From Sandaracinaceae bacterium (GTDB lineage: Bacteria > Myxococcota_A > Polyangia > Polyangiales > Sandaracinaceae), in the NCBI GenBank assembly GCA_040218145.1, contig JAVJQK010000128.1, forward strand, positions 62,001-126,000: 64,000 nt of DNA, read 5' to 3'. Both the position numbers and the translations under genes were made by a program. Of the stretch, positions 1 to 64,000 are shown piece after piece (position 1 is the stretch's first letter; each line of letters starts with the position of its first letter). The notes under the pieces are model-generated. The model searched no databases. It had not been told where the DNA came from and saw only the letters and a list, made by a program, of their open reading frames with translations.

Positions 1-838
1 GACGCGGCCATCGGAGGGTCACGCCGTCGAACGTGCGGCGCTCGAGCGCGCGCGCCATCTCGGCTCGCGCGTCCATCCGCTGGGTCCAGGTGGTCACGCG
101 CGTGTCCTCGGGGACGAGGTCCAGGTAGCGCCGCCCGCGCGCGGCCGCGCCTTCGAAGTCGCCCGCGTCGCTCGCGGCCCGCGCCGCGGCGAGCGCGATC
201 GCCGGCTCGTCGGGGGCCAGCGCGTAGGCCTGCTCGAGCGCGCGGCGCGCGTCGGCCCGCGCGTGCGCGCGCTCGGCCACCAGCGCCTCGAAGACGTGCG
301 TGGCCTCGTCGTGAGGCGCCTCGCGCGCGAGCCACGCGGCGATCCGGTGCGCGGTCCGCGCCTCCTGACCGGCGAGCGCGCCCATGCCCATGTGCGTCGC
401 GCCCGCCACGGCCACGTCGAACCCGTCTCGATCGCGGTCGGGCGCGCTCCGGAGCTGCTCGATGGCGTCGAGCGGATGCTCCCGCATGGCGCGCAGCCCC
501 GCGCGCATGGGCTCGCTCGCGTCGCGCGAGAGCTGCGGCAGCCGATCCCGCAGCTCCTGCGTCCGGATCGACAGCACGTCCCACAGCGACGGGCGCACGA
601 AGCCCGGCGGGTCCTCCTCGTCCTCCGGACACCCCGGCGGCGCGCCCGCCGACACGGGGGGCGGCGGCGCCGCGGTCGAGCTCTCGCGCGGGGCCTCGGC
701 CGGCGGCTCCACGGCCTGGAGCTCGGCGACCGGCGCGGGCGCGGGCGTGCGCGCCGCGGGCGTCCGCTGCAGCGACCAGACGAGCGTCGCCCCGGCCAGC
801 ATGGCCAGGACGAGCTGGATCACGCGCGTGCGCCTCAC
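1..838 (-). CDS. Membrane-anchored protein with helical-repeat region (3' end outside window)
   Basis: This is the 5' part (279 codons) of a minus-strand gene that runs off the left edge. The GTG start gives a short basic N-terminus followed by one hydrophobic segment (about residues 6-22, signal anchor), then a Pro/Ala-rich linker and an Asp/Glu-rich patch near residue 70. Residues about 150-260 are Ala-rich amphipathic helices of the kind seen in TPR proteins (EQAYALAPDEPAIALAAARA). The product is probably anchored in the inner membrane and faces the periplasm. It follows the lipoprotein at 876-1256 on the same strand by 37 bp, so they may be co-transcribed. The function cannot be told because the C-terminal domain is missing from the window. 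Confidence 0.7.
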   Translation of the reverse strand, partial: MRRTRVIQLVLAMLAGATLVWSLQRTPAARTPAPAPVAELQAVEPPAEAPRESSTAAPPPPVSAGAPPGCPEDEEDPPGFVRPSLWDVLSIRTQELRDRLPQLSRDASEPMRAGLRAMREHPLDAIEQLRSAPDRDRDGFDVAVAGATHMGMGALAGQEARTAHRIAAWLAREAPHDEATHVFEALVAERAHARADARRALEQAYALAPDEPAIALAAARAASDAGDFEGAAARGRRYLDLVPEDTRVTTWTQRMDARAEMARALERRTFDGVTLRWPR

Positions 839-875
839 CCGACCGGTATGGCGCCGTCGCGGCGCGAGCGAAAGC

Positions 876-1256
876 CTACCGACCGCCCGGCGCTTCACCT
901 CGCGCGGATCGTCTCGCGCCCGGATCGTCGAGCGCGATGTGGGCTTCGCCGCCCGTCTCGGCGGTGGGGGACGCGCCCACCTCCGAGTCGAGACCGAGCA
1001 GGAGTCCGATGTCGCAGTCCACTTCGGGGCTGGAGCAGCGCTCGAGCACCTCCCGCCGACGCTCGGCCGTGCACGTGCGTCGCTCGCACACGCGGTCGAT
1101 CTCGGCGCGGAGCTCGAGCTCCCGGTCCATCTCCTCGGCCAGGTACTGCTGGTCCAGACCGGATCGGGGCGGGGGAGCGGAGGCGCACCCCGCCGCCAGG
1201 GCCAGGACACCGGCGAGCGCGGCGACGGGGGACGCGAAGATGTCGAGGTGGCGCAT
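876..1256 (-). CDS. Small charged lipoprotein, function unknown
   Basis: The 126-residue product starts with a signal peptide ending in a lipobox-like LALAAGC at about residue 24, so it should be a lipoprotein. The mature part is highly charged, probably helical (YLAEEMDRELELRAEIDRVC), and carries four spaced cysteines in a compact Cys-Arg/Glu-rich segment. GGAGGTG lies about 5 nt before the ATG and supports this start. It is upstream of, and on the same strand as, the membrane-anchored gene at 1-838. I do not recognise the family. Confidence 0.75.
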   Translation of the reverse strand: MRHLDIFASPVAALAGVLALAAGCASAPPPRSGLDQQYLAEEMDRELELRAEIDRVCERRTCTAERRREVLERCSSPEVDCDIGLLLGLDSEVGASPTAETGGEAHIALDDPGARRSARGEAPGGR

Positions 1257-1412
1257 GCCCACCTCCGCTTCACGGCGCGCGCCAGGTGCCGGGGGCCCGT
1301 GATCCGCTTGGCACGCCGCCCGGGTGTTGGTGAACCCCCCACACTCGTTGCGGGGCCGATCCCACACTCGCCGAGACCTCGACGCGCCCGAGGTTCGGGG
1401 GGACGATGAGGC

Positions 1413-3038
1413 ATGCTCGCTCGCTACCGTGCCCTGGCGGCCGCCTTCGCGTCGCTGTGCCTGTCTGCCCTGGTGTTGGTCGGCTGCTACCAATCCCACA
1501 CGGGCTCCGCGGCGTCGTGCGGCGGCGATGTCTGCTCCGAGTTCGAGCAGTGCTGCGCGACGTGCGAGCGCGGGCCGCGCTGTCAGTCGCTCGATCTGCC
1601 CTGCCCCGACGTGTCGGGCTGCGACGGGTGCAACGACGCCTCCGACTGCGGAGCTGGCGAGGTGTGCATCTTCGCGCCCGGCACCTGCGCCCCACTCGGC
1701 ACCTGTCTGCCACGCGAGGAGGGCTGCCCCCGCGACTGCCCCGGCGTCTGCGGTTGTGACGGCGAGGAGTACTGCAACGCCTGCGAGGCGCGCGGCCTGG
1801 GCGTGAGCGTCGCCATGCCCGGCCCGTGTGACGGGGAGCTCTGCGCAGGCGACGTGTTCTGCGGCGTCGGGGAGCGCTGCTGCGAGGGCTGCTTCGGAGA
1901 GGGCTTCTGCGTCGGCGCGGACGAGCCGTGCCCGGACATCTTCTGCCCGGGCTGCTTCAGCAACGCAGACTGCGCGCCCTTCGAGTGGTGCCTGCCCGAA
2001 GAGGGGCTCTGCGGCGCGGAGGGCGTGTGCATCCCGCGCCCCGATGGCTGCGACGCCGACTGCCCGGGCGTCTGCGGCTGCGACGGCCTGAGCTACTGCA
2101 ACGAGTGCGAGGCGGCGAGCAACGGCGTCGCGGTTCGGTCGGAGACCGAGTGCGAGGCCGAGCCCTGCGGCCGGGGCGGCGAGGTCTGCGACGAGGGGTT
2201 CTTCTGCGAAGCCTTCATGGGCTGCGGCGCGGGCGACGCGTTCGCGTGCAGCCCGGTCCCCGACGTCTGCCCCGACATCGAGGCGCCGGTCTGCGGCTGC
2301 GACGGCGTGACCTACGGGAACGACTGCCTCGCGCGGGCCAACCGCGCGTCGATCGCGACGGGCGGGCCCTGTGAGACCCGCCGCTCGTGCCGCGCGATCC
2401 AGCGCGACGATCCGAGCGCGCCCACGGGCGTGTACCGGATCGAGCCCGAGCCCGGGCGCGCGTTCGACGTGCTCTGCGACATGGAGACGGACGGCGGCGG
2501 CTGGACGATGGTGGCCTCGACGCGGCGGGTGCCACCCGACGACGCGCGCGGCGGATACCACCCCGGGCTGACCTCGACCCGGCCAGACGCCGTGGTCGAG
2601 ACGATCTGGGACGGCATGCGAGCGGTGGTCGGGCCCGAGAGCGACGTGCGCTTCACCTGCGGGGAGCTCGCGCGGCGCGACGAACTGGTCGACCTCTCCT
2701 TCTACCGGGTGGGCTGGTACCTCGAGTGGACGACGGGCACCGACGCCGACAGCTGCTTCAGCGAGGGCAACGGGCGGGGCTACGAGCGACCCGCGCCCGC
2801 GCGGCGGGACAACCTCACGGGGCGCACCGTGCGCCGGGGCACCGACTGGGCCGCGGGCTTCCTGGAGGGCGAGGACAGCTGCGACTCCCCGGACGACTTC
2901 ACGGTCGACCTCATCGACCGCGGCATGGACTCGAACCAGATGGACGGGACCGACTGGGGCCGGGACGACAACCAGGCGAAGTGCGGCCGCGGCGCGCTCC
3001 GCGACGGCGTCTGGCACGTCTGGGTGCGGGAGATCTGA
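1413..3038 (+). CDS. Secreted lipoprotein with Kazal-type repeats and fibrinogen-like C-terminal domain
   Basis: The 541-residue product begins with a signal peptide and lipobox (SALVLVGC, about residue 25). A very Cys-rich region follows with three Kazal/follistatin-like modules, at about residues 104-132, 208-237 and 285-320 ([52 protein letters not shown]). Each of the first two is preceded by a second Cys-rich block (EQCC.TCE, ERCCEGC). From about residue 330 there is a fibrinogen C-terminal-like domain with the signature [13 protein letters not shown]. Kazal modules in eukaryotes inhibit serine proteases and fibrinogen-like domains bind glycans, so a surface adhesion or protease-inhibitory role is an inference. 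GGGGGGA lies 9 nt upstream of the ATG. The gene stands alone, upstream of transketolase. Confidence 0.85.
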
Positions 3039-3117
3039 CGGCCCCGGCCCGGCCACGGTTGACGGCGGCGCGGCTCCGCGCCAAAAGCGGGCAACCCCTG
3101 CCCCCGCGAGGAGCCCG

Positions 3118-5106
3118 ATGACCGATTCCGTGCGCCACGACGATCTCGCCAACGCCATCCGCGCTCTCTCGATGGACGCGGTCCAGAAGGCGAACTCGGG
3201 CCACCCCGGCATGCCGATGGGCATGGCCGACGTCGCCACCGTGCTCTTCCGCGACTTCCTGCGCTTCGACGCGAGCGCGCCCGACTGGGCCGACCGCGAT
3301 CGCTTCGTGCTGAGCGCGGGCCACGGCTCGATGCTGCTCTACTCGCTCCTGCACCTGACGGGCTACGAGGACATGACCCTCGAGCAGCTGAAGGCGTTCC
3401 GTCAGCTCGGGAGCAAGACGGCCGGGCACCCCGAGTACGGGCACGCGAAGGGGATCGAGACCACCACCGGGCCGCTCGGGCAGGGCCTGGCCAACGCGGT
3501 GGGCATGGCGCTGGCGGAGCGTCACCTCGCGGCGCGCTTCGGAGGGCTCGTCGATCACCACACCTACGTCATCGCGGGCGACGGCTGCCTGATGGAGGGC
3601 ATCAGCCACGAGGCGATCAGCCTCGCCGGTCACCTGCGGCTCTCGAAGCTGGTGGTGCTCTTCGACGACAACCACATCTCGATCGACGGGCCGACCGAGC
3701 TGTCGGTGAGCGACGATCAGTGCGCGCGCTTCGAGGCGAGCGGCTGGCACGTGGCGCGGGTGGACGGGCACGACCCGGAGGCCGTCAAGCGCGCGATCGA
3801 GGCGGCCAAGGGCAGCGATCGCCCGTCGATGATCGCGTGCCGCACGAGCATCGGCTACGGCGCGCCGACCAAGCGGGACACCGCCGACGCCCACGGCTCG
3901 CCGCTGGGCGACGAGGAGATCGCCGGGGCGCGCGAGCAGCTCGGCTGGCCCCACGCGCCGTTCGAGATCCCGGACGCGATCCTCGCGGCGTGGCGGGCCA
4001 TCGGCAGCAAGGGCGCGGCCGCGCGCGAGGCGTGGGAGAAGAAGCACGCCGCGCTCGACGACGACGCGCGCGCGGAGTGGGATCGCATCCAGGCGGGCCG
4101 CGTGCCCGAGGCGCTGACGGACGCGGTGACCGCGGCGAAGGCCAAGCTCCTCGAGGAGAAGCCGAAGATGGCGACCCGCGCCTCGAGCGGCAAGGCGCTC
4201 GACGTGTTGACGGGGCTCGTCCCGGAGATGGTCGGCGGATCGGCCGACCTGACCGGCTCGGTCAAGACCAAGACCAAGGCGATGGAGATCGTCGCGCCCG
4301 GCGCCTACGGCGGCCGCTACGTGCACTACGGCGTGCGCGAGCACGCGATGGCCGCGGCGATGAACGGCATGGCGCTGCACGGCGGCGTGCTGCCATATGG
4401 CGGAACGTTCCTCGTCTTCACCGACTACTGCCGCCCGGCGATCCGGCTCAGCGCGTTGATGTCGCAGCGCGTCGTCTACGTGATGACCCACGACTCGATC
4501 GGGCTCGGCGAAGACGGCCCCACCCACCAGCCGGTCGAGCACCTCGCGGCGCTCCGCGCGATCCCGAACCTGCTCGTCTTCCGCCCCGCGGACACGGTCG
4601 AGACCCTCGAGTGCTGGGAGCTGGCGGTTCGGGCTCAGCAGCCCAGCGTGCTCGCGCTCACCCGCCAGAACATCCCCGCGCTGCGCACCTCGGGCGATCC
4701 GAAGGAGAACCCCTGCGCGAAGGGCGCGTACGTCCTGTACGAGCCGTCGGAGGGGCGCGACGTGACGCTCTTCGCCACCGGCAGCGAGGTCCACATCGCG
4801 CTCGAGGCCAAGGACGACCTGGCCAGCCGCGGCGTGCACGCGGCGGTGGTCTCGATGCCGTCGTGGGAGCTCTTCCGCGCGCAGGACGCGGCCTACCGCG
4901 CGAGCGTGCTCGGGGAGGCGCCGCGCGTGTCCATGGAGGCGGCGGCCACCTTCGGCTGGAGCGAGTGGCTCGGCGACGACGGCCGCGCGCTCGGGCTGAC
5001 GACCTTCGGCACGTCGGCGCCGTACGAGGACGCCTACGCGCACTTCGGGCTCACGGCCGAGAAGCTCGCCGAGGCGGCGCAGGCCGCGATCGCCTCGCGC
5101 GGCTGA
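3118..5106 (+). CDS. tkt: Transketolase
   Basis: This thiamine diphosphate enzyme of the non-oxidative pentose phosphate pathway moves two-carbon ketol units between sugar phosphates in the cytosol. At 662 residues it is full length. The N-terminal region has [12 protein letters not shown] (phosphate/substrate-binding His) and [17 protein letters not shown]. The cofactor motif [13 protein letters not shown] followed by DDNHISIDG lies at about residues 155-190. The pyrimidine-binding domain has the catalytic Glu in [14 protein letters not shown] (about residue 408), followed by the C-terminal transketolase domain. GAGGAG lies just upstream of the ATG. It is convergent with nhaR, 22 bp away, and not in an obvious operon with other sugar-phosphate genes. 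Confidence 0.97.
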
Positions 5107-5128
5107 GCGCAGCTGTCCGCGAGGATGA

Positions 5129-6049
5129 TCAGCCGGCGAAGATCCGTTCCTTGGCCGCCTCGCTGATCGCCCGGACCGCCGGGTGCTCGAGGCGGCGCTG
5201 CACCGTGATGGCGTAGAAGCGCTCGCGGAGCTCGTCCGCGCGCCCGATGACCTCGACGCCATACTGCCGAACGATCTCCTCCTCGATGGCCGACGGGCCG
5301 GGGAACACGCCCGCGCCGTTCTGACCGAACGCCTTCAGCAGCGCGCTGTCCTCGAACTCCGCCACGAGCTGGGGTCGGACGTCGAGCTGCTCGAACCACT
5401 GGTCGAGGTCGCGGCGCAGCAGGGTGTTGTCGGTCGGGAGCAGGATCGGCGCGCCCTCGAGGCTCCGCGGGAAGTCGGGGCGGAGCTTCTGCGCCAGCGC
5501 GCGCACGCCGTAGAACGTGACGCTGCACTCCCCGAGGAGGTGGTTGTAGGCGCGCACCTTGGACTGTCGTCCGAGCGGCGCCTCCGCGAGCACGAGATCG
5601 AGGCTCTGGAGGCTCAGCTCCGCCAGGAGCCGCTCGGTCTTGTCCTCGCGGCAGACCACCTGCACCGGGTCCTCGAGCGTGAGCGCGGGCTCCAGCAGCC
5701 GGTGCAGGATCAGCTTCGGGACCAGATCGCTCACCCCCACGTGGAGCTTCGCCTGCCGGCTGCCGAGGCCACGTCCCTTCAGGGCGTCTTGCATCTCGCG
5801 TCCCAGGGCGAAGATCTCGTCTGCGTACCGAAAGACCACCTGGCCGACCTCGGTCAGCTCGAGGCGTCGGCCCGCGCGACGGAAGAGCTGCTCGCCCAGG
5901 CTCTCCTCGAGCGACTTGAGCTGCTCGCTCACCGTCGGCTGCGCGAGCCGGAGCTTCTTGGCCGCCGCGGTGACGGTGCCCTCCTTCACGGTCATCCAGA
6001 AATAAAAGAGGTGATGGTAGTTCAGCCAGTCCACAGCCGATCCTGTCAC
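5129..6049 (-). CDS. nhaR: LysR-type regulator of the NhaR family
   Basis: The 306-residue LysR-type regulator starts LNYHHLFYFWMTVKEGTV, a form closely matching E. coli NhaR (NYNHLYYFW..KEGSV), the sodium/proton-responsive activator of nhaA. The winged helix-turn-helix spans about residues 8-66 (AAKKLRLAQPTVSEQLKSLE). The remainder is the periplasmic-binding-protein-like effector domain. Unlike in enterobacteria, no antiporter gene is adjacent, so its target is not evident here. It is divergent from the secretion operon starting at 6124, with a dyad in the shared 74-bp region. Family assignment is firm; the signal is inferred. Confidence 0.9.
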   Translation of the reverse strand: MTGSAVDWLNYHHLFYFWMTVKEGTVTAAAKKLRLAQPTVSEQLKSLEESLGEQLFRRAGRRLELTEVGQVVFRYADEIFALGREMQDALKGRGLGSRQAKLHVGVSDLVPKLILHRLLEPALTLEDPVQVVCREDKTERLLAELSLQSLDLVLAEAPLGRQSKVRAYNHLLGECSVTFYGVRALAQKLRPDFPRSLEGAPILLPTDNTLLRRDLDQWFEQLDVRPQLVAEFEDSALLKAFGQNGAGVFPGPSAIEEEIVRQYGVEVIGRADELRERFYAITVQRRLEHPAVRAISEAAKERIFAG

Positions 6050-6064
6050 GTAGAGGTCAGGCCT

Positions 6065-6088
6065 ATCAATAGCACGGGCATTATCGAT
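6065..6088. promoter_or_regulatory. Imperfect dyad in the nhaR / secretion operon divergent region
   Basis: The arms ATCAATA and TATCGAT (reverse complement ATCGATA, 6 of 7 matching) are separated by 10 nt. The dyad is the only AT-rich, symmetric stretch between the two divergent starts. LysR proteins commonly bind such sites next to their own gene, so autoregulation by the NhaR-type protein, perhaps with control of the divergent operon, is an inference. Confidence 0.35.
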
Positions 6089-6123
6089 TGGTCCTCCCTC
6101 GTCAGCGAGCCCAAAGAGAGGCC

Positions 6124-6420
6124 ATGCGAGTCGAGATTCGGTCGATAGGGGGCGCGCTCACCCCTCGGATGCGGGGCGAGGTTCGTCGCGCGCTCCTCGC
6201 GGCGCTCGAGGGACGGCCGGTGGCGCGGGCCACGCTCGCCTTCCGCAGCGAACGACGTCTGTTCTGTGACGTCGAGGTGGAGCTGGCGGACGGAACCCAC
6301 CTCGAGGCGGAGATCTGCGACGTCGACGCGGAGAGCCTGCGCGGACGCAGCGTCACGCGCGCGGTGGCGATGGTCGAGCGGGCGGTCGCGCTGGCCCGCG
6401 TGTGGAGGCGCACGTCGTGA
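6124..6420 (+). CDS. Small RaiA/HPF-like protein, first gene of secretion operon
   Basis: The product has 98 residues. Its pattern of an N-terminal strand (MRVEIRSIGG), a helix, a strand pair (ATLAFRSERRLFCDVEVELADG) and a C-terminal helix resembles the S30AE/HPF fold of ribosome-associated inhibition factors. Sequence similarity is weak, so only the fold class is suggested. The ATG at 6124 is preferred over an upstream alternative because it gives the family-like N-terminus and follows AGAGAGG. The stop overlaps the GTG of the ABC exporter gene (GTGA), so translation is probably coupled. Why an HPF-like protein should lead an export operon is unclear; it could instead be a small dedicated chaperone. 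Confidence 0.65.
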   Translation: MRVEIRSIGGALTPRMRGEVRRALLAALEGRPVARATLAFRSERRLFCDVEVELADGTHLEAEICDVDAESLRGRSVTRAVAMVERAVALARVWRRTS

Positions 6421-8570
6421 CGACGCTGACGATGGACACGGCCGTCGTGCCGCCGCCGCCGCCGATCGGGGACTTCGAGGACCTGCTCAGCCGGCTCGTG
6501 CTGGCGACGGGGAGCGAGCCCGATCGCGACGCGCTGCGGGCCGCCGCGCGTTGCACGCACCCCGGGCCCGACGGAGACCTGGCGTCCGCGCTCGTGGCGG
6601 CGCTGGACGAGCTGGGCCTGCGCGGCGAGGTGCTGCGCGGCACGGTGGCCGAGGCGGCGGCCGCGGTGGGGCCCGAGCACCCGGTCGTCGTCCTGGGCGA
6701 GGGCACGACCGACTGGGTGGTGCTGACGGACCGGCGCGGTCGCACCCTCGAGGTGGAGACGCCGAGCAGCCCGGAGCGACGCTGGCTTCGGCGCGGCGCG
6801 GTCGCGGCGCTGGTCGACCCGGCGGGGCTCGGCGCGCGGGTCTGGGTGGCGATCGATCCGCCCCCCCTGCGCGCGCTCGGCGCCCGGGACGAGCAGGACG
6901 AGCGGGGCGCGCCACCGCCGACCCCGCTCGCGAGGCTGCGCGCTTTGATGCGCCTCGAGCGCCACGACCTGGCGGTGGTGCTCGTCTACGCCATCGGCGT
7001 CGGCGTGCTGACCCTCGCCACGCCCATCGCGGTCCAGGCGCTCGTCAACACGGTGGCCTTCGGCACGCTGCTCCAGCCGCTGGCGGTGCTCGCCTTCCTG
7101 CTCCTCGTGGGGCTCGCCTTCGCGGCGGTCCTGCGCGCGCTCCAGGCGTGGGTGGTGGAGGTGCTGCAGCGTCGGATCTTCCTGCGCTTCGTGGCGGATC
7201 TCTCGCACCGCCTGCCTCGCGTGCGCCTCTCCGCCTTCGACGCGGCGCACGGCCCGGAGCTGTTGAACCGCTTCTTCGACGTCTTCACCGTCCAGAAGGC
7301 CTCGTCGTCGCTCTTGCTCGGCGGCCTCGAGATCGTCCTGACGGCGCTCGTCGGCGCGCTCGTGCTGGCCTTCTATCACCCCATCCTGCTCGCCTTCGAC
7401 GTGCTCCTCGTGCTGCTCGTCTTCGGCATCCTCTTCGTGCTCGGACGCGGCGCGACGAAGACGGCGGTCAAGGAGTCCAAGTCCAAGTACGAGGTGGCCA
7501 GCTGGCTCGAGGAGGTCGCTCGCCACCCCGCCGCGTTCAAGCTCGCCGGCGGCCCCGCGCTCGCGCGAGACCACGCCGATCGGCTCGCGAGCAAGTACCT
7601 GGTCTCCCGCCGCGATCACTGGCGGGTGGTCTTCCGGCAGCTCGTTGGCGCGCTGGCGCTGCAGGCCTTCGCGAGCGCGGGCGTGCTGGGCATCGGCGGG
7701 TGGCTCGTCATCGAGCGGCAGCTCACCCTCGGCCAGCTCGTCGCGGCGGAGCTCATCGTGACCGCGGTCGTCGCCTCCTTCGCGAAGGTCGGCAAGCACC
7801 TCGAGACGAGCTACGACCTGCTCGCCGCGCTCGACAAGATCGGTCAGCTGATCGACCTGCCCACCGAGCCGTCGGCGCGCACCGCGACGCTGCCCACGGC
7901 CGACCCGGACGGGACCCGGCTCCTGGCCGAGGGCGTCCACTTCGCCTACGGGAACCGCCGGGTGTTCGAGGACGTCAGCCTCGAGCTCGCGGCGGGAGAC
8001 CGCGTCGCGCTCTCCGGCGACAGCGGCGCAGGTGCCAGTACGCTGCTCGACGTGTTGACGGGGCTGCGCTCGCCCCGCGCGGGCCGCGTCCTCGTCGACG
8101 GCGTCGACGTCAGCGATCTGCACCGCGACACGCTCCGCCGCCGGACGGCGCTCGTGCGCGGCACCGAGATCGTCGTCGGGAGCATCGTCGACAACGTGGT
8201 CTTCGGCCGGGCTGAGGTGGACATCGCGCGCGTGCGCGTCGCGCTCGAGGCGGTCGATCTGCTGGACGAGATCGCGGCGCTCCCCGAGGGGCTCCACACC
8301 TCGATTCACCCCGGCGGCGCGCCCCTGTCGAGCAGCCAGGCCGTTCGACTGAGCCTCGCCCGCGCGCTCGCCGGGCAGCCGAAGCTGCTCGTGATCGACC
8401 GCGCGCTCGACGGCCTCGACGACGCGACGCGCGATCGCCTGCTCGACGTGATCTTCCGCGACGACGCGCCGTGGACCCTGCTGGTGGTGTCTCGCGACAC
8501 GAACGTGCGCGCGCGCTGCTCCCGTCGACTCCTGCTCGAGGACGGCGCGCTGAAAGAGGTGACCCGATGA
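6417..8570 (+). CDS. Type I secretion ABC exporter (HlyB-like) with degenerate ATPase motifs
   Basis: The product has 717 residues. From the N-terminus it has a C39-peptidase-like domain without an evident catalytic Cys (about residues 15-150), a six-helix exporter transmembrane domain (about 180-460), and a nucleotide-binding domain (about 495-717). The start is GTG 6417: GGAGG lies 8 nt upstream and the codon overlaps the previous stop. The nucleotide-binding domain keeps the right order of motifs but each is altered. Walker A reads GDSGAGAST, with Ala in place of Lys. The signature reads LSSSQ instead of LSGGQ. Walker B reads LLVIDRALDGLD, with Arg in place of the catalytic Glu. The H-loop position reads VVSRD, with Arg in place of His. 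The Q-loop Gln is not apparent. The partners are the HlyD- and TolC-type proteins that follow. It is expected to sit in the inner membrane, but ATP hydrolysis is doubtful. Confidence 0.88.
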   Translation: MTTLTMDTAVVPPPPPIGDFEDLLSRLVLATGSEPDRDALRAAARCTHPGPDGDLASALVAALDELGLRGEVLRGTVAEAAAAVGPEHPVVVLGEGTTDWVVLTDRRGRTLEVETPSSPERRWLRRGAVAALVDPAGLGARVWVAIDPPPLRALGARDEQDERGAPPPTPLARLRALMRLERHDLAVVLVYAIGVGVLTLATPIAVQALVNTVAFGTLLQPLAVLAFLLLVGLAFAAVLRALQAWVVEVLQRRIFLRFVADLSHRLPRVRLSAFDAAHGPELLNRFFDVFTVQKASSSLLLGGLEIVLTALVGALVLAFYHPILLAFDVLLVLLVFGILFVLGRGATKTAVKESKSKYEVASWLEEVARHPAAFKLAGGPALARDHADRLASKYLVSRRDHWRVVFRQLVGALALQAFASAGVLGIGGWLVIERQLTLGQLVAAELIVTAVVASFAKVGKHLETSYDLLAALDKIGQLIDLPTEPSARTATLPTADPDGTRLLAEGVHFAYGNRRVFEDVSLELAAGDRVALSGDSGAGASTLLDVLTGLRSPRAGRVLVDGVDVSDLHRDTLRRRTALVRGTEIVVGSIVDNVVFGRAEVDIARVRVALEAVDLLDEIAALPEGLHTSIHPGGAPLSSSQAVRLSLARALAGQPKLLVIDRALDGLDDATRDRLLDVIFRDDAPWTLLVVSRDTNVRARCSRRLLLEDGALKEVTR

Positions 8571-10111
8571 TGGACGCAGGTCCCTACCGCGAGATGATCG
8601 GCGCGGCGAGGCTCGTGCCGCCGCCCACGCACGCGCGGCGCGTGGCCGTCGCGCTGACGATCTCGTTCCTCGCCTTCGTGCTCTTCGCCTTGCTCTCGCC
8701 CTGGCGACAGAACGTGACGGGCGAGGGGCGCGTGATCGCCTACACGCCGCTCGAGCGGCAGCAGAACATCGAGGCCCCGGTGAGCGGGCGCGTGGTCCGC
8801 TGGCACGTGCAGGAGGGCTCGGTCGTACGTGCGGGGGATCCGATCGTCGACATCTCGGACAATGACCCTCGCTTGATGGAGCGTCTCGAGGTGCGGCGCG
8901 CGGCCCAGGTCGCGCAGCTCGAGACCTACGCGCAGCGCGTCGCGGCGGCGCGGGCCCAGGTGGAGGCGACCGAGCGTGGGCAGCGTCAGGCGATCCGCGC
9001 CGCGGAGGCGCGCCTCCGCGTGGCCACGCAGTCGGTCGAGGCGGCGCGGCAGAGCGAGCAGGCGGCGGAGGCGGCGCTCGACACGGCGCGCCTCAACCTG
9101 GCGCGGCAGCGAGCCCTCGAGGAGCAGGGCCTCGCGTCCCAGCGGCAGCTGGAGCTGGCCATCCTCGCCGAGCAGCGCGCGAGCACCTCGCGGGAGTCCG
9201 CGCGCGCGCGCCTCTCGGCCGCCACGTCGGAGCTGGCCGGCAAGCAGGCCGACCTCGAGCGGGCGAGGGCGGACGCGGACTCGGCCCAGGCCGGCGCGGG
9301 CGCCTCGCTCCAGGCCGCCGTCGCGGGTGAGGCGAGCGCGCGGGCCAGCCTCGCCAGCCTGGAGTCGCAGATCGCGCGCCAGGAGTCCCAGCAGGTGACC
9401 GCCCCGCGCGACGGGACGATCTTCCGCCTCGTCGCCAACCAGGGCGGTGAGCAGGTGAGCGCGGGCGACACGCTCGCCATCCTCGTGCCGGACACCCTGA
9501 GCCGCGCGGTGGAGGTGTGGGTCGACGGAAACGACGCGGCGATCATCGAGGCCGGGCGTCCGGTGCGGATCCAGTTCGAGGGCTGGCCGGCGGTGCAGTT
9601 CGCGGGCTGGCCGTCCGTCGCGGTCGGCACGTTCGGGGGTCGCGTCGCGTTCGTGGACTCCACCGACGACGGGCAAGGAAACTTCCGGGTGGTCGTCGTC
9701 CCGCAGGCGGGCGAAGAGCCGTGGCCCGAGGCGCGCTTCCTGCGCCAGGGCACGCGGGTCAACGCGTGGGTCCTGCTGCGTCGCGTCACCGTCGGCTTCG
9801 AGCTCTGGCGCCAGCTCAACGGCTTCCCGCCCAGCCTCGACGTGCCCCCGACGACCACGACGCGAGGCGCCAGCTCCAGCAGCTACGGCGGCGGCTACGG
9901 TGGTGGCGGCGACTACGGCTCCAGCGACTACGGCTCCAACTCGAGCAGCTACGGCGGCGGGAGCTACGGCGGCGGCGGCTACGGCGGCGGCGGCTACGGC
10001 GGCTACGGCGGCAGCGACTACGGCGGCGGCGGCGAGTACGGGGACTCGGACTACGCCGGCGTCGACGACTACGGCGGGGGCGCGGGCTACGGCGCAGCGG
10101 GGGGCTACTGA
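8567..10111 (+). CDS. HlyD-type periplasmic adaptor with Gly/Tyr/Ser-rich C-terminal tail
   Basis: The 514-residue membrane fusion protein has one transmembrane helix (about residues 26-47). A first half-lipoyl/barrel segment follows (NVTGEGRVIAYTPLERQQNI, EAPVSGRVVRWHVQEGSVV), then a long Ala/Arg/Glu-rich coiled coil (about 105-275), a second half-lipoyl segment (VTAPRDGTIFRLVANQGGEQ) and a beta-barrel domain. The last 80 or so residues are low complexity, built from SYGGG, GGYGG and DYG units, which is not usual for this family. It should bridge the inner-membrane exporter and the TolC-type channel. The start ATGATG overlaps the stop of the exporter gene and AGAGGTG lies just upstream. Confidence 0.9.
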   Translation: MMDAGPYREMIGAARLVPPPTHARRVAVALTISFLAFVLFALLSPWRQNVTGEGRVIAYTPLERQQNIEAPVSGRVVRWHVQEGSVVRAGDPIVDISDNDPRLMERLEVRRAAQVAQLETYAQRVAAARAQVEATERGQRQAIRAAEARLRVATQSVEAARQSEQAAEAALDTARLNLARQRALEEQGLASQRQLELAILAEQRASTSRESARARLSAATSELAGKQADLERARADADSAQAGAGASLQAAVAGEASARASLASLESQIARQESQQVTAPRDGTIFRLVANQGGEQVSAGDTLAILVPDTLSRAVEVWVDGNDAAIIEAGRPVRIQFEGWPAVQFAGWPSVAVGTFGGRVAFVDSTDDGQGNFRVVVVPQAGEEPWPEARFLRQGTRVNAWVLLRRVTVGFELWRQLNGFPPSLDVPPTTTTRGASSSSYGGGYGGGGDYGSSDYGSNSSSYGGGSYGGGGYGGGGYGGYGGSDYGGGGEYGDSDYAGVDDYGGGAGYGAAGGY

Positions 10112-11598
10112 TGACGCGCGCGCTGATCTCGCTCGCGGCCTGGGGCCTCGCCTCGGTCGCGGCGGCCCAGGTGCCTCCCCCCAGCCGCGTGCCGCTGCCG
10201 CCGCTCCCCGAGATGGGGCGGGTGGACGTCGGCGGCGGCGAGCCGCTCACCCTCGGGCAGGTGCTCTCTTCGGTCGAGCGCCATCACCCCGCCATCGAGG
10301 GCGCCCGTCAGGAGCTCGCCGCGGCGGAGGGGGAGCGCTTCGCGGCGGAGGGCGGCTTCGACACCACCCTCTCCGGGCAGGCCTGGATGGCGCCGGCCGG
10401 CTACTACCAGTGGGGACGCGCCCACGCGACCCTGTCGCAGCCGACCCCGCTCTGGGGCGCGACCTTCTACGGCGGCTGGCGCTTCGGCCGCCCCTTCGAC
10501 GCGGACGAGGGGAGCGATCCCGGCATCCCGTCCTACTACCGAAACTACGAGACCCTCGACGGAGGCGAGCTGCGCGCCGGGGTGCGCGTGCCCCTCTGGC
10601 GTGACGGACCGATCGACGGACGCCGTCGTCGGCTCTGGGCCGCCGAGCACTACCGGGACGCCTACGCGCAGTACCTCGAGGTCCGCCGGCTCTACGTCGG
10701 CTACGAGGCGGCGAGCGCGTACTGGTACTGGGCGGCGGCGGGGCGCAAGTACCGCGTCGCGGCGGAGCTGCTCGATCTGGCCGAGGCGCGCGACGCGCAG
10801 ATCCGCGCCCAGGTGGCGGCCGGCGCGTACCCCGCCATCGAGGCGCTCGAGAACCGGCGCGTGATCCTGGCGCGGCGGCGTGATCTCGTGACCGCGCGAC
10901 GCGCGCTCGAGCAGGCCGCGATCTCGCTCTCGCTCTACGTGCGCGATCGGAGCGGCGAGCCGATCGTGCCCTCCGCGGCCCGGGTCCCGGGCGAGATCCC
11001 GCTGCCCGCGCCCGCGCCGCCGCCGCTCGCGGACGCGGTGCAGCGCGCGAGCCGACGCCACCCCATCGTGCAGCGCTACGAGGCGCTCCAGCGTCGCCAG
11101 CAGGTCTACGTCGACTACGCCGAGAACCGCTTCTCGCCGCGCGTCGACGTGCAGCTCGAGGCGAGCGTCGATCTCGGCGACGGCAACGACCGCCAGCGCT
11201 CGACCTACGAGGACCCGGTCGTGGAGGGCTCGGTGCTGCTCGAGATCCCGCTCCAGTTCCGCGACGCGCGCGGGGGCATCCAGCGAGAGCGCGCCGACCT
11301 GGCCGCGCTGCGCGAGGAGGCGCGGCTCGCGCGGGACCAGATCGCGCAGAGCGTTCGGGACGCGCACAGCGCGCTCGTCGCGGCGCACGACGGATTGGCG
11401 CTGGCGCAGGAGGCGGCCGACGTCGCCACCGCGGTGGCCCGCGCGGAGCGGACCCGCTTCGAGCTCGGCGCGACCCAGCTGCTCATCGTGAACCTGCGCG
11501 AGCAGTACGCGGCCGAGGCGCAGAAGTACCTCGCGGAGGCCCGCGCCGAGCTGCAGATCGCGCACGCGCGATGGCGGGCCGTCGTGCCCCCGGAGTAG
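10111..11598 (+). CDS. TolC-type outer membrane efflux/secretion channel
   Basis: The 495-residue product has a cleavable signal peptide (ALISLAAWGLASVAAAQ) and the duplicated helical layout of outer membrane efflux proteins. The first repeat begins at LTLGQVLSSVERHHPAIEGA and the second at LADAVQRASRRHPIVQRYEA; both contain the family's Asn/His-Pro element. Aromatic-rich stretches (WMAPAGYYQWGRAHA, YYRNYETLDGG) fit beta-barrel strands. The ATG overlaps the previous stop by one base (TGATG). With the two preceding genes it forms a complete tripartite type I secretion or efflux set. Confidence 0.9.
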   Translation: MTRALISLAAWGLASVAAAQVPPPSRVPLPPLPEMGRVDVGGGEPLTLGQVLSSVERHHPAIEGARQELAAAEGERFAAEGGFDTTLSGQAWMAPAGYYQWGRAHATLSQPTPLWGATFYGGWRFGRPFDADEGSDPGIPSYYRNYETLDGGELRAGVRVPLWRDGPIDGRRRRLWAAEHYRDAYAQYLEVRRLYVGYEAASAYWYWAAAGRKYRVAAELLDLAEARDAQIRAQVAAGAYPAIEALENRRVILARRRDLVTARRALEQAAISLSLYVRDRSGEPIVPSAARVPGEIPLPAPAPPPLADAVQRASRRHPIVQRYEALQRRQQVYVDYAENRFSPRVDVQLEASVDLGDGNDRQRSTYEDPVVEGSVLLEIPLQFRDARGGIQRERADLAALREEARLARDQIAQSVRDAHSALVAAHDGLALAQEAADVATAVARAERTRFELGATQLLIVNLREQYAAEAQKYLAEARAELQIAHARWRAVVPPE

Positions 11599-11608
11599 GG
11601 TCCGGTCC

Positions 11609-12778
11609 ATGCGAGACCGATTCGCCGCGCTCGGCGCCCGCCTCGAAGACGCCTGGGCCGCCGCCCACCGCGAAGAGGAGGCGTTCCCGGACGTCGCCGA
11701 GGAGGTGCTCGCCGGCTTCGACCTCGCCTTCGACCGGGAGGCCTTCCTCGACGACGTGCTCGACCCCGCCGCGCCGCAGCTCGCGCAGCTCGCGCCGGTC
11801 GGCGTCTTCGGCCAGCCCGGCTTCACCGTCTTCCACGGCGACGGCTTCGTGGTCGACATCTACTACTGGCTCGACTCGCTCAGCGCGATCCACAACCACC
11901 CGTTCTGCGGCGTGTTCACCGTGCTCGAGGGCTTCAGCGTGCACGCGGAGTACGCGTTCGAGGAGACGCGGCGCTTCAGCGAGCGCGTGCGCCTCGGGCC
12001 GATCCGCCTGCGCGCGCTCAGCGTGGTCGAGGCCGGCGAGCGGCGGCGCTTCTCCCTCGCGCGCCACCCGCTCGTCCACGCCCTCGTGCACGTGCCGAAG
12101 CCGAGCCTGTCGATGGTGGTGCGCACCGTGCGGACCGAGGGCTACCTGCGCTACCTGCCGCCGTCGCTGGTGTTGCCGATCGACGCGCCCAACGACCGCG
12201 TGAGCCGGCAGCTGGCGATGCTGGAGTCCCTGCGTCAGGCGCACGACCCGCGCTTCCCCGAGCGCGCGCTTGCGTTCCTCGGGCGCGCCGATCTCGAGGC
12301 GGGGTTCCGCGCGCTCACGCCGATGTGGCCCGACTGCGACGAGGACGATCGGCGCACCCTGCTCGACGCCCTGCGCCCCCGGCACGGCGACGCGGTCGAC
12401 GCGATCCCGCCCGCGCTCGACCACGCCACCCGCACCCAGGCCGCGGACCAGCTGCGGCGCGCGATGACGGCGAGCGAGGACCGGCTGGTCGCGACCGCGC
12501 TCATGCTCGCCGAGGACCGCGCGCAGGTGCTCTCGCTGGTCGGCGCGCGCGCCGACGATCCGGTCGCGGCCCTCCACCGCTTCTTCGACGACCACGCGCT
12601 CTTCGGCTCCGAGGTCGATCAGGTGGTCGGCCACGCGCTCGTCGACGGCCTGGCGCCGCCGGCCATCGCGGCGCGGCTCCGCGAGCGGCTCGGCCCCGAC
12701 GCCGCGATCGACGAGGCCGCCCTCGGCGTCATCGACCCGAGCAGCCCGATGTGGGCGCTCCGCGCGCCTACTCGGTAG
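11609..12778 (+). CDS. Cupin-like putative metal-binding protein, last gene of secretion operon
   Basis: The 389-residue cytosolic protein has no signal peptide. The central part (about residues 65-180) looks like a cupin: DSLSAIHNHPFCGVFTVLEG supplies an HxH pair (about residues 95 and 97) and a downstream Glu, and a second His cluster is HPLVHALVHVPKPS. This arrangement recalls small-molecule dioxygenases of the cysteine dioxygenase type, but I cannot assign a substrate. The C-terminal half is helical and Asp/Arg-rich. It follows the TolC gene by 10 bp and is probably co-transcribed, so it may modify the exported substrate or make a precursor. Its 3' end overlaps the convergent GGDEF gene by 11 bp. 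Confidence 0.6.
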   Translation: MRDRFAALGARLEDAWAAAHREEEAFPDVAEEVLAGFDLAFDREAFLDDVLDPAAPQLAQLAPVGVFGQPGFTVFHGDGFVVDIYYWLDSLSAIHNHPFCGVFTVLEGFSVHAEYAFEETRRFSERVRLGPIRLRALSVVEAGERRRFSLARHPLVHALVHVPKPSLSMVVRTVRTEGYLRYLPPSLVLPIDAPNDRVSRQLAMLESLRQAHDPRFPERALAFLGRADLEAGFRALTPMWPDCDEDDRRTLLDALRPRHGDAVDAIPPALDHATRTQAADQLRRAMTASEDRLVATALMLAEDRAQVLSLVGARADDPVAALHRFFDDHALFGSEVDQVVGHALVDGLAPPAIAARLRERLGPDAAIDEAALGVIDPSSPMWALRAPTR

Positions 12779-14102
12779 CCGAGCTTTCGGCGACCCGGAC
12801 GAGGTTGCGACCCGCGTGCTTGGCCTCGTAGAGAGCCTCGTCGGCGCGCTGCACCATGGAGCGCGTGTTGTCGCCGGTCTCGAAGACCGACACGCCGACG
12901 CTGACCGAGAGGGAGAGGGTCTCTCCGGTCGGCTCGCCGGTGGTGTCTTCCATGACGAAGGGCGTCGACGCGACGCGACCGCGGATGCGCTCGGCGATCA
13001 GCTCGGCCTCGCGCACGCCCGAGTGGATCATCAGGACGGCGAACTCCTCGCCCCCGTAGCGCGCGACCACGTCGGTGCCGCGCAGGCACGAGAGCACGAT
13101 GTTCGCGAGGTGCACCAGCACGAGGTCACCCACCAGGTGCCCGTGGCTGTCGTTGATGTTCTTGAAGTGGTCGGCGTCCACCATCGCCACCGCCATCGGG
13201 TAGCCGTAGCGCGCGGCGCGGGAGAGCTCCTGCTCGATGCGCTGCTTGAAGTAGCGGTGGTTGAAGCAGCGGGTCAGCCCGTCGCGGATCGCCATCTGCC
13301 GCAGCGCGGTCAGGCGGCTCAGGTGCGAGCGCACCCGCGCGACGAGCTCACGCGGCTCGAAGGGCTTCGAGATGTAGTCGTTGCCGCCGACCTCGAGGCC
13401 ACGCACGCGCTCGTCGAGCTCCCCCTTGCGGGTGACGAAGATGATCGGCGTGAAGGCGAGGGCGGGGTGGCTGCGCACGCGGCGGCAGATCTCGAAGCCG
13501 TCGATCTCCGGCATCGCGACGTCGAGCACGACGAGGTCGGGCAGCTCCTTCTCGATCCGGTCGAGCGCCTCGACCGCGTTCGTGGTGTAGGAGCTGACGA
13601 AGCCGCTCGCCCGCAGGGTGTTGTCGATCAGGCTGGCGCTGAACGCGTCGTCGTCCACCACGAGGATCTTCGAGAGCTGGCGGCCTTCGCCCACCGACTC
13701 GGGCACCGACAGCCCCTCCATCGACTCGGGCGGCATGCTGGCGCGCGGCAGTGGCCGCTCGCTGAAGCGCGCGCCGTGCTCCTCGAGCGTGACGCCGACC
13801 CCGGTCAGCCCCTCGGCGACGAGCTGCGCGACCACGGATGGATCTTCGATGGTGCCGCGCCGGCACAGCTCGAGCGTGCGCTCGGTGAGCGCGGCGTGCG
13901 CCGACAGCAGCGCGAAGCCCACCGACTGCGCGCTGCCCGCGATCCGGTGAAAGAAGCGCGTGATCTGGTCCAGCGCCTCGAGGTCGCCGGGGCTCTGGAG
14001 ATAGCGCTCCTGTGCGTCCCGCGCGGCACGGTAGCCGTGCTCGAGCTCGCGCAGGAACAGCACCTGGAGCTCGAAGCGCTCCCCGGGAGGGATGTCCGGC
14101 AT
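12768..14102 (-). CDS. Hpt-REC-GGDEF diguanylate cyclase
   Basis: The 444-residue soluble signalling protein begins with an Hpt-like helical domain (about residues 15-115) whose FFHRIAGSAQSVG element holds a candidate phospho-His. The receiver domain spans about 144-262 (KILVVDDDAF, phospho-acceptor in LVVLDVAMPEIDG, Lys in DYISKPFEP). The GGDEF domain spans about 270-435 with active-site GGEEF. RGTD lies five residues before GGEEF and is an intact RxxD inhibitory site. The protein should make cyclic di-GMP under phosphorelay control with product feedback. No partner kinase is adjacent. The gene is monocistronic and convergent with the secretion operon. Confidence 0.93.
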   Translation of the reverse strand: MPDIPPGERFELQVLFLRELEHGYRAARDAQERYLQSPGDLEALDQITRFFHRIAGSAQSVGFALLSAHAALTERTLELCRRGTIEDPSVVAQLVAEGLTGVGVTLEEHGARFSERPLPRASMPPESMEGLSVPESVGEGRQLSKILVVDDDAFSASLIDNTLRASGFVSSYTTNAVEALDRIEKELPDLVVLDVAMPEIDGFEICRRVRSHPALAFTPIIFVTRKGELDERVRGLEVGGNDYISKPFEPRELVARVRSHLSRLTALRQMAIRDGLTRCFNHRYFKQRIEQELSRAARYGYPMAVAMVDADHFKNINDSHGHLVGDLVLVHLANIVLSCLRGTDVVARYGGEEFAVLMIHSGVREAELIAERIRGRVASTPFVMEDTTGEPTGETLSLSVSVGVSVFETGDNTRSMVQRADEALYEAKHAGRNLVRVAESSATE

Positions 14103-14148
14103 GTTGGGAGAGTAGGGAAACGGCGGAGGCGCCGCGAATTTGAGGCGC

Positions 14149-15822
14149 TCAGTAGGACGTGTCGCCGGTGCGGAGGTCGTGACCGGTCGTCATGCCCGCC
14201 GGATGCAGCGCCGTGATGTCGCAGGTCGTCACGCCGCCCGCGACGCGGGTGACCACGTCGGCCACCCGCCACATGAGCCCCATCTCACCCGTCTCGCTCG
14301 ACATGAAGCCCGCGACCTGGTCCGGCGCCGCGCCGAAGGTCGCGGCGATCTCTCCGCCGCAGTAGATGTTGACGAGCGGGTAGGTCGCGCTGGAGCCGCT
14401 GTAGTAGTTGACCATGACCCGGAACGCGTCGCCCTCGTTCGGCACGTCGACGTTGATGTTCTCAGGGACGTACGACGACGTCTCCACGACGTTGTCGATG
14501 TCGAGGCGCGGGTTGTAACAGGCGCCGAACGACCCGGGCGGCAGCACGCACATCGCGGCGGGCGTGTTGGGGTAGCCCCAGTCGGGCCGCGCGCCGCCGA
14601 AGCCGCCCGCGAAGTCGTCGCAGTTGGCGTAGTGGCAGTCCTCGTCGCCGAACCACGCGGTGGTGCGGCCCTGCCGGCCGAGGTGCAGGTCGAGGTCGAC
14701 CGTGCCGCCGAAGCCCGCGGTGGGGCCGGTCTGGTCCCAGCACAGCTCCACCCGCAGCCCCGGCCCGCGCACGTGCACGATCCAGGTGCAGGTGAACTCG
14801 GTGCCGTCCGAGCGAGTCACGGTCAGCGTGACGGTGTAGTCGCCGCTGAGCGTCGTCTCGAGGGTGGCGTTACGTGAGCTGCCGTTGCGGAGGCGGTAGC
14901 TGAGCTGGCCATTCTCGCTCGTCGCGGTCGAGCCCGGGATCGCCTGGAACATGCGGTCGCAGGGCGTGCCCTCGACCTCCCAGCGCCACGACACCGCGTC
15001 GGCGCCCGAGTAGAACATCTCGCCGTCGAGGCGGTAGGCGGAGAACGGCGTCGCGTCCGGCACGCGCGGGTCGCCGGGCGCGGGGCAGGAGCCGACCGGC
15101 ACGCAGCCCGTGACCTCGTCCGTGCACCCGTTACAGTCGTTGTCGAGGTCGTCGCACGCCTCGCCGCTCGGGGCGATCCCGCCCTCGCAGGGTCCCCAGC
15201 CGAACTCGGTGCAGGTCTGGGTTCCGTCGGTGCAGGCGCCCACGTCGCGCCGGCCGGGCGGCCCGCCGAAGCAGCGCTGCACCGAGCCGGGCGCGCAGGC
15301 GCAGCCCTCGTCGACCATGCCGTCGCAGTCGTCGTCCGCGCCGTCGCAGAGGGACGCCGTGCCCTCGTTCACCGCGGCCACGCAGCCGTCGTCCACCCGC
15401 GCCTCGGGCGGGCAGACCGACATGACGATCATGCCCGAGTCGACGCCGGAGTCCACGCCCGAGTCCATGACGGGCGGCGGGCCGGCGTCGCGCATCAGGT
15501 TGGGCCAGTCCGCGTCGAGGTGGTCCGGCACTCCGTCGCCGTCCGAGTCGGGGGGCGGCGTGCTCGGGTCACTGTCGCCCGCCTCGGTCCGATCCGGCAC
15601 CCCGTCGCCGTCCGAGTCCTCGTCCATCGCGTTGGGGATCCCGTCGCCGTCCGCGTCACCGGCCCCCTCGTCGGCGTCGCAGATCGTGTCCCCGTCGGCG
15701 TCGGGGCAGAACGCGTTGCCTCCGTCGCTCCCGCCGCCGTCGCGGCCGGGGATGGTGGCGGGCGTGCCGACGGTGCAGGCACAGGCGAAGAGCGCGATCA
15801 GCGCGGGCAGCGAGCGGTACAT
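14149..15822 (-). CDS. Lipoprotein with calcium-type Asp repeats, MopE-like Cys repeats and a C-terminal beta-domain
   Basis: The 557-residue product starts at MYRSLPALIALFACAC, where the signal peptide ends in a Cys-containing lipobox-like site. Residues about 30-105 are thrombospondin type 3-like repeats (DADGDGIPNAMDEDSDGDG) expected to bind calcium. Residues about 125-250 are Asp/Cys-rich MopE-like units (CDGADDDCDGMVDEGC, CDDLDNDCNGCTDE). The rest holds a PKD-like stretch (GDYTVTLTVTRSDG) and a domain beginning CWDQTG..GGTVDLDLHL, like YfaP-type domains found in other myxobacterial lipoproteins. The likely location is the outer membrane, surface exposed. The gene stands alone; its 46-bp gap to the GGDEF gene holds no obvious terminator. 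Confidence 0.85.
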   Translation of the reverse strand: MYRSLPALIALFACACTVGTPATIPGRDGGGSDGGNAFCPDADGDTICDADEGAGDADGDGIPNAMDEDSDGDGVPDRTEAGDSDPSTPPPDSDGDGVPDHLDADWPNLMRDAGPPPVMDSGVDSGVDSGMIVMSVCPPEARVDDGCVAAVNEGTASLCDGADDDCDGMVDEGCACAPGSVQRCFGGPPGRRDVGACTDGTQTCTEFGWGPCEGGIAPSGEACDDLDNDCNGCTDEVTGCVPVGSCPAPGDPRVPDATPFSAYRLDGEMFYSGADAVSWRWEVEGTPCDRMFQAIPGSTATSENGQLSYRLRNGSSRNATLETTLSGDYTVTLTVTRSDGTEFTCTWIVHVRGPGLRVELCWDQTGPTAGFGGTVDLDLHLGRQGRTTAWFGDEDCHYANCDDFAGGFGGARPDWGYPNTPAAMCVLPPGSFGACYNPRLDIDNVVETSSYVPENINVDVPNEGDAFRVMVNYYSGSSATYPLVNIYCGGEIAATFGAAPDQVAGFMSSETGEMGLMWRVADVVTRVAGGVTTCDITALHPAGMTTGHDLRTGDTSY

Positions 15823-15895
15823 CAGGGCCTCACGGTTGGGCAAAGAGCGAAGCGCCGACGCTAGCAGAACCCCGTCCGCCCACAAGCCCGGGTGA

Positions 15896-16067
15896 CTAGC
15901 CCCAAATCCAGCGCCTGGTTCCACAATGTGCCTGTATTTGGGGCTAGAAGCGCCGCAGGCGCGTCGTTTTCGGGTGAAGCGAAGGCGGCTTTGCCGCCGC
16001 AGCGAGGGGCTTTTGCGAAAAGCCCCTGACTAGAATTGCTAGGCCCGCAGCAAGCGCGAAGCGCTTG
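15896..16067. repeat. Cluster of short inverted repeats in a 351-bp gene-free region
   Basis: The gap between 15823 and 16173 holds no convincing gene but is packed with hairpins. A 12-bp inverted repeat, CTAGCCCCAAAT / ATTTGGGGCTAG, lies at 15896-15907 and 15936-15947. Then come GCGCC-GCA-GGCGC (15950-15962), GGCGGC-TTT-GCCGCC (15984-15998), AGGGGCTTTT-GCG-AAAAGCCCCT (16005-16027) and CAAGCGC-GAA-GCGCTTG (16051-16067). Six CTAG tetranucleotides occur within about 230 bp, which is unusual because CTAG is rare in most bacterial genomes. None of the stems is followed by a clear T-run. It may be a mobile repeat cluster or a structured RNA. Confidence 0.6.
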
Positions 16068-16173
16068 ATTCGGGACTAGGTCCCCGGGCGGGCCGCCCAC
16101 CGAGTCTCTGAGGGCGGCTCGCCGTGAGCGCAACCGGGGGCGGGTCAGGCCGTCGCCCGAGAGAGGATTCCCC

Positions 16174-16680
16174 ATGTCTCTGAACATCGACGTGCTCGCC
16201 GAGTACCTCCAGGATCACCTCGGAGGCGCGGCTGGTGCCATCGACCTTCTGCGCCGTCGTCTCGACGATGGTCGGGGTGACGGAGAGCTGCGAGAGCTGC
16301 TCGGCGGGATCGAGTCCCATCGCGAGAGCCTCGAGGCGCTGATGCGAGACCTCGAGATCGACCGAAGCAAGCTTCACCAGGTCGTGGGATGGCTCGCAGA
16401 GCGCATGTCACAGATCAAGCTCCAGGGTGAGGCGCTCCGCGACGGCGCGCTCCGCGACCTCTTGGAGTTGGAGACCCTCTCCATCGGTGTGCACGGAAAA
16501 CAGCGCCTCTGGCGCTCACTGAGCGCCATCCGCGACGGGCACCCTGCGCTTCAGGCCCTCGACCTGGACGCGCTGCTCGAGACCGGGGAACGGCAGCTGG
16601 AGATCGTCGAGCGGCATCGCCGAGCCGCCGTCGCCCGGGCCTTCCTCGAGGGGAGCGCGGCTGCCCCCGATCCGGCATGA
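16174..16680 (+). CDS. Hypothetical all-helical protein
   Basis: The 168-residue protein has no signal peptide, no membrane segment and no cysteine. The sequence is almost entirely amphipathic helix (VLAEYLQDHLGGAAGAIDLL, ESHRESLEALMRDLEIDRSK, WLAERMSQIKLQGEALRDGA), consistent with a four-helix bundle. I do not recognise a named family. It lies downstream of the hairpin cluster and is convergent with the membrane protein at 16695, 14 bp away. A role in the cytosol is all that can be inferred. Confidence 0.7.
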   Translation: MSLNIDVLAEYLQDHLGGAAGAIDLLRRRLDDGRGDGELRELLGGIESHRESLEALMRDLEIDRSKLHQVVGWLAERMSQIKLQGEALRDGALRDLLELETLSIGVHGKQRLWRSLSAIRDGHPALQALDLDALLETGERQLEIVERHRRAAVARAFLEGSAAAPDPA

Positions 16681-16694
16681 GGTGTCGGGGTTCG

Positions 16695-18026
16695 TCACGA
16701 TTTTCCCGACGATGGGAGACTCGGACGCCGCCCTCGCAGCTCGAGCGCCATCCCTGCGACGGCGACAACGAGGGTGAGCCACGCCTGCGCGGGCACGTAG
16801 CTGACGGTCGCGTCGACCCAGCGCCCCACGCCGTCGCCCTCGAGCAGCACGGCCCACGCGTCCACGAAGGTCGGGTGGGTCCACGCGGTGATCTCGGGGA
16901 CGCGCACGTGGGCGAGCAGCATGCCCGGGATCGCGAGCAGCGCGCCGACCGCGATGGCCACCCACGCCGGCGCGCGCCGCCGCTCGAACGCGAGCCCGAA
17001 GGCGACCGCGAAGACGGGCAGCGACGGCACCAGGAAGCGCGGCCCGTAGGCGACGCTGGCCGACCAGTCGAACCAGCCCGCGTAGATCGCGAGCTGCAGC
17101 GCGGGCACGAGCATCAGCCAGCCCAGCCGACCCATGCGCGCGACGCCGAAGAGCGCCACCAGCGAGAGCGGCGCGTAGACGAAGAGCCCACTCAGGGGGC
17201 TGAACAGCAAACCGCTCAGCCCTTCGGGCGCCGTGGCCCACGAGAGGCCGCCGCCCGGAACCGCGGGGAAGAAGAGCGCGAGCCCCAGCGCGGCGAGCGC
17301 GACCGGAGCCAGCAACTTCGCCTGCGATCTCCAGCGTGGCCCCAGCGCGAGCGCGAAGGGCAGCGCGAGCGGCGCGTGATCCGGCCGGACCAGCGTGGCC
17401 GCCGCGATCGCGAGCCCCGCCCAGAGCGGCCGCTCGCGGGTCAGCCCCCACATCGCGAAGGCGAGGCACGCCGCGGTGACGCTCTGGGTCCAGCACGTGC
17501 CCGCGTAGACCCCGAGCGGCGAGAGCGCGAGGGCCACCACCGCCGCGACCCGCGCCCGCCGGGAGAGCTCGAACGCCCCGAGCGTCAGCCAGACGAAGAG
17601 CACGCTCGCGGCGCCGGAGAGCGGCCCGATCAGCGCGAACGCCACCGCGCGCGGGTCGAGGTTGATCGGGCGGAGCGCGGCACGGAACGAGCCCGCGTCG
17701 GGCGCGAAGAGGGGCTCGATCGCCTCGGCCAGCGGGCGGTCCGCGAAGAGCGCGCCCACGGCCACGAACGGCGCCCCCAGCCACGCCATGCCCGGCGGCA
17801 GCGACGCGCGCACGCGGCCCTGGTCGTCGAGGTGGAGCAGCCCGCCCGCCGTGCGCTCGGTCGCCACCCCGAGGTCGCCCACGTCGAACGAGAGCGCCGT
17901 GGAGCCGCGCGCGACGAGCCCGTCCGCCACGTCGAGGTGCAGCGCCGCGTCCCCCACCGTCAGCCCCCGGCTCGTGAGCAGGAAGAAGGCGAGCGCGGCC
18001 AGCGCGACCCGGGTGGCCGGCCTCAT
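16695..18026 (-). CDS. Multipass GT-C-like membrane protein
   Basis: The 443-residue product has about ten hydrophobic segments and little soluble sequence. The layout fits the GT-C membrane glycosyltransferase class (ArnT/PMT-like): a first helix, an early acidic loop (DAALHLDVADG), a large extracytoplasmic loop around residues 50-75, and repeated Ala/Leu/Pro-rich helices. The conserved lipid-sugar-binding residues cannot be placed with certainty, so the enzyme class is tentative. Its ATG lies 14 bp from the edge of a 151-bp hairpin element that separates it from the upstream same-strand gene at 18195-19346. Confidence 0.7.
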   Translation of the reverse strand: MRPATRVALAALAFFLLTSRGLTVGDAALHLDVADGLVARGSTALSFDVGDLGVATERTAGGLLHLDDQGRVRASLPPGMAWLGAPFVAVGALFADRPLAEAIEPLFAPDAGSFRAALRPINLDPRAVAFALIGPLSGAASVLFVWLTLGAFELSRRARVAAVVALALSPLGVYAGTCWTQSVTAACLAFAMWGLTRERPLWAGLAIAAATLVRPDHAPLALPFALALGPRWRSQAKLLAPVALAALGLALFFPAVPGGGLSWATAPEGLSGLLFSPLSGLFVYAPLSLVALFGVARMGRLGWLMLVPALQLAIYAGWFDWSASVAYGPRFLVPSLPVFAVAFGLAFERRRAPAWVAIAVGALLAIPGMLLAHVRVPEITAWTHPTFVDAWAVLLEGDGVGRWVDATVSYVPAQAWLTLVVAVAGMALELRGRRPSLPSSGKS

Positions 18027-18039
18027 GCAGCGCAGCAGG

Positions 18040-18190
18040 CCGTTGAAGTACCGAGCCCGAAGGATCTCGGAGCACGACGGCCCGGTTCTCGGCTCGGGGC
18101 GACGAGGAAATGCTTCAGCATTTTCGAGGAGACACGGGCCGAGAGACGGGTCGTCCCGCCCGAGAGACGAGGAGCGAGGTTCTTCAACGG
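18040..18190. repeat. Long imperfect hairpin element, copy A
   Basis: The 151-bp stretch is an imperfect palindrome centred at 18115. Its outer arms are CCGTTGAAG (18040-18048) and CTTCAACGG (18182-18190). The middle stem includes CTCGG / CCGAG segments, and the tip is AAATGCT-TC-AGCATTT (18108-18123). The same tip and a closely related outer arm recur in a second element at 48919-49083, so this appears to be a dispersed family. It fills the gap between two minus-strand genes. Confidence 0.7.
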
Positions 18191-18194
18191 ACTG

Positions 18195-19346
18195 TTAGGG
18201 GAGCAGGTAGGTGAAGACGCGCGCGTCGAAGGTGATCTGCCAGAACTCCGCGTCGACGCCCGGCTCCCCGGAGGACGGCGCGCCGTCGTAGAAGACCGGC
18301 CAGCCGAAGCGCAGCGCCAGATCCATCAGCGGCCCGCGCGAGCTCGGCCCGGGGATCGTCGCGCCCGCGAAGAAGCCGAACGGCACGTTGGGCGTGTCGA
18401 GGTTCGGCCCCGGGAGCACCACGCCCGTGAACGCGCCGATCCAGACGTGGTCGCCGAGCGAGAAGAGCGCGCGGAGATCGATCGTCATGTCGCCCCGCAC
18501 GGGGTCGTCGAAGACGGCGGTGACCAGCGGGAGGCCGACGTCGAGGCGCACCCACTCGCCCGCGTGGATGCGCATGAGGAAGCCGCCGTCGAGGTGGGTC
18601 ACGTTGCTGAAGCGCGAGCGCGCGAGCAGGTGATGGGTCGGCAGCGGCTCCGGGTCGCCGAGCGTGTTCGCGCGGTCGATCGGCCACGAGAGGTTGGCGT
18701 AGAGCGACAGCTCCACCACCTCGTGCTCGAAGACGCGCAGGGTCGTGCTCAGCGCCGGGTTCTCGAAGTCCACGCTCGGCTCCATGCGCAGGACCGGCAA
18801 CAGCGCGGTGACCTGCCAGAAGTCGAAGATGCCGTAGGTGAGGCCCACGCCGAGCTGCGCGAGGTAGCGGTCGGAGAAGCGGTCGTAGCGCGCGATCGCG
18901 ACGCCGAGCTGCGGCACCATCATGCCCCGCAGGTAGGTCTGCGGCCGCCGCGCCGCGCGGCGCGGGTAGCGGCGCGGGTCGTCGTGCTCGAGGAAGCCCA
19001 CGTCCGGCGGGGGCTCCTCGTCGACGATCCGCGGCTGGTAGATCCCGCGCGTGCCGGGCTGCCCGTCGATCGGGATGCTCAGCGAGCAGGCCGCGCGGCA
19101 GTCGTCGTCGTCGCAGTCGACCAGCCCGTCCCCGTCGTCGTCGTCGCCGTCGTCACAGACCTCGGCCGTCGGCCGGCTGACGCAGAAGATGAGCTGCGCG
19201 CACCCGTCGTCGTCACAGTCGACGAGCCCGTCGCCGTCGTCGTCCTCGCCGTTCTGACAGAGCGACGGCGTGTTCTCGACGACTTGCGCGGAGGCGGAGG
19301 CGGCCAGGAGCGTGACCAGCCCGAAGAGACCTGAAACACGAAGCAC
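18195..19346 (-). CDS. Outer-membrane beta-barrel-like protein with N-terminal Asp/Cys repeats
   Basis: The 383-residue product has a signal peptide (GLVTLLAASASAQ). Two near-identical acidic Cys-containing repeats follow at about residues 28-85 (CQNGEDDDGDGLVDCDDDGC and CDDGDDDDGDGLVDCDDDDC), likely calcium binding. After a Pro-rich linker, residues about 135-383 alternate polar and aromatic residues (LAQLGVGLTYGIFDFWQVTA, VFEHEVVELSLYANLSW), as in transmembrane beta-strands, and the protein ends in a hydrophobic strand, VFTYLLP. The start is GTG. The most likely location is the outer membrane, with the acidic repeats in the periplasm or on the surface. The specific function is unknown. Confidence 0.75.
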   Translation of the reverse strand: MLRVSGLFGLVTLLAASASAQVVENTPSLCQNGEDDDGDGLVDCDDDGCAQLIFCVSRPTAEVCDDGDDDDGDGLVDCDDDDCRAACSLSIPIDGQPGTRGIYQPRIVDEEPPPDVGFLEHDDPRRYPRRAARRPQTYLRGMMVPQLGVAIARYDRFSDRYLAQLGVGLTYGIFDFWQVTALLPVLRMEPSVDFENPALSTTLRVFEHEVVELSLYANLSWPIDRANTLGDPEPLPTHHLLARSRFSNVTHLDGGFLMRIHAGEWVRLDVGLPLVTAVFDDPVRGDMTIDLRALFSLGDHVWIGAFTGVVLPGPNLDTPNVPFGFFAGATIPGPSSRGPLMDLALRFGWPVFYDGAPSSGEPGVDAEFWQITFDARVFTYLLP

Positions 19347-19397
19347 CCGGAGAACCTACCTCTCCCCGGGGACACCCGGGAAGAGGAGGTCCGCGCC

Positions 19398-19871
19398 TCA
19401 GGGGTGAGCGTGCTTCGGCGTCGATGCCGCCTTCGCGACCTCGGCCTCCACGATGTCCTTCAGGTGCGCCAGGTTGGAGGAGAGCTCCCGCCGGTTCCGC
19501 GCGGTGATCACCTTCTCCGCCACTGCGCCGAGCACGGGCGTCGGGATCGAGTAGCTGACCTCCAGGCGGAAGCGCGTGCCCTGCTTGCCCTCGCGCTCGA
19601 AGTTCATGTGCCACTCGCTGTCGATGCCCCCGACGGTGCGGGTGTTCCTGAGCTCCCCGACGTTCTCCTTCACGACCTCGGTCTTCCCGTCGAACTTCAC
19701 GCCCGCCATCTTGTAGGTCCACTCGTAGGTCTGCCCGACCCCGGAGCCGCGGACGTTGCGAACCTCGATGAGGCTCGACATCCACTGCGGGAGACGCCGC
19801 GGATCGGCGACGATCCGGTAGACGGCCTCGGGCGGTGCGTCGATGCGGATCTCGTCGCTTGCACTGTGCAT
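19398..19871 (-). CDS. SRPBCC (START-like) family protein
   Basis: The 157-residue cytosolic protein has the SRPBCC/polyketide cyclase-dehydrase helix-grip pattern. It opens with a strand, then PPEAVYRIVADPRRLPQWMS at about residues 12-32, central strands (YEWTYKMAGVKFDGKTEVV, WHMNFEREGKQGTRFRLEVS) and a long C-terminal helix. Family members bind hydrophobic ligands; the ligand here is unknown. GGAAGGA precedes the ATG. A small palindrome resembling a TetR-type operator lies 15-30 bp upstream of the start. Confidence 0.85.
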   Translation of the reverse strand: MHSASDEIRIDAPPEAVYRIVADPRRLPQWMSSLIEVRNVRGSGVGQTYEWTYKMAGVKFDGKTEVVKENVGELRNTRTVGGIDSEWHMNFEREGKQGTRFRLEVSYSIPTPVLGAVAEKVITARNRRELSSNLAHLKDIVEAEVAKAASTPKHAHP

Positions 19872-19885
19872 GTCTCGTTCCTTCC

Positions 19886-19901
19886 CCGACTAGTAGGTCG
19901 G
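19886..19901. promoter_or_regulatory. Candidate operator upstream of the SRPBCC gene
   Basis: CCGAC-TAGTAG-GTCGG is a 5-bp inverted repeat immediately upstream of the SRPBCC gene's ribosome binding site. Short palindromes of this form are typical of TetR-family operators, but no TetR gene is present in the neighbourhood, so the regulator is unknown. Confidence 0.3.
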
Positions 19902-19957
19902 TGTAGGGCGAAGTAGCGAGAGTCGTGCCGCCGGCGCGAACCGGCCCCGCGCCCACG

Positions 19958-19996
19958 AAAAAGCCCCCGAGGGTGCAGCGGCTGCACCCCGGGGGC
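19958..19996 (-). terminator. Rho-independent terminator of the VWA lipoprotein gene
   Basis: Read on the minus strand, a strong stem (GCCCCCGGGGTGCAGC pairing with GCTGCACCCTCGGGGGC, one mismatch or bulge) is followed by TTTTT. It lies 21 bp after the stop codon of the gene at 20018-21730. It is the clearest intrinsic terminator in the window. Confidence 0.85.
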
Positions 19997-20017
19997 GGTT
20001 CCTGCGCGAGGCGCCCT

Positions 20018-21730
20018 CTACGGGCCGCAGCTGTCGCTGACGCGGATGCTGCTGACGAGGCCGGCCTGGACGTTGTCGCAGTAGGTGCCCGTGAACTCGA
20101 GGCGCGTGCCCGTCAGGGTCCAGCCGCTCGAGGGAACCCGCACGCCGTCCTGTCGGACCTCGATGGCGCTCGGGCGGCCGGGCACGCTCGACAGCTCGAA
20201 GTGGCAGTCGGTCGCGGCGGCGATGATCGCGCGGAGGGCGCGGGTGAGGGCGGGGCCGTCGAGGGCCTCGTAGTAGCGGGTCGAGCCCGAGCGCGCGCGG
20301 CCGCCGGCGTCGGCGAAGCGGTTGAGCGCGTCCCGGAGCGCGGGGATGCCGCTCGTGTCGCCGCTCGGGTCGGGACCGACGATGCCGAGCACGAAGGTGT
20401 CGATGCCGAGCGAGCTGCGCAGGTTCGAGATCGCGGTCACCGTCGCGGGGACCGTCGCGCCGCAGTTCGGCTCGGGCAGGCCGTCCGTCATCAGGACCAC
20501 GAACTGCTCACGCGGCGACGTGGCGCTGGTGAGGTAGCTCTGCACGGTGCCGAACGCGCCGGGGGTCGGGGTGTCGCCCGCGCGCGGGTCGACGGTGACG
20601 AGGCGCGAGGAGATGGAGCTGCCCGTGCCGAGCGCGAGCCCGATGTCGGGGGTGCTCGCGACCATGCAGTTCATCCGCTCCGCGTCGCCCGTCATCTCGG
20701 GGAAGGTCAGCAGCCCGAGCTGCAGGTCCGAGAGCGACGGGAGCACGGTGTCCATCGCGTCGCGCAGCGCCTGCCAGCGCGTCACGCCCGACGACGCCGG
20801 CCAGTCCATGCTGCCCGAGCGATCGACCACGAAGAGCAGCTCGCCCTCCGCCGGCACCACCGCGAGGGTCTCGTCGAAGGGCGTGCAGCACGCGCTCGAG
20901 GTCGCGCAGTCGCTGTCGGCGCAGTCGGTCCGCCCGTCGCAGTCCTCGTCGCGGCCGCTGCCGCAGACCTCGGACGCCGGCGTCGACTCGCCCACGCAGC
21001 CGCCCCAGGTGGAGGGCACGCCTTCGCAGCGCTGGACGCCCGCGCGGCACTCGCCCGTGCCCGCCGTGCCGGCCGGGCCGGAGTAACAGGAGCGGCTCTC
21101 GCCGGGCACGCAGGTGCAGCCCTCGTCGATGTGGCCGTCGCAGTCCTCGTCCTCGGTGCCGTCGCAGACCTCGGCGCCGGGCAGGACGTCCCCGCCGCAC
21201 GCGCCCCAGGCGGAGCCGTCTTCGGTCGCCTCGCAGCGCCGGGAGCCGGCCGCGCAGAGGCCCACGCCCTCGGTGCCGGCCGGGCCGGTGTAGCAGCCCT
21301 CGGAGTCGCCGGTGCGGCAGTCGCAGCCCTCGTCGAGCTCGCCGTCGCAGTCGTTGTCGACCCCGTCGCAGATCTCCTCCGCCGGCTGGCCGAAGAGGAT
21401 GCAGCGGTCCCAGACGCCGAACTCGCCCGAGTCCACGCAGTCCTGGGTGCCCCAGCCGCAGGCGCCGATGCCCGCGAGCGCCGGGTCCCCGGGCCAGCAG
21501 CGCTGACGGTCACCGCGCGAGCAGGTGCAGTCCTCGTCGACGCGCATGTCCATGTCGTCGTCGAGGCCGTTCCCGCAGGCGTCGCCCGGGCCCGCGTCCG
21601 ACATGGGCACGAAGGCGTCGACGGGATCGACGGGGCCGGAGTCCCGATCGCCGGTGCCGGGGGCCGCGGAGCAGCCTACGGAGAGAGCCAGCGCGAGTGA
21701 GCTCAGCGCGAGAAAAGAAAAGTGCTTCAT
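20018..21730 (-). CDS. VWA-domain lipoprotein with MopE-like Cys repeats
   Basis: The 570-residue product begins MKHFSFLALSSLALALSVGC, a classic lipoprotein signal. An Asp/Pro linker leads into about six Asp/Cys repeat units (CDGVDNDCDGELDEGC, CDGTEDEDCDGHIDEGC and similar; about residues 45-275) like those of MopE/myxobacterial surface proteins. Each unit alternates with CYTGPAGTEGVG-type segments. A von Willebrand factor A domain follows at about residues 290-500, with MIDAS motif DRSGSMDW and a second element VLMTDGLPEPN. The C-terminal 60 residues form a beta-rich cap with two cysteines. It is probably a surface adhesion or metal-dependent binding protein. The start was chosen at the lipoprotein signal, and a strong terminator follows the gene. 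Confidence 0.88.
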   Translation of the reverse strand: MKHFSFLALSSLALALSVGCSAAPGTGDRDSGPVDPVDAFVPMSDAGPGDACGNGLDDDMDMRVDEDCTCSRGDRQRCWPGDPALAGIGACGWGTQDCVDSGEFGVWDRCILFGQPAEEICDGVDNDCDGELDEGCDCRTGDSEGCYTGPAGTEGVGLCAAGSRRCEATEDGSAWGACGGDVLPGAEVCDGTEDEDCDGHIDEGCTCVPGESRSCYSGPAGTAGTGECRAGVQRCEGVPSTWGGCVGESTPASEVCGSGRDEDCDGRTDCADSDCATSSACCTPFDETLAVVPAEGELLFVVDRSGSMDWPASSGVTRWQALRDAMDTVLPSLSDLQLGLLTFPEMTGDAERMNCMVASTPDIGLALGTGSSISSRLVTVDPRAGDTPTPGAFGTVQSYLTSATSPREQFVVLMTDGLPEPNCGATVPATVTAISNLRSSLGIDTFVLGIVGPDPSGDTSGIPALRDALNRFADAGGRARSGSTRYYEALDGPALTRALRAIIAAATDCHFELSSVPGRPSAIEVRQDGVRVPSSGWTLTGTRLEFTGTYCDNVQAGLVSSIRVSDSCGP

Positions 21731-21871
21731 GCGAGGTACTCCATCATCCACCCCCACCGAGCACCGACTGTGCCAGCCCTTCGTCGGGGATACCAGCGCC
21801 GTGCGCGTGACGTCTCCGCTCGCCACGCGGGGTCCCCCGACCCCATCGAACGGGCAGACTCGGGCCACGCC

Positions 21872-23353
21872 TCAGGGCACGGCGCCCGCGAAGATCCGGG
21901 TCTGGAACATGCTCGGATCCGTCGCGTCCTGCTCGAACACCGAGAACGCGAGGCGCTCTCCGTCGCGGTCGAGGATCAGGCGCTGCACGCTCTGCCCCGC
22001 GTAGAGCGCCTCCTGGGTGCCGTCGGCCCGCACGGCCAGGATGCGCTGGGTGGCCCAGTCCCGCGAGCGGATGGTCATCAGGAGGCCCCGCGCCGTGCTC
22101 TGCGCGTCGACCCGCCCCACGTTCGACCAGCGCGCGCGCTCTTCGCCGTCCGGGTCGAGGAGCGCCGCCTCCTCCTCGTTGGCGTGCACGAGCAGCGAGC
22201 CGTCGTCGCCCACCCAGTAGACCTGCGCGTTGCGCCCGACCGCGGGCACCGCCTCGAGCCCCGGCGCGTCCCAGCGGAAGCGATAGAGCGTGGTCACGCC
22301 CACCACGTTGCGCTCGCTGAGCGCGAGGGTCTCGCCATCGCGGGAGCGCCCGGCGAGGCGGAGGTTGCCCGTGGAGGGGGCCTCGAGCGGCTCGCTCTCG
22401 AGGGTGTCGAGGTCGCTCACCTCGTAGGTCCAGCCCGTTCCGTCGTCGGAGACCGAGGTGAGCAGCGCGCGGCTCCCGTCGGGCGAGAGCGCGAGCAGCT
22501 GCGCGCCCTCGTAGAAGTTCAGCCAGCGCTCGCGGGTCAGGACCAGCGCGCCGTCCGTCGCGTCGACGCCGAAGACGTGGTTGGCCCGCTCCGCCTCGAG
22601 GACGGCGTGCGACCGCAGCTCCGGCGCGGCGAGGAAGCGCTCGCCCTCGGGCGCGCCGAGGTCGAAGATCCCGACGTGCTGCGAGCTCCGCACCGGGCGG
22701 TGGATGAGCACGCGCCCGTCCCGGCTGAGGGTGAGCTGGTCGCCGCGCACCGCGATGAAGGGCACCTCGGGCAGGTCGACCGCGTCGCCCGTGTCGAGCC
22801 GCACCCGCCGGAGCAGATCCTCGGGCGCGACGTAGAGCAGGACGGGCGCGGCCCGGGCCACCACCGCGCCGGCGCAGGTGGCGACGTCCCCGACCAGCCG
22901 CCGGTAGCCGTCCTCGTCGATCGTGCCGATCTCACCGCCCCCGCAGACCCACGCGATCTCCTCGTCCCCGGACCGCGCGAAGCCCTGCACGCCCGCCTCG
23001 ACCCGGACCTCGGGGCCGTCGGGCAGCCGGCGCCAGGTCACGCCGCCCTCGCTGTCGCGCATCATCACCTGGTCGCCGCGGGTGGAGAACGTGGCGCCCG
23101 CGCCCGCCTCGGCCACGCGCACCGGGGCGTCGAGCGCGGGCCCGACCCGCATCACGTCTCCGTCGGGCGTGACGTAGGTGAGATCCCCGCACGGTCCCAT
23201 CGTCATCGAGACCCCGGCCGTCGCGAGGCTGTCCAGCTCCGCCACCGGGCCCGCCGCGGCGCGCTCCCCGCAGGACAGGGGCGCGATCGGAGCCGCGAAG
23301 TCGGGGTCGGCGCACGCCACGAGCGTGAGCGAGAGGAGAACGAGGAAGCGCAT
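21872..23353 (-). CDS. Lipoprotein with beta-propeller-like fold
   Basis: The 493-residue product has a signal peptide and lipobox (SLTLVAC at about residue 15). The mature protein is made of repeated units of about 40 residues with the pattern of propeller blades (LTYVTPDGDVMRVG, LALSPDGSRALLTSVSDDG, VYWVGDDGSLLVHANEEEA, LILDRDGERLAFSVFEQD), as in TolB/WD40-like proteins. No enzymatic motif is visible. It could be a periplasmic binding or scaffold protein. It is transcribed toward the VWA lipoprotein gene but is 141 bp from it, so co-transcription is uncertain. Confidence 0.75.
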   Translation of the reverse strand: MRFLVLLSLTLVACADPDFAAPIAPLSCGERAAAGPVAELDSLATAGVSMTMGPCGDLTYVTPDGDVMRVGPALDAPVRVAEAGAGATFSTRGDQVMMRDSEGGVTWRRLPDGPEVRVEAGVQGFARSGDEEIAWVCGGGEIGTIDEDGYRRLVGDVATCAGAVVARAAPVLLYVAPEDLLRRVRLDTGDAVDLPEVPFIAVRGDQLTLSRDGRVLIHRPVRSSQHVGIFDLGAPEGERFLAAPELRSHAVLEAERANHVFGVDATDGALVLTRERWLNFYEGAQLLALSPDGSRALLTSVSDDGTGWTYEVSDLDTLESEPLEAPSTGNLRLAGRSRDGETLALSERNVVGVTTLYRFRWDAPGLEAVPAVGRNAQVYWVGDDGSLLVHANEEEAALLDPDGEERARWSNVGRVDAQSTARGLLMTIRSRDWATQRILAVRADGTQEALYAGQSVQRLILDRDGERLAFSVFEQDATDPSMFQTRIFAGAVP

Positions 23354-23450
23354 GCGCTCGCGCGACGCACGTCCGGTGCCAGGCGCGCAGCCTCCCCGAT
23401 CGGACCCGCCCGCGCGCGTGGGCCGTGCCGCCGTGTGCCAAACGCGCCGC

Positions 23451-23508
23451 GGGGACGATCCTATTCATTCGTCAAACTCGAGTTCGACGAATGAACAGGA
23501 TCGTCCCC
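23451..23508. repeat. 58-bp palindrome, full copy of the dispersed 29-bp repeat
   Basis: Two 29-bp half-sites face each other. The left half begins GGGGACGATCCTATTCATTC and the right half is its reverse complement with 27 of 29 positions matching. It lies between the propeller lipoprotein gene and the divergent ATP-grasp gene. Other copies are at 28012, 28622, 28698, 28798, 39226 and 63296. Confidence 0.9.
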
Positions 23509-23560
23509 GGCGTGGATCGCGGGTTGCGTCGAGGGCTCCGCTGGCGCACACCTCGCTGCC

Positions 23561-24562
23561 TTGAACGCCCCCATCCACGCGCTGCCCACCGCGACCCAGC
23601 TGTGCCTCGAGGCCGCCAAGCGTCTCGGGCTCGACGCGTCGGTGCTCGACCCCGAGTACGGCTACCTCTTCGAGCTCCGCAAGGGCGACCGCCGCCACGC
23701 GATGCTGGGCGGGCGCTCCCCGCTGAACGACGCGGTCGCGGCGCGGCTCGCGGAGGACAAGCACTACACGGGCATGCTGCTCGAGCGCGCCGACCTGCGC
23801 ACCCCGCGCACCACCCGCTGCCTCTCCCGCGAGCACCCCACGATGGCGTCCTTCCGGGATCGCGCGGGCATGGCGCCGGGCGTGGAGGCGGCCAAGGCGC
23901 TGGGCTACCCCGTGGTGGTCAAGCCCAACCGGCTGAGCCACGGCCGCGGCGTCTCGCTCGTGCAGGACGAGGGCACCCTGCGCCGCGCGGTGCGCGCCGT
24001 CTGGCAGCTCGACGCGATCGCGCTGGTCCAGGAGCGCATCGACGGGCGCGACTTCCGCCTCGACTTCCTCGATGGGCGCTTCCTCATCGGCTACGAGCGG
24101 CGCCCGCTCGAGGTGCGCGGGGACGGCAAGCGCACGCTCTCGCAGCTCCTCGCGGCCCGCGACCCGCGCTTCGCCGAGCCCGAGCGCCAGCGCCGCCTCA
24201 CCCGCGACCGCCGCTTCCGGGACGTGGTGGAGCGCCGCGGCTGGACCGTCAGCAGCGTGCTCCCCGAGGGCGCCGCGCTGTCGTTCGACGGGCCCATCCA
24301 GAACCTCAACGGCGCCAGCACCGCGCGCCTCATCGAGCGCATCCCCGAGGGGCTGCGCGCGGCCTGCGCCCGGGCGGGCGAGGCGGTGGGCCTGCGGCAC
24401 TTCGGCGTCGACCTCAAGCTCGAGGCCCTCGAGGCCGACCCGGCCCGCGCGGCCTTCATCGAGATCAACGCGTCGCCGCTCCTGTCGCAGATGTACCTGC
24501 TGGGCCACCGCGAGCAGGCGCTCCTCGCCCAGATGCAGGTCCTCGAGGCGCTCTTCGCCTAG
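23561..24562 (+). CDS. ATP-grasp enzyme (cyanophycin/glutathione synthetase-like)
   Basis: The 333-residue protein has the ATP-grasp core: VVVKPNRLSHGRGVSLVQDE (ATP-binding Lys and Gly-rich loop, about residues 122-142), ALVQERIDGRDFRLDFLDGR, and the metal-binding end FIEINASPLLSQM (about residues 305-317). The central region resembles the amino-acid ligase part of cyanophycin synthetase. The substrate is unknown; a peptide-like or glutathione-like ligation is inferred. The start is uncertain: TTG 23561 gives the full N-terminus, but no good ribosome binding site is seen. The gene begins 52 bp after a 58-bp palindrome. Confidence 0.8.
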   Translation: MNAPIHALPTATQLCLEAAKRLGLDASVLDPEYGYLFELRKGDRRHAMLGGRSPLNDAVAARLAEDKHYTGMLLERADLRTPRTTRCLSREHPTMASFRDRAGMAPGVEAAKALGYPVVVKPNRLSHGRGVSLVQDEGTLRRAVRAVWQLDAIALVQERIDGRDFRLDFLDGRFLIGYERRPLEVRGDGKRTLSQLLAARDPRFAEPERQRRLTRDRRFRDVVERRGWTVSSVLPEGAALSFDGPIQNLNGASTARLIERIPEGLRAACARAGEAVGLRHFGVDLKLEALEADPARAAFIEINASPLLSQMYLLGHREQALLAQMQVLEALFA

Positions 24563-24614
24563 AGCGCGCCAGCGCGTAATTGCGCCCCACCTCCATCTCC
24601 GCTTTGATGGGGCG

Positions 24615-27600
24615 ATGCGCTTACTTCGTCTCTGGTCGGTCGCGCTCCTTGCGCTCCTCGCGCTGCCGAGCGTCGCCTCCGCCTACACCACCCGCGTCCA
24701 CATCGTGATGGCGAACGAGGTGCGCGAGGCCCTCATCGCCAGCGGGGACGGCACCATCGAGCTGCGCTGGAGCGGGGCCACCGTGCGCCTGCCTCCCGAG
24801 GACGCCGACGCCATCGTCAACCAGCCGCTCGCCTTCCGCGCGGGCGCGATCGGGCCCGACAACACCGTCTTCCCGGGTATGACCGACGGCTCGCACGGCG
24901 TGCACCAGGATCCGTACGGCCAGTGCGAGCTCTTGTACATGGAGGCGATCACCGAGGTCGAGCGGGCCTACGCGCTCGGCTGCTTCCTGCACGGGGCGAC
25001 CGACGCGGTCGCGCACCACTTCGTCAACGACTTCACGGGCGAGACCTTCACGCTCAACCCGCGGAGCGAGGGGCGGCTCTCCTCGTTCGACAACGTCGTC
25101 GGCCACATCGTCACCGAGAGCCGCATCCAGGACGCCGTCCGGCAGAGCGACCCGACCGCGCTGAGCGAGTCCGCGCTCCGGCACGACATCCCCGAGAGCT
25201 TCGTGCTGCGCGCGTACTACGACGTCGACAGCCCCGTCTGGCAGCGGCTCGCCGAGGGCGCCCTCGAGCGCTGGGAGGCGGCGCGCGCCGCCTCTCCCGA
25301 CGGCAACCTCCTGAGCTGGGCCGGCGCGGCCGGCCTGGCGTCCTGGGAGCACGTCGCGATGGCCCCGGTCTACCTCTCGGAGATCCAGCGCCTGCGCGTG
25401 GCGCTGCGCGCCTTCGTCGAGGCGGAGATCGCCGACCTGTCCGACCCGAGCTCCACGCGCGGCCGCGAGCTGGGCGTGACCGCGGGCGACGACGGCGTGG
25501 TCGGCACGCCCGACGACGACACCGCCTGCAGCGGGAGCTGCCCCACCCTCTTCGGCCGGTACTACGTCTACGTGAACCTCCTCGCGCCGCGCACCGACGC
25601 GGGCGGCCGACCGCTGCCGAGCGCCTTCGACGCGATCAGCGACCGGCTCGGCGACGACCTCAACCTGTTCCTGCCCGCGCTCATGGCGGTGATCGGCAAC
25701 CTCTCCAACCAGCTCAACGCGCCCATCACCGACGACGCCGACCACGGCCTCGACGTCAGCCCCTCCGACGTCGCGGCCATCTTCGCCCCCCTCGACGACT
25801 GGGCCACGCGCACCACGAGCGTGGACTACGAGCTGCTCGGCCGCGCGGTCACGCCGGTCTGGTACCAGAACCTCAGCGACTTCTTCGACCGCTTCGGCGT
25901 CTCGATCAGCATCCCCGAGGTGCTCGCCGCGGTGCTCGAGCCGCTCATCCGCGAGGTGCGCGAGGTGCTCGTCGACTCGGTGCGCGCCGAGGCCGAGACC
26001 TACGTGATCGAGCTGGCCAGCGAGTACCGCGCCGGCCGCGACGGCTTCTCCGACGGGCTCGAGCTGCAGCTCGCCGCGAGCGCCCCGGACACCCTCGGCG
26101 GCCACGCCCTCGACTTCTTCCAGGACTCGGGGCTCTGGAACTACTCGTTCAACATCACGGCGGCGACCTTCGCCAACCACGACGTGCTGCTCTCGGGCGA
26201 CCCCATCGGCGAGGGCGCGGCGAGCTTCGACGCCTCCTACACCCTCGAGTGGACCCAGCTCGGCCTCTGCGACTACCTCCAGGCGGCCGTCTTCCCCGAG
26301 GGCACGGGCATCGGCCCGCTCCTGAGCGTGCACGACGGCGAGACCTTCCACATGGCCAACATCGACGGCGACGCGCCCGTCGAGTGCCACGACGGGGACC
26401 TCGAGCTGTTCGGCATGCCCAGCGTCGACAACTGCCGCCTGGTCGGGCTCGACGAGCTGACCCGTGACCCGCACGGCTCCTTGTCGCGCGCCTTCCCGCC
26501 CACCTACGCGAGCGGCGACGCCACCTGCCGGCGCCTGACCGTGCCCGGCCTCCCCGCGCCGCCTCCCCTCCCCGACGGCGGCATGGGCGGCGGTGACGGC
26601 GGCGCGAGCGGCGGCGACGGCGGCGGCGGCGACGGCGGCCCCGGCAGCGGCGAAGACAGCGGCTGCGGCTGCGCCGTCCCGGGTGGCGCGAGCGGCTCTC
26701 CCCTCGGCCTCCTGCTCGCGCTCGCCGGCCTCCTCTTCTGGCGCCGCCGCCGGCAGCCGGCTCGCCGCTCGCGCGCGGCAGGCTGGGCGAAGGGGTGGAT
26801 CGCGCTCGGCGCGCTCGCGCTCGCGCTCGGCGGCTGCGACGACGGCGTGGTCGACCCCCCGATGGACGGCAGCGTGACCCCGATGGACGGCGGCGGAGAC
26901 GACGCCGGCCCCGGCCCGGACGACTCCGGCGTGATCGACGAGGACGCGGGCGACGAGGACGGCGGCGTGGGCGTGGACGGCGGCCCCGATCTGCGGCGCG
27001 CCCTGCTCGACGCGCTCGGCGCCTCCGTCTGGAGCGGCCTCCAGACCCGCTCCGAGGGCGGCAGCCTGGTCGAGCGCGCGTACGAGCTGCGCTTCGACGC
27101 CGCGACCCTCGAGTGGGCCGAGATCCGGAACCCCTGGGGCCCGGGTCGTCAGCGCATCTTCCGGTCGTTCAGCGTCGACCGCGACGGTGAGACCGTCGAC
27201 AGCACCGTGATGATCCCCTCCGGCTGGGAGACCCCGCCCGAGCTCAACGGCCAGCGCGACACCTGGACCTTCGAGGTCGTCGACGGCAGCCCGCGCGAGC
27301 TGCGCATCACCGACGACGGCGGCGTCACCGAGGTCTTCACCGAGGGCGCGATCCCCGCCCCCGTCGAGGGCCTCACGGCGGAGCTGCGCGTGTTCGCAGC
27401 CGGCGGCACCATCGAGGACGCCGCGTGCAGGGGCAGCACCATCAACGACGCCGACCGCCGCCTCATCTGGGAGTTCGCGCGCGGCCGCGGCACCATGAGC
27501 GAGGAGACCGGCTACGACTTCGCGGCGGGCGTCGCGATCGAGGAGTGGGTCGACAGCCCCCTCGGCAGCTGGAGCGTCACCGACGTCGACGGCTTCGGCC

Positions 27601-28007
27601 GCCTCGGCGGCACCGCGCTGAGCAACCAGTTCAACTTCGTCGTGCGCTACACCGGCAGCCTCGACAACCCGGGCACCTTCTGGCTGCGCGAGGCCGACGA
27701 CGACGTCAACGACGCGGCCGTCTGGGCCTTCGCGGGCCCCTCCGTGGGCAGCATGCGCCCCGCGGACCTGCTCCTCGAAGTGCAAGACTTCTTCAACGCC
27801 GACGCCACCCCCAACGAGGTCTCCTTCACCGGCCCCGCGGGCCCCGTCCCGGTCGAGATCATCCTCACCTGGTGCCCCGCCGTCAGCCATCTCGAGCCGA
27901 CCACCTTCCAGGCCAGCCTCGACGCCACCGGCGCCGCCTTCGACCTCCTCCCCCCCGCCGACACCACCCCCATCACCGACGCCGCCCTCTTCCCCCCCGC
28001 CCTCTGA
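24615..28007 (+). CDS. Fused zinc-phospholipase-like / MYXO-CTERM / lipoprotein-like giant secreted protein
   Basis: This open frame encodes 1130 residues. It starts with a signal peptide (LWSVALLALLALPSVASA). Residues about 22-300 resemble zinc-dependent phospholipase C (YTTRVHIVMANEV, FLHGATDAVAHHFVNDFTGE). A Gly/Asp-rich linker ends at about residue 683 in GCGCAVPGG, a membrane helix and FWRRRRQ: a complete MYXO-CTERM sorting signal, normally found only at the C-terminus. The frame does not stop there. It continues into WIALGALALALGGC, a lipoprotein-type signal (Cys near residue 741), an Asp-Ala-Gly linker and about 360 further residues of unknown family. No usual start codon is in frame just before the second signal. 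Either this is a true fusion or a stop/start has been lost. Confidence 0.75.
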   Translation: MRLLRLWSVALLALLALPSVASAYTTRVHIVMANEVREALIASGDGTIELRWSGATVRLPPEDADAIVNQPLAFRAGAIGPDNTVFPGMTDGSHGVHQDPYGQCELLYMEAITEVERAYALGCFLHGATDAVAHHFVNDFTGETFTLNPRSEGRLSSFDNVVGHIVTESRIQDAVRQSDPTALSESALRHDIPESFVLRAYYDVDSPVWQRLAEGALERWEAARAASPDGNLLSWAGAAGLASWEHVAMAPVYLSEIQRLRVALRAFVEAEIADLSDPSSTRGRELGVTAGDDGVVGTPDDDTACSGSCPTLFGRYYVYVNLLAPRTDAGGRPLPSAFDAISDRLGDDLNLFLPALMAVIGNLSNQLNAPITDDADHGLDVSPSDVAAIFAPLDDWATRTTSVDYELLGRAVTPVWYQNLSDFFDRFGVSISIPEVLAAVLEPLIREVREVLVDSVRAEAETYVIELASEYRAGRDGFSDGLELQLAASAPDTLGGHALDFFQDSGLWNYSFNITAATFANHDVLLSGDPIGEGAASFDASYTLEWTQLGLCDYLQAAVFPEGTGIGPLLSVHDGETFHMANIDGDAPVECHDGDLELFGMPSVDNCRLVGLDELTRDPHGSLSRAFPPTYASGDATCRRLTVPGLPAPPPLPDGGMGGGDGGASGGDGGGGDGGPGSGEDSGCGCAVPGGASGSPLGLLLALAGLLFWRRRRQPARRSRAAGWAKGWIALGALALALGGCDDGVVDPPMDGSVTPMDGGGDDAGPGPDDSGVIDEDAGDEDGGVGVDGGPDLRRALLDALGASVWSGLQTRSEGGSLVERAYELRFDAATLEWAEIRNPWGPGRQRIFRSFSVDRDGETVDSTVMIPSGWETPPELNGQRDTWTFEVVDGSPRELRITDDGGVTEVFTEGAIPAPVEGLTAELRVFAAGGTIEDAACRGSTINDADRRLIWEFARGRGTMSEETGYDFAAGVAIEEWVDSPLGSWSVTDVDGFGRLGGTALSNQFNFVVRYTGSLDNPGTFWLREADDDVNDAAVWAFAGPSVGSMRPADLLLEVQDFFNADATPNEVSFTGPAGPVPVEIILTWCPAVSHLEPTTFQASLDATGAAFDLLPPADTTPITDAALFPPAL

Positions 28008-28011
28008 CGCC

Positions 28012-28040
28012 GGGGACGATCCTATTCATTCGTCAAACTC
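28012..28040. repeat. 29-bp half-site of the dispersed repeat
   Basis: An exact match to the left half of the 23451 palindrome, 4 bp after the stop of the fused secreted protein gene and 7 bp before the next start. The mirror half is absent. It leaves almost no room for an ordinary promoter or ribosome binding site for the downstream gene. Confidence 0.85.
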
Positions 28041-28047
28041 CTGAACG

Positions 28048-28551
28048 ATGAGCGGGTGGCGGCGCGTGAGAGAGGTGCCCGAGCTGCGGGTGCTGGCCTG
28101 GGGCATCGCGGCCGGGGCGGTGGCGTTCGTCGTCATGGTCGTGCCGACCGGGATCCTGACCGCGCTCGACCTCCCCAGGCGAACGACCCAGGGCCTCGCC
28201 GAGGCGTTCGTCTGTCCCGCGATGCTCCTCGCGCTCCTCGCCGGGCTGCTCGTGCTCGGCGCGATGGTGATGGCGCTCGGTCGCGTCGGCGGCGCCCTCC
28301 GGGCACAGCTCTCCGACGGGGAGTCGGCCGCGACGCCGGCGCCGCGTGGCCCCTACCGCTCGTCGGCCGAGGAGCCCCCCGGCCCCGACCTGCTCGCGCG
28401 CAGCGATCGGCGGACGGCGATCCGGATGGCCGTGCTCGGTGCCACCCTCCTCGCGGTCGGATACGCGCTGCGTATAGCGTCACGGCGGTCCGTCGGCTGG
28501 AGCATCTGCGCTTCATCGGCTTCGCCCTCGAAGCGATCGGCGGCCTGCTGA
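28048..28551 (+). CDS. Small membrane protein with probable 3' frameshift
   Basis: The 167-residue reading has two clear hydrophobic segments (about residues 17-40 and 57-80), a Pro-rich loop and a third hydrophobic stretch (MAVLGATLLAVGYALRIA, about 127-145). After it the sequence turns into a Ser/Cys-rich tail that does not look coding. In another frame, from about 28470 to the TAG at 28596-28598, the DNA encodes RRLEHLRFIGFALEAIGGLL followed by TAGALHLAW, an excellent fourth membrane helix. A single frameshift near 28465-28490 therefore seems to have split a four-helix protein of about 180 residues. It may be a mutation or an assembly error. No family is recognised. Confidence 0.6.
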   Translation: MSGWRRVREVPELRVLAWGIAAGAVAFVVMVVPTGILTALDLPRRTTQGLAEAFVCPAMLLALLAGLLVLGAMVMALGRVGGALRAQLSDGESAATPAPRGPYRSSAEEPPGPDLLARSDRRTAIRMAVLGATLLAVGYALRIASRRSVGWSICASSASPSKRSAAC

Positions 28552-28570
28552 CGGCGGGAGCGCTCCATCT

Positions 28571-28850
28571 CGCGTGGCGATCCCGATCTCGTTCATAGAC
28601 GCGAGCTCGAGCTCGACCGGGGGGTTTGACGAATGAATAGGATCGTCCCCGACGCTCCGAGCGCGCTCGGCAAAACGCGAGCTCGAGCACCATCGGGGGG
28701 TTTGACGAATGAAAAGGATCGTCCCCGACGCTCCGAGCGCGGCCCTCCGCGTGGGGATCGCGATCTCGTTCGTAAACGCGAGTTCGAGCGCCTTCGGGGG
28801 TTTCGACGAATGAAAAGGATCGTCCCCGACGCTCCGAGCGCGGCTGTCCT
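28571..28850. repeat. Degenerate tandem array with three 29-bp half-sites
   Basis: Three half-sites in the same orientation lie at 28622-28650, 28698-28726 and 28798-28827. Each is followed by a conserved CGACGCTCCGAGCGCG and preceded by a GC-rich segment such as ACGCGAGCTCGAGC, giving units of about 75-100 bp. The second and third have A in place of T within GAATGAATAGG, and the third has one inserted base. The array begins inside the 3' end of the frameshifted gene. Confidence 0.8.
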
Positions 28851-28859
28851 TCCAGAACG

Positions 28860-29270
28860 GCCCGCGGCTGCGAGCGCGGAGCGCTGCGACGTCAGAATCG
28901 GGCGCGCGCTGCGATCCGCTGGGGTCGGCCCATCCGAAACGCACCGGGAGCGCGATCCCGCAGCTCCCGCGCATTTCAGAATGCGTTCGGCTGCGTCTGG
29001 AGACGAAAATCGGTTTGAAAACGCAGCCGCGCTGCGATTTGTGTACCTTTGAAGATACGCAAACGCACCGTCGCTGCGATCGATGTACCTTTGAAGGTAC
29101 ATTTTCGCTCCCCCGCTGCGATTTCGGAGCTTTTTTCCCGCCAAATCGCACCAGATCTGCGTTTCTCGGTGCTTTGAAGCCGCTCGAACGCAGCCGGGCG
29201 CGAATTTCGGACGGAAGAAGCTGTGGAAACGCGCCGCGCGGGCGTTTTTTCGAGATTCACCAGTGAATTC
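28860..29270. other. Gene-free, lower-GC intergenic region with short repeats
   Basis: Together with the array above, 28599-29303 has no credible gene. This part has visibly lower GC than its surroundings, with T and A runs (GGAGCTTTTTTCCCG, GCGTTTTTTCGAG). The octamer CGCTGCGA recurs five times. A 16-bp element occurs twice, 42 bp apart: GTACCTTTGAAGATAC (29043-29058) and the palindrome GTACCTTTGAAGGTAC (29085-29100). A structured RNA, a regulatory region or a decayed mobile element are all possible. Confidence 0.5.
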
Positions 29271-29303
29271 GGGTCGCTGGAGGCACGCGCCGGTCGCGAC
29301 GCC

Positions 29304-29714
29304 TCACGCGGACGCGTCGCCCCCCGGCCGGCTCGGCGGAGCCTCGCGGGGAAGGTGCGCGGAGAGGGCGCGCGCCATGCGACGGGCCCGCTGCATGACG
29401 GGCTCGGCGCGGTCTTCGCCGAGGCGCTCGACCAGGGTCTCGCGGAAGAGCGTCAGCCACGCGTCGAAGTGGGCGCGGCTGAGCTCCTCGATCGCGCGGT
29501 GCAAGACGGGGGGCCCGCCGCGGGGGCTCGGGGTGTAGGCGGGGACCCCGTGGAGCACCGCGGTCCAGAAGGCGGTCATGCGCGCGAGGTGGGGCTCCCA
29601 GTCCTCGATCCGCCGGGCGAAGACGGGGCCGAGCTCGGGGTGATGCTGAACGCGGCCGTAGAAGGCGCGCACGAAGCCGGCGATCTCGGCCTCGTCGGGG
29701 GGGAACGTGGTCAT
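29304..29714 (-). CDS. Truncated hemoglobin, group III type
   Basis: The 136-residue heme protein matches group III truncated hemoglobins. Helix B/C region FVRAFYGRVQHHPELGPVF is followed by WEPHLARMTAFWTAVLHG, the typical G.P..H region, and HFDAWLTLFRETL carrying the proximal His (about residue 82). Group III globins are linked to nitric oxide and redox chemistry. Its start overlaps the stop of the NsrR-like regulator gene by 4 bp (ATGA), so the two form a translationally coupled pair. This supports a role in nitric oxide detoxification under NsrR control. Confidence 0.9.
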   Translation of the reverse strand: MTTFPPDEAEIAGFVRAFYGRVQHHPELGPVFARRIEDWEPHLARMTAFWTAVLHGVPAYTPSPRGGPPVLHRAIEELSRAHFDAWLTLFRETLVERLGEDRAEPVMQRARRMARALSAHLPREAPPSRPGGDASA

Positions 29715-30154
29715 CGCACCTCCACACGTGAGAGTCGAAGGAGACGGGACAGCGCGCGACGCGGCGCGACCAGGTCGGCGAGCGAGTAGCCGTCCAGGAC
29801 GTCGAGGAAGGCGTCACGCGCCTCGGCGAGGGCGCCCTGCAGCGCGCACGGCCCGGCCAGCGGGCAGCGGCTCTGGCCCGGGTCGAAGCACTCCACGATC
29901 GTCAGATCCTCGAGCTCCCGCACGACGCCCCCGACCGTGATGTCCGCGGGCGAGCGGGCGAGCCGGAAGCCCCCGCCCCGGCCGCGACGCGTCTCGAGGT
30001 GGCCGCGCGCCCGGAGGTCCTTGGCGATCTTGGCGAGGTGGTGCTCGGAGACACCGAGCATCGCGGCCATCTCGGCCGCGGTGCGGGGCCCCTCCTCGAC
30101 CGCGAGCAGCATCAGGACGCGGAGGGCGTAGTCTGCGCGCTGGGTGAGCCTCAT
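29711..30154 (-). CDS. nsrR: Rrf2-family regulator, NsrR-like
   Basis: The 147-residue regulator starts MRLTQRADYALRVLMLLAVE, the usual Rrf2 N-terminus. Its winged helix-turn-helix lies at about residues 25-65 (MAAMLGVSEHHLAKIAKDLR), with the Gly wing RGRGGGFRLAR. Three cysteines in ECFDPGQSRCPLAGPC (C-X7-C-X5-C) can ligate an iron-sulfur cluster, as in the nitric oxide sensor NsrR. The VRELEDLTIVECF segment is also closest to NsrR among Rrf2 proteins. It is the first gene of a two-gene operon with a truncated hemoglobin. A palindrome covers its start codon and 5' region, indicating autorepression. Confidence 0.88.
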   Translation of the reverse strand: MRLTQRADYALRVLMLLAVEEGPRTAAEMAAMLGVSEHHLAKIAKDLRARGHLETRRGRGGGFRLARSPADITVGGVVRELEDLTIVECFDPGQSRCPLAGPCALQGALAEARDAFLDVLDGYSLADLVAPRRALSRLLRLSRVEVR

Positions 30155-30179
30155 AACAGGTACCTCATAGACCTCTTAT
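30153..30179. promoter_or_regulatory. Probable NsrR operator overlapping the nsrR start
   Basis: ATAACAGGT (30153-30161) and ACCTCTTAT (30171-30179) form a 9-9-9 dyad with one mismatch, AT-rich at its outer ends like known NsrR/Rrf2 sites. It overlaps the nsrR start codon and extends toward the divergent DUF2330 gene. Binding here would block transcription or translation of nsrR and its globin partner. The assignment is inferred from position and symmetry. Confidence 0.6.
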
Positions 30180-30251
30180 GGGAGCAGCGAGGCGCGAGGT
30201 CCAGGGCTGGCGCGCCTTCTCGGGGCCCGGCGTCGACGCTACGCTGGAGCC

Positions 30252-31535
30252 ATGCAAGGGTCGATTCGTCTCGCGCTCCTCGTGTCCCTCGTCTGGCTCG
30301 CGCCGCGCCCGGCCTCGGCGTGCGGGGGCTGCTTCCACCCCCTCGAGGGCTCGCCCACGGTGGTGACGCGCCATCAGATGGCGGTCTCCATGAGCCCCGA
30401 GCAGACGACGCTCTGGGATCAGATCGAGTACGCGGGCAACCCGGAGGACTTCGTCTGGGTGCTCCCCGTCCGCGACGGCGCGCCGGTGGAGCTGGCCGAG
30501 AACGCGTTCTTCGAGGCGCTCCAGCAGAGCACCACCATCCGCATGCAGGTGCAGCCGGCGCGCACGACCTGCCCCGACCCGTGCGGCGGGATCTTCCTCG
30601 GCGGCGCCTCCGCCGACTTCTCGGAGGAGCGCGAGGTGACCGTGCACCACGAGGCGAGCATCGGGCCCTACGAGACGGCGACCGTCGGCTCCGAGGACCC
30701 GGAGGCGATCATCCGCTGGCTGCAGGACCGCGGCTACGCCGTGCCCGACAGCACCCTGCCCACCATCCGCCACTACACCGACCAGGGCATGGACTTCGCC
30801 GTGCTCCGGCTGAGCAGCAGCGCGGGCGCGAGCCAGATGCAGCCGGTGCGGGTGACGACGCCGGGCTTGAGCGTGACCTTCCCGCTCCGCATGATCGCGG
30901 CCGGCGCGGCGAACGTGATCGGGCTCGAGCTCTTCGTGATCGCGGAGGGGCGCTACGAGGCGGCCAACATGCCGAACGTCGAGGTCGATCGGGGCGCGAT
31001 CACCTACGACTGGAACACCGAGTCCTTCGACTACGAGACCCACTACGCGGCGGCCATCGCGCCGCACGAGGGCAACGCGTGGGTGACCGAGGTGGCGACG
31101 ACGGACACGTTCCGGATCGGGAGCTACGTCAGCTTCGACGACGACGGCGTGGCGCACTACGCGGAGCCGGACTGGCGGGTGGCGACGCGCGGGCTGAGCG
31201 GCGGCGCGTACCTCACGCGGCTCACCGCGGACCTGCCGTCGCGCTTCCTCACCGAGGACCTCGTGCTCCAGGCGAGCGACGGAGGCGACCTGCCCGCGGT
31301 ATTCGACGTGCAGAACGAGATCGACCGGCCGGCGGAGCCGCTCTGCACCGAGACCTGCGCCGACGCGTACGGGAGCGGGAGCGCGGGGCGGCTCGGCTGG
31401 CGCGACGGCGGCCGCGGCGACGGGCTGCGGTGCCGGGTCGATCGAGGGGTCGGCGTCGGCGCGCGCGCGGGCCTGGGGTTCGGGGCGCTCGCGCTGGCCG
31501 GCCTGCTCCTGTTCGCGCGACGCCGACGCGGCTGA
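30252..31535 (+). CDS. DUF2330 secreted protein with C-terminal membrane helix
   Basis: The 427-residue product has a signal peptide (LALLVSLVWLAPRPASA) followed at once by the DUF2330 hallmark CGGCFHP. The domain (about residues 25-330) includes DFVWVLPVRDG and a Cys pair CPDPCGG. The C-terminus is a hydrophobic helix and RRRRG (GFGALALAGLLLFARRRRG), similar to MYXO-CTERM tails but without the GCGC motif. DUF2330 proteins are common in Myxococcota and their function is unknown. The gene is divergent from nsrR and followed 14 bp later by the acyltransferase gene. Confidence 0.88.
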   Translation: MQGSIRLALLVSLVWLAPRPASACGGCFHPLEGSPTVVTRHQMAVSMSPEQTTLWDQIEYAGNPEDFVWVLPVRDGAPVELAENAFFEALQQSTTIRMQVQPARTTCPDPCGGIFLGGASADFSEEREVTVHHEASIGPYETATVGSEDPEAIIRWLQDRGYAVPDSTLPTIRHYTDQGMDFAVLRLSSSAGASQMQPVRVTTPGLSVTFPLRMIAAGAANVIGLELFVIAEGRYEAANMPNVEVDRGAITYDWNTESFDYETHYAAAIAPHEGNAWVTEVATTDTFRIGSYVSFDDDGVAHYAEPDWRVATRGLSGGAYLTRLTADLPSRFLTEDLVLQASDGGDLPAVFDVQNEIDRPAEPLCTETCADAYGSGSAGRLGWRDGGRGDGLRCRVDRGVGVGARAGLGFGALALAGLLLFARRRRG

Positions 31536-31549
31536 GCTACGCTCCATCC

Positions 31550-32965
31550 GTGCAGCGACTCAGCGCGATGGACACGGGGTTCCTGCTCGCGGAGAGCCGC
31601 GAGACCCCGATGCACGTGGGCGGGCTCTACCTGTTCACGCTCCCCGAGGGCGCCGACGAGCAGGCGTTCCTGGCGGAGCTGCTCGACGTGCTGCGCGGGG
31701 CGGAGCAGTGGCGGCCCCCCTTCGGGCATCACCTGCAGATGGGGCCGCTCGGGCTCGCGGGGCCGACGCACTGGGCCCCCGACGAGCAGCTCGACGTCGA
31801 CTACCACGTGCGCCACTCGGCCCTGCCGAAGCCGGGACGCTACCGGGAGCTGTTCGTGCTCGCGGCGCGCCTGCACCAGTCCCTGCTCGATCGACATCGG
31901 CCGCTGTGGGAGGCCCACATCATCGAGGGGCTCTCGAACCGGCAGTTCGCGCTCTACTCCAAGATCCACCACGCCGCGGTGGACGGGGTCAGCGGGGTGC
32001 GGCTCGCGATGGAGATGCTCTCGAGCGACCCGGCCGACCGCAAGGACTACTCGCCCTTCTCGCGGCACGCGTACGAGCTGGCCCGGGCCGAGCGGAAGGC
32101 GAAGCGCGAGGCGCGCGGCGAGCCGCCGAGCGAGCGCGAGCTGAAGTCGGTGGGCGAGGCGCTGCGGCGGAGCCTCGGGCTGAGCCGCGGGGTGCTGGGC
32201 GCCCTCGGCTCCTACGTGCGCGCGTGGTGGAGCCCCGACGCGAGCGCGCTGGCCACCAGCTGGACGCCGTCGCCGCAGACCAGCTTCAGCACCAAGATCA
32301 CCGGCGCGCGGCGCTTCGTCGCGCAGTCCTACTCGCTGCCGAGGGTCAAGGCGGTCGGCAAGGCGCTCGACGGGACCATCAACGACGTCGTGCTCGCGAT
32401 GTGCGGCGGCGCCCTGCGGCGCTACCTGCTGTCGCGGAACGAGCTGCCCGACGCGTCGCTCACGGCCATGAACCCCGTGTCGGTCCGCACCGAGGCCGAC
32501 GGCAGGGTCGGCAACGCGGTCGGCGCGCTCACCGCGAACCTCGCGACCCACATCGCCGACCCCGAGCGGCGCTTCCGCGCCATCGTCGCGTCGATGGACG
32601 AGGGCAAGTCGCTGCTCGAGGGGCTCGGCCCGCGCGAGATCGAGCTGTTCACGCAGCTCACCGCCGGGCCCGCGCTCCTGGTCGGCGCGCTCGGCCTGGC
32701 CGACCGCTTCCCGCCCTACAGCACCGTGATCTCCAACGTGCCCGGGCCGCGCGAGCGCAGCTACTGGAACGGGGCCCGCCTCGACGGCATGTACCCGGTC
32801 AGCGCCATCTATCACGGCTTCGCGCTCAACTTCACGCTCCTGAGCAACGCCGACCAGCTCGACTTCGGCATCATCGCGTGCCGCCGATCCGTGCCGGGCG
32901 TGCAGCGAATCATCGACCACCTCGAGGAGTCGCTCGCGGAGCTGGAGGCGGTCGCGGGCCTCTGA
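31550..32965 (+). CDS. Wax ester synthase/diacylglycerol acyltransferase (WS/DGAT)
   Basis: The 471-residue enzyme of the bifunctional WS/DGAT family transfers fatty acyl groups from CoA to alcohols or diacylglycerol to make storage lipids. The active-site motif is HHAAVDG (about residues 140-146, preceded by LYSKI). The characteristic NDVVLAMCGGALRRYL (about 280-295) and the C-terminal STVISNVPGPRE are present. The GTG at 31550 gives the usual start xQRLSAMDTGFL. A downstream in-frame ATG would cut into this conserved start. It is 14 bp after the DUF2330 gene. Confidence 0.93.
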   Translation: MQRLSAMDTGFLLAESRETPMHVGGLYLFTLPEGADEQAFLAELLDVLRGAEQWRPPFGHHLQMGPLGLAGPTHWAPDEQLDVDYHVRHSALPKPGRYRELFVLAARLHQSLLDRHRPLWEAHIIEGLSNRQFALYSKIHHAAVDGVSGVRLAMEMLSSDPADRKDYSPFSRHAYELARAERKAKREARGEPPSERELKSVGEALRRSLGLSRGVLGALGSYVRAWWSPDASALATSWTPSPQTSFSTKITGARRFVAQSYSLPRVKAVGKALDGTINDVVLAMCGGALRRYLLSRNELPDASLTAMNPVSVRTEADGRVGNAVGALTANLATHIADPERRFRAIVASMDEGKSLLEGLGPREIELFTQLTAGPALLVGALGLADRFPPYSTVISNVPGPRERSYWNGARLDGMYPVSAIYHGFALNFTLLSNADQLDFGIIACRRSVPGVQRIIDHLEESLAELEAVAGL

Positions 32966-33005
32966 GGGAGCGCTCACCCGCCGAGCGAGCTACCTTGGCC
33001 CCTCG

Positions 33006-34937
33006 ATGGGTGAGCTGGTCAGCCTGGGTAGGTCTCGAGACGACGCGTCGCGCGGGAAGCCGCGCCGCGATCTGCGCGCGTTCCTGCCCACCACGCGCGA
33101 GGAGATGGACGCGCGCGGCTGGGACGAGCTGGACATCCTGATCGTCAGCGGCGACGCCTACGTCGACCACCCCGCGTTCGGCCCGGTGCTCATCGCGCGC
33201 TTCCTCGAGGCGCGCGGCTTCAAGGTCGGCTTCATCGCGCAGCCTCGCTGGGACCGCCCCGACGACGTGCTCCGCATGGGCGCGCCGCGCCTCTTCGTGG
33301 GGGTCAGCGCGGGCAACCTCGACTCGATGCTGAACAAGCTGACCGCGCAGAAGAAGGTGCGGTCGGACGACCAGTACTCGCCCGGCGGCCAGACCAACAT
33401 GCGGCCCAACCGGGCGAGCGTGGTCTACGCGAACCTGATCCGCGGCGCGATGCCCGGCGTGCCGGTGGTGCTCGGCGGCATCGAGGCGTCGCTCCGGCGC
33501 ATCGCCCACTACGACTACTGGAGCGACAAGGTGCGTCGCTCGGTGCTGCTCGACAGCAAGGCCGACATGCTCGTCTTCGGCATGGGCGAGCGGCCGATCT
33601 GGGAGGTCGCGCGGCGGCTGCGCGAGGGCGAGACCATCGCCCAGATCCGCGACGTGCGCGGCACGGCGTACGTGCTCAACAAGGGCGAGCACGAGGCGAT
33701 CGAGGGGGCCGAGCGCGTGGCCGATCGCCGCCCGGTGATCCTCCCGAGCTACGAGGAGGTGGCCGAGGACCGCGAGGCCTTCAGCCGCATGTCGCGCGCC
33801 TTCCAGTACGAGACCAACCCGGGCAACGCGCGCCCGCTCGTCCAGCGCCACGGGCACCAGGCGGTGTACTTCAACCCGCCGGCCGAGCCGCTCGAGACCG
33901 ATGAGATGGACGCGCTCTACGACCTGCCGTTCGTGCGGAGCGCGCACTGGGCGTACGACGCGCCCATCCCCGCGTTCGAGACGGTCAAGCACAGCATCGT
34001 GACGATGCGCGGCTGCTTCGGCGGCTGCACGTTCTGCTCGATCACCGAGCACGAGGGCCGGGTGATCAGCAGCCGCTCGGAAGAGAGCGTGCTCCGCGAG
34101 GTGCGGGAGCTGCGCCGCATGGACGGCTTCAGCGGGGTGATCACCGACGTCGGCGGGCCGACCGCCAACATGTACCAGATGCGGTGTCGTTCGGAGAACA
34201 TCGAGAAGGCCTGCCGCCGGCTCAGCTGCGTGCACCCCGGCGTGTGCGAGAACCTCGTGACCGATCACGCGCCGCTGGTGAGCCTCCTGAAGAAGGTGCG
34301 CAAGGCCAAGGGCGTCAAGAAGGTCTTCATCGCGAGCGGCGTGCGCTACGACCTCGCGGAGCGGAGCCCGGAGTTCGTCGACGAGCTCGCGAAGCACCAC
34401 ACCGGCGGGCAGCTCTCGGTCGCGCCCGAGCACGTGGACGACGACGTGCTCGACAAGATGAAGAAGCCGGGCGCCGAGAGCTACGAGCGCTTCGCCGACA
34501 TGTTTGCGTGCGCCAGCGAGGAGGCGGGCAAGGACCAGCACCTCGTGCCCTACTACATCTCGGGGCACCCTGGCTCGTCGATCGAGAGCATGATCGACCT
34601 CGCCCTCTACCTGAAGAAGCAGGGCATCCGCCCGCGCCAGGTGCAGGACTTCATCCCCACGCCGATGTCGATGGCGACGAGCATGTACTACTCCGGCAAG
34701 GACCCCTTCACGGGCGAGCCGGTCTACACCGCGAAGAGCCTGCGGGACAAGCGCATGCAAAAAGCGTTGCTGCTCTACTGGGACCCGGCGCACCACGATC
34801 TCGCGCGCGAGGCGCTCAAGCAGGCCGGCCGCCACGACCTCATCGGCAGCCACGCCAAGGCCCTCGTCCCCCCGGCGCGCGGCAAGGGCTCGCTCTCCAT
34901 CCACCAGCGTCGCGGCACCCGGCGCAAGCGCCGCTGA
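33006..34937 (+). CDS. ygiQ: YgiQ family radical SAM protein
   Basis: The 643-residue product matches the YgiQ family. The N-terminal region (FLPTTREEMDARGWDELDIL) leads to a B12-like fold, GNLDSMLNKLTAQKKVRSDD and GGIEASLRRIAHYDYWSDKV. The radical SAM cluster is CFGGCTFCSIT (about residues 336-347, CxxxCxxC). The C-terminal RQVQDFIPTPMSMATSMYYS is diagnostic. The reaction is unknown. It overlaps the next gene by one base (TGATG), so the two are probably translated together. Confidence 0.95.
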   Translation: MGELVSLGRSRDDASRGKPRRDLRAFLPTTREEMDARGWDELDILIVSGDAYVDHPAFGPVLIARFLEARGFKVGFIAQPRWDRPDDVLRMGAPRLFVGVSAGNLDSMLNKLTAQKKVRSDDQYSPGGQTNMRPNRASVVYANLIRGAMPGVPVVLGGIEASLRRIAHYDYWSDKVRRSVLLDSKADMLVFGMGERPIWEVARRLREGETIAQIRDVRGTAYVLNKGEHEAIEGAERVADRRPVILPSYEEVAEDREAFSRMSRAFQYETNPGNARPLVQRHGHQAVYFNPPAEPLETDEMDALYDLPFVRSAHWAYDAPIPAFETVKHSIVTMRGCFGGCTFCSITEHEGRVISSRSEESVLREVRELRRMDGFSGVITDVGGPTANMYQMRCRSENIEKACRRLSCVHPGVCENLVTDHAPLVSLLKKVRKAKGVKKVFIASGVRYDLAERSPEFVDELAKHHTGGQLSVAPEHVDDDVLDKMKKPGAESYERFADMFACASEEAGKDQHLVPYYISGHPGSSIESMIDLALYLKKQGIRPRQVQDFIPTPMSMATSMYYSGKDPFTGEPVYTAKSLRDKRMQKALLLYWDPAHHDLAREALKQAGRHDLIGSHAKALVPPARGKGSLSIHQRRGTRRKRR

Positions 34938-35884
34938 TGGACCTCGACGCGCTGCTGCAGCGCGACACGCTCGACGCGCTCGAGGCCGGGCTGGCCGGCG
35001 TGGATCCCGACGTCGCGCGAGAGGCGCTGCTCGACGCCTTCTTCGCGCTCGTCGAGTACGAGAACGTTGCGGAGTGGAACCGGCTGGTGCGCGTGTGCGA
35101 GGCGCTCGCCATCGTGGGCTGGGGCGAGGTGGAGGCGGTCGACGCGCGCGCCGCGCGCTGGCTCAACGGCCGGCCGTACACGGACCTGATGAACCGCGCG
35201 TTCGAGAAGCGGTTCCTCTCGGCCGGCTGGAGCAAGATGGGGAGCACCTTCGTGCTCGGCGAGACCGACCGCTTCTACTACGCGAGCCCGGAGCGGCCCG
35301 ATCGACCGCAGCTGGACACGGCCGCCTACGCCGCCGCGCGACCGACCGTCGACCGCGTCGACCACGGCGTCTCGAAGCTCGCCTCGCAGCGCAACCCGCT
35401 CGCGCGCAACCCGCTGCGGCTGACGCGCTCCGGCCGCTTCTACCCGGCGTTCGAGCCCCTGGTCGACGCGCTCCTCGGTCTGCGCCACCGGCTCGATCGC
35501 GAGACGCGCCCGGAGCGCTACGGGCCCGGCTTCGGCTACCTCGGGATCCTCTACGCGTTCAGCTACCCGCTCGAGCAGTACTACCACCGCGAGGAGGACG
35601 TGCCGGCGGAGCCCGAGGGGCGGACCTTCGTGCGCGAGCGCCTGGCGCTCGGTCGCCTCGCCAAGGCCAAGGGCGAGCTGCGCATGACGGTGACCCGGTA
35701 CGTGCCCCCGGCGCTCGCCGAGCGGTCGCTCGAGGCCCAGAAGCGCGAGGTCGCCGACGATCTGCGCGCGCTGCTCGACACCCTCGAGAGGCGCCTGAAG
35801 AAGCGCAAGGCCGACTACGACGTCCCCGCGCTGCGCGCAGACCTGGACGCGATCCTCGACGGCTGGCTCGGCGGCGGCGCCTGA
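34937..35884 (+). CDS. Hypothetical protein coupled to ygiQ
   Basis: The 315-residue soluble protein has no signal peptide. It is rich in Arg, Leu and Tyr, with a conserved-looking core (NPLARNPLRLTRSGRFYPAF, YGPGFGYLGILYAFSYPLEQ) and a helical C-terminus (LDTLERRLKKRKADYDVPAL). I do not recognise the family. The start overlaps the ygiQ stop, which suggests a functional link such as a partner or substrate protein. This frame is preferred over longer ones because of the overlap and typical composition. Confidence 0.75.
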   Translation: MDLDALLQRDTLDALEAGLAGVDPDVAREALLDAFFALVEYENVAEWNRLVRVCEALAIVGWGEVEAVDARAARWLNGRPYTDLMNRAFEKRFLSAGWSKMGSTFVLGETDRFYYASPERPDRPQLDTAAYAAARPTVDRVDHGVSKLASQRNPLARNPLRLTRSGRFYPAFEPLVDALLGLRHRLDRETRPERYGPGFGYLGILYAFSYPLEQYYHREEDVPAEPEGRTFVRERLALGRLAKAKGELRMTVTRYVPPALAERSLEAQKREVADDLRALLDTLERRLKKRKADYDVPALRADLDAILDGWLGGGA

Positions 35885-35999
35885 GATCGAGGGTCGCGCC
35901 GGCAGACCTGCGGCCGCTCTGGTCGGATCCCCAGCACGGGACTCGACGGTGAGACGAACCGACCGTAGGTAGGGGTTCGGTCGGGAGTTGGCGCCACAC

Positions 36000-37622
36000 G
36001 TGTATCCACCCCCCTCGACGTCCATCGTGTCTCGCTTGAAGGCCCTCTCCCTCGGCCTGGTGCGCGAGTCGCCAGAGGTGACCGACGTCATCGAGAGACG
36101 TCGCGCGCGCTTCGTGGCGGGCTACCTGTTGTGCGCGCTGACGGCGACGGTCGTCTACGTGGGCGCCACGCTCGCCGCGCCCGATGGAGACGGCAGCGGC
36201 GTGTGGCTCCGAGGGGTGATCCCCGGCCTCGCGTTCCTGGGCGGCGTCGGGCTCTACGGGCTCGCGCGCAGCCGACACCATCGGATCGCCGGGCGCCTCG
36301 TCGTCGTCATGCAGACCCTGGCCGCGCATTTCAGCTTCGTCGTCGCGAGCCAGATGAGCGACGATCTCCAGCTCGGACTCAGCGCGGCCTTCCTCGCCTA
36401 CCCCGTGCTCGTCGCGGGCCTGTTCCTCCCGAGCCGTGAGGTCCTCGTGACCTTGCTCGGCGGCGTCGCGCTCGGGGCCGCGCTGTGGCCGTGGCAGCTC
36501 GTGGCCAGCGCGGGCGAGGTCTGGCGCGTGGTGGAGCTCGCGCTCTTCTTCGGCCTGATCGGGGTCGTGCTCGGGGTGGTGCGGGCGTGGGATCTTCGGG
36601 CGGTGCGGTCCCAGTCGGCGCTGCTCGACGAAGTGACGCGGACGACGAGCGACGCGATCGCGGTGCACCGCGACGGCCAGCTCGTGTACGCGAACCCGGC
36701 CTTCGAGGCGCTCGAGCCCGCGCTGCGCGAGCGCCTCGTCTCGGCGAGCCGCGGGGAGGAGCCCCACCTCGAGGCGATCCGATCCGGCGCCGAGACGCGA
36801 TGGTTCGAGGTCCACGCTCACCCGCTGGAGCACGGCACGCTTCACGTGGCGAGCGAGGTCACCGAGCGCGAGTCCACCCGCGCCACGCTGATGATCCGAG
36901 ATCGGCTCTCCACCCTGGGGCTCATGACCGCGGGGCTCGTGCACGAGCTGCGCAACTCCCTGACGTACGCGCTCGGGAACGCCGCGATGCTCTCGGACGC
37001 GCTGACCGAAGAGAGCCACCGTCAGCTCGCGGACGACACCCTCGAGGGAATCGAGCGGCTCGCCTCTCTCATCGACGACGCCAACCGCTTCGGTCGGTCG
37101 AACGATCGGCTGCGACAGACCGTGCCTCCCTCGGTCGAGGTGAAGCGCACCTTGCGGATCGCGCGCAGCGACCTGCGGCGCGTCGCCGAGCTGCACGTCC
37201 AGCTCGAGGAGACGCCGCCCGTCACCGCGAGCCCGGCGCGGCTCGGCCAGATCTTGCTCAACCTGCTTCAGAACGCCGCGCAGGCGGTCGAAGCGCGCGA
37301 GGAGCGCGGGGAGATCTTCGTCCGCTGCAGGTCGCAGGGCGGCGAGGTGCAGATCGAGGTGGAGGACACCGGCCAGGGCATGAGCCCCGAGGTGATGGAG
37401 CGCGTCTTCCAGCCCTTCTTCACCACGAAGGGCGAGTCACGCGGCACCGGGCTCGGGCTCTATCTGTCCCGTCAGCTCGCCGAGGAGATGGGCGGGACCC
37501 TCGAGGTCCGCTCGACCCTGGGCTCCGGCTCGACCTTCACCCTCCGCCTCCCCGCCGCGTCCACGGACGCGACGTCCGCCGACGCGCCCGCCGCCCCGGC
37601 TCGCCCCGCGTCGCGAGCGTGA
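36000..37622 (+). CDS. Membrane sensor histidine kinase with PAS-like domain
   Basis: The 540-residue kinase has about six transmembrane helices in residues 35-205 and a PAS-like sensory segment (SDAIAVHRDGQLVYANPAFE, about 218-300). The HisKA dimerisation box is LVHELRNSLTYALGN (phospho-His near residue 316). The ATPase domain carries LLNLLQNAAQAVEAREERGE (N box), VEDTGQGMSP, FFTTKGESRGTGLGLYLSR and a terminal GSGSTFTLRLP. There is no adjacent response regulator, so it is an orphan. The start is uncertain: GTG 36000 has GGGAG about 12 nt upstream, while TTG 35988 and GTG 36027 are alternatives. Confidence 0.88.
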   Translation: MYPPPSTSIVSRLKALSLGLVRESPEVTDVIERRRARFVAGYLLCALTATVVYVGATLAAPDGDGSGVWLRGVIPGLAFLGGVGLYGLARSRHHRIAGRLVVVMQTLAAHFSFVVASQMSDDLQLGLSAAFLAYPVLVAGLFLPSREVLVTLLGGVALGAALWPWQLVASAGEVWRVVELALFFGLIGVVLGVVRAWDLRAVRSQSALLDEVTRTTSDAIAVHRDGQLVYANPAFEALEPALRERLVSASRGEEPHLEAIRSGAETRWFEVHAHPLEHGTLHVASEVTERESTRATLMIRDRLSTLGLMTAGLVHELRNSLTYALGNAAMLSDALTEESHRQLADDTLEGIERLASLIDDANRFGRSNDRLRQTVPPSVEVKRTLRIARSDLRRVAELHVQLEETPPVTASPARLGQILLNLLQNAAQAVEAREERGEIFVRCRSQGGEVQIEVEDTGQGMSPEVMERVFQPFFTTKGESRGTGLGLYLSRQLAEEMGGTLEVRSTLGSGSTFTLRLPAASTDATSADAPAAPARPASRA

Positions 37623-37640
37623 GCGCCCAAGAACGCGGGG

Positions 37641-37709
37641 TCACGAACCCGCGTCGGCGAGCGCGACGAGGAAGTCGCGGAAGTCATCCGGGAGCGTCGG
37701 TGCGTGCAT
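37641..37709 (-). pseudogene. Truncated nucleotidyltransferase remnant (first 22 codons)
   Basis: This tiny frame reads [20 protein letters not shown] then Gly-Ser-stop. It is the N-terminus typical of myxobacterial nucleotidyltransferases of the AbiEii/DUF6036 type, which normally continue with a hydrophobic strand and a GDLDxW-type active site. The frame stops just where that strand should start and no continuation is found downstream. It overlaps the 3' end of the antitoxin-like gene in the way an intact pair would, so it appears to be a decayed second gene. Confidence 0.5.
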
Positions 37710-37950
37710 GCTCGATCTCGAAGACCTCGATCGGCCACTCGTGGCGGGGGAGGCGCTGGATCTCCTTCCCCGCGAAGGCCCAGACCTGGCAGGTCAGCTG
37801 CCAGAGGCGGCCGAGGCGCTCCTCCGGGGTGGCGTCGTCGTGGAGCGGCGGCTTGGGCGTGCCGAGGGGGACCCACTCGCCGGGACCCCAGGTCGCGCGG
37901 CGGCGGGCGGCGCGGCGCGCTCGCGCCTCCTGCTCGCTCTGGTCGGACAC
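37684..37950 (-). CDS. Small antitoxin-like protein of a nucleotidyltransferase pair
   Basis: The 88-residue basic protein includes [20 protein letters not shown], a pattern I associate with the small genes that precede AbiEii/DUF6036-type nucleotidyltransferases in myxobacteria. GTG 37950 is chosen because it sits 7 nt after a TATACT box and inside a perfect palindrome, so the message may be leaderless. Its expected partner gene survives only as a 22-codon remnant overlapping its 3' end. An orphan antitoxin or regulator is inferred. It is divergent from upp. Confidence 0.6.
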
Positions 37951-37962
37951 GTGTCCAGTATA
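37945..37962 (-). promoter_or_regulatory. -10 box and perfect palindrome at the antitoxin-like gene start
   Basis: On the minus strand TATACT (37962-37957) is followed directly by the perfect 12-bp palindrome GGACACGTGTCC (37945-37956), whose inner GTG at 37950 is the proposed start codon. The spacing predicts transcription starting at or next to that codon, that is, a leaderless message. The palindrome is a natural operator for autorepression. Confidence 0.5.
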
Positions 37963-38015
37963 GAGCACGAGGAGAAGCCTGGCGCCGGACTCGCCCATCC
38001 TCTAGAAGGGGCGCC

Positions 38016-38645
38016 ATGGGCGAAGTACACGTCATCGGTCACCCGCTGGTTCAGCACAAGCTCACCCTCATGCGTCGCGCGTCGACGTCGACGAGCAGCT
38101 TCCGGCAGCTCCTCGAAGAGATCAGCATGCTGATGGGCTACGAGGTCACCCGGGACATGCCGCTCTCGGTCGAGTCGATCGACACGCCGCTCGAGCAGAT
38201 GGACGCGCCCACCCTCGAGGGGAAGAAGGTCGTCGTCATCTCGATCCTGCGCGCGGGCGACGGGATCCTCAACGGCATCCTCAAGCTCCTGCCGTCGGCG
38301 CGCATCGGCCACATCGGGCTCTACCGCGACCCGAAGACCCTCAAGCCGGTCGAGTACTACTACAAGGTCCCGGGCGAGCTCGGCGACCGCGACGTCATCG
38401 TCTGCGACCCCATGCTCGCCACCGGCAACAGCGCCATCGCCGCGGTGGAGCGCATCAAGGCCGGCAACCCGAAGAGCCTCAAGTTCGTCTGCCTCCTGAC
38501 CGCGCCCGAGGGCATCGCCGCCTTCCACGACGCCCACCCCGACGTGGCCATCTACACCGCGGCCATCGACCGCCAGCTCAACGAGAAGGGCTACATCCTG
38601 CCCGGCCTCGGCGACGCGGGCGACCGCCTCTTCGGCACGAAGTAG
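38016..38645 (+). CDS. upp: Uracil phosphoribosyltransferase
   Basis: The 209-residue cytosolic pyrimidine salvage enzyme makes UMP from uracil and PRPP. It begins [18 protein letters not shown], has [20 protein letters not shown] and [18 protein letters not shown], and carries the PRPP-binding loop [20 protein letters not shown] (about residues 129-148). The C-terminal [20 protein letters not shown] binds uracil. Length is standard. AAGGGG precedes the ATG. No uracil permease gene is adjacent. Confidence 0.97.
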
Positions 38646-38670
38646 CCGACGGCCTGGTCGTCTGCCGCCC

Positions 38671-39135
38671 TCATGGACGGCGGCCGAAGTGGAGGTCGTC
38701 CTCGAACGACCACATGAAGCACCAGGAGGCGTCGCGCGGAAAGAGGTACTTGTGCTCCGGGATCTCGGCCACCTCGTCGAGGAGCTCGGCCACCGCCTCG
38801 AGCTTCACCTCGTAGTCGCAGTCGCTGTTGTCGCCGATGTACACGACCCAGTCGTCGGGGCGGGTCTCGGTGCCCGAGACACATCGTTCGAAGAACCTCT
38901 TCACCTCTTCGACGTAGCTTCGCGTGTCGAGGGTTCCGGGGCCGCAGTTGGCCCCCGCAGCGCGCTCCGGTGGCGCCACACGGATCTGCGCTCCAGGGAC
39001 CTTCCTCCAGTCGATCCGCCCCAAGACGAAGGGGAACGCCGACTCCACGATCGCGCACACGCGCGCGCCGTCTACACGGGTGACGCGCTCACCCAGGCGG
39101 CGCACGACGGGGTCCGTCTCGTCCGTGCTCGTCAT
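38671..39135 (-). CDS. Hypothetical cytosolic protein
   Basis: The 154-residue acidic protein has no signal peptide or membrane segment. Its C-terminus, KYLFPRDASWCFMWSFEDDL, resembles small proteins of unknown function that end in a W-C-F/aromatic strand and a DLxFG turn; some of these sit beside contact-dependent toxins as immunity proteins. No toxin gene is visible here. The ATG at 39135 avoids an extension into upstream intergenic DNA. It is convergent with upp. Confidence 0.7.
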   Translation of the reverse strand: MTSTDETDPVVRRLGERVTRVDGARVCAIVESAFPFVLGRIDWRKVPGAQIRVAPPERAAGANCGPGTLDTRSYVEEVKRFFERCVSGTETRPDDWVVYIGDNSDCDYEVKLEAVAELLDEVAEIPEHKYLFPRDASWCFMWSFEDDLHFGRRP

Positions 39136-39225
39136 CCCGCTTCCTTTCGCTGCTGCCTGCGGAGCAGAGTCGGGACGATTACACGATGTGATCAAAGCGC
39201 GAAGGGTCCGCGGCCTGCCCGTCCG

Positions 39226-39254
39226 GAGTTTGACGAACGAATAGGATCGTCCCC
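39226..39254. repeat. 29-bp half-site of the dispersed repeat
   Basis: The sequence begins GAGTTTGACGAACGAATAGG and differs from the right-hand consensus at one position. It lies 11 bp beyond the stop codon of the propeller lipoprotein gene at 39265-40317. The opposing half is not present. Confidence 0.85.
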
Positions 39255-39264
39255 GAAGCTCGGA

Positions 39265-40317
39265 TCACAGACCCTCGAAGCGGACCAGCGCGAAGGGGGA
39301 CGGGTCGCGGCCGAGGGCGAACTGAACGGCCTGGCCGTTGAGCAGGTAGTCGCCCTCGGGGGTGTGCACGACGTCGGTCATCTGCGCGGGCACGTCGACC
39401 GAGACGGAGCGCGCGGCGCTCCAGTCACCGAGGGTCGGGGTGAGCCGGACGAGCTGGCTGGTGAACTGCACTAGGAGGGCGTCGCCCGACCACGTCATGC
39501 CGTCGGCGCCGCTGAGGGCGGGGGTGCCGTCGAAGAAGTCTCCGTCGATGTCGACCTCGGTGACCGCGCCGTCGGGCAGGGAGACGCGGGCGAGGCGCGA
39601 GCGGAGGTACACGACGCTCAGGAGCGCGGACTCGTCGGGCAGGAGCACGAGCGCGTTCTGCCCCGCGAGGGAGCCGGAGAGGAGGTCGTCGGTGGCGAGC
39701 AGGGCGGGCGCGCCGCCGGGCTCGATGACGTAGAGGTTCGGGTGCTCGCGGTCGCAGACGTAGATCGTTCCGTCGCGGGCCACGGTCACGTCGGTGCACG
39801 TCGCGGTGTCGAACGCGTCCCCGAGCCGATGGCGCGCGAGGCGCTCTCCGGTGGTGAGGTCGAGCTCCCACACCCAGCCCTCGTAGGGCGGGTCGACGTC
39901 GCCGATCTCGCGGCGGTCGTCCATCGCGCAGACCACGAGGCGATGGCGCGTTTCGTCGACGTCCATGCCGAGCGTCCACCAGGTGCCGGGCTCGGTCTCG
40001 CGGAAGACGACGGCCTGCTCGCCCGTCCGCGCGTCGATGGCGTGCACGCTTCCGTCGCCGAGGCTCCCGACGAAGAAGCGCTCGCTCGCGACGTCGAAGG
40101 TGCCGCCCTCGGGGTGCACCGCGTCGAGGTCGTAGCGCGCGCGGTAGGCGGACGGCGAGGCGGCGTCGGCGGAGCCCGCGTCGGTCAGGGTGTGAGCGTC
40201 GGAGAGGGTCTCGGCGTCGGCGGGCAGCCCGGCGTCGGGCTCGAGCGGCGCCGCGTCGCAGCCCAGGGCGAGCGGGAGGAGGAGGAGCGGCGAGGCGACC
40301 CATCGGAGAGCGGACAT
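39265..40317 (-). CDS. Lipoprotein with SMP-30/gluconolactonase-like beta-propeller
   Basis: The 350-residue product starts MSALRWVASPLLLLPLALGC, a lipoprotein signal, followed by an Asp/Ala-rich linker. The mature part has repeated blades: VHPEGGTFDVASERFFVGS, GMDVDETRHRLVVCAMDDR, DVTVARDGTIYVCDREHPNL, ADGMTWSGDALLVQFTSQLV. This is like the SMP-30/gluconolactonase/LRE family six-bladed propeller. Catalytic residues cannot be placed confidently. The long upstream in-frame extension is excluded because it runs through a tandem repeat and lacks coding character. Confidence 0.82.
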   Translation of the reverse strand: MSALRWVASPLLLLPLALGCDAAPLEPDAGLPADAETLSDAHTLTDAGSADAASPSAYRARYDLDAVHPEGGTFDVASERFFVGSLGDGSVHAIDARTGEQAVVFRETEPGTWWTLGMDVDETRHRLVVCAMDDRREIGDVDPPYEGWVWELDLTTGERLARHRLGDAFDTATCTDVTVARDGTIYVCDREHPNLYVIEPGGAPALLATDDLLSGSLAGQNALVLLPDESALLSVVYLRSRLARVSLPDGAVTEVDIDGDFFDGTPALSGADGMTWSGDALLVQFTSQLVRLTPTLGDWSAARSVSVDVPAQMTDVVHTPEGDYLLNGQAVQFALGRDPSPFALVRFEGL

Positions 40318-40407
40318 GCGCGGCACCCTGAGGCGCGCGCGGACGCGGGGCCATGAGCGTTCTTGCGAACCGCGTTTGCACGAACGCGAGACCTGGGAAG
40401 AGGACTC

Positions 40408-40650
40408 GCGCGAAGCCGCAACGCTCATCCCATCCCCCCCGACACCCCTTGGCGTCTTCGCGTCTTTGCGCGAACCATGAGCCCGAGAACAGAGCTCGCG
40501 CGAAGCCGCAGAGCTCATCCCATCCCCCCCGACACCCCTTGGCGCCTTCGCGTCTTTGCGCGAGCCATGAGCCCGAGAACAGAGCTCGCGCAGAGCCGCA
40601 AAGCCGCGAAGAGAGCTCCCCTTGGCGCCTTCGCGTCTTTGCGCGAGCCA
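40408..40650. repeat. 90-bp tandem direct repeat, about 2.7 copies
   Basis: The 348-bp gap 40318-40665 has no gene but contains near-identical units holding GGCGCCTTCGCGTCTTTGCG, an ATGAGCCCGAGAAC segment, GCGCGAAGCCGCA and CTCATCCCATCCCCCC. The CTTGGCG anchors are at 40448, 40538 and 40621, giving periods of 90 and 83 bp. The third copy lacks part of the unit. The CTTCGCGTCTTTGCGCG core is a kind of intergenic repeat seen in many bacteria. Confidence 0.85.
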
Positions 40651-40665
40651 TGAGCTCGAGAGAGA

Positions 40666-41499
40666 TCAGAGCAGCTCGGCGAGGAGGGCGTCCATCAGCG
40701 CGCGGACGCGGGCGTCTTCGCGGTTGTCGGGGTGGATCAGGAGCCACGCGACGCGGCCGAGCGCGGCCGTGACGTCGCGGTACTCGTCGAGCTCGACGAG
40801 CTCGGGGTGCAGCGCGGCGATCGGGCGCGGCAAGAGCGCCACGCCAGCGCCGCGGCGCGCGAGCGCGAGCATGGCGAGGCGAGAGCCCGTCGCGACGCTC
40901 ACCCGCGCGGCGTGCGCCCGCTCGAGCTCCGCCTCGGGGATGTGCTCGAGCGGCGGGCCGCAGACGATCCAGCGGCGGTCGGCGCGGTCGCGCTCGGTCG
41001 CGAGGCCGAAGACGCCGTACTCGATGCGCGGCAGGCGCTTGCCCCACAGGCCGGGCGGCGGGTTCGGCACCACCGCGATCGCCACCTCGACCTCGCGCCG
41101 CCGGACGCTCGGGCCCGCGTGCGCGATGTGGAGGTCGACGCGCAGCTCGGGGTGCCGATCCGCGAGCGCGGCGAGGGGGCGCTCGAGGAGGGGCAGATAC
41201 CCTTCCACCGTGGTCAGCCCCACCGCGCCCGCGACGCGGTCCTTGCGCCCCGCGGCGATCTGCTTGGCCGCCGCGAGATCGGTGGCGACGCGGCGCGCGG
41301 CGTCGAGCAGCGCGTGTCCCGCGTCGGTCAGGACCACGCCGTCCGCCCCGCGCACCACGCACGGGCCGCCGACGTCCTCCTCGAGCGCGCCGAGGCGCCG
41401 ATAGACGGTGGAGACGGCGACGTTCAGCTCGCGCGCCGCCGCCGCCGCGCTCCCTCCGCGGACCATCGCCTCGAGGTAGCGGAGGTCGTCCCAGCTCAC
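40666..41499 (-). CDS. LysR-type regulator coupled to rhomboid gene
   Basis: The 277-residue regulator has a winged helix-turn-helix at about residues 2-60 (DDLRYLEAMVRGGSAAAAAR, VAVSTVYRRLGALEEDVG) and an effector-binding domain. GTG 41499 gives the canonical LysR N-terminus and overlaps the rhomboid stop as GTGA. A start further upstream would add an Arg-rich tail translated from inside the rhomboid gene. Translational coupling to an upstream protease gene is unusual for LysR proteins, which are commonly divergent from a target. Confidence 0.9.
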   Translation of the reverse strand: MSWDDLRYLEAMVRGGSAAAAARELNVAVSTVYRRLGALEEDVGGPCVVRGADGVVLTDAGHALLDAARRVATDLAAAKQIAAGRKDRVAGAVGLTTVEGYLPLLERPLAALADRHPELRVDLHIAHAGPSVRRREVEVAIAVVPNPPPGLWGKRLPRIEYGVFGLATERDRADRRWIVCGPPLEHIPEAELERAHAARVSVATGSRLAMLALARRGAGVALLPRPIAALHPELVELDEYRDVTAALGRVAWLLIHPDNREDARVRALMDALLAELL

Positions 41500-43169
41500 C
41501 GCGCGCCGTCGCGGTAGGACTCGACGACGTGGCGCGCGAGGCCGGCCGCGAAGGCGTCGCCGTCGGGCCACGAGATCACGTCCACGCGGATCAGCGCGCG
41601 CTCGGCGATGCCGATGTAGACGTCGTGCCGCGCGTCGGACTCGTAGCGATAGGACGCGCTCGCCGCCGCGCGGAGAGACGTGTCGTCGCGGCGCCGCGCG
41701 CCCTCGGTGACGGTGGAATTGGGGGGCGCCTCGCCGAGGGCCTCGAGGATGGAGGTGATCTCGAGGTCGAGGGTGTCGTCGGGGATCGGCGGGACCGAGA
41801 TGATCGCGACGCCGACCGAGGCCGGGTCGTGCAGCAGGTCGCCGAAGCTCTGGTCGACGCGCAGGGAGTCGTCGCCGACCTCAGCCGGCTGCGGCGCGAG
41901 GCTCGAGGGGACCTGCACGGTGGCGGTGGTGCCGTCGATCACCACGCGCTCGTAGATCGGCGCGGTCGGCGCGGGCTCGAACGCGCCGCCGAGCACGGGG
42001 CCCGCGACCGCCCCGCCCACGAGGAGCGCCACGCACAGGCCGGCCACGATGTTCTGGCCGGGGAGCGGGGTGGGCCGGTCGTGCGCGATGCGGTCGCCGC
42101 GCGGGACGCCGCGGCTGAGCACGAAGTAGAGGAGCAGCGCGCCGACGAGCCCGCCGCCCGCGTGCGCGGCCCAGTCGACGTGGGGCCTGAAGGACGCGGC
42201 GACGTTGAGGCCGAGGTTGATCAGCGCCGTGCGCCGCGCGAGGGCGACCATGGGTGGGGGCAAGAAGCCTGGCGCGAACGCGAAGACGGCCTCCGCCGCG
42301 AGGATGCCCCAGAGCGCGCCGCTCGCGCCGACCGAGACGGCGGCGTCCATGAGGAAGGTGCTCGCGAGCGAGCCGGCGAGCGCGCACGCGGTGTAGAGCA
42401 CGAGGAAGCGCGCCGGCCCGAGGAGCCGCTCGACGAAGCGCCCCAGGATGACGAGCACCATCATGTTGAAGCCGAGGTGCATCACCCCGCCGTGCAGGAA
42501 CGCGCCGGAGACGAGCCGCCACACCTCTCCGTTCATGATCGAGTGGGGCTCGATGCCGCCGAGGCGGATGAGCAGCCGCACGCTGGGATCGAACCCGCCG
42601 AGCGCGGCCTGGAGGCCGAACATCATCAGGTTCGCGGTCAGCAGCGCGTAGGTGACGATGGGGGTCGTGCCGTAGAGCCGCTGCGCGAAGGCGCGCTGCT
42701 CGGTGTTGCGCGCGACCGAGCGGCGGAGGCGATCCTCGAAACCCTCCCAGTCCAGGGCGCGCCCCGGCGCGAGCGCGTCGTCGAGCTTGGCGCCGAGGGG
42801 GCCCTTGCGCGCGTCGTCCCAGCGCGCGCCGTCTTCGCTCACGCCGTGCCAGATCAGCCGGCCCCGGCGGATGGGCGGGGGGGCGTCGCTCTTCAGGGCC
42901 TCGGCCGCCTCCTCGTCGCCGATCACGACGATCGAGGTGGCGCCGACCTGCCAGACGCGGAGGAGCTTGCCGAGCCGCTCCGCGAGCGACGGGTCGCCGA
43001 GGCGCACCACGATGGCGCCGAGCTTGCCGTCCATGTCGCGCGCCGCGACGAGATCCTCGACCGCGGCGACCACGAGGGTGTCGTCCGCGAGGTCCATCAC
43101 CGCGGAATACGCGAGCCGCCGGAAGAGCGGGGCGTTCTCGAGCTGCGCGTCGACGTCTCGGCTGTCCAC
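41496..43169 (-). CDS. Rhomboid family intramembrane serine protease with N- and C-terminal extensions
   Basis: The 557-residue product has a soluble N-terminal domain (about residues 1-165). The rhomboid core of six or so helices follows (about 170-385): LHGGVMHLGFNMMVLVILGR with the HxxxN oxyanion residues, VGASGALWGI with the catalytic Ser (GASGA), and HVDWAAHAGGGLVGALL with the catalytic His. A further helix and a soluble C-terminal domain (about 415-557) complete it. It should cleave transmembrane helices in the inner membrane. Rhomboid-type proteases have been proposed to process MYXO-CTERM/GlyGly-CTERM-like tails, which is of interest given such a signal elsewhere in this window. It is co-transcribed with the LysR gene. 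Confidence 0.93.
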   Translation of the reverse strand: MDSRDVDAQLENAPLFRRLAYSAVMDLADDTLVVAAVEDLVAARDMDGKLGAIVVRLGDPSLAERLGKLLRVWQVGATSIVVIGDEEAAEALKSDAPPPIRRGRLIWHGVSEDGARWDDARKGPLGAKLDDALAPGRALDWEGFEDRLRRSVARNTEQRAFAQRLYGTTPIVTYALLTANLMMFGLQAALGGFDPSVRLLIRLGGIEPHSIMNGEVWRLVSGAFLHGGVMHLGFNMMVLVILGRFVERLLGPARFLVLYTACALAGSLASTFLMDAAVSVGASGALWGILAAEAVFAFAPGFLPPPMVALARRTALINLGLNVAASFRPHVDWAAHAGGGLVGALLLYFVLSRGVPRGDRIAHDRPTPLPGQNIVAGLCVALLVGGAVAGPVLGGAFEPAPTAPIYERVVIDGTTATVQVPSSLAPQPAEVGDDSLRVDQSFGDLLHDPASVGVAIISVPPIPDDTLDLEITSILEALGEAPPNSTVTEGARRRDDTSLRAAASASYRYESDARHDVYIGIAERALIRVDVISWPDGDAFAAGLARHVVESYRDGAR

Positions 43170-43195
43170 GCGGGCATGCTAGCCCGACCTTTGGC

Positions 43196-43459
43196 TCAGT
43201 CGATGGCCCGGCCCCATCCGTCGGTGTCGAGCGCCGCGCCCACCACCTCCACGAAGAGCGCGTCGAGGCCGTCGTCGACCTCCGGCGGGTCCTCGGCCGA
43301 TGCGGGGCGAACGCGCACCGCGGGCGTCACCTCGAGGTCGTAGAGGCTCTCGTCGAGCACCATGCGTCGATGGCACCCGCTGTCTTCGTAGTGGAGCTCC
43401 GCGATCAGGTGATCCGGATGCGGCTCCCCCGCCGGCGCCCGCGCTCGTCGTCCCGTCAT
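43196..43459 (-). CDS. Small hypothetical acidic protein
   Basis: The 87-residue protein has no signal peptide. It contains DHLIAELHYEDSGCHRRMVL and an acidic C-terminal half (EVDDGLDALFVEVVGAALDT). I do not recognise the family. It lies upstream of the rhomboid gene on the same strand with a 26-bp gap, so it may head that operon. A longer upstream start is not supported. Confidence 0.6.
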   Translation of the reverse strand: MTGRRARAPAGEPHPDHLIAELHYEDSGCHRRMVLDESLYDLEVTPAVRVRPASAEDPPEVDDGLDALFVEVVGAALDTDGWGRAID

Positions 43460-43582
43460 GCCTGCCCCCCTGCGCTCGCAGGTGCGCACGCTCGGAACAC
43501 GGGCAACGGTGCCAACCCGGAGACGCGCCAACCAGGGAGGCGGGTCATCGCGCGGCGCGGACTCTGACGGTATCCTCCACGC

Positions 43583-44317
43583 ATGAGCGCCAACGAGGCA
43601 GCCAACCCGCTCGCGCCGCCGATCCCGCCCGGCGAGGACGAGCTGCCCTACAGCGATGGGGAGCCCTTGGAGAGCGAGACCCACCGCGAGCAGATGCAGC
43701 TGCTCATCGAGACCCTGAACGCGCACTGGGCCACCCGCGACGACTTCTATTGCGGCGGGAACATGTTCGTGTACTTCAGCGAGACGCAGGTCCGACACAA
43801 CGACTTCCGTGGTCCGGACGTGTTCGTCGTGCTCGACACGACCCGGCGCGTCCGCAAGTCATGGGTCGTCTGGCAGGAGGAGCGCACGCCGGACGTCGTG
43901 ATCGAGCTCCTGAGCGCCTCCACCGAGCACCGCGACCGCGGCGAGAAGATGCGCATCTACGAGCGTGTGCTGAAGGTCGGCCACTACTTCCTCTACGACC
44001 CCGTCAGCGGCGCGCTCGAGGGCTACCGCCTCCGAGACCGGAGCTACGAGCCGATCGAGGAGGACGACGGGCTGCTCGAGGCCAGCTCGCTCGGGCTCTC
44101 GCTGGGGGTCTGGCGCGGCGCGCACCACGGCGTCGAGGGCGACTGGCTGCGCTGGTACGAGGAGGGCGAGCCGATCCCGACGCCCGAAGAGCGCGCGGCG
44201 ACGGCGGCGGCGCGGGCGGAGGCCGAGGCGGCACGCGCCGACGCCGAGCGGGCCCGCGCCGATCGGCTCGAGGAGCAGCTCGCGGCCTACCGCGCCAGGT
44301 TCGGCGACATCGACTGA
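43583..44317 (+). CDS. Uma2 family (DUF820) putative endonuclease
   Basis: The 244-residue protein belongs to the restriction-endonuclease-like Uma2 family. It has DFRGPDVFVVLDT (catalytic Asp region), TPDVVIELLSASTEHRD and KMRIYERVLKVGHYFLYDP, the spaced D-ExK-like core. The C-terminal 45 residues form a charged coiled coil (AARAEAEAARADAERARADR), common in members from myxobacteria and cyanobacteria. Nuclease activity is predicted for the fold, but the biological role is unknown. The gene is monocistronic. Confidence 0.88.
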   Translation: MSANEAANPLAPPIPPGEDELPYSDGEPLESETHREQMQLLIETLNAHWATRDDFYCGGNMFVYFSETQVRHNDFRGPDVFVVLDTTRRVRKSWVVWQEERTPDVVIELLSASTEHRDRGEKMRIYERVLKVGHYFLYDPVSGALEGYRLRDRSYEPIEEDDGLLEASSLGLSLGVWRGAHHGVEGDWLRWYEEGEPIPTPEERAATAAARAEAEAARADAERARADRLEEQLAAYRARFGDID

Positions 44318-44344
44318 GAGAGGCTCGGTATCACTCGGCCGGTG

Positions 44345-45187
44345 TCACTCGGCCGGGGCGCCGCCGAGGAGCGACTGGGCGAGGCCGATGAGCTGGCGGA
44401 GGGCGGCCTGCGTGGCCGCGGGCGGCGGGGTGGTCTCGGGGGCGTCGGCGCTGTCGGCTTCGGGCGCGGTGACGGCTTCGGGCGCGGCGGGCGCCTCGGC
44501 CACGGGCGCCGAGGGCGCCGGGGTGGCCTGAGGGCCGCCCTCGGGCGTGACGGCGCCGGTCGCGGTGTCGACCGCGCCGCGCGCGACCTGTTCGACGAAG
44601 GGCGGGATGATGCCGAAGGCGGGGCGCGGGGGCTCGGGGTCGGCGAGCACGGGCGCCTCGACCAGGTCCGGGACGGGCGGCTGGGGGGCGCTGGCGACGG
44701 CGGGCGCGCTCGGCGGGCTCAGCTGCGCGAAGACCTGCGTGACGTAGACGCCGCGGCCGTTGGCGCGCGAGCCGAGGCCGACGTGGGTCACGCTGGGGTT
44801 GAGCAGGTTGGCGAGGTGGGCCTCGCTCGCCTCGAGCGCCGCCTGGGCCTGGACCGCGTCGCGGTGGAAGGCGACGTTCTCGGCGATCACGCCCGCCTCG
44901 ACGCCGGCGCGGCGGACGCGGTCCTCCGGGGTGCCGGTCTCCGGAGAGACGTGCGCGAGCTGCCCGCGCTCGAGCATGTCGCTCGTGTGGGCCCGGGCCA
45001 CGGCGTCCAGCTCGCCCGAGCGGCCCAGGGGCTGGAGCTGACGCTCCACCCGGAGCGCGTTGATGCGGTTCAGCATCGCCTCCTCACCCGCCGCGTCGAA
45101 ACCCGCCGCGTCGAAATCTTGCGCCGAGGCCACGTGAGCGAGGCCGAAGGCGGCGAAGAGGGCGGAGAGGAAGACGAGACGACGCAT
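44345..45187 (-). CDS. Secreted CAP/SCP-domain protein
   Basis: The 280-residue product has a signal peptide (LVFLSALFAAFGLAHVASAQ). The CAP domain at about residues 35-155 holds MLNRINALRVERQLQPL, HTSDMLERGQLAHVSPETG, VIAENVAF and HLANLLNPSVTHVGLGSR. CAP domains occur in secreted proteins such as sporulation protein YkwD. A Pro/Ala-rich low-complexity linker (about 160-250) leads to a short C-terminal helix (LRQLIGLAQSLLGG). The gene is divergent from the lipoprotein operon at 45404. Confidence 0.88.
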   Translation of the reverse strand: MRRLVFLSALFAAFGLAHVASAQDFDAAGFDAAGEEAMLNRINALRVERQLQPLGRSGELDAVARAHTSDMLERGQLAHVSPETGTPEDRVRRAGVEAGVIAENVAFHRDAVQAQAALEASEAHLANLLNPSVTHVGLGSRANGRGVYVTQVFAQLSPPSAPAVASAPQPPVPDLVEAPVLADPEPPRPAFGIIPPFVEQVARGAVDTATGAVTPEGGPQATPAPSAPVAEAPAAPEAVTAPEADSADAPETTPPPAATQAALRQLIGLAQSLLGGAPAE

Positions 45188-45403
45188 GTGAAGGCTCCAG
45201 GGTGAGGGCACGGAGATGCTCTGCAGAAAGCGATCCACGCGCGGGTTGGCGGGCGAGACGCCCCTCCGTGCCCGGAATGGGGGCGCGCGTTCACGGTCCG
45301 ACCCCCACGCCCGTTCACACGGGCTGCGGCCAAGGATCGGGCCGCGCATCCGTCCGACGCTTGCGTCATCGTGGAGAACATCGTGGAGAACATGGTGGAG
45401 AGG

Positions 45404-46282
45404 ATGCCGCTCCGGGTCGTCGCCGCGATCCTGCTCGCCGCCGGCTGCGCGCCGGTCTCGGCGCAGCCGCGCGGCGCCCCCTCGCCCGCGAGCGCGGCGC
45501 CGAGGTCGGCCGTCACGGCGCCGGTGGAGCTGCGGGTCTCGCTCGACGAGAACACCCACTACCGCCGCAGCCGCGAGGCCTTCGCGGGCGACGTCGGTGG
45601 GCACGCGCTCCGCTTCGAGGTGACGAGCGCGCTGGAGCTCCGCCCCCTCGGCGCGGGGCGGGTCCTGTGTCTCGAGCAGGTGGAGCGCCTCGACTACGCG
45701 CGCGACGGCGAGCCCGCGTCGCCTCCCTCCGGCAGCCACGGCGCGAGCCAGATCACCCTCCGGTCGATCGTCGACGCGCGCAACGAGCTGGTCGAGGGCC
45801 CGGACGCGCAGCGCGGCGGCCGGCTCCTGCGCGCGAGCCTGCTCGCCGCGGTCGAGGCGCTGCGCGTTCACCTGCCCGCGCACCCCGTGCAGGGAGGCGA
45901 CCGCTGGAGCGCGCCGCGCGTCACGCTCGCGCCCGAGGGGCTGCGCGGGATCACCCTCGACGTGGACCTCGACTACGTGCTGATGGACGTCGTCAACGGC
46001 GAGGCGCAGATCGGCTGGGAGGGCCGTCTGGAGGTGCGCCCGTTCGCGGCGCTCGGCGGCCGCATCGAGGGGCGGGGCGAGGTCAGCGGCGTGTCGTGGC
46101 TGTCGCTCGAGGACGGGGTGGCGGGGCACACGGAGCTCGACCTGATGCTCGCCGCGCGGCCGGCCGGCGCGTCCGAGGCGCTCGAGCTGATCCGCGTCGG
46201 GGTGAAGTACGCCGAGCGCACCGAGCGCGTGAGCGGCGGGGGCGACGAGATTCCGGAGGGGGATCCGAGGCGGCTCTGGTAA
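45404..46282 (+). CDS. Lipoprotein, first gene of a three-gene operon
   Basis: The 292-residue product begins MPLRVVAAILLAAGC, a lipoprotein signal. The mature protein is beta-rich and repetitive (VELRVSLDENTHYRRSREAF, RGITLDVDLDYVLMDVVNGE) with no recognisable motif; it may be a periplasmic beta-sandwich. The start is ambiguous. Three near-identical 12-bp units (GTGGAGAACATC, GTGGAGAACATG, GTGGAGAGGATG) at 45371-45406 offer several in-frame GTG/ATG starts, each with a GGAG. The last ATG gives the best signal peptide. It is followed 10 bp later by the amidohydrolase gene. Confidence 0.7.
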   Translation: MPLRVVAAILLAAGCAPVSAQPRGAPSPASAAPRSAVTAPVELRVSLDENTHYRRSREAFAGDVGGHALRFEVTSALELRPLGAGRVLCLEQVERLDYARDGEPASPPSGSHGASQITLRSIVDARNELVEGPDAQRGGRLLRASLLAAVEALRVHLPAHPVQGGDRWSAPRVTLAPEGLRGITLDVDLDYVLMDVVNGEAQIGWEGRLEVRPFAALGGRIEGRGEVSGVSWLSLEDGVAGHTELDLMLAARPAGASEALELIRVGVKYAERTERVSGGGDEIPEGDPRRLW

Positions 46283-46292
46283 TCCAGATCCC

Positions 46293-47105
46293 ATGACCAT
46301 CGTCGACGCCTGGATCCAGCACCCGACGCCCGCCTTCATCGGGCACGACATGTTCGCCTCGCTCCGCCGTTGGATGGGGCTGACGGAGATCCCCGAGAGC
46401 ATCCCGATCGAGCTCACGCTCGGCGCGCTCGAGAGCGCCGGGGTCTCTCGCGCGCTGGTGAGCGCGTGGCACGGGCCCGAGGGCGCGATGATCTCGAACG
46501 ACGAGGTGGCGGGCTTCGTCGCGCAGGCGCCCGATCGGCTGCTCGGCGTGGCGTCGGTGGATCTGCGGCGCCCGATGGAGGCGGTGCGCGAGCTGCGCCG
46601 CTGCGTCGAGGAGCTCGGCTTCAAGGGCCTGCGCATGCTGCCGTGGCTCTGGGAGCTGCCGCCCGACGACCGCCGCTACTACCCGCTCTACGCGGCGTGC
46701 GTCGAGCTGGGCGTGCCCTTCTGTCTGCAAGTCGGCCACGCGGGGCCGCTGCGCCCGAGCGAGCCGGGCCGGCCGATCCCCTACCTCGACCGCGTCGCGT
46801 GCGACTTCCCCGAGCTGACGATCGTCGGCGGGCACATCGGCTACCCTTGGACGACCGAGATGATCGCGATGGCGACGAAGTACGAGAACGTCTTCATCGA
46901 CACCTCGGCCTACAAGCCGAGCCGCTACCCGGACGAGCTCGTCGCGTTCATGCAGAAGCACGGCCGGCGCAAGGTGCTCTTCGGCAGCAACTTCCCGATG
47001 ATCCAGCCCGCCGCGTGCGTGGCGCAGCTCGACGCGCTCGGCCTCGACGAGGAGGCGCGCGCGCTCTTTCTCGCGGGCAACGCCGAGCGCGTGTTCCGGC
47101 TCTGA
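46293..47105 (+). CDS. Amidohydrolase family protein (ACMSD-like, amidohydrolase 2)
   Basis: The 270-residue cytosolic protein has the metal-dependent TIM-barrel pattern of amidohydrolase 2/ACMSD-like enzymes: DAWIQHPTPAFIG at the N-terminus, FKGLRMLPWLWELPPDD, VPFCLQVGHAG, GGHIGYPWTTEM and VLFGSNFPMIQP. The HxH of the first strand appears as a single His, and the usual Asp of the GSD-P motif is Asn, so the metal site may be altered; similar GSNFP variants exist within the family. It is in an operon between a lipoprotein and a metallophosphoesterase gene. The substrate is unknown. Confidence 0.85.
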   Translation: MTIVDAWIQHPTPAFIGHDMFASLRRWMGLTEIPESIPIELTLGALESAGVSRALVSAWHGPEGAMISNDEVAGFVAQAPDRLLGVASVDLRRPMEAVRELRRCVEELGFKGLRMLPWLWELPPDDRRYYPLYAACVELGVPFCLQVGHAGPLRPSEPGRPIPYLDRVACDFPELTIVGGHIGYPWTTEMIAMATKYENVFIDTSAYKPSRYPDELVAFMQKHGRRKVLFGSNFPMIQPAACVAQLDALGLDEEARALFLAGNAERVFRL

Positions 47106-47120
47106 CGTACGATCGTCGCC

Positions 47121-48815
47121 GTGAACGTCCGTACTCTTCTCCTCTGCTCCCTCCTGTGCGCCTGCGACGGCGAGGTCCTCGACGACGACGCGGGGCTCGA
47201 CGGCGGCCGCGACGCGGCGCAGATCGACGCCGGGCCTCAGATCCTCTACGCGGCGTGCGAAGAGCTCGCCCCGCCGAGCGACCCGCCGCTGGCGCCCGTG
47301 GCCAGCACGCTGGTCGGCACGATCGCGCCCGAGAACACGCCGCTGTCCGAGCCCGGCGCGCAGAATCCGGCGTCCGAGCGCGGCGAGCGCGGCTACCGCG
47401 AGATGGGGCTCGACCTCTACGCGCGCGGCCCGGCGTGGGACCGCGTGCTCCGCACCGACCTCGGCGGCGACGCGCCCCCCGACTCCGGGCGCCGCTCGCT
47501 CGCGTACTTCGTGCACTACTCGGACTTCCAGCTCGTCGACGACGAGTCCCCGACCCGGCTCGCGCTGACGGACACGCCGGGCATCCCGGGCGGCCTCCGC
47601 GCGCAGGAAGCTTATTTGCCACGCGCCGTCTCGGCGATGAACCGCACGCTCACGCGCATCGCGCGGCCCGAGCGCCCCTACGACTTCGCGGTGCTGACCG
47701 GCGACTGCGCCGACAGCGCGCAGTACAACGAGACGCGCTGGGTCATCGACCTGATGAACGGCGCGGCCGGCCTGCACACCGACTCCGGCGACGACGACGA
47801 TCCGCTCCCCGGCCCCGACAACGACCCGAAGGACCCGTTCGACGCCGTCGCGTTCCCCGCGCCGTGGCTTTACGTGCCCGGCAACCACGACGTGCTCGTG
47901 GTGGGCATCTCGCTCCTCGACAGCCGCCTGACCGAGGCGGCGGTGGGCACCGACCCGATCGGCGGCACCCGCGACTACCGCCGCCCGTTCGGCGCGGTGA
48001 GCACGCGCGCCGTCGTCGCCGACCCGGATCGGCGGCTCGTCACGCGCGACGAGATCGTGCAGCTGCTCCTCGACGACACCGACGGCGCGGGCCCGCCCGG
48101 GCACGGCTTCGAGAGCGACGACGATCTCTCGAACGGCGCCCACTACGCCTACGACGCGGTGCCAGGACTCTTGCGGGTCCTAAACCTGGACACCAACGAC
48201 GACACGGGCGGCTCGAACGGGCTCGTGCACCGCGCCGCCGTCGACGCGTTCTTGATCCCGGAGCTCGAGCGCGCCCGAACGGACGGCGTGCTCGTGATGC
48301 TCGCCTCGCATCACGCGACCGGCTCCATCGACACCTTCCGCGGTCAGCTCGGCACCGAGGTCGTGCCCGACGCGGTGCCGCCGCGCGAGCTCGAGCAGAT
48401 CGTCGCCGGCTACGAGAACGTCATCGCGTGGCTGGTCGGGCACAGCCACGCCAACCGGGTGCGCGCGGTCGCGGGCGCCGACGCCGATCACCCGGGCTAC
48501 TGGGAGATCATGACGTCCGCGATGGCCGACTACCCCGGCCAGGCGCGCGTCATCGAGCTGGTGGACAACGGGGACGGCACGCTGTCGATCCTGGCCACCC
48601 TGATCGACTTCGACGAGGAGAGCTGCGCGGAGCGGCGCTACCGGCGGCTGCTCGTGCTCGAGCACGTGACGCGCTGGGGCGATCCGTCCAACGAGGATCC
48701 GCGGAGCCTCAACGTGGAGCTGATCCGGACGGCGCCGCCCGGCGCGAGCGCGGCGATCGGCGCGGCGATGGGCCACGACCGCCTCGAGAGCGAGACCACG
48801 CTCCGCGGGGAGTGA
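47121..48815 (+). CDS. Metallophosphoesterase lipoprotein
   Basis: The 564-residue product has a lipoprotein signal (TLLLCSLLCAC) and an Asp-rich linker. The calcineurin-like phosphoesterase motifs are present in order: YFVHYSDFQLVDDESP (first motif, with Gln in place of the usual second-metal His), LTGDCADSAQYNE, YVPGNHD, ASHHATG and WLVGHSHANRVR. The enzyme should act on phosphoesters outside the inner membrane with two metal ions. It starts with GTG and is the last gene of the operon that begins at 45404, with gaps of 10 and 15 bp. Confidence 0.9.
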   Translation: MNVRTLLLCSLLCACDGEVLDDDAGLDGGRDAAQIDAGPQILYAACEELAPPSDPPLAPVASTLVGTIAPENTPLSEPGAQNPASERGERGYREMGLDLYARGPAWDRVLRTDLGGDAPPDSGRRSLAYFVHYSDFQLVDDESPTRLALTDTPGIPGGLRAQEAYLPRAVSAMNRTLTRIARPERPYDFAVLTGDCADSAQYNETRWVIDLMNGAAGLHTDSGDDDDPLPGPDNDPKDPFDAVAFPAPWLYVPGNHDVLVVGISLLDSRLTEAAVGTDPIGGTRDYRRPFGAVSTRAVVADPDRRLVTRDEIVQLLLDDTDGAGPPGHGFESDDDLSNGAHYAYDAVPGLLRVLNLDTNDDTGGSNGLVHRAAVDAFLIPELERARTDGVLVMLASHHATGSIDTFRGQLGTEVVPDAVPPRELEQIVAGYENVIAWLVGHSHANRVRAVAGADADHPGYWEIMTSAMADYPGQARVIELVDNGDGTLSILATLIDFDEESCAERRYRRLLVLEHVTRWGDPSNEDPRSLNVELIRTAPPGASAAIGAAMGHDRLESETTLRGE

Positions 48816-48821
48816 CGCGCT

Positions 48822-48917
48822 TCACGCCCCCATCAGCTCGAGGCGATTGCCGAACGGATCCCAGACGTGCACGCGGCGCAGGCCCGCGACGGGATCGCTC
48901 GGCTTCGTGCGCGCGCC
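48822..48917 (-). pseudogene. 3' remnant of a glyoxalase/VOC-family gene
   Basis: The last 31 codons read ...RTKPSDPVAGLRRVHVWDPF GNRLELMGA and stop, a textbook C-terminus of a vicinal oxygen chelate (glyoxalase/bleomycin resistance) protein. Upstream, where the rest of the domain should be, is a 165-bp hairpin element (48919-49083) that begins one base after the recognisable part. The remainder of the gene is absent. The gene has been truncated, apparently with breakpoint at the hairpin. Confidence 0.65.
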
Positions 48918-48918
48918 C

Positions 48919-49083
48919 AGCAGGGTCCGGCGAAGATGCGCGCGATGCATCGCCGAGCGCGACGGCGTGTCCAGCGCGCCGGGCCGACGACGAAATGCTG
49001 AAGCATTTCGGAGGAGCGACTGGCGCGCTGGGCGCGCTGTCCCGCCGGCGAGGCGCGCGCAGTCATCTTCGCCGGACCCTGCT
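48919..49083. repeat. Long hairpin element, copy B, with perfect 20-bp arms
   Basis: The 165-bp element has outer arms AGCAGGGTCCGGCGAAGATG (48919-48938) and its exact reverse complement (49064-49083). It has imperfect inner pairing (AGCGCGCC / GGCGCGCT) and a perfect tip CGAAATGCT-GA-AGCATTTCG (48991-49010). The centre is exactly midway between the arms. It shares tip and size with the element at 18040-18190, and its arm is related to CCGTTGAAG there. It separates a truncated gene from the start of the next gene by 11 bp. Confidence 0.85.
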
Positions 49084-49094
49084 AGGCTCCCGCC

Positions 49095-50117
49095 GTGGAC
49101 CGAAGGGCCGTCCTCTACGCGCTCGGCGTGGTGGCGCTGGTGGCGTTGGGCGCCTTCGTCTGGCTGGCCGACGAGACCTCCGAGACGCCGCGCGTCGAGG
49201 TGCCGATGCGCATGATCCCCCTCGCGGGCGGCGCGGAGCACGCGAGCGCGGAGATCAGCGCGATGGCGTGGTCCGGCGATCGGCTCGTGTTGCTCCCGCA
49301 GTACCCCGGGCTGCTGGAGGGCCTCGCGTCGGGCACCGCGTTCGTGATCGAGCGTGCGCAGCTGAGCGCGTTCCTCGCGGGCGAGCGAGAGGCGGTGGAG
49401 GTCGGGCACGTGCAGGTCGTCGCCAACGGCATGGAGACCGCCATCGAAGGCTTCGACGGCTTCGAGGCGATCCTCTTCGACGGCGAGGACGTCTTCGCGA
49501 CGGTCGAGGCGCGGCGCGACGACGCGCAGACGGTGGGCTGGCTGCTCCGCGGTCGCGTCGAAGGTGACCTCGAGCGCATCGTCTTCGATCCGAGCCAGCG
49601 CGCCCGGCTCCCGGCGCAGAACGACCTCGGCAACACGGGCTACGAGGCGCTGGTGCTCCACGACGACCGGCTGCTCGCCATCTACGAGACCAACGGAGAC
49701 GTCAACGCGCGTCCGCAGGCGCTCGCCTTCGACCGCGCGCTCCGCCCGCTCGAGCCGCTGACCGTCGCGCCGCTCGAGTATCGCGTGACCGACGCGACCG
49801 AGGTCGACGCCGACGGCCGCTTCTGGGTGACGAACTACCACTGGCCGGGCGCGCCCTGGCAGCCGGGCGTGTGCGAGCTGACGGAGCGCTACGGCGAGGG
49901 CGAGAGCCACGCTCGGTGTCGCACCGTCGAGCGGCTCGTGGAGCTCGAGATCGCCCGGGATCGGATCAGCGTGACGGAGACCCCGCCCATCCTGTTCGAG
50001 CTGGTGGACGACGACCACGCGCGGAACTGGGAGGGCGCGGTGCGGTTCGAGGGCGGCTTCCTCGTGGTGACCGACGAGCACCCCGCGTCGATCCTCGCCT
50101 ACGTGCCTCTGCCGTGA
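49095..50117 (+). CDS. Membrane-anchored phytase-like (esterase-like) propeller protein
   Basis: The 340-residue product starts with GTG and has one N-terminal transmembrane anchor (VLYALGVVALVALGAFVWLA). The rest resembles the 'esterase-like activity of phytase' domain, a beta-propeller: EISAMAWSGDRLVLLPQYPG, GFEAILFDGEDVFATVEARR, NTGYEALVLHDDRLLAIYET, DADGRFWVTNYHWPG. It would face the periplasm. The activity is not established. Its start codon lies immediately after a long hairpin, so any promoter must sit within or beyond that element. The next gene begins 19 bp downstream. Confidence 0.78.
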   Translation: MDRRAVLYALGVVALVALGAFVWLADETSETPRVEVPMRMIPLAGGAEHASAEISAMAWSGDRLVLLPQYPGLLEGLASGTAFVIERAQLSAFLAGEREAVEVGHVQVVANGMETAIEGFDGFEAILFDGEDVFATVEARRDDAQTVGWLLRGRVEGDLERIVFDPSQRARLPAQNDLGNTGYEALVLHDDRLLAIYETNGDVNARPQALAFDRALRPLEPLTVAPLEYRVTDATEVDADGRFWVTNYHWPGAPWQPGVCELTERYGEGESHARCRTVERLVELEIARDRISVTETPPILFELVDDDHARNWEGAVRFEGGFLVVTDEHPASILAYVPLP

Positions 50118-50136
50118 ACTGGGCTATTGAGCGCTC

Positions 50137-50646
50137 GTGAGCCAGAAGCTTCGGCGGTTCGCGATCTGGACGGTGCTGGTCGGCGCGCTCCTCGGCGGGG
50201 TGTACTGGTGGAGCACCGGCGTGCCCGATCCCGTGGACCCGGACCCGCCCCAGAGCGGCACGTCCGCGCAGGAGCCCGAGGTCCTGATCGACGAGGAGGG
50301 GAACCGGCCCAAGCCCACCCTGCCCGACGGCGCGGTCATCGAGCGGCGCGCGCCGCAGGGGCCGTTCGCGGACGATCAGCCGTCGGAGGACTACGCGCCG
50401 CCGGTCGACGCGGGCCCGCCGCCCGTCCTGCCCGACCTGCCCGAGGACATGGTGGTGCTGTCGGAGGAGGACCTCGCGGAGCGTCGCGTGGAGCAGATCC
50501 AGGTCATCGAGGCGCGGCTGGCCGACCTGGACCGCGATATCGAGGCGGCCCACGCGGAGCAGAACCAGGGCATGCTCAGCGTCCTGCGCGCCCGACGCCA
50601 GCGGCTCGCGGCCCGACGGGTCGAGCTCCAGAACCTGGGCCCCTGA
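50137..50646 (+). CDS. Membrane-anchored protein with C-terminal coiled coil
   Basis: The 169-residue product has an N-terminal transmembrane helix (FAIWTVLVGALLGGVYWWST), a Pro/Asp-rich extended segment (about residues 30-105) and a C-terminal coiled coil (VEQIQVIEARLADLDRDIEA, MLSVLRARRQRLAARRVELQ). The architecture suggests a periplasmic spacer or stalk. The start is GTG. It lies between the phytase-like gene and puuD with short gaps (19 and 29 bp), so it may be co-transcribed. Family not recognised. Confidence 0.75.
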   Translation: MSQKLRRFAIWTVLVGALLGGVYWWSTGVPDPVDPDPPQSGTSAQEPEVLIDEEGNRPKPTLPDGAVIERRAPQGPFADDQPSEDYAPPVDAGPPPVLPDLPEDMVVLSEEDLAERRVEQIQVIEARLADLDRDIEAAHAEQNQGMLSVLRARRQRLAARRVELQNLGP

Positions 50647-50675
50647 CGCGAGCCTGCTACCCTCCCCCGCTTCGG

Positions 50676-51860
50676 ATGGAAGTACAGATCGCAGACTGGC
50701 TCTCGCTGATCGTCCGCTGGCTCCACATCATCTTCGGGGCCGCGTGGATCGGGACGAGCTTCTACTTCAACTGGCTCAACAACCAGGTGCGGCCCGTCGA
50801 GTCCGGCCCCACGCCCGAGGGCGTCGAGGGCGAGCTCTGGTCGGTGCACGGCGGCAAGTTCTACCAGGTCGTCAAATACCAGGTCGCGCCGCCCCGGCTG
50901 CCCAAGACGCTGCACTGGTTCAAGTACGAGGCGTACTTCACCTGGATCAGCGGCTTCGCCCTGCTGGCGATCGTCTACTACCTCGAGCCGAGCGCGTATC
51001 TCATCGATCCGCAGGTCCAGGCGCTGCACCCGCACGTCGCGATCTCGATCGGCGTGGGCACGCTGATCGTCGGCTGGACCGGCTATCACTACCTCTGCAA
51101 GTCGCCGCTCGCGCGCTGGCCCGTGGTCTTCGCGGTGCTCGGCTTCGCGCTGCTGACGGGGATCGCCTTCGGCCTCACGCAGGTCTTCGGGAGCCGCGCC
51201 GCGTACATCCACGTGGGCGCGCTGATCGGCACGATGATGGCGTGGAACGTCTTCTTCGTGATCATCCCGAACCAGAAGAAGACGGTGGCCGCGATGGAGA
51301 AGGGCGAGGCGCCGGACCCCTCGCTCGGCAAGGCGGGCGCGCAGCGCTCCTTGCACAACAACTATCTGACGCTCCCCGTGCTCTTCATCATGGTGAGCAA
51401 CCACTACCCGATGACCTTCGGGCACGAGTGGAACTGGGCGATCCTCGCCGCCATCGCGCTGATCGGCGCGGGCGTGCGGCACTGGTTCAACCTGCAAGGC
51501 CAGGGGCAGAAGAACGTCTGGATCCTCCCCGCCGCGGCGGTGGCCATGGTGGCCCTGGCGCTCGTGAGCGCGCCCCGCACGCAGGCGTACGAGGGCGAGG
51601 TGAGCTTCGCGATGGTGCGCGACATCGTCGAGCGCCGCTGCGTCGAGTGTCACTCGGCCGAGCCCACGAGCGAGCTCTTCGTGGTGGCGCCTCAGGGCGT
51701 CATGTTCGACGACCCGCAGGAGATCCACGATCGCGCGGCGCGCATCTACAACCAGGTCGTGGTGACCGAGCAGATGCCGCTGTCCAACTTGACGGGCATC
51801 ACCGACGAAGAGCGCGCGATCCTCGGCGCGTGGTACCGGCGCGGCGCGAGCATGGACTGA
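50676..51860 (+). CDS. puuD: Membrane urate oxidase PuuD with C-terminal cytochrome c domain
   Basis: The 394-residue product matches PuuD, a membrane-bound, cytochrome c-linked uric acid oxidase. It has about eight transmembrane helices (WLHIIFGAAWIGTSFYFNWL, HVAISIGVGTLIVGWTGYHY), the family segment RSLHNNYLTLPVLFIMVSNH and FGHEWNWAIL. It ends in a cytochrome c-like domain with heme motif CVECH (about residues 324-328) and a Met-containing end (VVVTEQMPLSNL). The reaction gives 5-hydroxyisourate. No other purine catabolism genes are in the window. Its last 115 bp overlap the convergent lipoprotein gene. Confidence 0.92.
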   Translation: MEVQIADWLSLIVRWLHIIFGAAWIGTSFYFNWLNNQVRPVESGPTPEGVEGELWSVHGGKFYQVVKYQVAPPRLPKTLHWFKYEAYFTWISGFALLAIVYYLEPSAYLIDPQVQALHPHVAISIGVGTLIVGWTGYHYLCKSPLARWPVVFAVLGFALLTGIAFGLTQVFGSRAAYIHVGALIGTMMAWNVFFVIIPNQKKTVAAMEKGEAPDPSLGKAGAQRSLHNNYLTLPVLFIMVSNHYPMTFGHEWNWAILAAIALIGAGVRHWFNLQGQGQKNVWILPAAAVAMVALALVSAPRTQAYEGEVSFAMVRDIVERRCVECHSAEPTSELFVVAPQGVMFDDPQEIHDRAARIYNQVVVTEQMPLSNLTGITDEERAILGAWYRRGASMD

Positions 51861-52612
51861 AGGTCCTCGCCCGCGTCCGCTTCGGTGTCGGGCGGGCTCT
51901 CTGGCGCGGCCTCCGGCGTGGGGTCGCGGCGCTCCTGGAGGCGATAGACCTCGATGAGCTCGCGGCCGCGCTGCACGCAGTAGGCGCGCCAGGGCAGCCA
52001 CTCGGAGTCGTCGCCGAGCGGCGCGAGCCGACGCTGGCAGTAGGCGTAGGAGACGACGGACTCGGTCGCGATCGGGCGCAGCGCGGCGTCGAGGTGCTCC
52101 ACGTAGATCTCGAGCAGCTCGGGGTCGCTGGCGATCTCTTCGGGCACGGGCGCGCCGCGCACGTCGGCCGCGAAGTCCTCGAGCGCGTACGCGATCAGCG
52201 CGGCCGCGACGGCGCGCTCGTAGACCGGCTCGTCGGCGATGTCCTCGGAGACGGCGGCCGCGCGCCGCATGGCGTCGTGTCGCTCGTCGAGCCAGTCCGC
52301 GAGCGGCCCGTCGGCCCACGCCTGCACCGCCTCGGTCGTGCCGTCGTCCGGCGGCTCGGGGGGCCGCATCGCGACGACCTCCTCGATCTGCGTCCAGAGC
52401 TGCTGCCCGGCCTCGCTCAGCGCCTCGCGCGCGACGGCGGGTTGGGGCACGGGAACCGGGGTCGTGGTGCGCACGATCGGCTCCGTCGCGTCCTCTTCGG
52501 GAGGGGACTCGCCGCCCGCGCTGGTCGAGATGTCCGAAGCGTCGGACGACGGAGGAGCGCCCCCACATGCAGACGCCGTGAGCGCGAGAACCAGGACCAG
52601 AAGGCGCGTCAT
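51746..52612 (-). CDS. Lipoprotein, 3' end overlapping puuD
   Basis: The 288-residue product starts MTRLLVLVLALTASACGG, a clear lipoprotein signal, followed by a Ser/Glu/Pro-rich linker. The folded part (about residues 70-240) is helical, acidic and Trp-containing (QLWTQIEEVVAMRPPEPPDD, YERAVAAALIAYALEDFAAD), with two cysteines near YCQRRLAPLG..YCVQRGRELI. No stop occurs until 51746, so the last 38 codons overlap puuD antisense; they look like shadow sequence. The biological end may be hard to define. Family not recognised. Confidence 0.75.
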   Translation of the reverse strand: MTRLLVLVLALTASACGGAPPSSDASDISTSAGGESPPEEDATEPIVRTTTPVPVPQPAVAREALSEAGQQLWTQIEEVVAMRPPEPPDDGTTEAVQAWADGPLADWLDERHDAMRRAAAVSEDIADEPVYERAVAAALIAYALEDFAADVRGAPVPEEIASDPELLEIYVEHLDAALRPIATESVVSYAYCQRRLAPLGDDSEWLPWRAYCVQRGRELIEVYRLQERRDPTPEAAPESPPDTEADAGEDLQSMLAPRRYHAPRIARSSSVMPVKLDSGICSVTTTWL

Positions 52613-52711
52613 TCCGCGCAATGTAGCCAACATGCGGCTCCACAGATAGGACCCGGGCGCCCCACGACAGCCGGAAGCTCGCGTGGTAACTTTCCGCGCA
52701 GGCGGTGTGGA

Positions 52712-53167
52712 GTGAACGACGCTCACCTCGATTCGGTGTTGCTGCTCGACGACGACGAGCTCTGGCTCAGGTCGCTCGGCAGGCTGCTCCGCACGCGGGG
52801 CCTCGTCGTCCGACCCTTCACGTCGCCCGAGCCCGCGCTCGAGGCGCTCGGGGCGAGCGTCCCGAAGGTCTGCGTGATCGACTTCGTGCTCGGCCGGGGC
52901 TGGACCGGCGCGTCGTTCGCGCGCCGCGTCCGCGAACAGCTCGGGACGCGCACGCCGCCCCTCGTGCTCGTGAGCGCCACGCTCGCGGAGATCGACCACG
53001 TCGACCTTATCCCCTTCGATCTCTGCCTGGGCAAGCACCTGGATACCGGCAAGATCGTGGACGAGGTCCTGGCCACGGCGGCGGAGGCGCGGCGCGCTCC
53101 CCGCTCGCATCATCAGCTCCGGCCGATCCCCCGCCGCGAGCGCAAGAGCACCCCCGATCAGGGGTAG
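52712..53167 (+). CDS. Single-domain response regulator
   Basis: The 151-residue protein consists of one receiver domain: SVLLLDDDELWLRSLGRLLR (acidic pocket), CVIDFVLGRGWTGASFARRV (phospho-Asp), LVLVSATLAE (Ser/Thr) and CLGKHLDTGKIVDEV (Lys). The C-terminal 35 residues are basic and disordered. It lacks an output domain, so it acts by protein contact or as a phosphate shuttle. The GTG start has GGAG overlapping. No kinase is adjacent; it may pair with an orphan kinase elsewhere. Confidence 0.85.
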   Translation: MNDAHLDSVLLLDDDELWLRSLGRLLRTRGLVVRPFTSPEPALEALGASVPKVCVIDFVLGRGWTGASFARRVREQLGTRTPPLVLVSATLAEIDHVDLIPFDLCLGKHLDTGKIVDEVLATAAEARRAPRSHHQLRPIPRRERKSTPDQG

Positions 53168-53226
53168 CGTCCCGCCGCACACGAGCCGGCGTTGCTTCCC
53201 GGGGCCGTGGCTGAGATCCTCCCTGG

Positions 53227-54006
53227 GTGACGCTCCGCTTGCTGCTGCCACCGTCGGTGGGCGAGGCGCGCGCCAGAGCGCGGGCCGAGCTGTTGGATCA
53301 GTCACTTCGCGCCGACCTCGCGGAGCCGGTGTCGGTCGAGGTCGCGCGGGACTACGGCGACCTCGCCACGCGGGCGAGCCTTGGAGAGGCGCACATCGTG
53401 TGGCTGCCGCCCACCCTCTGCGCGCAGCTGGAGTCGACCCTCCGCGGGCTCTTCAAGTGCATCCGCCAGGGGCGCACGACGTACCGCTCGGCCATCGTGG
53501 CGCGACGCGGGAGCGTGATGAGTCTCGGAGACCTGCGCCAGAGACGCGCCGCCTGGGTCGATCCGCTCTCGGTCGGCGGGCACCTCCTCGCCGTCGCCGC
53601 GCTGCGCGACGCGGGGGTGCCTCAGACGGAGCTGTCCGAGCAGCGCTTCGTGGGGAGCTACCCCGAGGCGCTCAACGCGCTGCTCGCGGGGGAGGTCGAG
53701 TTCACGGCGCTGACCGTGCGCGACGACTCGACGGCCGCGGTCCGCGACTCGCTCGCGACCTACGGAGGGCGCGGCGCGGCCGAGCAGCTGGCGTCCGTCT
53801 ACGTCACGGCGGAGTCCCCCAACGACGCGATCGGGCTGACGCGGGCGCTGGACGACAAGCGCGCCGAGCGATTGAGCACGCGGGTCCTCGAGCGCGACGG
53901 CTCTCGCGCCCGCGCCGCGCTCTGCCTCGCGCTGGACGCCGAAGGGTTCCTGCGCGCGCGCCCCGGGGAATACGGAGCGCTCCGCGAGATGATCCAGGAC
54001 CGATGA
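53227..54006 (+). CDS. PhnD/SsuA-like substrate-binding protein without signal peptide
   Basis: The 259-residue protein has the periplasmic-binding-protein fold of the phosphate/phosphonate-binding PhnD type: AHIVWLPPTLCAQLESTLRG, TTYRSAIVARRGSVMSLGDL, AAWVDPLSVGGHLLAVAALR, RFVGSYPEALNALLAGEVEF. It begins directly with the first strand (GTG, TLRLLLPPSVGEARAR) and has no signal peptide or lipobox, so it is probably cytosolic, perhaps a sensory or regulatory version. The next gene overlaps it by 4 bp (ATGA). There is no transporter permease or ATPase nearby. Confidence 0.8.
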   Translation: MTLRLLLPPSVGEARARARAELLDQSLRADLAEPVSVEVARDYGDLATRASLGEAHIVWLPPTLCAQLESTLRGLFKCIRQGRTTYRSAIVARRGSVMSLGDLRQRRAAWVDPLSVGGHLLAVAALRDAGVPQTELSEQRFVGSYPEALNALLAGEVEFTALTVRDDSTAAVRDSLATYGGRGAAEQLASVYVTAESPNDAIGLTRALDDKRAERLSTRVLERDGSRARAALCLALDAEGFLRARPGEYGALREMIQDR

Positions 54007-54263
54007 ACGAACGCGTCGGCTGGCCGACCTTCGCGATCCTGGTGCTCTTCTTCGCCGGTTTCGCCTACGTGGTGCTCCGGATGCACGGCGACGGAGAGAC
54101 GCCGAACCCCGGGCCGCACGTGGTGCCGTTGACCGACGCGATCGACGACGCCGGCTCCTACCGTCGGCACGCGTGGGGCCCCGACGCGGGCGGCGTGGTC
54201 ACCGGGCAGGAGGCGCGCCTCGCGGACGCGGGCTCAGCGGATCCAGGAGAGCCCGGGCAGTGA
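54003..54263 (+). CDS. Small membrane protein coupled to the PhnD-like gene
   Basis: The 86-residue product has one transmembrane helix near the N-terminus (WPTFAILVLFFAGFAYVVLR) and an acidic, Gly/Asp-rich tail of about 55 residues. It overlaps the preceding stop by 4 bp, so it is translationally coupled to the PhnD-like gene and may anchor it. Its 3' end overlaps the convergent gene at 54234 by 30 bp. Family not recognised. Confidence 0.7.
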   Translation: MNERVGWPTFAILVLFFAGFAYVVLRMHGDGETPNPGPHVVPLTDAIDDAGSYRRHAWGPDAGGVVTGQEARLADAGSADPGEPGQ

Positions 54264-55097
54264 GAAGGGCTCGCCGCGGCGCGCGCGATGCGCGGCCCAG
54301 AGCCGGATCGCGCTCCGCACCAGCACGAAGAGGCTGAGGGGGCACAGGAGCGCGAAGGAGCTCGCCCAGGGTGAGCCCCGCCCGATCATCGACAGCGGCA
54401 CCCCGACGCAGCCGAGCATCAGCCCGAGCGCGAGCAGCTCCAGCAAGGACAGCGCGAGGCTCTGTTTGGCCGCGCGCCGCGCACGCACGTCCCGCGACGA
54501 CGCCAGCGTCCAGAGCGCGTAGGCGTGCGAGAGGCCGTCGACGGGCAAGAGACACAGGGCGGCCAGGACGTCGCCGTGCCTCGGCATCAGGCCGCGGGCG
54601 CGGAGCGCCTGGTCGGGCATGGCCACGGGCAGGTCCATCGCGTCCGCGAGCGCCTCGGCCGCCTCCGAGAGGGCGGCGCCGCGGGCCCCGTGGACCGACA
54701 GCAGGGTGATGGGATGCGCGCCCGCGAGCACCAGCCGCCAGCGGCCGCCCGCCCGCTGCACCGCCACCGCGTCCACGTCACGCAGCACCTCGGTGCGCGC
54801 CCCCCGGGTGATCAGGCGCTCCCCCAGATCGAGCACGGCCACCGTCTTGGGCGTGCGTCCCACGAGCATCATGCCCAGGCCGACGAGACCCGGGACGCCT
54901 CCCGCGAGCGCCGCGGCGAGGACGAGCGCGAGCGTGCCGAGGCCGCCGTCGAGGCCGAAGAGCGCGCCCCCGAGGTAGACCGAGGCGGTCGCCAGCGGCG
55001 CCACCCCGAAGACCAGCACGGCCCCGCGCCCCAGCGCGTCCAGGGGATCGCGGCGCACCTCGACGAGGTCCCCGCGCACGCGCACATGATCGCTCAC
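54234..55097 (-). CDS. Multipass membrane protein, function unknown
   Basis: The 287-residue product starts with GTG. Two helices lie near the N-terminus (about residues 25-80, LATASVYLGGALFGLDGGLG and GGVPGLVGLGMMLVG). A soluble PH-like or bPH2-like middle follows (KTVAVLDLGERLITRGARTE, VQRAGGRWRLVLAGAHPITL). Two further hydrophobic stretches near the C-terminus (LALSLLELLALGLMLGCVGV, ASSFALLCPLSLFVLVRSAI) complete it. No catalytic motif is seen. It may be in an operon with the HAD-IG nucleotidase gene upstream, 40 bp away on the same strand. Confidence 0.72.
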   Translation of the reverse strand: MSDHVRVRGDLVEVRRDPLDALGRGAVLVFGVAPLATASVYLGGALFGLDGGLGTLALVLAAALAGGVPGLVGLGMMLVGRTPKTVAVLDLGERLITRGARTEVLRDVDAVAVQRAGGRWRLVLAGAHPITLLSVHGARGAALSEAAEALADAMDLPVAMPDQALRARGLMPRHGDVLAALCLLPVDGLSHAYALWTLASSRDVRARRAAKQSLALSLLELLALGLMLGCVGVPLSMIGRGSPWASSFALLCPLSLFVLVRSAIRLWAAHRARRGEPFSLPGLSWIR

Positions 55098-55137
55098 CGG
55101 ACGGTTCTACCGCCACCGGCGCGCGGAGATTCCCCGC

Positions 55138-56589
55138 TCACACGCCGCCGCCCGGGCCGTGGTCGTGCGGCAGGCTCCCGCGCGGGCTGCGCAGGTAGAC
55201 GAACGGCGTCAGCGCGAGGAGGTTCGAGACGCGCGACATGTAGACGTCGGCGTAGCGCTCGATCTGCCGCGCGAGGTGGCTCTTGTCGTTGCCCGTCCGG
55301 AGCAGCAGCCCCCAGCGCTCGTTGACGAGCTGGCCGGCCTGTCGGGCGAGGGGCGAGATGCGCTGATCGAGGGACACCAGCTGCTCGCGGAGCGCCCGCA
55401 TGCGCTGCTCGAGCTCGCTCGCCGTCGCCTCCGGCTGCGGCCCGTAGCCCTTCTGCACCCGCTGTAGCCCGAGCCGGAGCCGCGAGAAGGCGTGCTCGAG
55501 CCGCTCCTTCTCGTCCATCAGCAGGCTCAGCTCGGCCTGCCCTTGCTTGTATCCCTCGAGCGCCGTGAGCTCCGCCTCCAGGTCGCGCACCACGAGCGCG
55601 GTGCGCCAGCGCAGCATGCTCCGCGACACGCGCACGTCGCTGAAGATGTGATCGCCCACATAGAGGATCTCGTCGCCGCTCAGCCCGAGGGCCTCCTCGA
55701 CCCCGGCCGCGTTGCCGCCGAGGAACGCGCCGCCGACCTTCGGCCCCAGGCAGGGGAGGAGCTTGCCCTCCTCGTCGACCACCTCGAACCACGGCATGCG
55801 GTGCTCGAAGAAAGACGGCTTGCGAGCCGAGACGATCACCACGTCGAAGAGATCGCGCCAGGTCGTGTCGCCCGGCAGGAAGCGGTCGAACGCGTAGCTC
55901 ATCATCGACGTCGTGTACGGCCACTCGCTGTTCGTGATGATCAGGAGCTTCTTGCCCGCCTCGCGCAGGTCCATCAGCGCGAGCGGCAGGTCCGGGTCGA
56001 GCACGACGAAGCGCTCCGGGTCGGCGACGATGGCCGCCTTCAGCTGCCCCTCCATGTGCGCCTCGTCGAGGCTCGAGCGCACGACCTTGTAGAGGTCCGC
56101 GTAGCCGAGCACGCCCTTGATCTGGTCGTCGTCCAGGCGGTCGACGAGCTGCGCGTACATGCACGCCTCGCTCAGGGAGAAGAGCGTGTTGAGGAAGACC
56201 CAGCGCGGCTCCGAGAGGTCCACGAGATCGCGCGCGTAGATCTCCTTCTGCTCGTCGTAGGGGAGCACGCGCGTGCCGTGCTGGGCGCGCTTGACGTAGC
56301 CGAAGCGGTTGGCCTTGACGATGTTGCCATGCTCCAGGTCCAGCACGAGCCCGAGCGCGACGAGCTTCGGGTCGAAGTCGAGCCCGTCGACCGGCCAGCC
56401 GCGCGCCTCGAGGCGGCTCCTCAGGTGCGCGTACGCCTCGCGCTCCCACTCGTCCGCGTCGTAGTGGATGAGCGTGTAGTCCATGTCGAAGCCCACCGCG
56501 CGGATCGACCGGAGGTTGAGCGTCCGGTTGCAGAAGATCCGTCGGATGGGCTGCGGGAGGCCGAGGTCCTCCTCGTACACGTCGTTCAT
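55138..56589 (-). CDS. HAD-IG family 5'-nucleotidase
   Basis: The 483-residue cytosolic hydrolase matches the HAD superfamily IG 5'-nucleotidases (cN-II-like). Motif I is VGFDMDYTLIHY (nucleophile Asp at about residue 35). The family segment EWEREAYAHLRSRLEARGWP follows; motif II lies in KLLIITNSEWPYTTSMM; the Lys motif is near VIVSARKPSFF; motif III is ILYVGDHIFSDVRVSR. A C-terminal coiled coil is present (about 345-420). It should dephosphorylate purine nucleoside monophosphates. The response regulator gene lies 40 bp upstream. Confidence 0.93.
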   Translation of the reverse strand: MNDVYEEDLGLPQPIRRIFCNRTLNLRSIRAVGFDMDYTLIHYDADEWEREAYAHLRSRLEARGWPVDGLDFDPKLVALGLVLDLEHGNIVKANRFGYVKRAQHGTRVLPYDEQKEIYARDLVDLSEPRWVFLNTLFSLSEACMYAQLVDRLDDDQIKGVLGYADLYKVVRSSLDEAHMEGQLKAAIVADPERFVVLDPDLPLALMDLREAGKKLLIITNSEWPYTTSMMSYAFDRFLPGDTTWRDLFDVVIVSARKPSFFEHRMPWFEVVDEEGKLLPCLGPKVGGAFLGGNAAGVEEALGLSGDEILYVGDHIFSDVRVSRSMLRWRTALVVRDLEAELTALEGYKQGQAELSLLMDEKERLEHAFSRLRLGLQRVQKGYGPQPEATASELEQRMRALREQLVSLDQRISPLARQAGQLVNERWGLLLRTGNDKSHLARQIERYADVYMSRVSNLLALTPFVYLRSPRGSLPHDHGPGGGV

Positions 56590-56629
56590 GGGCGACTCAT
56601 AGCCCCCCGGGCCCTGGATGGCGAGGGGC

Positions 56630-56986
56630 TCAGCCCGCGGAGAGGCGCCCCACGGTGGCGACGACGTCGGCCACGTCGAAGGGCTTCTCGTAGGTGGCGT
56701 CGACCTTGAACCGGTCGGCGACCTCCTCGCGACGCACGCTCGCGGTGATCAAGATCACCGGCGGCCGCGGCGACCCCAGCACGCGCAGCAGCTCCTCGCC
56801 GTCGAGCTGCGGCATCATCAGGTCGACCAGCAAGACCGAGGGCCGGTTGAGCTCGAACGCTCGGATGGCCTCCATGCCGTCGTTCGCGGTCACCACCCGG
56901 TGCCCCGCGTGCTCGAGCGCCCGCTTCAGCATCGCGCACAGATCGGGGTCGTCGTCGATGACGAGGATGGGGCCGTCGGGGCTCAT
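56630..56986 (-). CDS. Single-domain response regulator (CheY-like)
   Basis: The 118-residue protein is one receiver domain: ILVIDDDPDLCAMLKRALEH, phospho-acceptor in VLLVDLMMPQLDGEELLRVL, Thr in VILITASVRREEV and Lys in ATYEKPFDVADVV. No output domain is present. It sits between the nucleotidase and MscS-type channel genes on the same strand with short gaps (40 and 23 bp), so it may be co-transcribed with them; a functional link is not obvious. Confidence 0.92.
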   Translation of the reverse strand: MSPDGPILVIDDDPDLCAMLKRALEHAGHRVVTANDGMEAIRAFELNRPSVLLVDLMMPQLDGEELLRVLGSPRPPVILITASVRREEVADRFKVDATYEKPFDVADVVATVGRLSAG

Positions 56987-57009
56987 CTCCTGGATGATAC
57001 GCGAATCGC

Positions 57010-58551
57010 TCAGATCGAGAAGAACTCGCGGATCCGCTGGAGCAGCTCGCCGCTGCGCTCGGTCACCGCGGGGTCGCCGGCCGTGGACGGGCGGTTGCTG
57101 TTGCGCAGCGCGAGCTCCCGCTCGGCCAGCACCGCGCTCATGTTCTCGGCGAGGTCGGGCGAGGCCTCGAGCACGGGCTGCAGCGAGTCCTTGGAGACCA
57201 CGAAGAGGCTGACCTCGCCGTCCGAGCGCACGGTCGCGCGGCGCTGCTCGCCCGTGAGCAGGCTCATCTCCCCGAAGAAGTCGCCGCGCTTCAGGGTCGC
57301 CACGTGCTGCATGCCGTCGTGCACGTCGATGAGCACCTCCAGCTCGCCCTTCTCGACGATGAAGAGCTCCTCGCCGTAGTCGCCCTGCTGGATGACGAGC
57401 TCGTGGTGCGCATAGAGCCGCCGCTCGGTGTGCATCGCGACCTCGTGCAGCAGCTCGGGGCCCAGCGGATGGAAGAGCTCGATCTTCGCGATCGCCCGCT
57501 CGATGTCGGCGATGGTCGCCTGGTGGTGCGCCTCGGCCGTGGCCGCGTTCTGCTCGACGACCGTGACGCGGCGCTGCGGGGCCGGGATCTGCAGCGCGCC
57601 TCGGCGCAGCGCGTACCAGAGCCGGTCGCGCACGCGGGAGTCGATCACCTCGCGCTGATCGAAGTCCTCGATGAAGTAGCGCACGCGGTACTCGATGCCG
57701 CGCTCGGTGAAGTCGATCGTCTGGATGTCCGGCGGCGGGTGCGAGCGGACTCCGTCGACCTCCACGACCGCCTCCGCGAGCAGCCGGTGCACGCGCGCGG
57801 GCGGCGCCTCGTAGGGGCCCAGGATGGTGGACTTGCGCCGGACGAGCCGCGTGGGCTTCGAGTAGTTCCGGATGGGCGCCTTCGCGAGGAGGTTGTTGGG
57901 CACGGTGACCTCGACGCGATCGATGGTCAGCAGCCGGGTCGCCCGCCAGTTGATCTCCAGCACCTCCCCGATGTGCGCGGGGTCGTCGTCGAACTGCACC
58001 CAGTCGCCGACCTCGAAGGGGGTCTGCGCCTGGATGGCGAGGCCGGCGAAGAGGTTCCCGAGCGTGTCCTGGAGGGACAGGCCGATCACCGCGGTCAGGA
58101 GCGCCGAGGTCGTCAACAGCGAGCCGGGCTCGACCCCCGCCGCGTGCAGCACGAGGAGCGCCACCACCGCGTAGAAGGCGACCTGGATGATGTCGCGGAA
58201 GATCCCCGGCAGGCTCCGGCGCTTGCCGCGGCGCAGGAAGGCGTGGAGGATCGCGAGGTACGTCGCGCGCGCGATCGACAGGAGCAGGAGCGTCAGCGCG
58301 GTCAGCCGGAGCAGCCGCCGCGCCATGTGCGCGAAGCCCTCCCCCTCGCTCGGCTCGGGCATGAGGCCCAGGACGACGATCAGGATGAGGTGCCCGACCA
58401 GGAGCACGAGCGGCGCGCGGATGATGCGCCGCTGCCCGGTCGGCACCACCAGACGCAGGAGCAGGAGCAGCAGCACCGCGACCGCGATGCCAAAGCCGCC
58501 GAAGGGAGTCAGGCTCCCCTCGAAGAACGCGACGACATCCTCGCCCTGCAC
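57010..58551 (-). CDS. MscS-type mechanosensitive channel with C-terminal cyclic-nucleotide-binding domain
   Basis: The 513-residue product has four or so transmembrane helices (about residues 10-150). The MscS pore region TTSALLTAVIGLSLQDTLGN LFAGLAIQ (about 165-195) and beta domain (FEVGDWVQFDDDPAHIGEVL, VEVTVPNNLLAKAPIRNYSK) follow. Residues about 370-490 form a CNMP domain: YGEELFIVEKGELEVLID, RGDFFGEMSLLTGEQRRATV. The phosphate-binding cassette has Gly-Glu and Arg in FFGEMSL...QRRA, fitting cyclic nucleotide binding. MscS-CNMP fusions are known gated channels. GTG 58551 is 11 bp after the map stop on the same strand. Confidence 0.9.
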   Translation of the reverse strand: MQGEDVVAFFEGSLTPFGGFGIAVAVLLLLLLRLVVPTGQRRIIRAPLVLLVGHLILIVVLGLMPEPSEGEGFAHMARRLLRLTALTLLLLSIARATYLAILHAFLRRGKRRSLPGIFRDIIQVAFYAVVALLVLHAAGVEPGSLLTTSALLTAVIGLSLQDTLGNLFAGLAIQAQTPFEVGDWVQFDDDPAHIGEVLEINWRATRLLTIDRVEVTVPNNLLAKAPIRNYSKPTRLVRRKSTILGPYEAPPARVHRLLAEAVVEVDGVRSHPPPDIQTIDFTERGIEYRVRYFIEDFDQREVIDSRVRDRLWYALRRGALQIPAPQRRVTVVEQNAATAEAHHQATIADIERAIAKIELFHPLGPELLHEVAMHTERRLYAHHELVIQQGDYGEELFIVEKGELEVLIDVHDGMQHVATLKRGDFFGEMSLLTGEQRRATVRSDGEVSLFVVSKDSLQPVLEASPDLAENMSAVLAERELALRNSNRPSTAGDPAVTERSGELLQRIREFFSI

Positions 58552-58562
58552 GACGGCGAGAT

Positions 58563-59333
58563 CTACCGCACGCGGGGCTCGACCGCGAGGGTCGTGATCT
58601 GCGCGCCGTCTTCCTCCACCACGATCGTGTGCTCGAACTGCGCGGCCCAGCTCCCGTCGAGGGTGCGCATCGTCCAGCCGTCCGCGTCGGTCACGAGGTC
58701 GGGCGCGCCGAGCGTGAGGATGGGCTCGATGGTGATCGCCATGCCCGCCTTCAGCCGGATCCCGCGCCCTGGAGAGCCGAAGTGATCGACGTGGGGCGGC
58801 TGGTGCATGCGACGCCCGATCCCGTGGCCACCCACCACGCGCACGACGCTGCACCCGGCGCGGCGCGCGGTCGCCTCGATGACCGCGCCGACGTCGCCGA
58901 GCCGGACGCCGGCCCGCACCTGCGCGACGCCCTCATCACGGCAACGACGCGCGGTCTCGAGGAGGTGCGCCGCCTCCGGGCTCGGCGTCCCGACGGCGAA
59001 GGTGGCGCAGGTGTCCCCGTGCCAGCCGTGGAGCTGGCTCGTCACGTCGACCGAGACCAGGTCGCCGTCCTCCAGCACGTCGTCCTCGCGCGGGATCCCG
59101 TGACACGCGACGTCGTTCCGGCTGGTGCAGACCGCGGCCGGGAAGCCGTGGTAGCCGAGCTGGCTCGGGCGCGCGCCCTGGCGGGCGGTGTCCGCGCGCA
59201 CCCAGGCGTCGATCTCCGAGGTCCGCACGCCGGGCTCGAGCAGCTGGCCGACGCGCGACAGGGTCTCGGCCGCCACGCGCCCGGCGCGCCGCATGTGGTC
59301 GATCTCGGCGGGACGAAGCCGTGTGATCCGCAT
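58563..59333 (-). CDS. map: Type I methionine aminopeptidase
   Basis: The 256-residue cytosolic metalloenzyme removes the N-terminal Met from new proteins. It has the pita-bread fold motifs: GYHGFPAAVCTSRNDVACHG (His), LVSVDVTSQLHGWHGDTCAT (first Asp pair), VVGGHGIGRRMHQPPHV (metal His), MAITIEPILTLG (Glu) and AAQFEHTIVVEEDGAQITT (final Glu/His). The ATG at 59333 is the family start; an upstream in-frame start would only add a short tail into the divergent promoter region. It heads a likely operon with the MscS-CNMP gene. Confidence 0.95.
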   Translation of the reverse strand: MRITRLRPAEIDHMRRAGRVAAETLSRVGQLLEPGVRTSEIDAWVRADTARQGARPSQLGYHGFPAAVCTSRNDVACHGIPREDDVLEDGDLVSVDVTSQLHGWHGDTCATFAVGTPSPEAAHLLETARRCRDEGVAQVRAGVRLGDVGAVIEATARRAGCSVVRVVGGHGIGRRMHQPPHVDHFGSPGRGIRLKAGMAITIEPILTLGAPDLVTDADGWTMRTLDGSWAAQFEHTIVVEEDGAQITTLAVEPRVR

Positions 59334-59367
59334 GCTCGACGATGCTGCGCAGAGGGCCGCCACACCC

Positions 59368-59382
59368 ATACCTTTTGGGTAT
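59368..59382. promoter_or_regulatory. LysR-type operator between map and lysR-like gene
   Basis: ATACC-TTTTG-GGTAT is a perfect 5-bp inverted repeat containing the LysR consensus T-N11-A. It is located 35 bp upstream of map and 41 bp upstream of the HTH-only LysR gene. It is the AT-richest stretch of the divergent region. A LysR protein is likely to bind here. Confidence 0.6.
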
Positions 59383-59422
59383 TGGACGCGCGGGCCGGGA
59401 ACCGCGTCATACTCCGCGGGCC

Positions 59423-59725
59423 ATGAGCCTCACCCAGCTGGAGTCCTTCATCGCCGTCGCCGAGGAGGGCCACGTCGGCCGCGCCGCCCGTCGCCTCCAC
59501 ATCTCCCAGCCCCCGCTCAGCCGGCAGATACGGCGGCTGGAGGACGAGCTCGGGGCGCCGCTCTTCGCGCGGACCCCGCGGGGAATGACCCTGCTCCCGA
59601 GCGGCGAGCGGTTCCTCGCACGCGCGCGGGAGGTCCTCGAGGCGGTCGAGCGGGCGCGAGGGACGGTCAGCGAAGCGGGCGACGGATCGGAGTGCAGCGA
59701 AGCTGCTCGTCCGACGCGCCGATGA
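59423..59725 (+). CDS. HTH-only LysR-family protein
   Basis: The 100-residue product is a complete LysR DNA-binding domain (MSLTQLESFIAVAEEGHVGR, RRLHISQPPLSRQIRRLEDE, RTPRGMTLLPSGERFLARAR) plus the start of the linker helix. It then ends after a short Ser/Arg tail at a TGA. Normal LysR proteins are about 300 residues with an effector-binding domain, which is missing. It may be a natural short regulator or the remnant of a truncated gene. Its 3' end overlaps the convergent lipoprotein gene by 59 bp. Confidence 0.75.
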   Translation: MSLTQLESFIAVAEEGHVGRAARRLHISQPPLSRQIRRLEDELGAPLFARTPRGMTLLPSGERFLARAREVLEAVERARGTVSEAGDGSECSEAARPTRR

Positions 59726-60131
59726 GCCACATCCCGTAGACCACCGCGTCGTAGTCTCTTCGGTCGAGCGCCTCGCGGTCGTGTCCCTCGCGCAGGGGCC
59801 AGATCACGCAGGTCGGGCTGTCGGCGCGGGAGGGGCAGCACGGCGCGAGCGTGCTCGAGACGTCGCCGATGCGGCCCAGCCCGTCCCGGAACGCCTCCAG
59901 CGACTCGGGGGTGTGCGGCTCGTCGCGCGGACGGAACACGATGATCGGCCCGTCGTCGCAGCCTTCGTAGAGGCTCCACCACCCCGGGTCGGAGGCGAGC
60001 AGATCACCGTAGTAGCGGTCGTCGTCACAGACGACGGGCCGGCCGGCGTCGGGAGCCAGGAGCAGGTCGGCGCCGTGACTCTCGAAGCAGCCGGAGAGCG
60101 CCAAGGGCCCGAGAAGAAACAGGAAGCGCAT
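59667..60131 (-). CDS. Small Cys-containing lipoprotein
   Basis: The 154-residue product has a lipoprotein signal (MRFLFLLGPLALSGC). The mature part contains several cysteines (VVCDDDRYYGD, EGCDD, APCCPSRADSPTCVIWPL, QLRCTPIRR) that could form disulfides. It has no recognisable domain. The 3' 59 bp overlap the HTH-only LysR gene. A role in the periplasm or outer membrane is inferred from the signal only. Confidence 0.75.
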   Translation of the reverse strand: MRFLFLLGPLALSGCFESHGADLLLAPDAGRPVVCDDDRYYGDLLASDPGWWSLYEGCDDGPIIVFRPRDEPHTPESLEAFRDGLGRIGDVSSTLAPCCPSRADSPTCVIWPLREGHDREALDRRDYDAVVYGMWLIGASDEQLRCTPIRRPLR

Positions 60132-60271
60132 GGTCGAGCGCGGAGCAAGCGAGATGCCCGGCGCGAAGCGCGGCGAAATGCGTGCGCCAGCGCCAACGGA
60201 GATTTCAAGCGCGACCCAACTTGAACAAGCGACCGTCCGCGTGCGTCACTGGCGCTTCGGGGAGGTCCTGG

Positions 60272-60625
60272 ATGAGGTGGATTGGATACGCGGCCCAGGC
60301 CGCGATGTTGTGCGGGCTGCTCTCGCTGGGCGGCTGCATCGGCAACAGCGACGCCGGCTGCACCGCGGGCGGGGAGGTCTGCGTGTGCCGGGGCATCGGC
60401 AACTGCGCGCGCGATTGCCCGGAGGGGGGCTGCAGCTTCCTCTGCGACGGGATCGGCAACTGCAACCTCACCTGTGAGGGCGGCGGCTGCGACGTCAGCT
60501 GCGAGGGCACGGGCAACTGCATCCTGGAGTGCCCGGGTGGGGGCTGCTCGATGACCTGTGACGGCACCGGCAACTGCATCTGCGAGAGCGGCTGCGAGAG
60601 CACCGACCCACCCGACGCCGGCTGA
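60272..60625 (+). CDS. Cys-repeat lipoprotein (Gly-Asn-Cys repeats)
   Basis: The 117-residue product begins MRWIGYAAQAAMLCGLLSLG then GC, a lipoprotein signal. The mature protein is built of about seven short units alternating GIGNCARDC / EGGCSFLCD / GIGNCNLTCE / GGGCDVSCE / GTGNCILECP / GGGCSMTCDG / TGNCICESGC. Each unit of about 10 residues holds two Cys, giving about 16 Cys in 90 residues. This suggests a small disulfide-rich beta-solenoid or metal-binding protein. GGGGAGG lies just before the ATG. It precedes the disulfide-handling operon at 60764. Confidence 0.8.
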   Translation: MRWIGYAAQAAMLCGLLSLGGCIGNSDAGCTAGGEVCVCRGIGNCARDCPEGGCSFLCDGIGNCNLTCEGGGCDVSCEGTGNCILECPGGGCSMTCDGTGNCICESGCESTDPPDAG

Positions 60626-60763
60626 CGGAACGCTACTTCGCTCACAGTCCGGGTCGTGTCCCACGGTGTGGGGGCTATCCCCTCGCGCCCGATGGTTACC
60701 ATGGGGCCCTCGAGCGCCGGCGTGGGTAGGTGCGACCGCCGGCGCGGAAAGTGAGCAGACGAA

Positions 60764-62035
60764 GTGCGCGCCAAAATTACGATCGCGATCGTCGCCGCCC
60801 TCTCGGCGGTGGCCGGGTTCTCCTTCGCGGCGGTCTCCACGCACGACTTCGTGCAACACCTCGACCGCCAGGTGCACGGGCTGCACTGCTCCTTCCTGCC
60901 GGGCCTCGACCAGACGGACGTGAGCGGGGCGAGCGGCTGCCACGTGACGCTGATGTCCCCCTACTCCTCGATCCTCCGGGAGACGGTGTGGGGCGGGATC
61001 CCGATCGCGCTCCCCGCGATGGCGGTGTTCGCCTTCCTCCTCGCCCTCGCGCTGGGGCTCTGGGCCACCGGCCGCGTCCGGGATCCGCGCGCGATGGGGT
61101 TCCAGGCCCTGGCCTGGGGCCTCCCGGTGATCGCGTCGGCGGTGATGGGCTACATCTCGCTCTCCACCCTCGGCGCCGCCTGCAAGCTCTGCATCGGGAT
61201 CTACGCGGCGAGCGGCGTGGGCTTCGTCGCCGCGCTGGCCGGCTTCTTCATGGCGAGGGCCGACGCGAAGCCGCGCGCCATCCCCATCCCCGAAGGCGCC
61301 GCGGCCGACGAGACCGTCGAGGCGCCTCCGCCCGTGATCACCACGCGCTGGGGGGTGCTGGGCGCCGCCTTCGCGCTCGGCGTGGGCTTCGTGCTCGTGC
61401 CGGTCGTCGTCTACGCGGCGGCCGCGCCCGACTTCGAGCGCTTCGTCGGGAGCTGCGGCACGCTCGCCGATCCGAGCGACCCGAACACGGTGCTCCTGCC
61501 GGTGGGCGCCCAGACCAACCCGGTGCCGGTCATCGAGGTGCTCGACCCGCTCTGCCCGGCCTGCCGCGGCTTCGAGGCGCGCTTCGAGGCCTCGAGCGTC
61601 CAGTCGCAGACGAGCCGCAAGGTGCTCCTCTTCCCGCTCGACGACAGCTGCAACTGGATGATCGACCGCGCCATCCACCCCGGCGCGTGCGCGATCAGCG
61701 AGGCGGTGATCTGCGCCGAAGACGAAGCCGAGGAGGTGATCGCCTGGGCCTTCGAGAACCAGGAGGCGATCATGGCCGCGGAGCGATCGGCGGCGGGCGG
61801 CGCGGCGCGAATGGCCCGCGAGCGCTTCGGCGCGCTGAGCGAGTGCATCGGCAGCCCGCGCGCGCAGGCGCGGGTCAACCAGTCGCTCCGCTGGGCGGTG
61901 CAGAACCAGCTGCCCGTGCTCACCCCGCAGGTCTACGTGGGCCAGACGCGCCTCTGTGACGCGGACACGGACCTCGGCATGGACTACGCGCTGACCCGGC
62001 TGGTGACCCAGCACGGGAATGGAGGCGGACAGTGA
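60764..62035 (+). CDS. VKOR-DsbA-like fusion, disulfide bond formation protein
   Basis: The 423-residue membrane protein fuses a vitamin K epoxide reductase-like domain to a thioredoxin-fold domain. The VKOR part (about residues 1-165) has four or so helices, an outer Cys pair region (LHCSFLPGLDQTDVSGASGC) and the catalytic CKLC in STLGAACKLCIGIYAAS. After a linker and another helix (about 195-225), the DsbA-like domain has PLCPACRGFEARFE (CPAC) and ends with LTPQVYVGQTRLC (cis-Pro region). Such fusions form disulfides in exported proteins using quinones. GTG start; first gene of a three-gene overlapping operon. Confidence 0.9.
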   Translation: MRAKITIAIVAALSAVAGFSFAAVSTHDFVQHLDRQVHGLHCSFLPGLDQTDVSGASGCHVTLMSPYSSILRETVWGGIPIALPAMAVFAFLLALALGLWATGRVRDPRAMGFQALAWGLPVIASAVMGYISLSTLGAACKLCIGIYAASGVGFVAALAGFFMARADAKPRAIPIPEGAAADETVEAPPPVITTRWGVLGAAFALGVGFVLVPVVVYAAAAPDFERFVGSCGTLADPSDPNTVLLPVGAQTNPVPVIEVLDPLCPACRGFEARFEASSVQSQTSRKVLLFPLDDSCNWMIDRAIHPGACAISEAVICAEDEAEEVIAWAFENQEAIMAAERSAAGGAARMARERFGALSECIGSPRAQARVNQSLRWAVQNQLPVLTPQVYVGQTRLCDADTDLGMDYALTRLVTQHGNGGGQ

Positions 62036-62742
62036 ACAACGCACGCTGGATCGCCGCCGCCGCCGCCCTCGCCGCCTTCGCCGTCCCGGTGGTGCTGACG
62101 CTCTCGTGGATCGGCGCGGCCGAGGACCGCCTGGCCGAGGTCGAGGCGGCCACCATCTCCGACGACTCGCCCCCCGCGGTCGCCGTCGCGCGCAACGCGA
62201 ACGAGGAGTACTGCACGCCCGAGCTCAAGCAGATCCTCCGGCGCGTCCTGACGAGCTGTGGGCTCATCGGCGGCGCTGGCGGTCGAGGCTGCCAGCCGCT
62301 CGAGGCGCGCAACGTCGCGACCATGGACGACGCGGACTTCAACGCGCTCTTCGTGCCCATGCGCGAGCGCGGCGGCATCGTGCAGTACGAGCAGGGCTCG
62401 GCCGAGCTGACCGGCCCGGGCGTACAGCTCATCGACCGCACGTTCGCCGACCGTCGAGGCGCCAGCTACTTCTTCGTCGTCTCGCGGGCCTCCCCCGAGG
62501 GCGCGACGGATCGCAACCGGGAGCTGTCCCGCGAGCGCGCCGAGGCGGTGATGACCCACCTCGAGGAGACCTTCTCCGACCCGCAGCTCGAGCGGGAGGT
62601 CGGCCTGCTCTGGCTCGGCGAGGAGTACGCCCAGCTCGACCCGTCCTTCTGCGACTGGACGCGCAGCGGCGACTCCGGGCAGTGTGAGTCGGAGGATCTC
62701 AACCGGAGCGCGTTCATCGCATGGATCGACTGTCGATTGTGA
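62032..62742 (+). CDS. OmpA C-terminal-like membrane-anchored protein
   Basis: The 236-residue product has an N-terminal helix (WIAAAAALAAFAVPVVLTLS) as anchor or signal, a Cys-containing middle (EYCTPELKQILRRVLTSCGL, GCQPLE) and an OmpA C-terminal-like domain (IVQYEQGSAELTGPGVQLI, RNRELSRERAEAVMTHLEE) that may bind peptidoglycan. Four to five cysteines fit its position between two disulfide-handling genes. GTG overlaps the preceding stop (GTGA), and the next gene overlaps its end by 22 bp, so all three are coupled. Confidence 0.82.
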   Translation: MNNARWIAAAAALAAFAVPVVLTLSWIGAAEDRLAEVEAATISDDSPPAVAVARNANEEYCTPELKQILRRVLTSCGLIGGAGGRGCQPLEARNVATMDDADFNALFVPMRERGGIVQYEQGSAELTGPGVQLIDRTFADRRGASYFFVVSRASPEGATDRNRELSRERAEAVMTHLEETFSDPQLEREVGLLWLGEEYAQLDPSFCDWTRSGDSGQCESEDLNRSAFIAWIDCRL

Positions 62743-63281
62743 CCGCCGCCCTCCTCTTCGTCGGCTGCGGCGAAGAGGGCCCCGCCCCCGCCCCACCCTC
62801 GCGCGTGGTCGCGGTGGCGGCGGAGGCGCCCGAGACCGAGAGCTTGTGTGACGCGACGCCGAACACGCGGCTCGCCCTGCCTCCGCTCGCGGAGGGTCAG
62901 ACGGCGCCGTCGGTGGAGGGCCGCCGCTGGGTCAACGTCTGGGCGACCTGGTGCCGGCCGTGCGTCGAGGAGATGCCGCTCCTCGAGCGGTTCTCGGAGC
63001 GCCTCGCCGAAGACGGCGCGCCGACCACCCTGAGCTTCGTCAGCGCCGATCGCGACGACGAGAGCGTCGCGCGTTTTCGCCAGAGCCACGGCGACATGCC
63101 CGAGAGCCTGCGCGTGTCCGACCCCGCCGCGGTCGCGGTCTGGGGCGCCACCCTCGGCCTTGGGGAAGCGGCTTCGCTCCCCCTCCACGTCCTGACCGAC
63201 GAAGACGGCCGCGTGGTCTGCGCCCGCGCAGGCGCCGTCTCCGAAGACGACTACGAAGCCGTCCGCGCCGTCCTGCGCTAG
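62721..63281 (+). CDS. TlpA-like thioredoxin lipoprotein
   Basis: The 186-residue product has a lipoprotein signal (LSIVTAALLFVGC) and a thioredoxin-like domain with active site WATWCRPCVEEMP (CRPC, about residues 77-88). It has LSFVSADRDDESVARFRQSH and the cis-Pro segment ASLPLHVLTDEDGRVV. TlpA/ResA-type proteins reduce or isomerise disulfides at the membrane surface, for example in cytochrome c maturation. It overlaps the OmpA-like gene by 22 bp. A 58-bp palindrome lies 14 bp after the stop. Confidence 0.92.
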   Translation: MDRLSIVTAALLFVGCGEEGPAPAPPSRVVAVAAEAPETESLCDATPNTRLALPPLAEGQTAPSVEGRRWVNVWATWCRPCVEEMPLLERFSERLAEDGAPTTLSFVSADRDDESVARFRQSHGDMPESLRVSDPAAVAVWGATLGLGEAASLPLHVLTDEDGRVVCARAGAVSEDDYEAVRAVLR

Positions 63282-63295
63282 CTAGCCGAACGACC

Positions 63296-63353
63296 GGGGA
63301 CGATCCTATTCATTCGTCAAACTCGAGTATGACGAACGAATAGGATCGTCCCC
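63296..63353. repeat. 58-bp palindrome, full copy of the dispersed 29-bp repeat
   Basis: The left half (63296-63324) is identical to that at 23451. The right half (63325-63353) differs from its exact complement at two positions. It sits just past the tlpA-like stop codon. No T-run follows, so it is not a classical intrinsic terminator. Confidence 0.9.
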
Positions 63354-63415
63354 GATCCTCACGCGATCCTGACGCGGCTGCTACTTGCGGCTGGGATCGC
63401 GGGCAAGGGCACGGG

Positions 63416-63455
63416 GCAGTCGGCGGAAGAACGCGAGCGTTCTTCGGCCGACTGC
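63416..63455 (-). terminator. Strong hairpin at the 3' end of the last gene
   Basis: The arms GCAGTCGGCGGAAGAACGC (63416-63434) and GCGTTCTTCGGCCGACTGC (63437-63455) pair at 18 of 19 positions with a 2-nt loop. The hairpin touches the stop codon of the gene at 63455-64000. Its strength and place suggest transcription termination or mRNA stabilisation, but a T-run is lacking. Confidence 0.5.
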
Positions 63456-64000
63456 TACGGCGCGACGCAGAGGTGGTTCAGCGTGTTGACGAAGAGGTTC
63501 TGCAGGGCGGGCTGGGTGCCGCTGGTGCCGACCCAGTCGACGAGCGGGCCCGAGCCGGACCCGTTGCCGTTCCAGTAGACCACCATGCCACCCGTGCCGC
63601 CGATGCCCTCGGTGATCTGGAGCTTGCTGGAGCCGGAGACGGCGACGACGCGCACCGCGCCGCCGGTCGGCGTGCACTGGTCGTGGTCGGTGCTGCCGGA
63701 GGTGAGGCTCTGACCCATGGTGAAGGTCTGCGCGGGGCCGAGCGCGATGGGGTGCAGCGCGTTCACCACCGAGAGGGCACCGCTGAACGGGCCGTCACCC
63801 GGGCTGGCGCAGCGGACGAGGCCGCCGAGCACGGAGTCGGTGGGGCTCCCGAGCGAGTCGTAGCCGGTCACGATCAGGCGGCCGCCCGCGTTGATCCAGT
63901 TGGTCAGCGCCGTCAGCTCCGCGCTCGACAGGATGCGGTCGTGCTCATGCAAGATGATGTGCGTGTAGCGCGAGAGCACCGCCGGGTCCGACGAGTGCAC
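63455..64000 (-). CDS. Secreted or surface protein fragment (5' end outside window)
   Basis: The C-terminal 181 residues of a protein whose start lies beyond the right edge. They contain YTHIILHEHDRILSSAELTA and LTNWINAGGRLIVTGYDSLG, a class I glutamine amidotransferase-like/DUF4350 pattern, then Gly/Ser/Thr-rich strands (GGTGGMVVYWNGNGSGSGPL) and an end with one Cys (NTLNHLCVAP). Composition suggests an exported protein; the signal peptide is not visible. A strong hairpin overlaps its stop codon. Confidence 0.75.
   Translation of the reverse strand: MHSSDPAVLSRYTHIILHEHDRILSSAELTALTNWINAGGRLIVTGYDSLGSPTDSVLGGLVRCASPGDGPFSGALSVVNALHPIALGPAQTFTMGQSLTSGSTDHDQCTPTGGAVRVVAVSGSSKLQITEGIGGTGGMVVYWNGNGSGSGPLVDWVGTSGTQPALQNLFVNTLNHLCVAP

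Follow-up and report, generated by a model that had tools for sequence, protein, structure and literature searches.

ABC exporters are defined by their use of ATP, and the reported operation of the LmrA and MsbA membrane domains on ion gradients rests on engineered proteins. A gene in a 64,000-nucleotide stretch of a Sandaracinaceae genome (the whole of this stretch is called the window here) raises the question of what a type I secretion-like exporter does in a complete tripartite operon when its ATP sites are degenerate. Our reading, to which we assign a probability of roughly 0.7, is that its product forms the inner-membrane component of a dedicated tripartite exporter whose nucleotide-binding domain (NBD) would no longer hydrolyse ATP and is being lost.

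An exporter operon with a degenerate ATPase

The gene opens a tight operon in the order exporter, HlyD, TolC, with short overlaps at 8567-8570 (4 bases) and at 10111 (Table 1). The initial annotation had described this as a complete set of the HlyB-HlyD-TolC type, and indeed both partner genes are intact. The exporter protein exceeds the Pfam cut-offs for both ABC_membrane (PF00664) and ABC_tran, while its N-terminus gave no Pfam match to a C39 peptidase, even at an E-value of 10. Its predicted structure (AlphaFold2, monomer, 40-sequence alignment) has a pLDDT of 88.5 and matches full exporters with Z ~30. As for the ATP site, the proposal that every motif is degenerate held for the Walker A Lys, the catalytic Glu, the H-loop His, the Q-loop Gln and the signature, but went too far in two places: Asp661 of the Walker B stretch LLVIDRALD is retained, and the LSSSQ that stands for the signature has kept its Ser and Gln, both Gly being missing.

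Table 1 Features of the exporter operon and its upstream neighbours (positions in the window)
Feature	Position	Strand	Remarks
Divergent LysR-type regulator	5129..6049	-	NCBIfam NhaR equivalog, 241 bits against a cut-off of 219
98-aa ORF	6124..6420	+	Stop overlaps the exporter start; without known family
ABC-type exporter gene	6417-8570	+	717 aa; alternative GTG at 6402
N-terminal alpha+beta domain			Residues ~17-147; from predicted model
Six-helix exporter membrane domain	6909..7862	+	Residues ~170-482, both ends approximate; conserved part of the family, with motifs NRFFD, ES..KY and LGQLVAAE and with Glu445 in TM6
Glu445 codon, TM6	7749..7751	+
Degenerate NBD			Residues ~500-717
Degenerate Walker A, GDSGAGAST	8016..8042	+	Lys to Ala540, GCC at 8034-8036
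Q-loop region without Gln, RTALVRGTEI	8142..8171	+	LVRGTE against V.Q[ED] of canonical exporters
Degenerate signature, LSSSQ	8325..8339	+	In place of LSGGQ
Degenerate Walker B, KLLVIDRALDGLD	8382..8420	+	Catalytic Glu to Arg662, CGC at 8400-8402
H-loop, VVSRD	8493-8495	+	His to Arg693, codon CGC
HlyD-type periplasmic adaptor	8567..10111	+	Pfam HlyD_3; dedicated to the exporter
TolC-type outer-membrane channel	10111..11598	+	Pfam OEP

Might these changes be sequencing errors, or the marks of ordinary pseudogene decay? A few Myxococcota relatives are indeed split or carry an in-frame stop (L173 in G242, L178 in G125, and G248), through either real decay or assembly errors. For the window, however, such an explanation is highly improbable. 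A second assembly, the MED-G138 Sandaracinaceae MAG, carries a copy that is 99.4% identical, with 13 differences over 2151 bases and none of them in a motif codon, and because the two agree at every motif codon a sequencing error is unlikely. Against decay stand the full-length open frame, the intact operon, the well-folded model and the occurrence of similar motif states in distant relatives. The earlier view that this is not a decaying gene is thus upheld.

In its exporter fold, its extra N-terminal domain and its HlyD and TolC partners in the same operon order, the protein resembles the type I secretion exporters (HlyB, LssB and PrtD) and the NHLP exporters (TIGR03797), but differs from them in belonging to a clade of its own and in the loss of ATPase motifs. 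It scores far below the curated cut-off of every known type I subfamily, with 170.8 bits against the HlyB model TIGR01846 (cut-off 725.55), 178.6 bits against the LssB model TIGR03375 (693.1) and 138.2 bits against the PrtD model TIGR01842 (510.15).

Erosion and loss of the nucleotide-binding domain across the family

We collected 138 members of the family, mainly from Myxococcota and Bacteroidota, from a sample of genomes of which many are metagenome assemblies. In a membrane-domain tree they form one clade relative to canonical exporters (SH-aLRT 100), although the root inside the family is unsure because the outgroup branches are long. At E ≤ 1e-50 the family was found in 55 of the 284 genomes that surround the window's own at the scale of the phylum, and at E ≤ 1e-55 in 76 of the 296 Bacteroidota genomes searched; it is usually present as a single copy, and it occurs as well in one Phycisphaerae MAG and one Bdellovibrionales MAG. 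Across 57 genomes, the window's own and those of relatives, orthologues were mostly 40-63% identical, against ~30% for ordinary ABC exporters. The order exporter-HlyD-TolC is kept in nearly all loci with sufficient flank. Searches with the window HlyD returned one match per exporter copy, adjoining it wherever the contig allows (two matches come from a short contig or from the end of a contig, and there the exporter gene would be missing), and because of this one-to-one correspondence the pair looks dedicated.

Motif states were scored on one alignment. Among the 131 members that bear an NBD, the Walker A Lys is present in 111, the Walker B Asp in 70, the catalytic Glu in 38, the H-loop His in 27 and an S-x-G signature in 20; all five occur together in 12. 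A Q-loop Gln stands at the canonical offset in only 4 and is missing in the other 127, so that its loss is probably ancestral; a first count of 15 members proved to be mostly a register artefact. Mapped on the membrane-domain tree, the minimum number of changes is 6 for the Lys, 13 for the Glu, 8 for the His, 9 for the signature and 3 for the presence of the NBD itself. The expectation that orthologues would share the substitutions seen in the window was therefore not borne out: erosion of the NBD takes its own independent course in every lineage, and even the closest relative, L002, retains the Lys and the His. The family spans every intermediate from near-intact through partly to fully eroded motifs and on to proteins whose NBD is gone.

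The two main phyla differ in what has been kept. The Lys is found in 30 of 50 Myxococcota NBDs, having gone from 20, the window protein among them. All 79 Bacteroidota NBDs (L038-L072 and L179-L208) have GK[ST] in Walker A, yet 57 of them lack the Glu, the His and the signature, and their Walker B often reads LEDP, with Asp and Glu exchanged. The combination of GK[ST] and LEDP with a vanished signature and H-loop hints at nucleotide binding without hydrolysis, and because the Lys is universal there, nucleotide binding may still matter in Bacteroidota.

In other members the whole domain is absent. Two lineages are fusions, in which the reading frame of the membrane domain continues directly into HlyD and the intervening NBD is missing (G180, G166 and G234, all of the Myxococcota phylum), and one is a stand-alone membrane protein of 333-339 aa followed by HlyD and TolC (for example G565, G396, G482 and G577, Bacteroidota). 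The stand-alone form was found in 17 Bacteroidota genomes; a survey of one Bacteroidota order yielded 16 copies in 15 of 148 genomes, and HlyD immediately adjoined the gene in all 12 loci of that survey inspected closely. Stand-alone proteins are recognised by Pfam ABC_membrane, whereas the fusions fall below its cut-off and score 240-287 bits against the family's own membrane domain; ABC_tran was found in none of the NBD-less proteins scanned with Pfam. Four NBD queries, run against the flanking sequence of the seven NBD-less loci with longer flanks, gave no NBD-like gene. A model of an NBD-less protein (AlphaFold2, monomer, pLDDT 85.5) has the same membrane-domain fold, with Z 26.4 to HlyB (8dck) and 26.6 to TmrAB.

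A careful tree required three losses of the NBD in every bootstrap, and a single loss uniting the three Myxococcota cases in one clade was rejected (AU test, p-AU 5e-5). Because the nearest NBD-bearing relatives of the NBD-less lineages (L172, L025 and L217) already lack the Glu, the His and the signature, catalysis was probably lost first and the domain later. Two of these relatives, L172 and L025, match the window protein in motif state. As far as sequences can tell, this is a family that has repeatedly shed its ATP-burning parts and kept an intact membrane pump with both of its partners.

Selection on the membrane domain, the coupling helix and Glu445

The membrane domain is more conserved than the NBD in 98.3% of degenerate pairs, compared with 3.8% of canonical pairs, and among intact-motif members of the family the two domains are even (53%). 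In close pairs, omega for the membrane domain was ~0.00-0.2; that for the NBD, ~0.03-0.34, exceeded it in almost all pairs that had enough changes; because the values for the NBD are higher and yet low, it is less constrained but not neutral. The NBD-less proteins are 48-75% identical to each other, with saturated synonymous sites, and purifying selection on their membrane domain and HlyD demonstrably persists after the NBD has gone.

Within Bacteroidota, the coupling-helix motif [ST]-F-K is conserved in NBD-bearing members and relaxed in NBD-less ones. Between NBD-bearing and NBD-less Bacteroidota proteins, the entropy at Phe374 rises from 0.43 to 2.28 bits and that at S/T373 from 1.25 to 2.97 bits, while residue 375 remains basic (Lys to Arg). 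The relaxation at 373 and 374 accords better with a lost NBD-docking site than with the recruitment of a foreign NBD, although 375 does stay basic.

In TM6, by contrast with these relaxed sites, Gly439, Ala443, Glu445 and Lys457 are fixed in the NBD-less Bacteroidota proteins. Of the 138 family members, 136 have Glu445, whereas the canonical exporters used for comparison all lack it, their residue at this position being non-acidic. Since intact-motif members of the family have Glu445 too, it did not arise with the loss of the ATPase. Most of the invariant polar residues lie in predicted cytoplasmic helix extensions and not in the membrane core, according to the inferred topology.

Energy source, cargo and genomic setting

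How, then, might such an exporter be driven? We propose that a homodimer of the membrane domain, docked on its own HlyD, would be the working part, that HlyD and TolC would take the cargo across the periplasm and the outer membrane, and that the NBD would no longer hydrolyse ATP and would be on the path to loss. The ATP-independent role raised by the initial annotation is strongly favoured, because entire lineages no longer have an NBD; transport is probably independent of ATP hydrolysis by the protein itself, and the protein may be a pump driven by something other than ATP. More tentatively, an ion or substrate gradient could act on the membrane domain, with Glu445 as the candidate coupling residue. 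The analogy is with LmrA and MsbA, whose engineered NBD-less forms carry out ion-coupled transport, Glu314 in TM6 of LmrA being essential for proton coupling (PMC2704374, PMC4979069, PMC6155054). Both systems consist of an exporter membrane domain without an NBD, and Glu314 and Glu445 are alike in being TM6 carboxylates, a suggestive likeness at the level of the helix, which makes ion coupling plausible here. LmrA-MD and MsbA-MD, however, are laboratory truncations, whereas the NBD-less members described here are natural, selected genes in a HlyD-TolC operon; evolution appears to have made this excision on at least three occasions and to have retained the outcome.

That ATP might instead be supplied in trans, the protein pairing with a different ABC half-transporter or a free ATPase whose gene lies elsewhere, is suggested by heterodimeric exporters with one degenerate site, which are common and functional (PMC7756269). 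Genomes that carry the family also encode many other ABC exporters, and both the universal Walker A Lys of the Bacteroidota NBDs and the persistently basic residue 375 would suit a partner. TM287/288, TAP, TmrAB and MsRv1273c/72c share with the family a non-canonical Walker B, H-loop and signature, but one consensus site is retained in each of their dimers, whereas the subunit described here, the product of a single gene, has lost both halves of the site, and the NBD is missing altogether from some members. Because degeneracy in the window subunit affects the Walker half as well as the signature half, no partner of any kind could complete a fully canonical composite site. Nor did the operons examined contain a second ABC gene or an adjacent half-transporter with complementary intact motifs, and a scan of the window for canonical Walker A and signature motifs found no other ABC ATPase, in agreement with the original remark that the operon holds no second ATPase gene. 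Together with the relaxation of the docking residues S/T373 and Phe374 after NBD loss, this weakens the heteromeric partner that had been considered at the outset, and we regard supply in trans as unlikely. The UvrA, helicase and kinase genes that adjoin some Bacteroidota loci are unlikely to encode partners, since they are unrelated and most loci do not share them.

A different use of the NBD, as a sensor that binds ATP without hydrolysis and whose binding or release would gate a passive or ion-driven pathway, seems rather doubtful for the family as a whole, though for members with the Walker A Lys it is compatible with our main reading. It would account for the retention of that Lys where the Glu, His and signature have gone, and for the purifying selection on the NBD, but not for the 20 Myxococcota NBDs without the Lys, nor for the relatives that manage without the domain. 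The membrane domain could also be no transporter at all, and serve as an assembly platform, gate or sensor for HlyD and TolC, which are nearly always co-encoded with it and to the first of which it is sometimes fused; the placing of most invariant polar residues in presumed cytoplasmic extensions (again by inferred topology) would accord with this. Since conservation after NBD loss extends to the entire exporter fold, pathway-lining helices included, and no further inner-membrane pump is encoded alongside, we consider such a role improbable.

Returning to export independent of ATP hydrolysis, the chances are about even that the family represents a natural class of tripartite exporters working without ATP, as ion-coupled or facilitated pumps that have lost the NBD at least three times. 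If ATP independence is demonstrated, the family would be a class of its own; its members offer natural proteins with which to test ATP-free transport by an exporter fold and the switch of an ATP-driven machine to another energy source. The family is a variant of tripartite ABC-type exporters, and we found no published account of it, or of a natural NBD-less ABC exporter, in the open-licence papers searched, where work on NBD-less ABC transporters and myxobacterial type I systems dealt with engineered cases or other systems only. HlyD and OEP partners without a classical ABC exporter have been described in loci with a secondary SecA_DEAD protein (PMC4452313); those loci differ in that no ABC-type membrane domain was found there and in their SecA-like gene, none of which was noted in the loci studied here.

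The cargo is probably a small molecule, an inference drawn, weakly, from the TetR-, LysR- (NhaR-) or ArsR-like regulators that adjoin the operons and from the lack of any recognised RTX-type substrate: no RTX nonapeptide cluster lies within the window, in which respect the locus may differ from type I and NHLP systems, and no co-encoded substrate was recognised. In Bacteroidota, a TetR-type gene is usually found upstream of the operon. The window and several other Myxococcota have an adjacent or divergent LysR-type gene that scores as NhaR, with such genes also adjoining the operon in L162, L166 and L170 (in L170 slightly below the cut-off). In the window this gene is likely to be a local regulator. 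In E. coli, NhaR acts as a regulator that responds to Na+, and the neighbour is a weak hint toward ion coupling.

Among the loci examined, the 98-aa ORF that precedes the exporter gene is restricted to the window species. Directly 3' of TolC, a 389-aa ORF (11609-12778, + strand) has no Pfam or NCBIfam match and contains a cupin-like stretch, HNHPFCGVFTVLEG. Finally, the HlyD of most relatives ends at ~440-460 aa, whereas that of the window species continues into a long C-terminal tail rich in Gly, Tyr and Ser (GGYGGGGDYGSSDYGS..., at 9871-10108, + strand).
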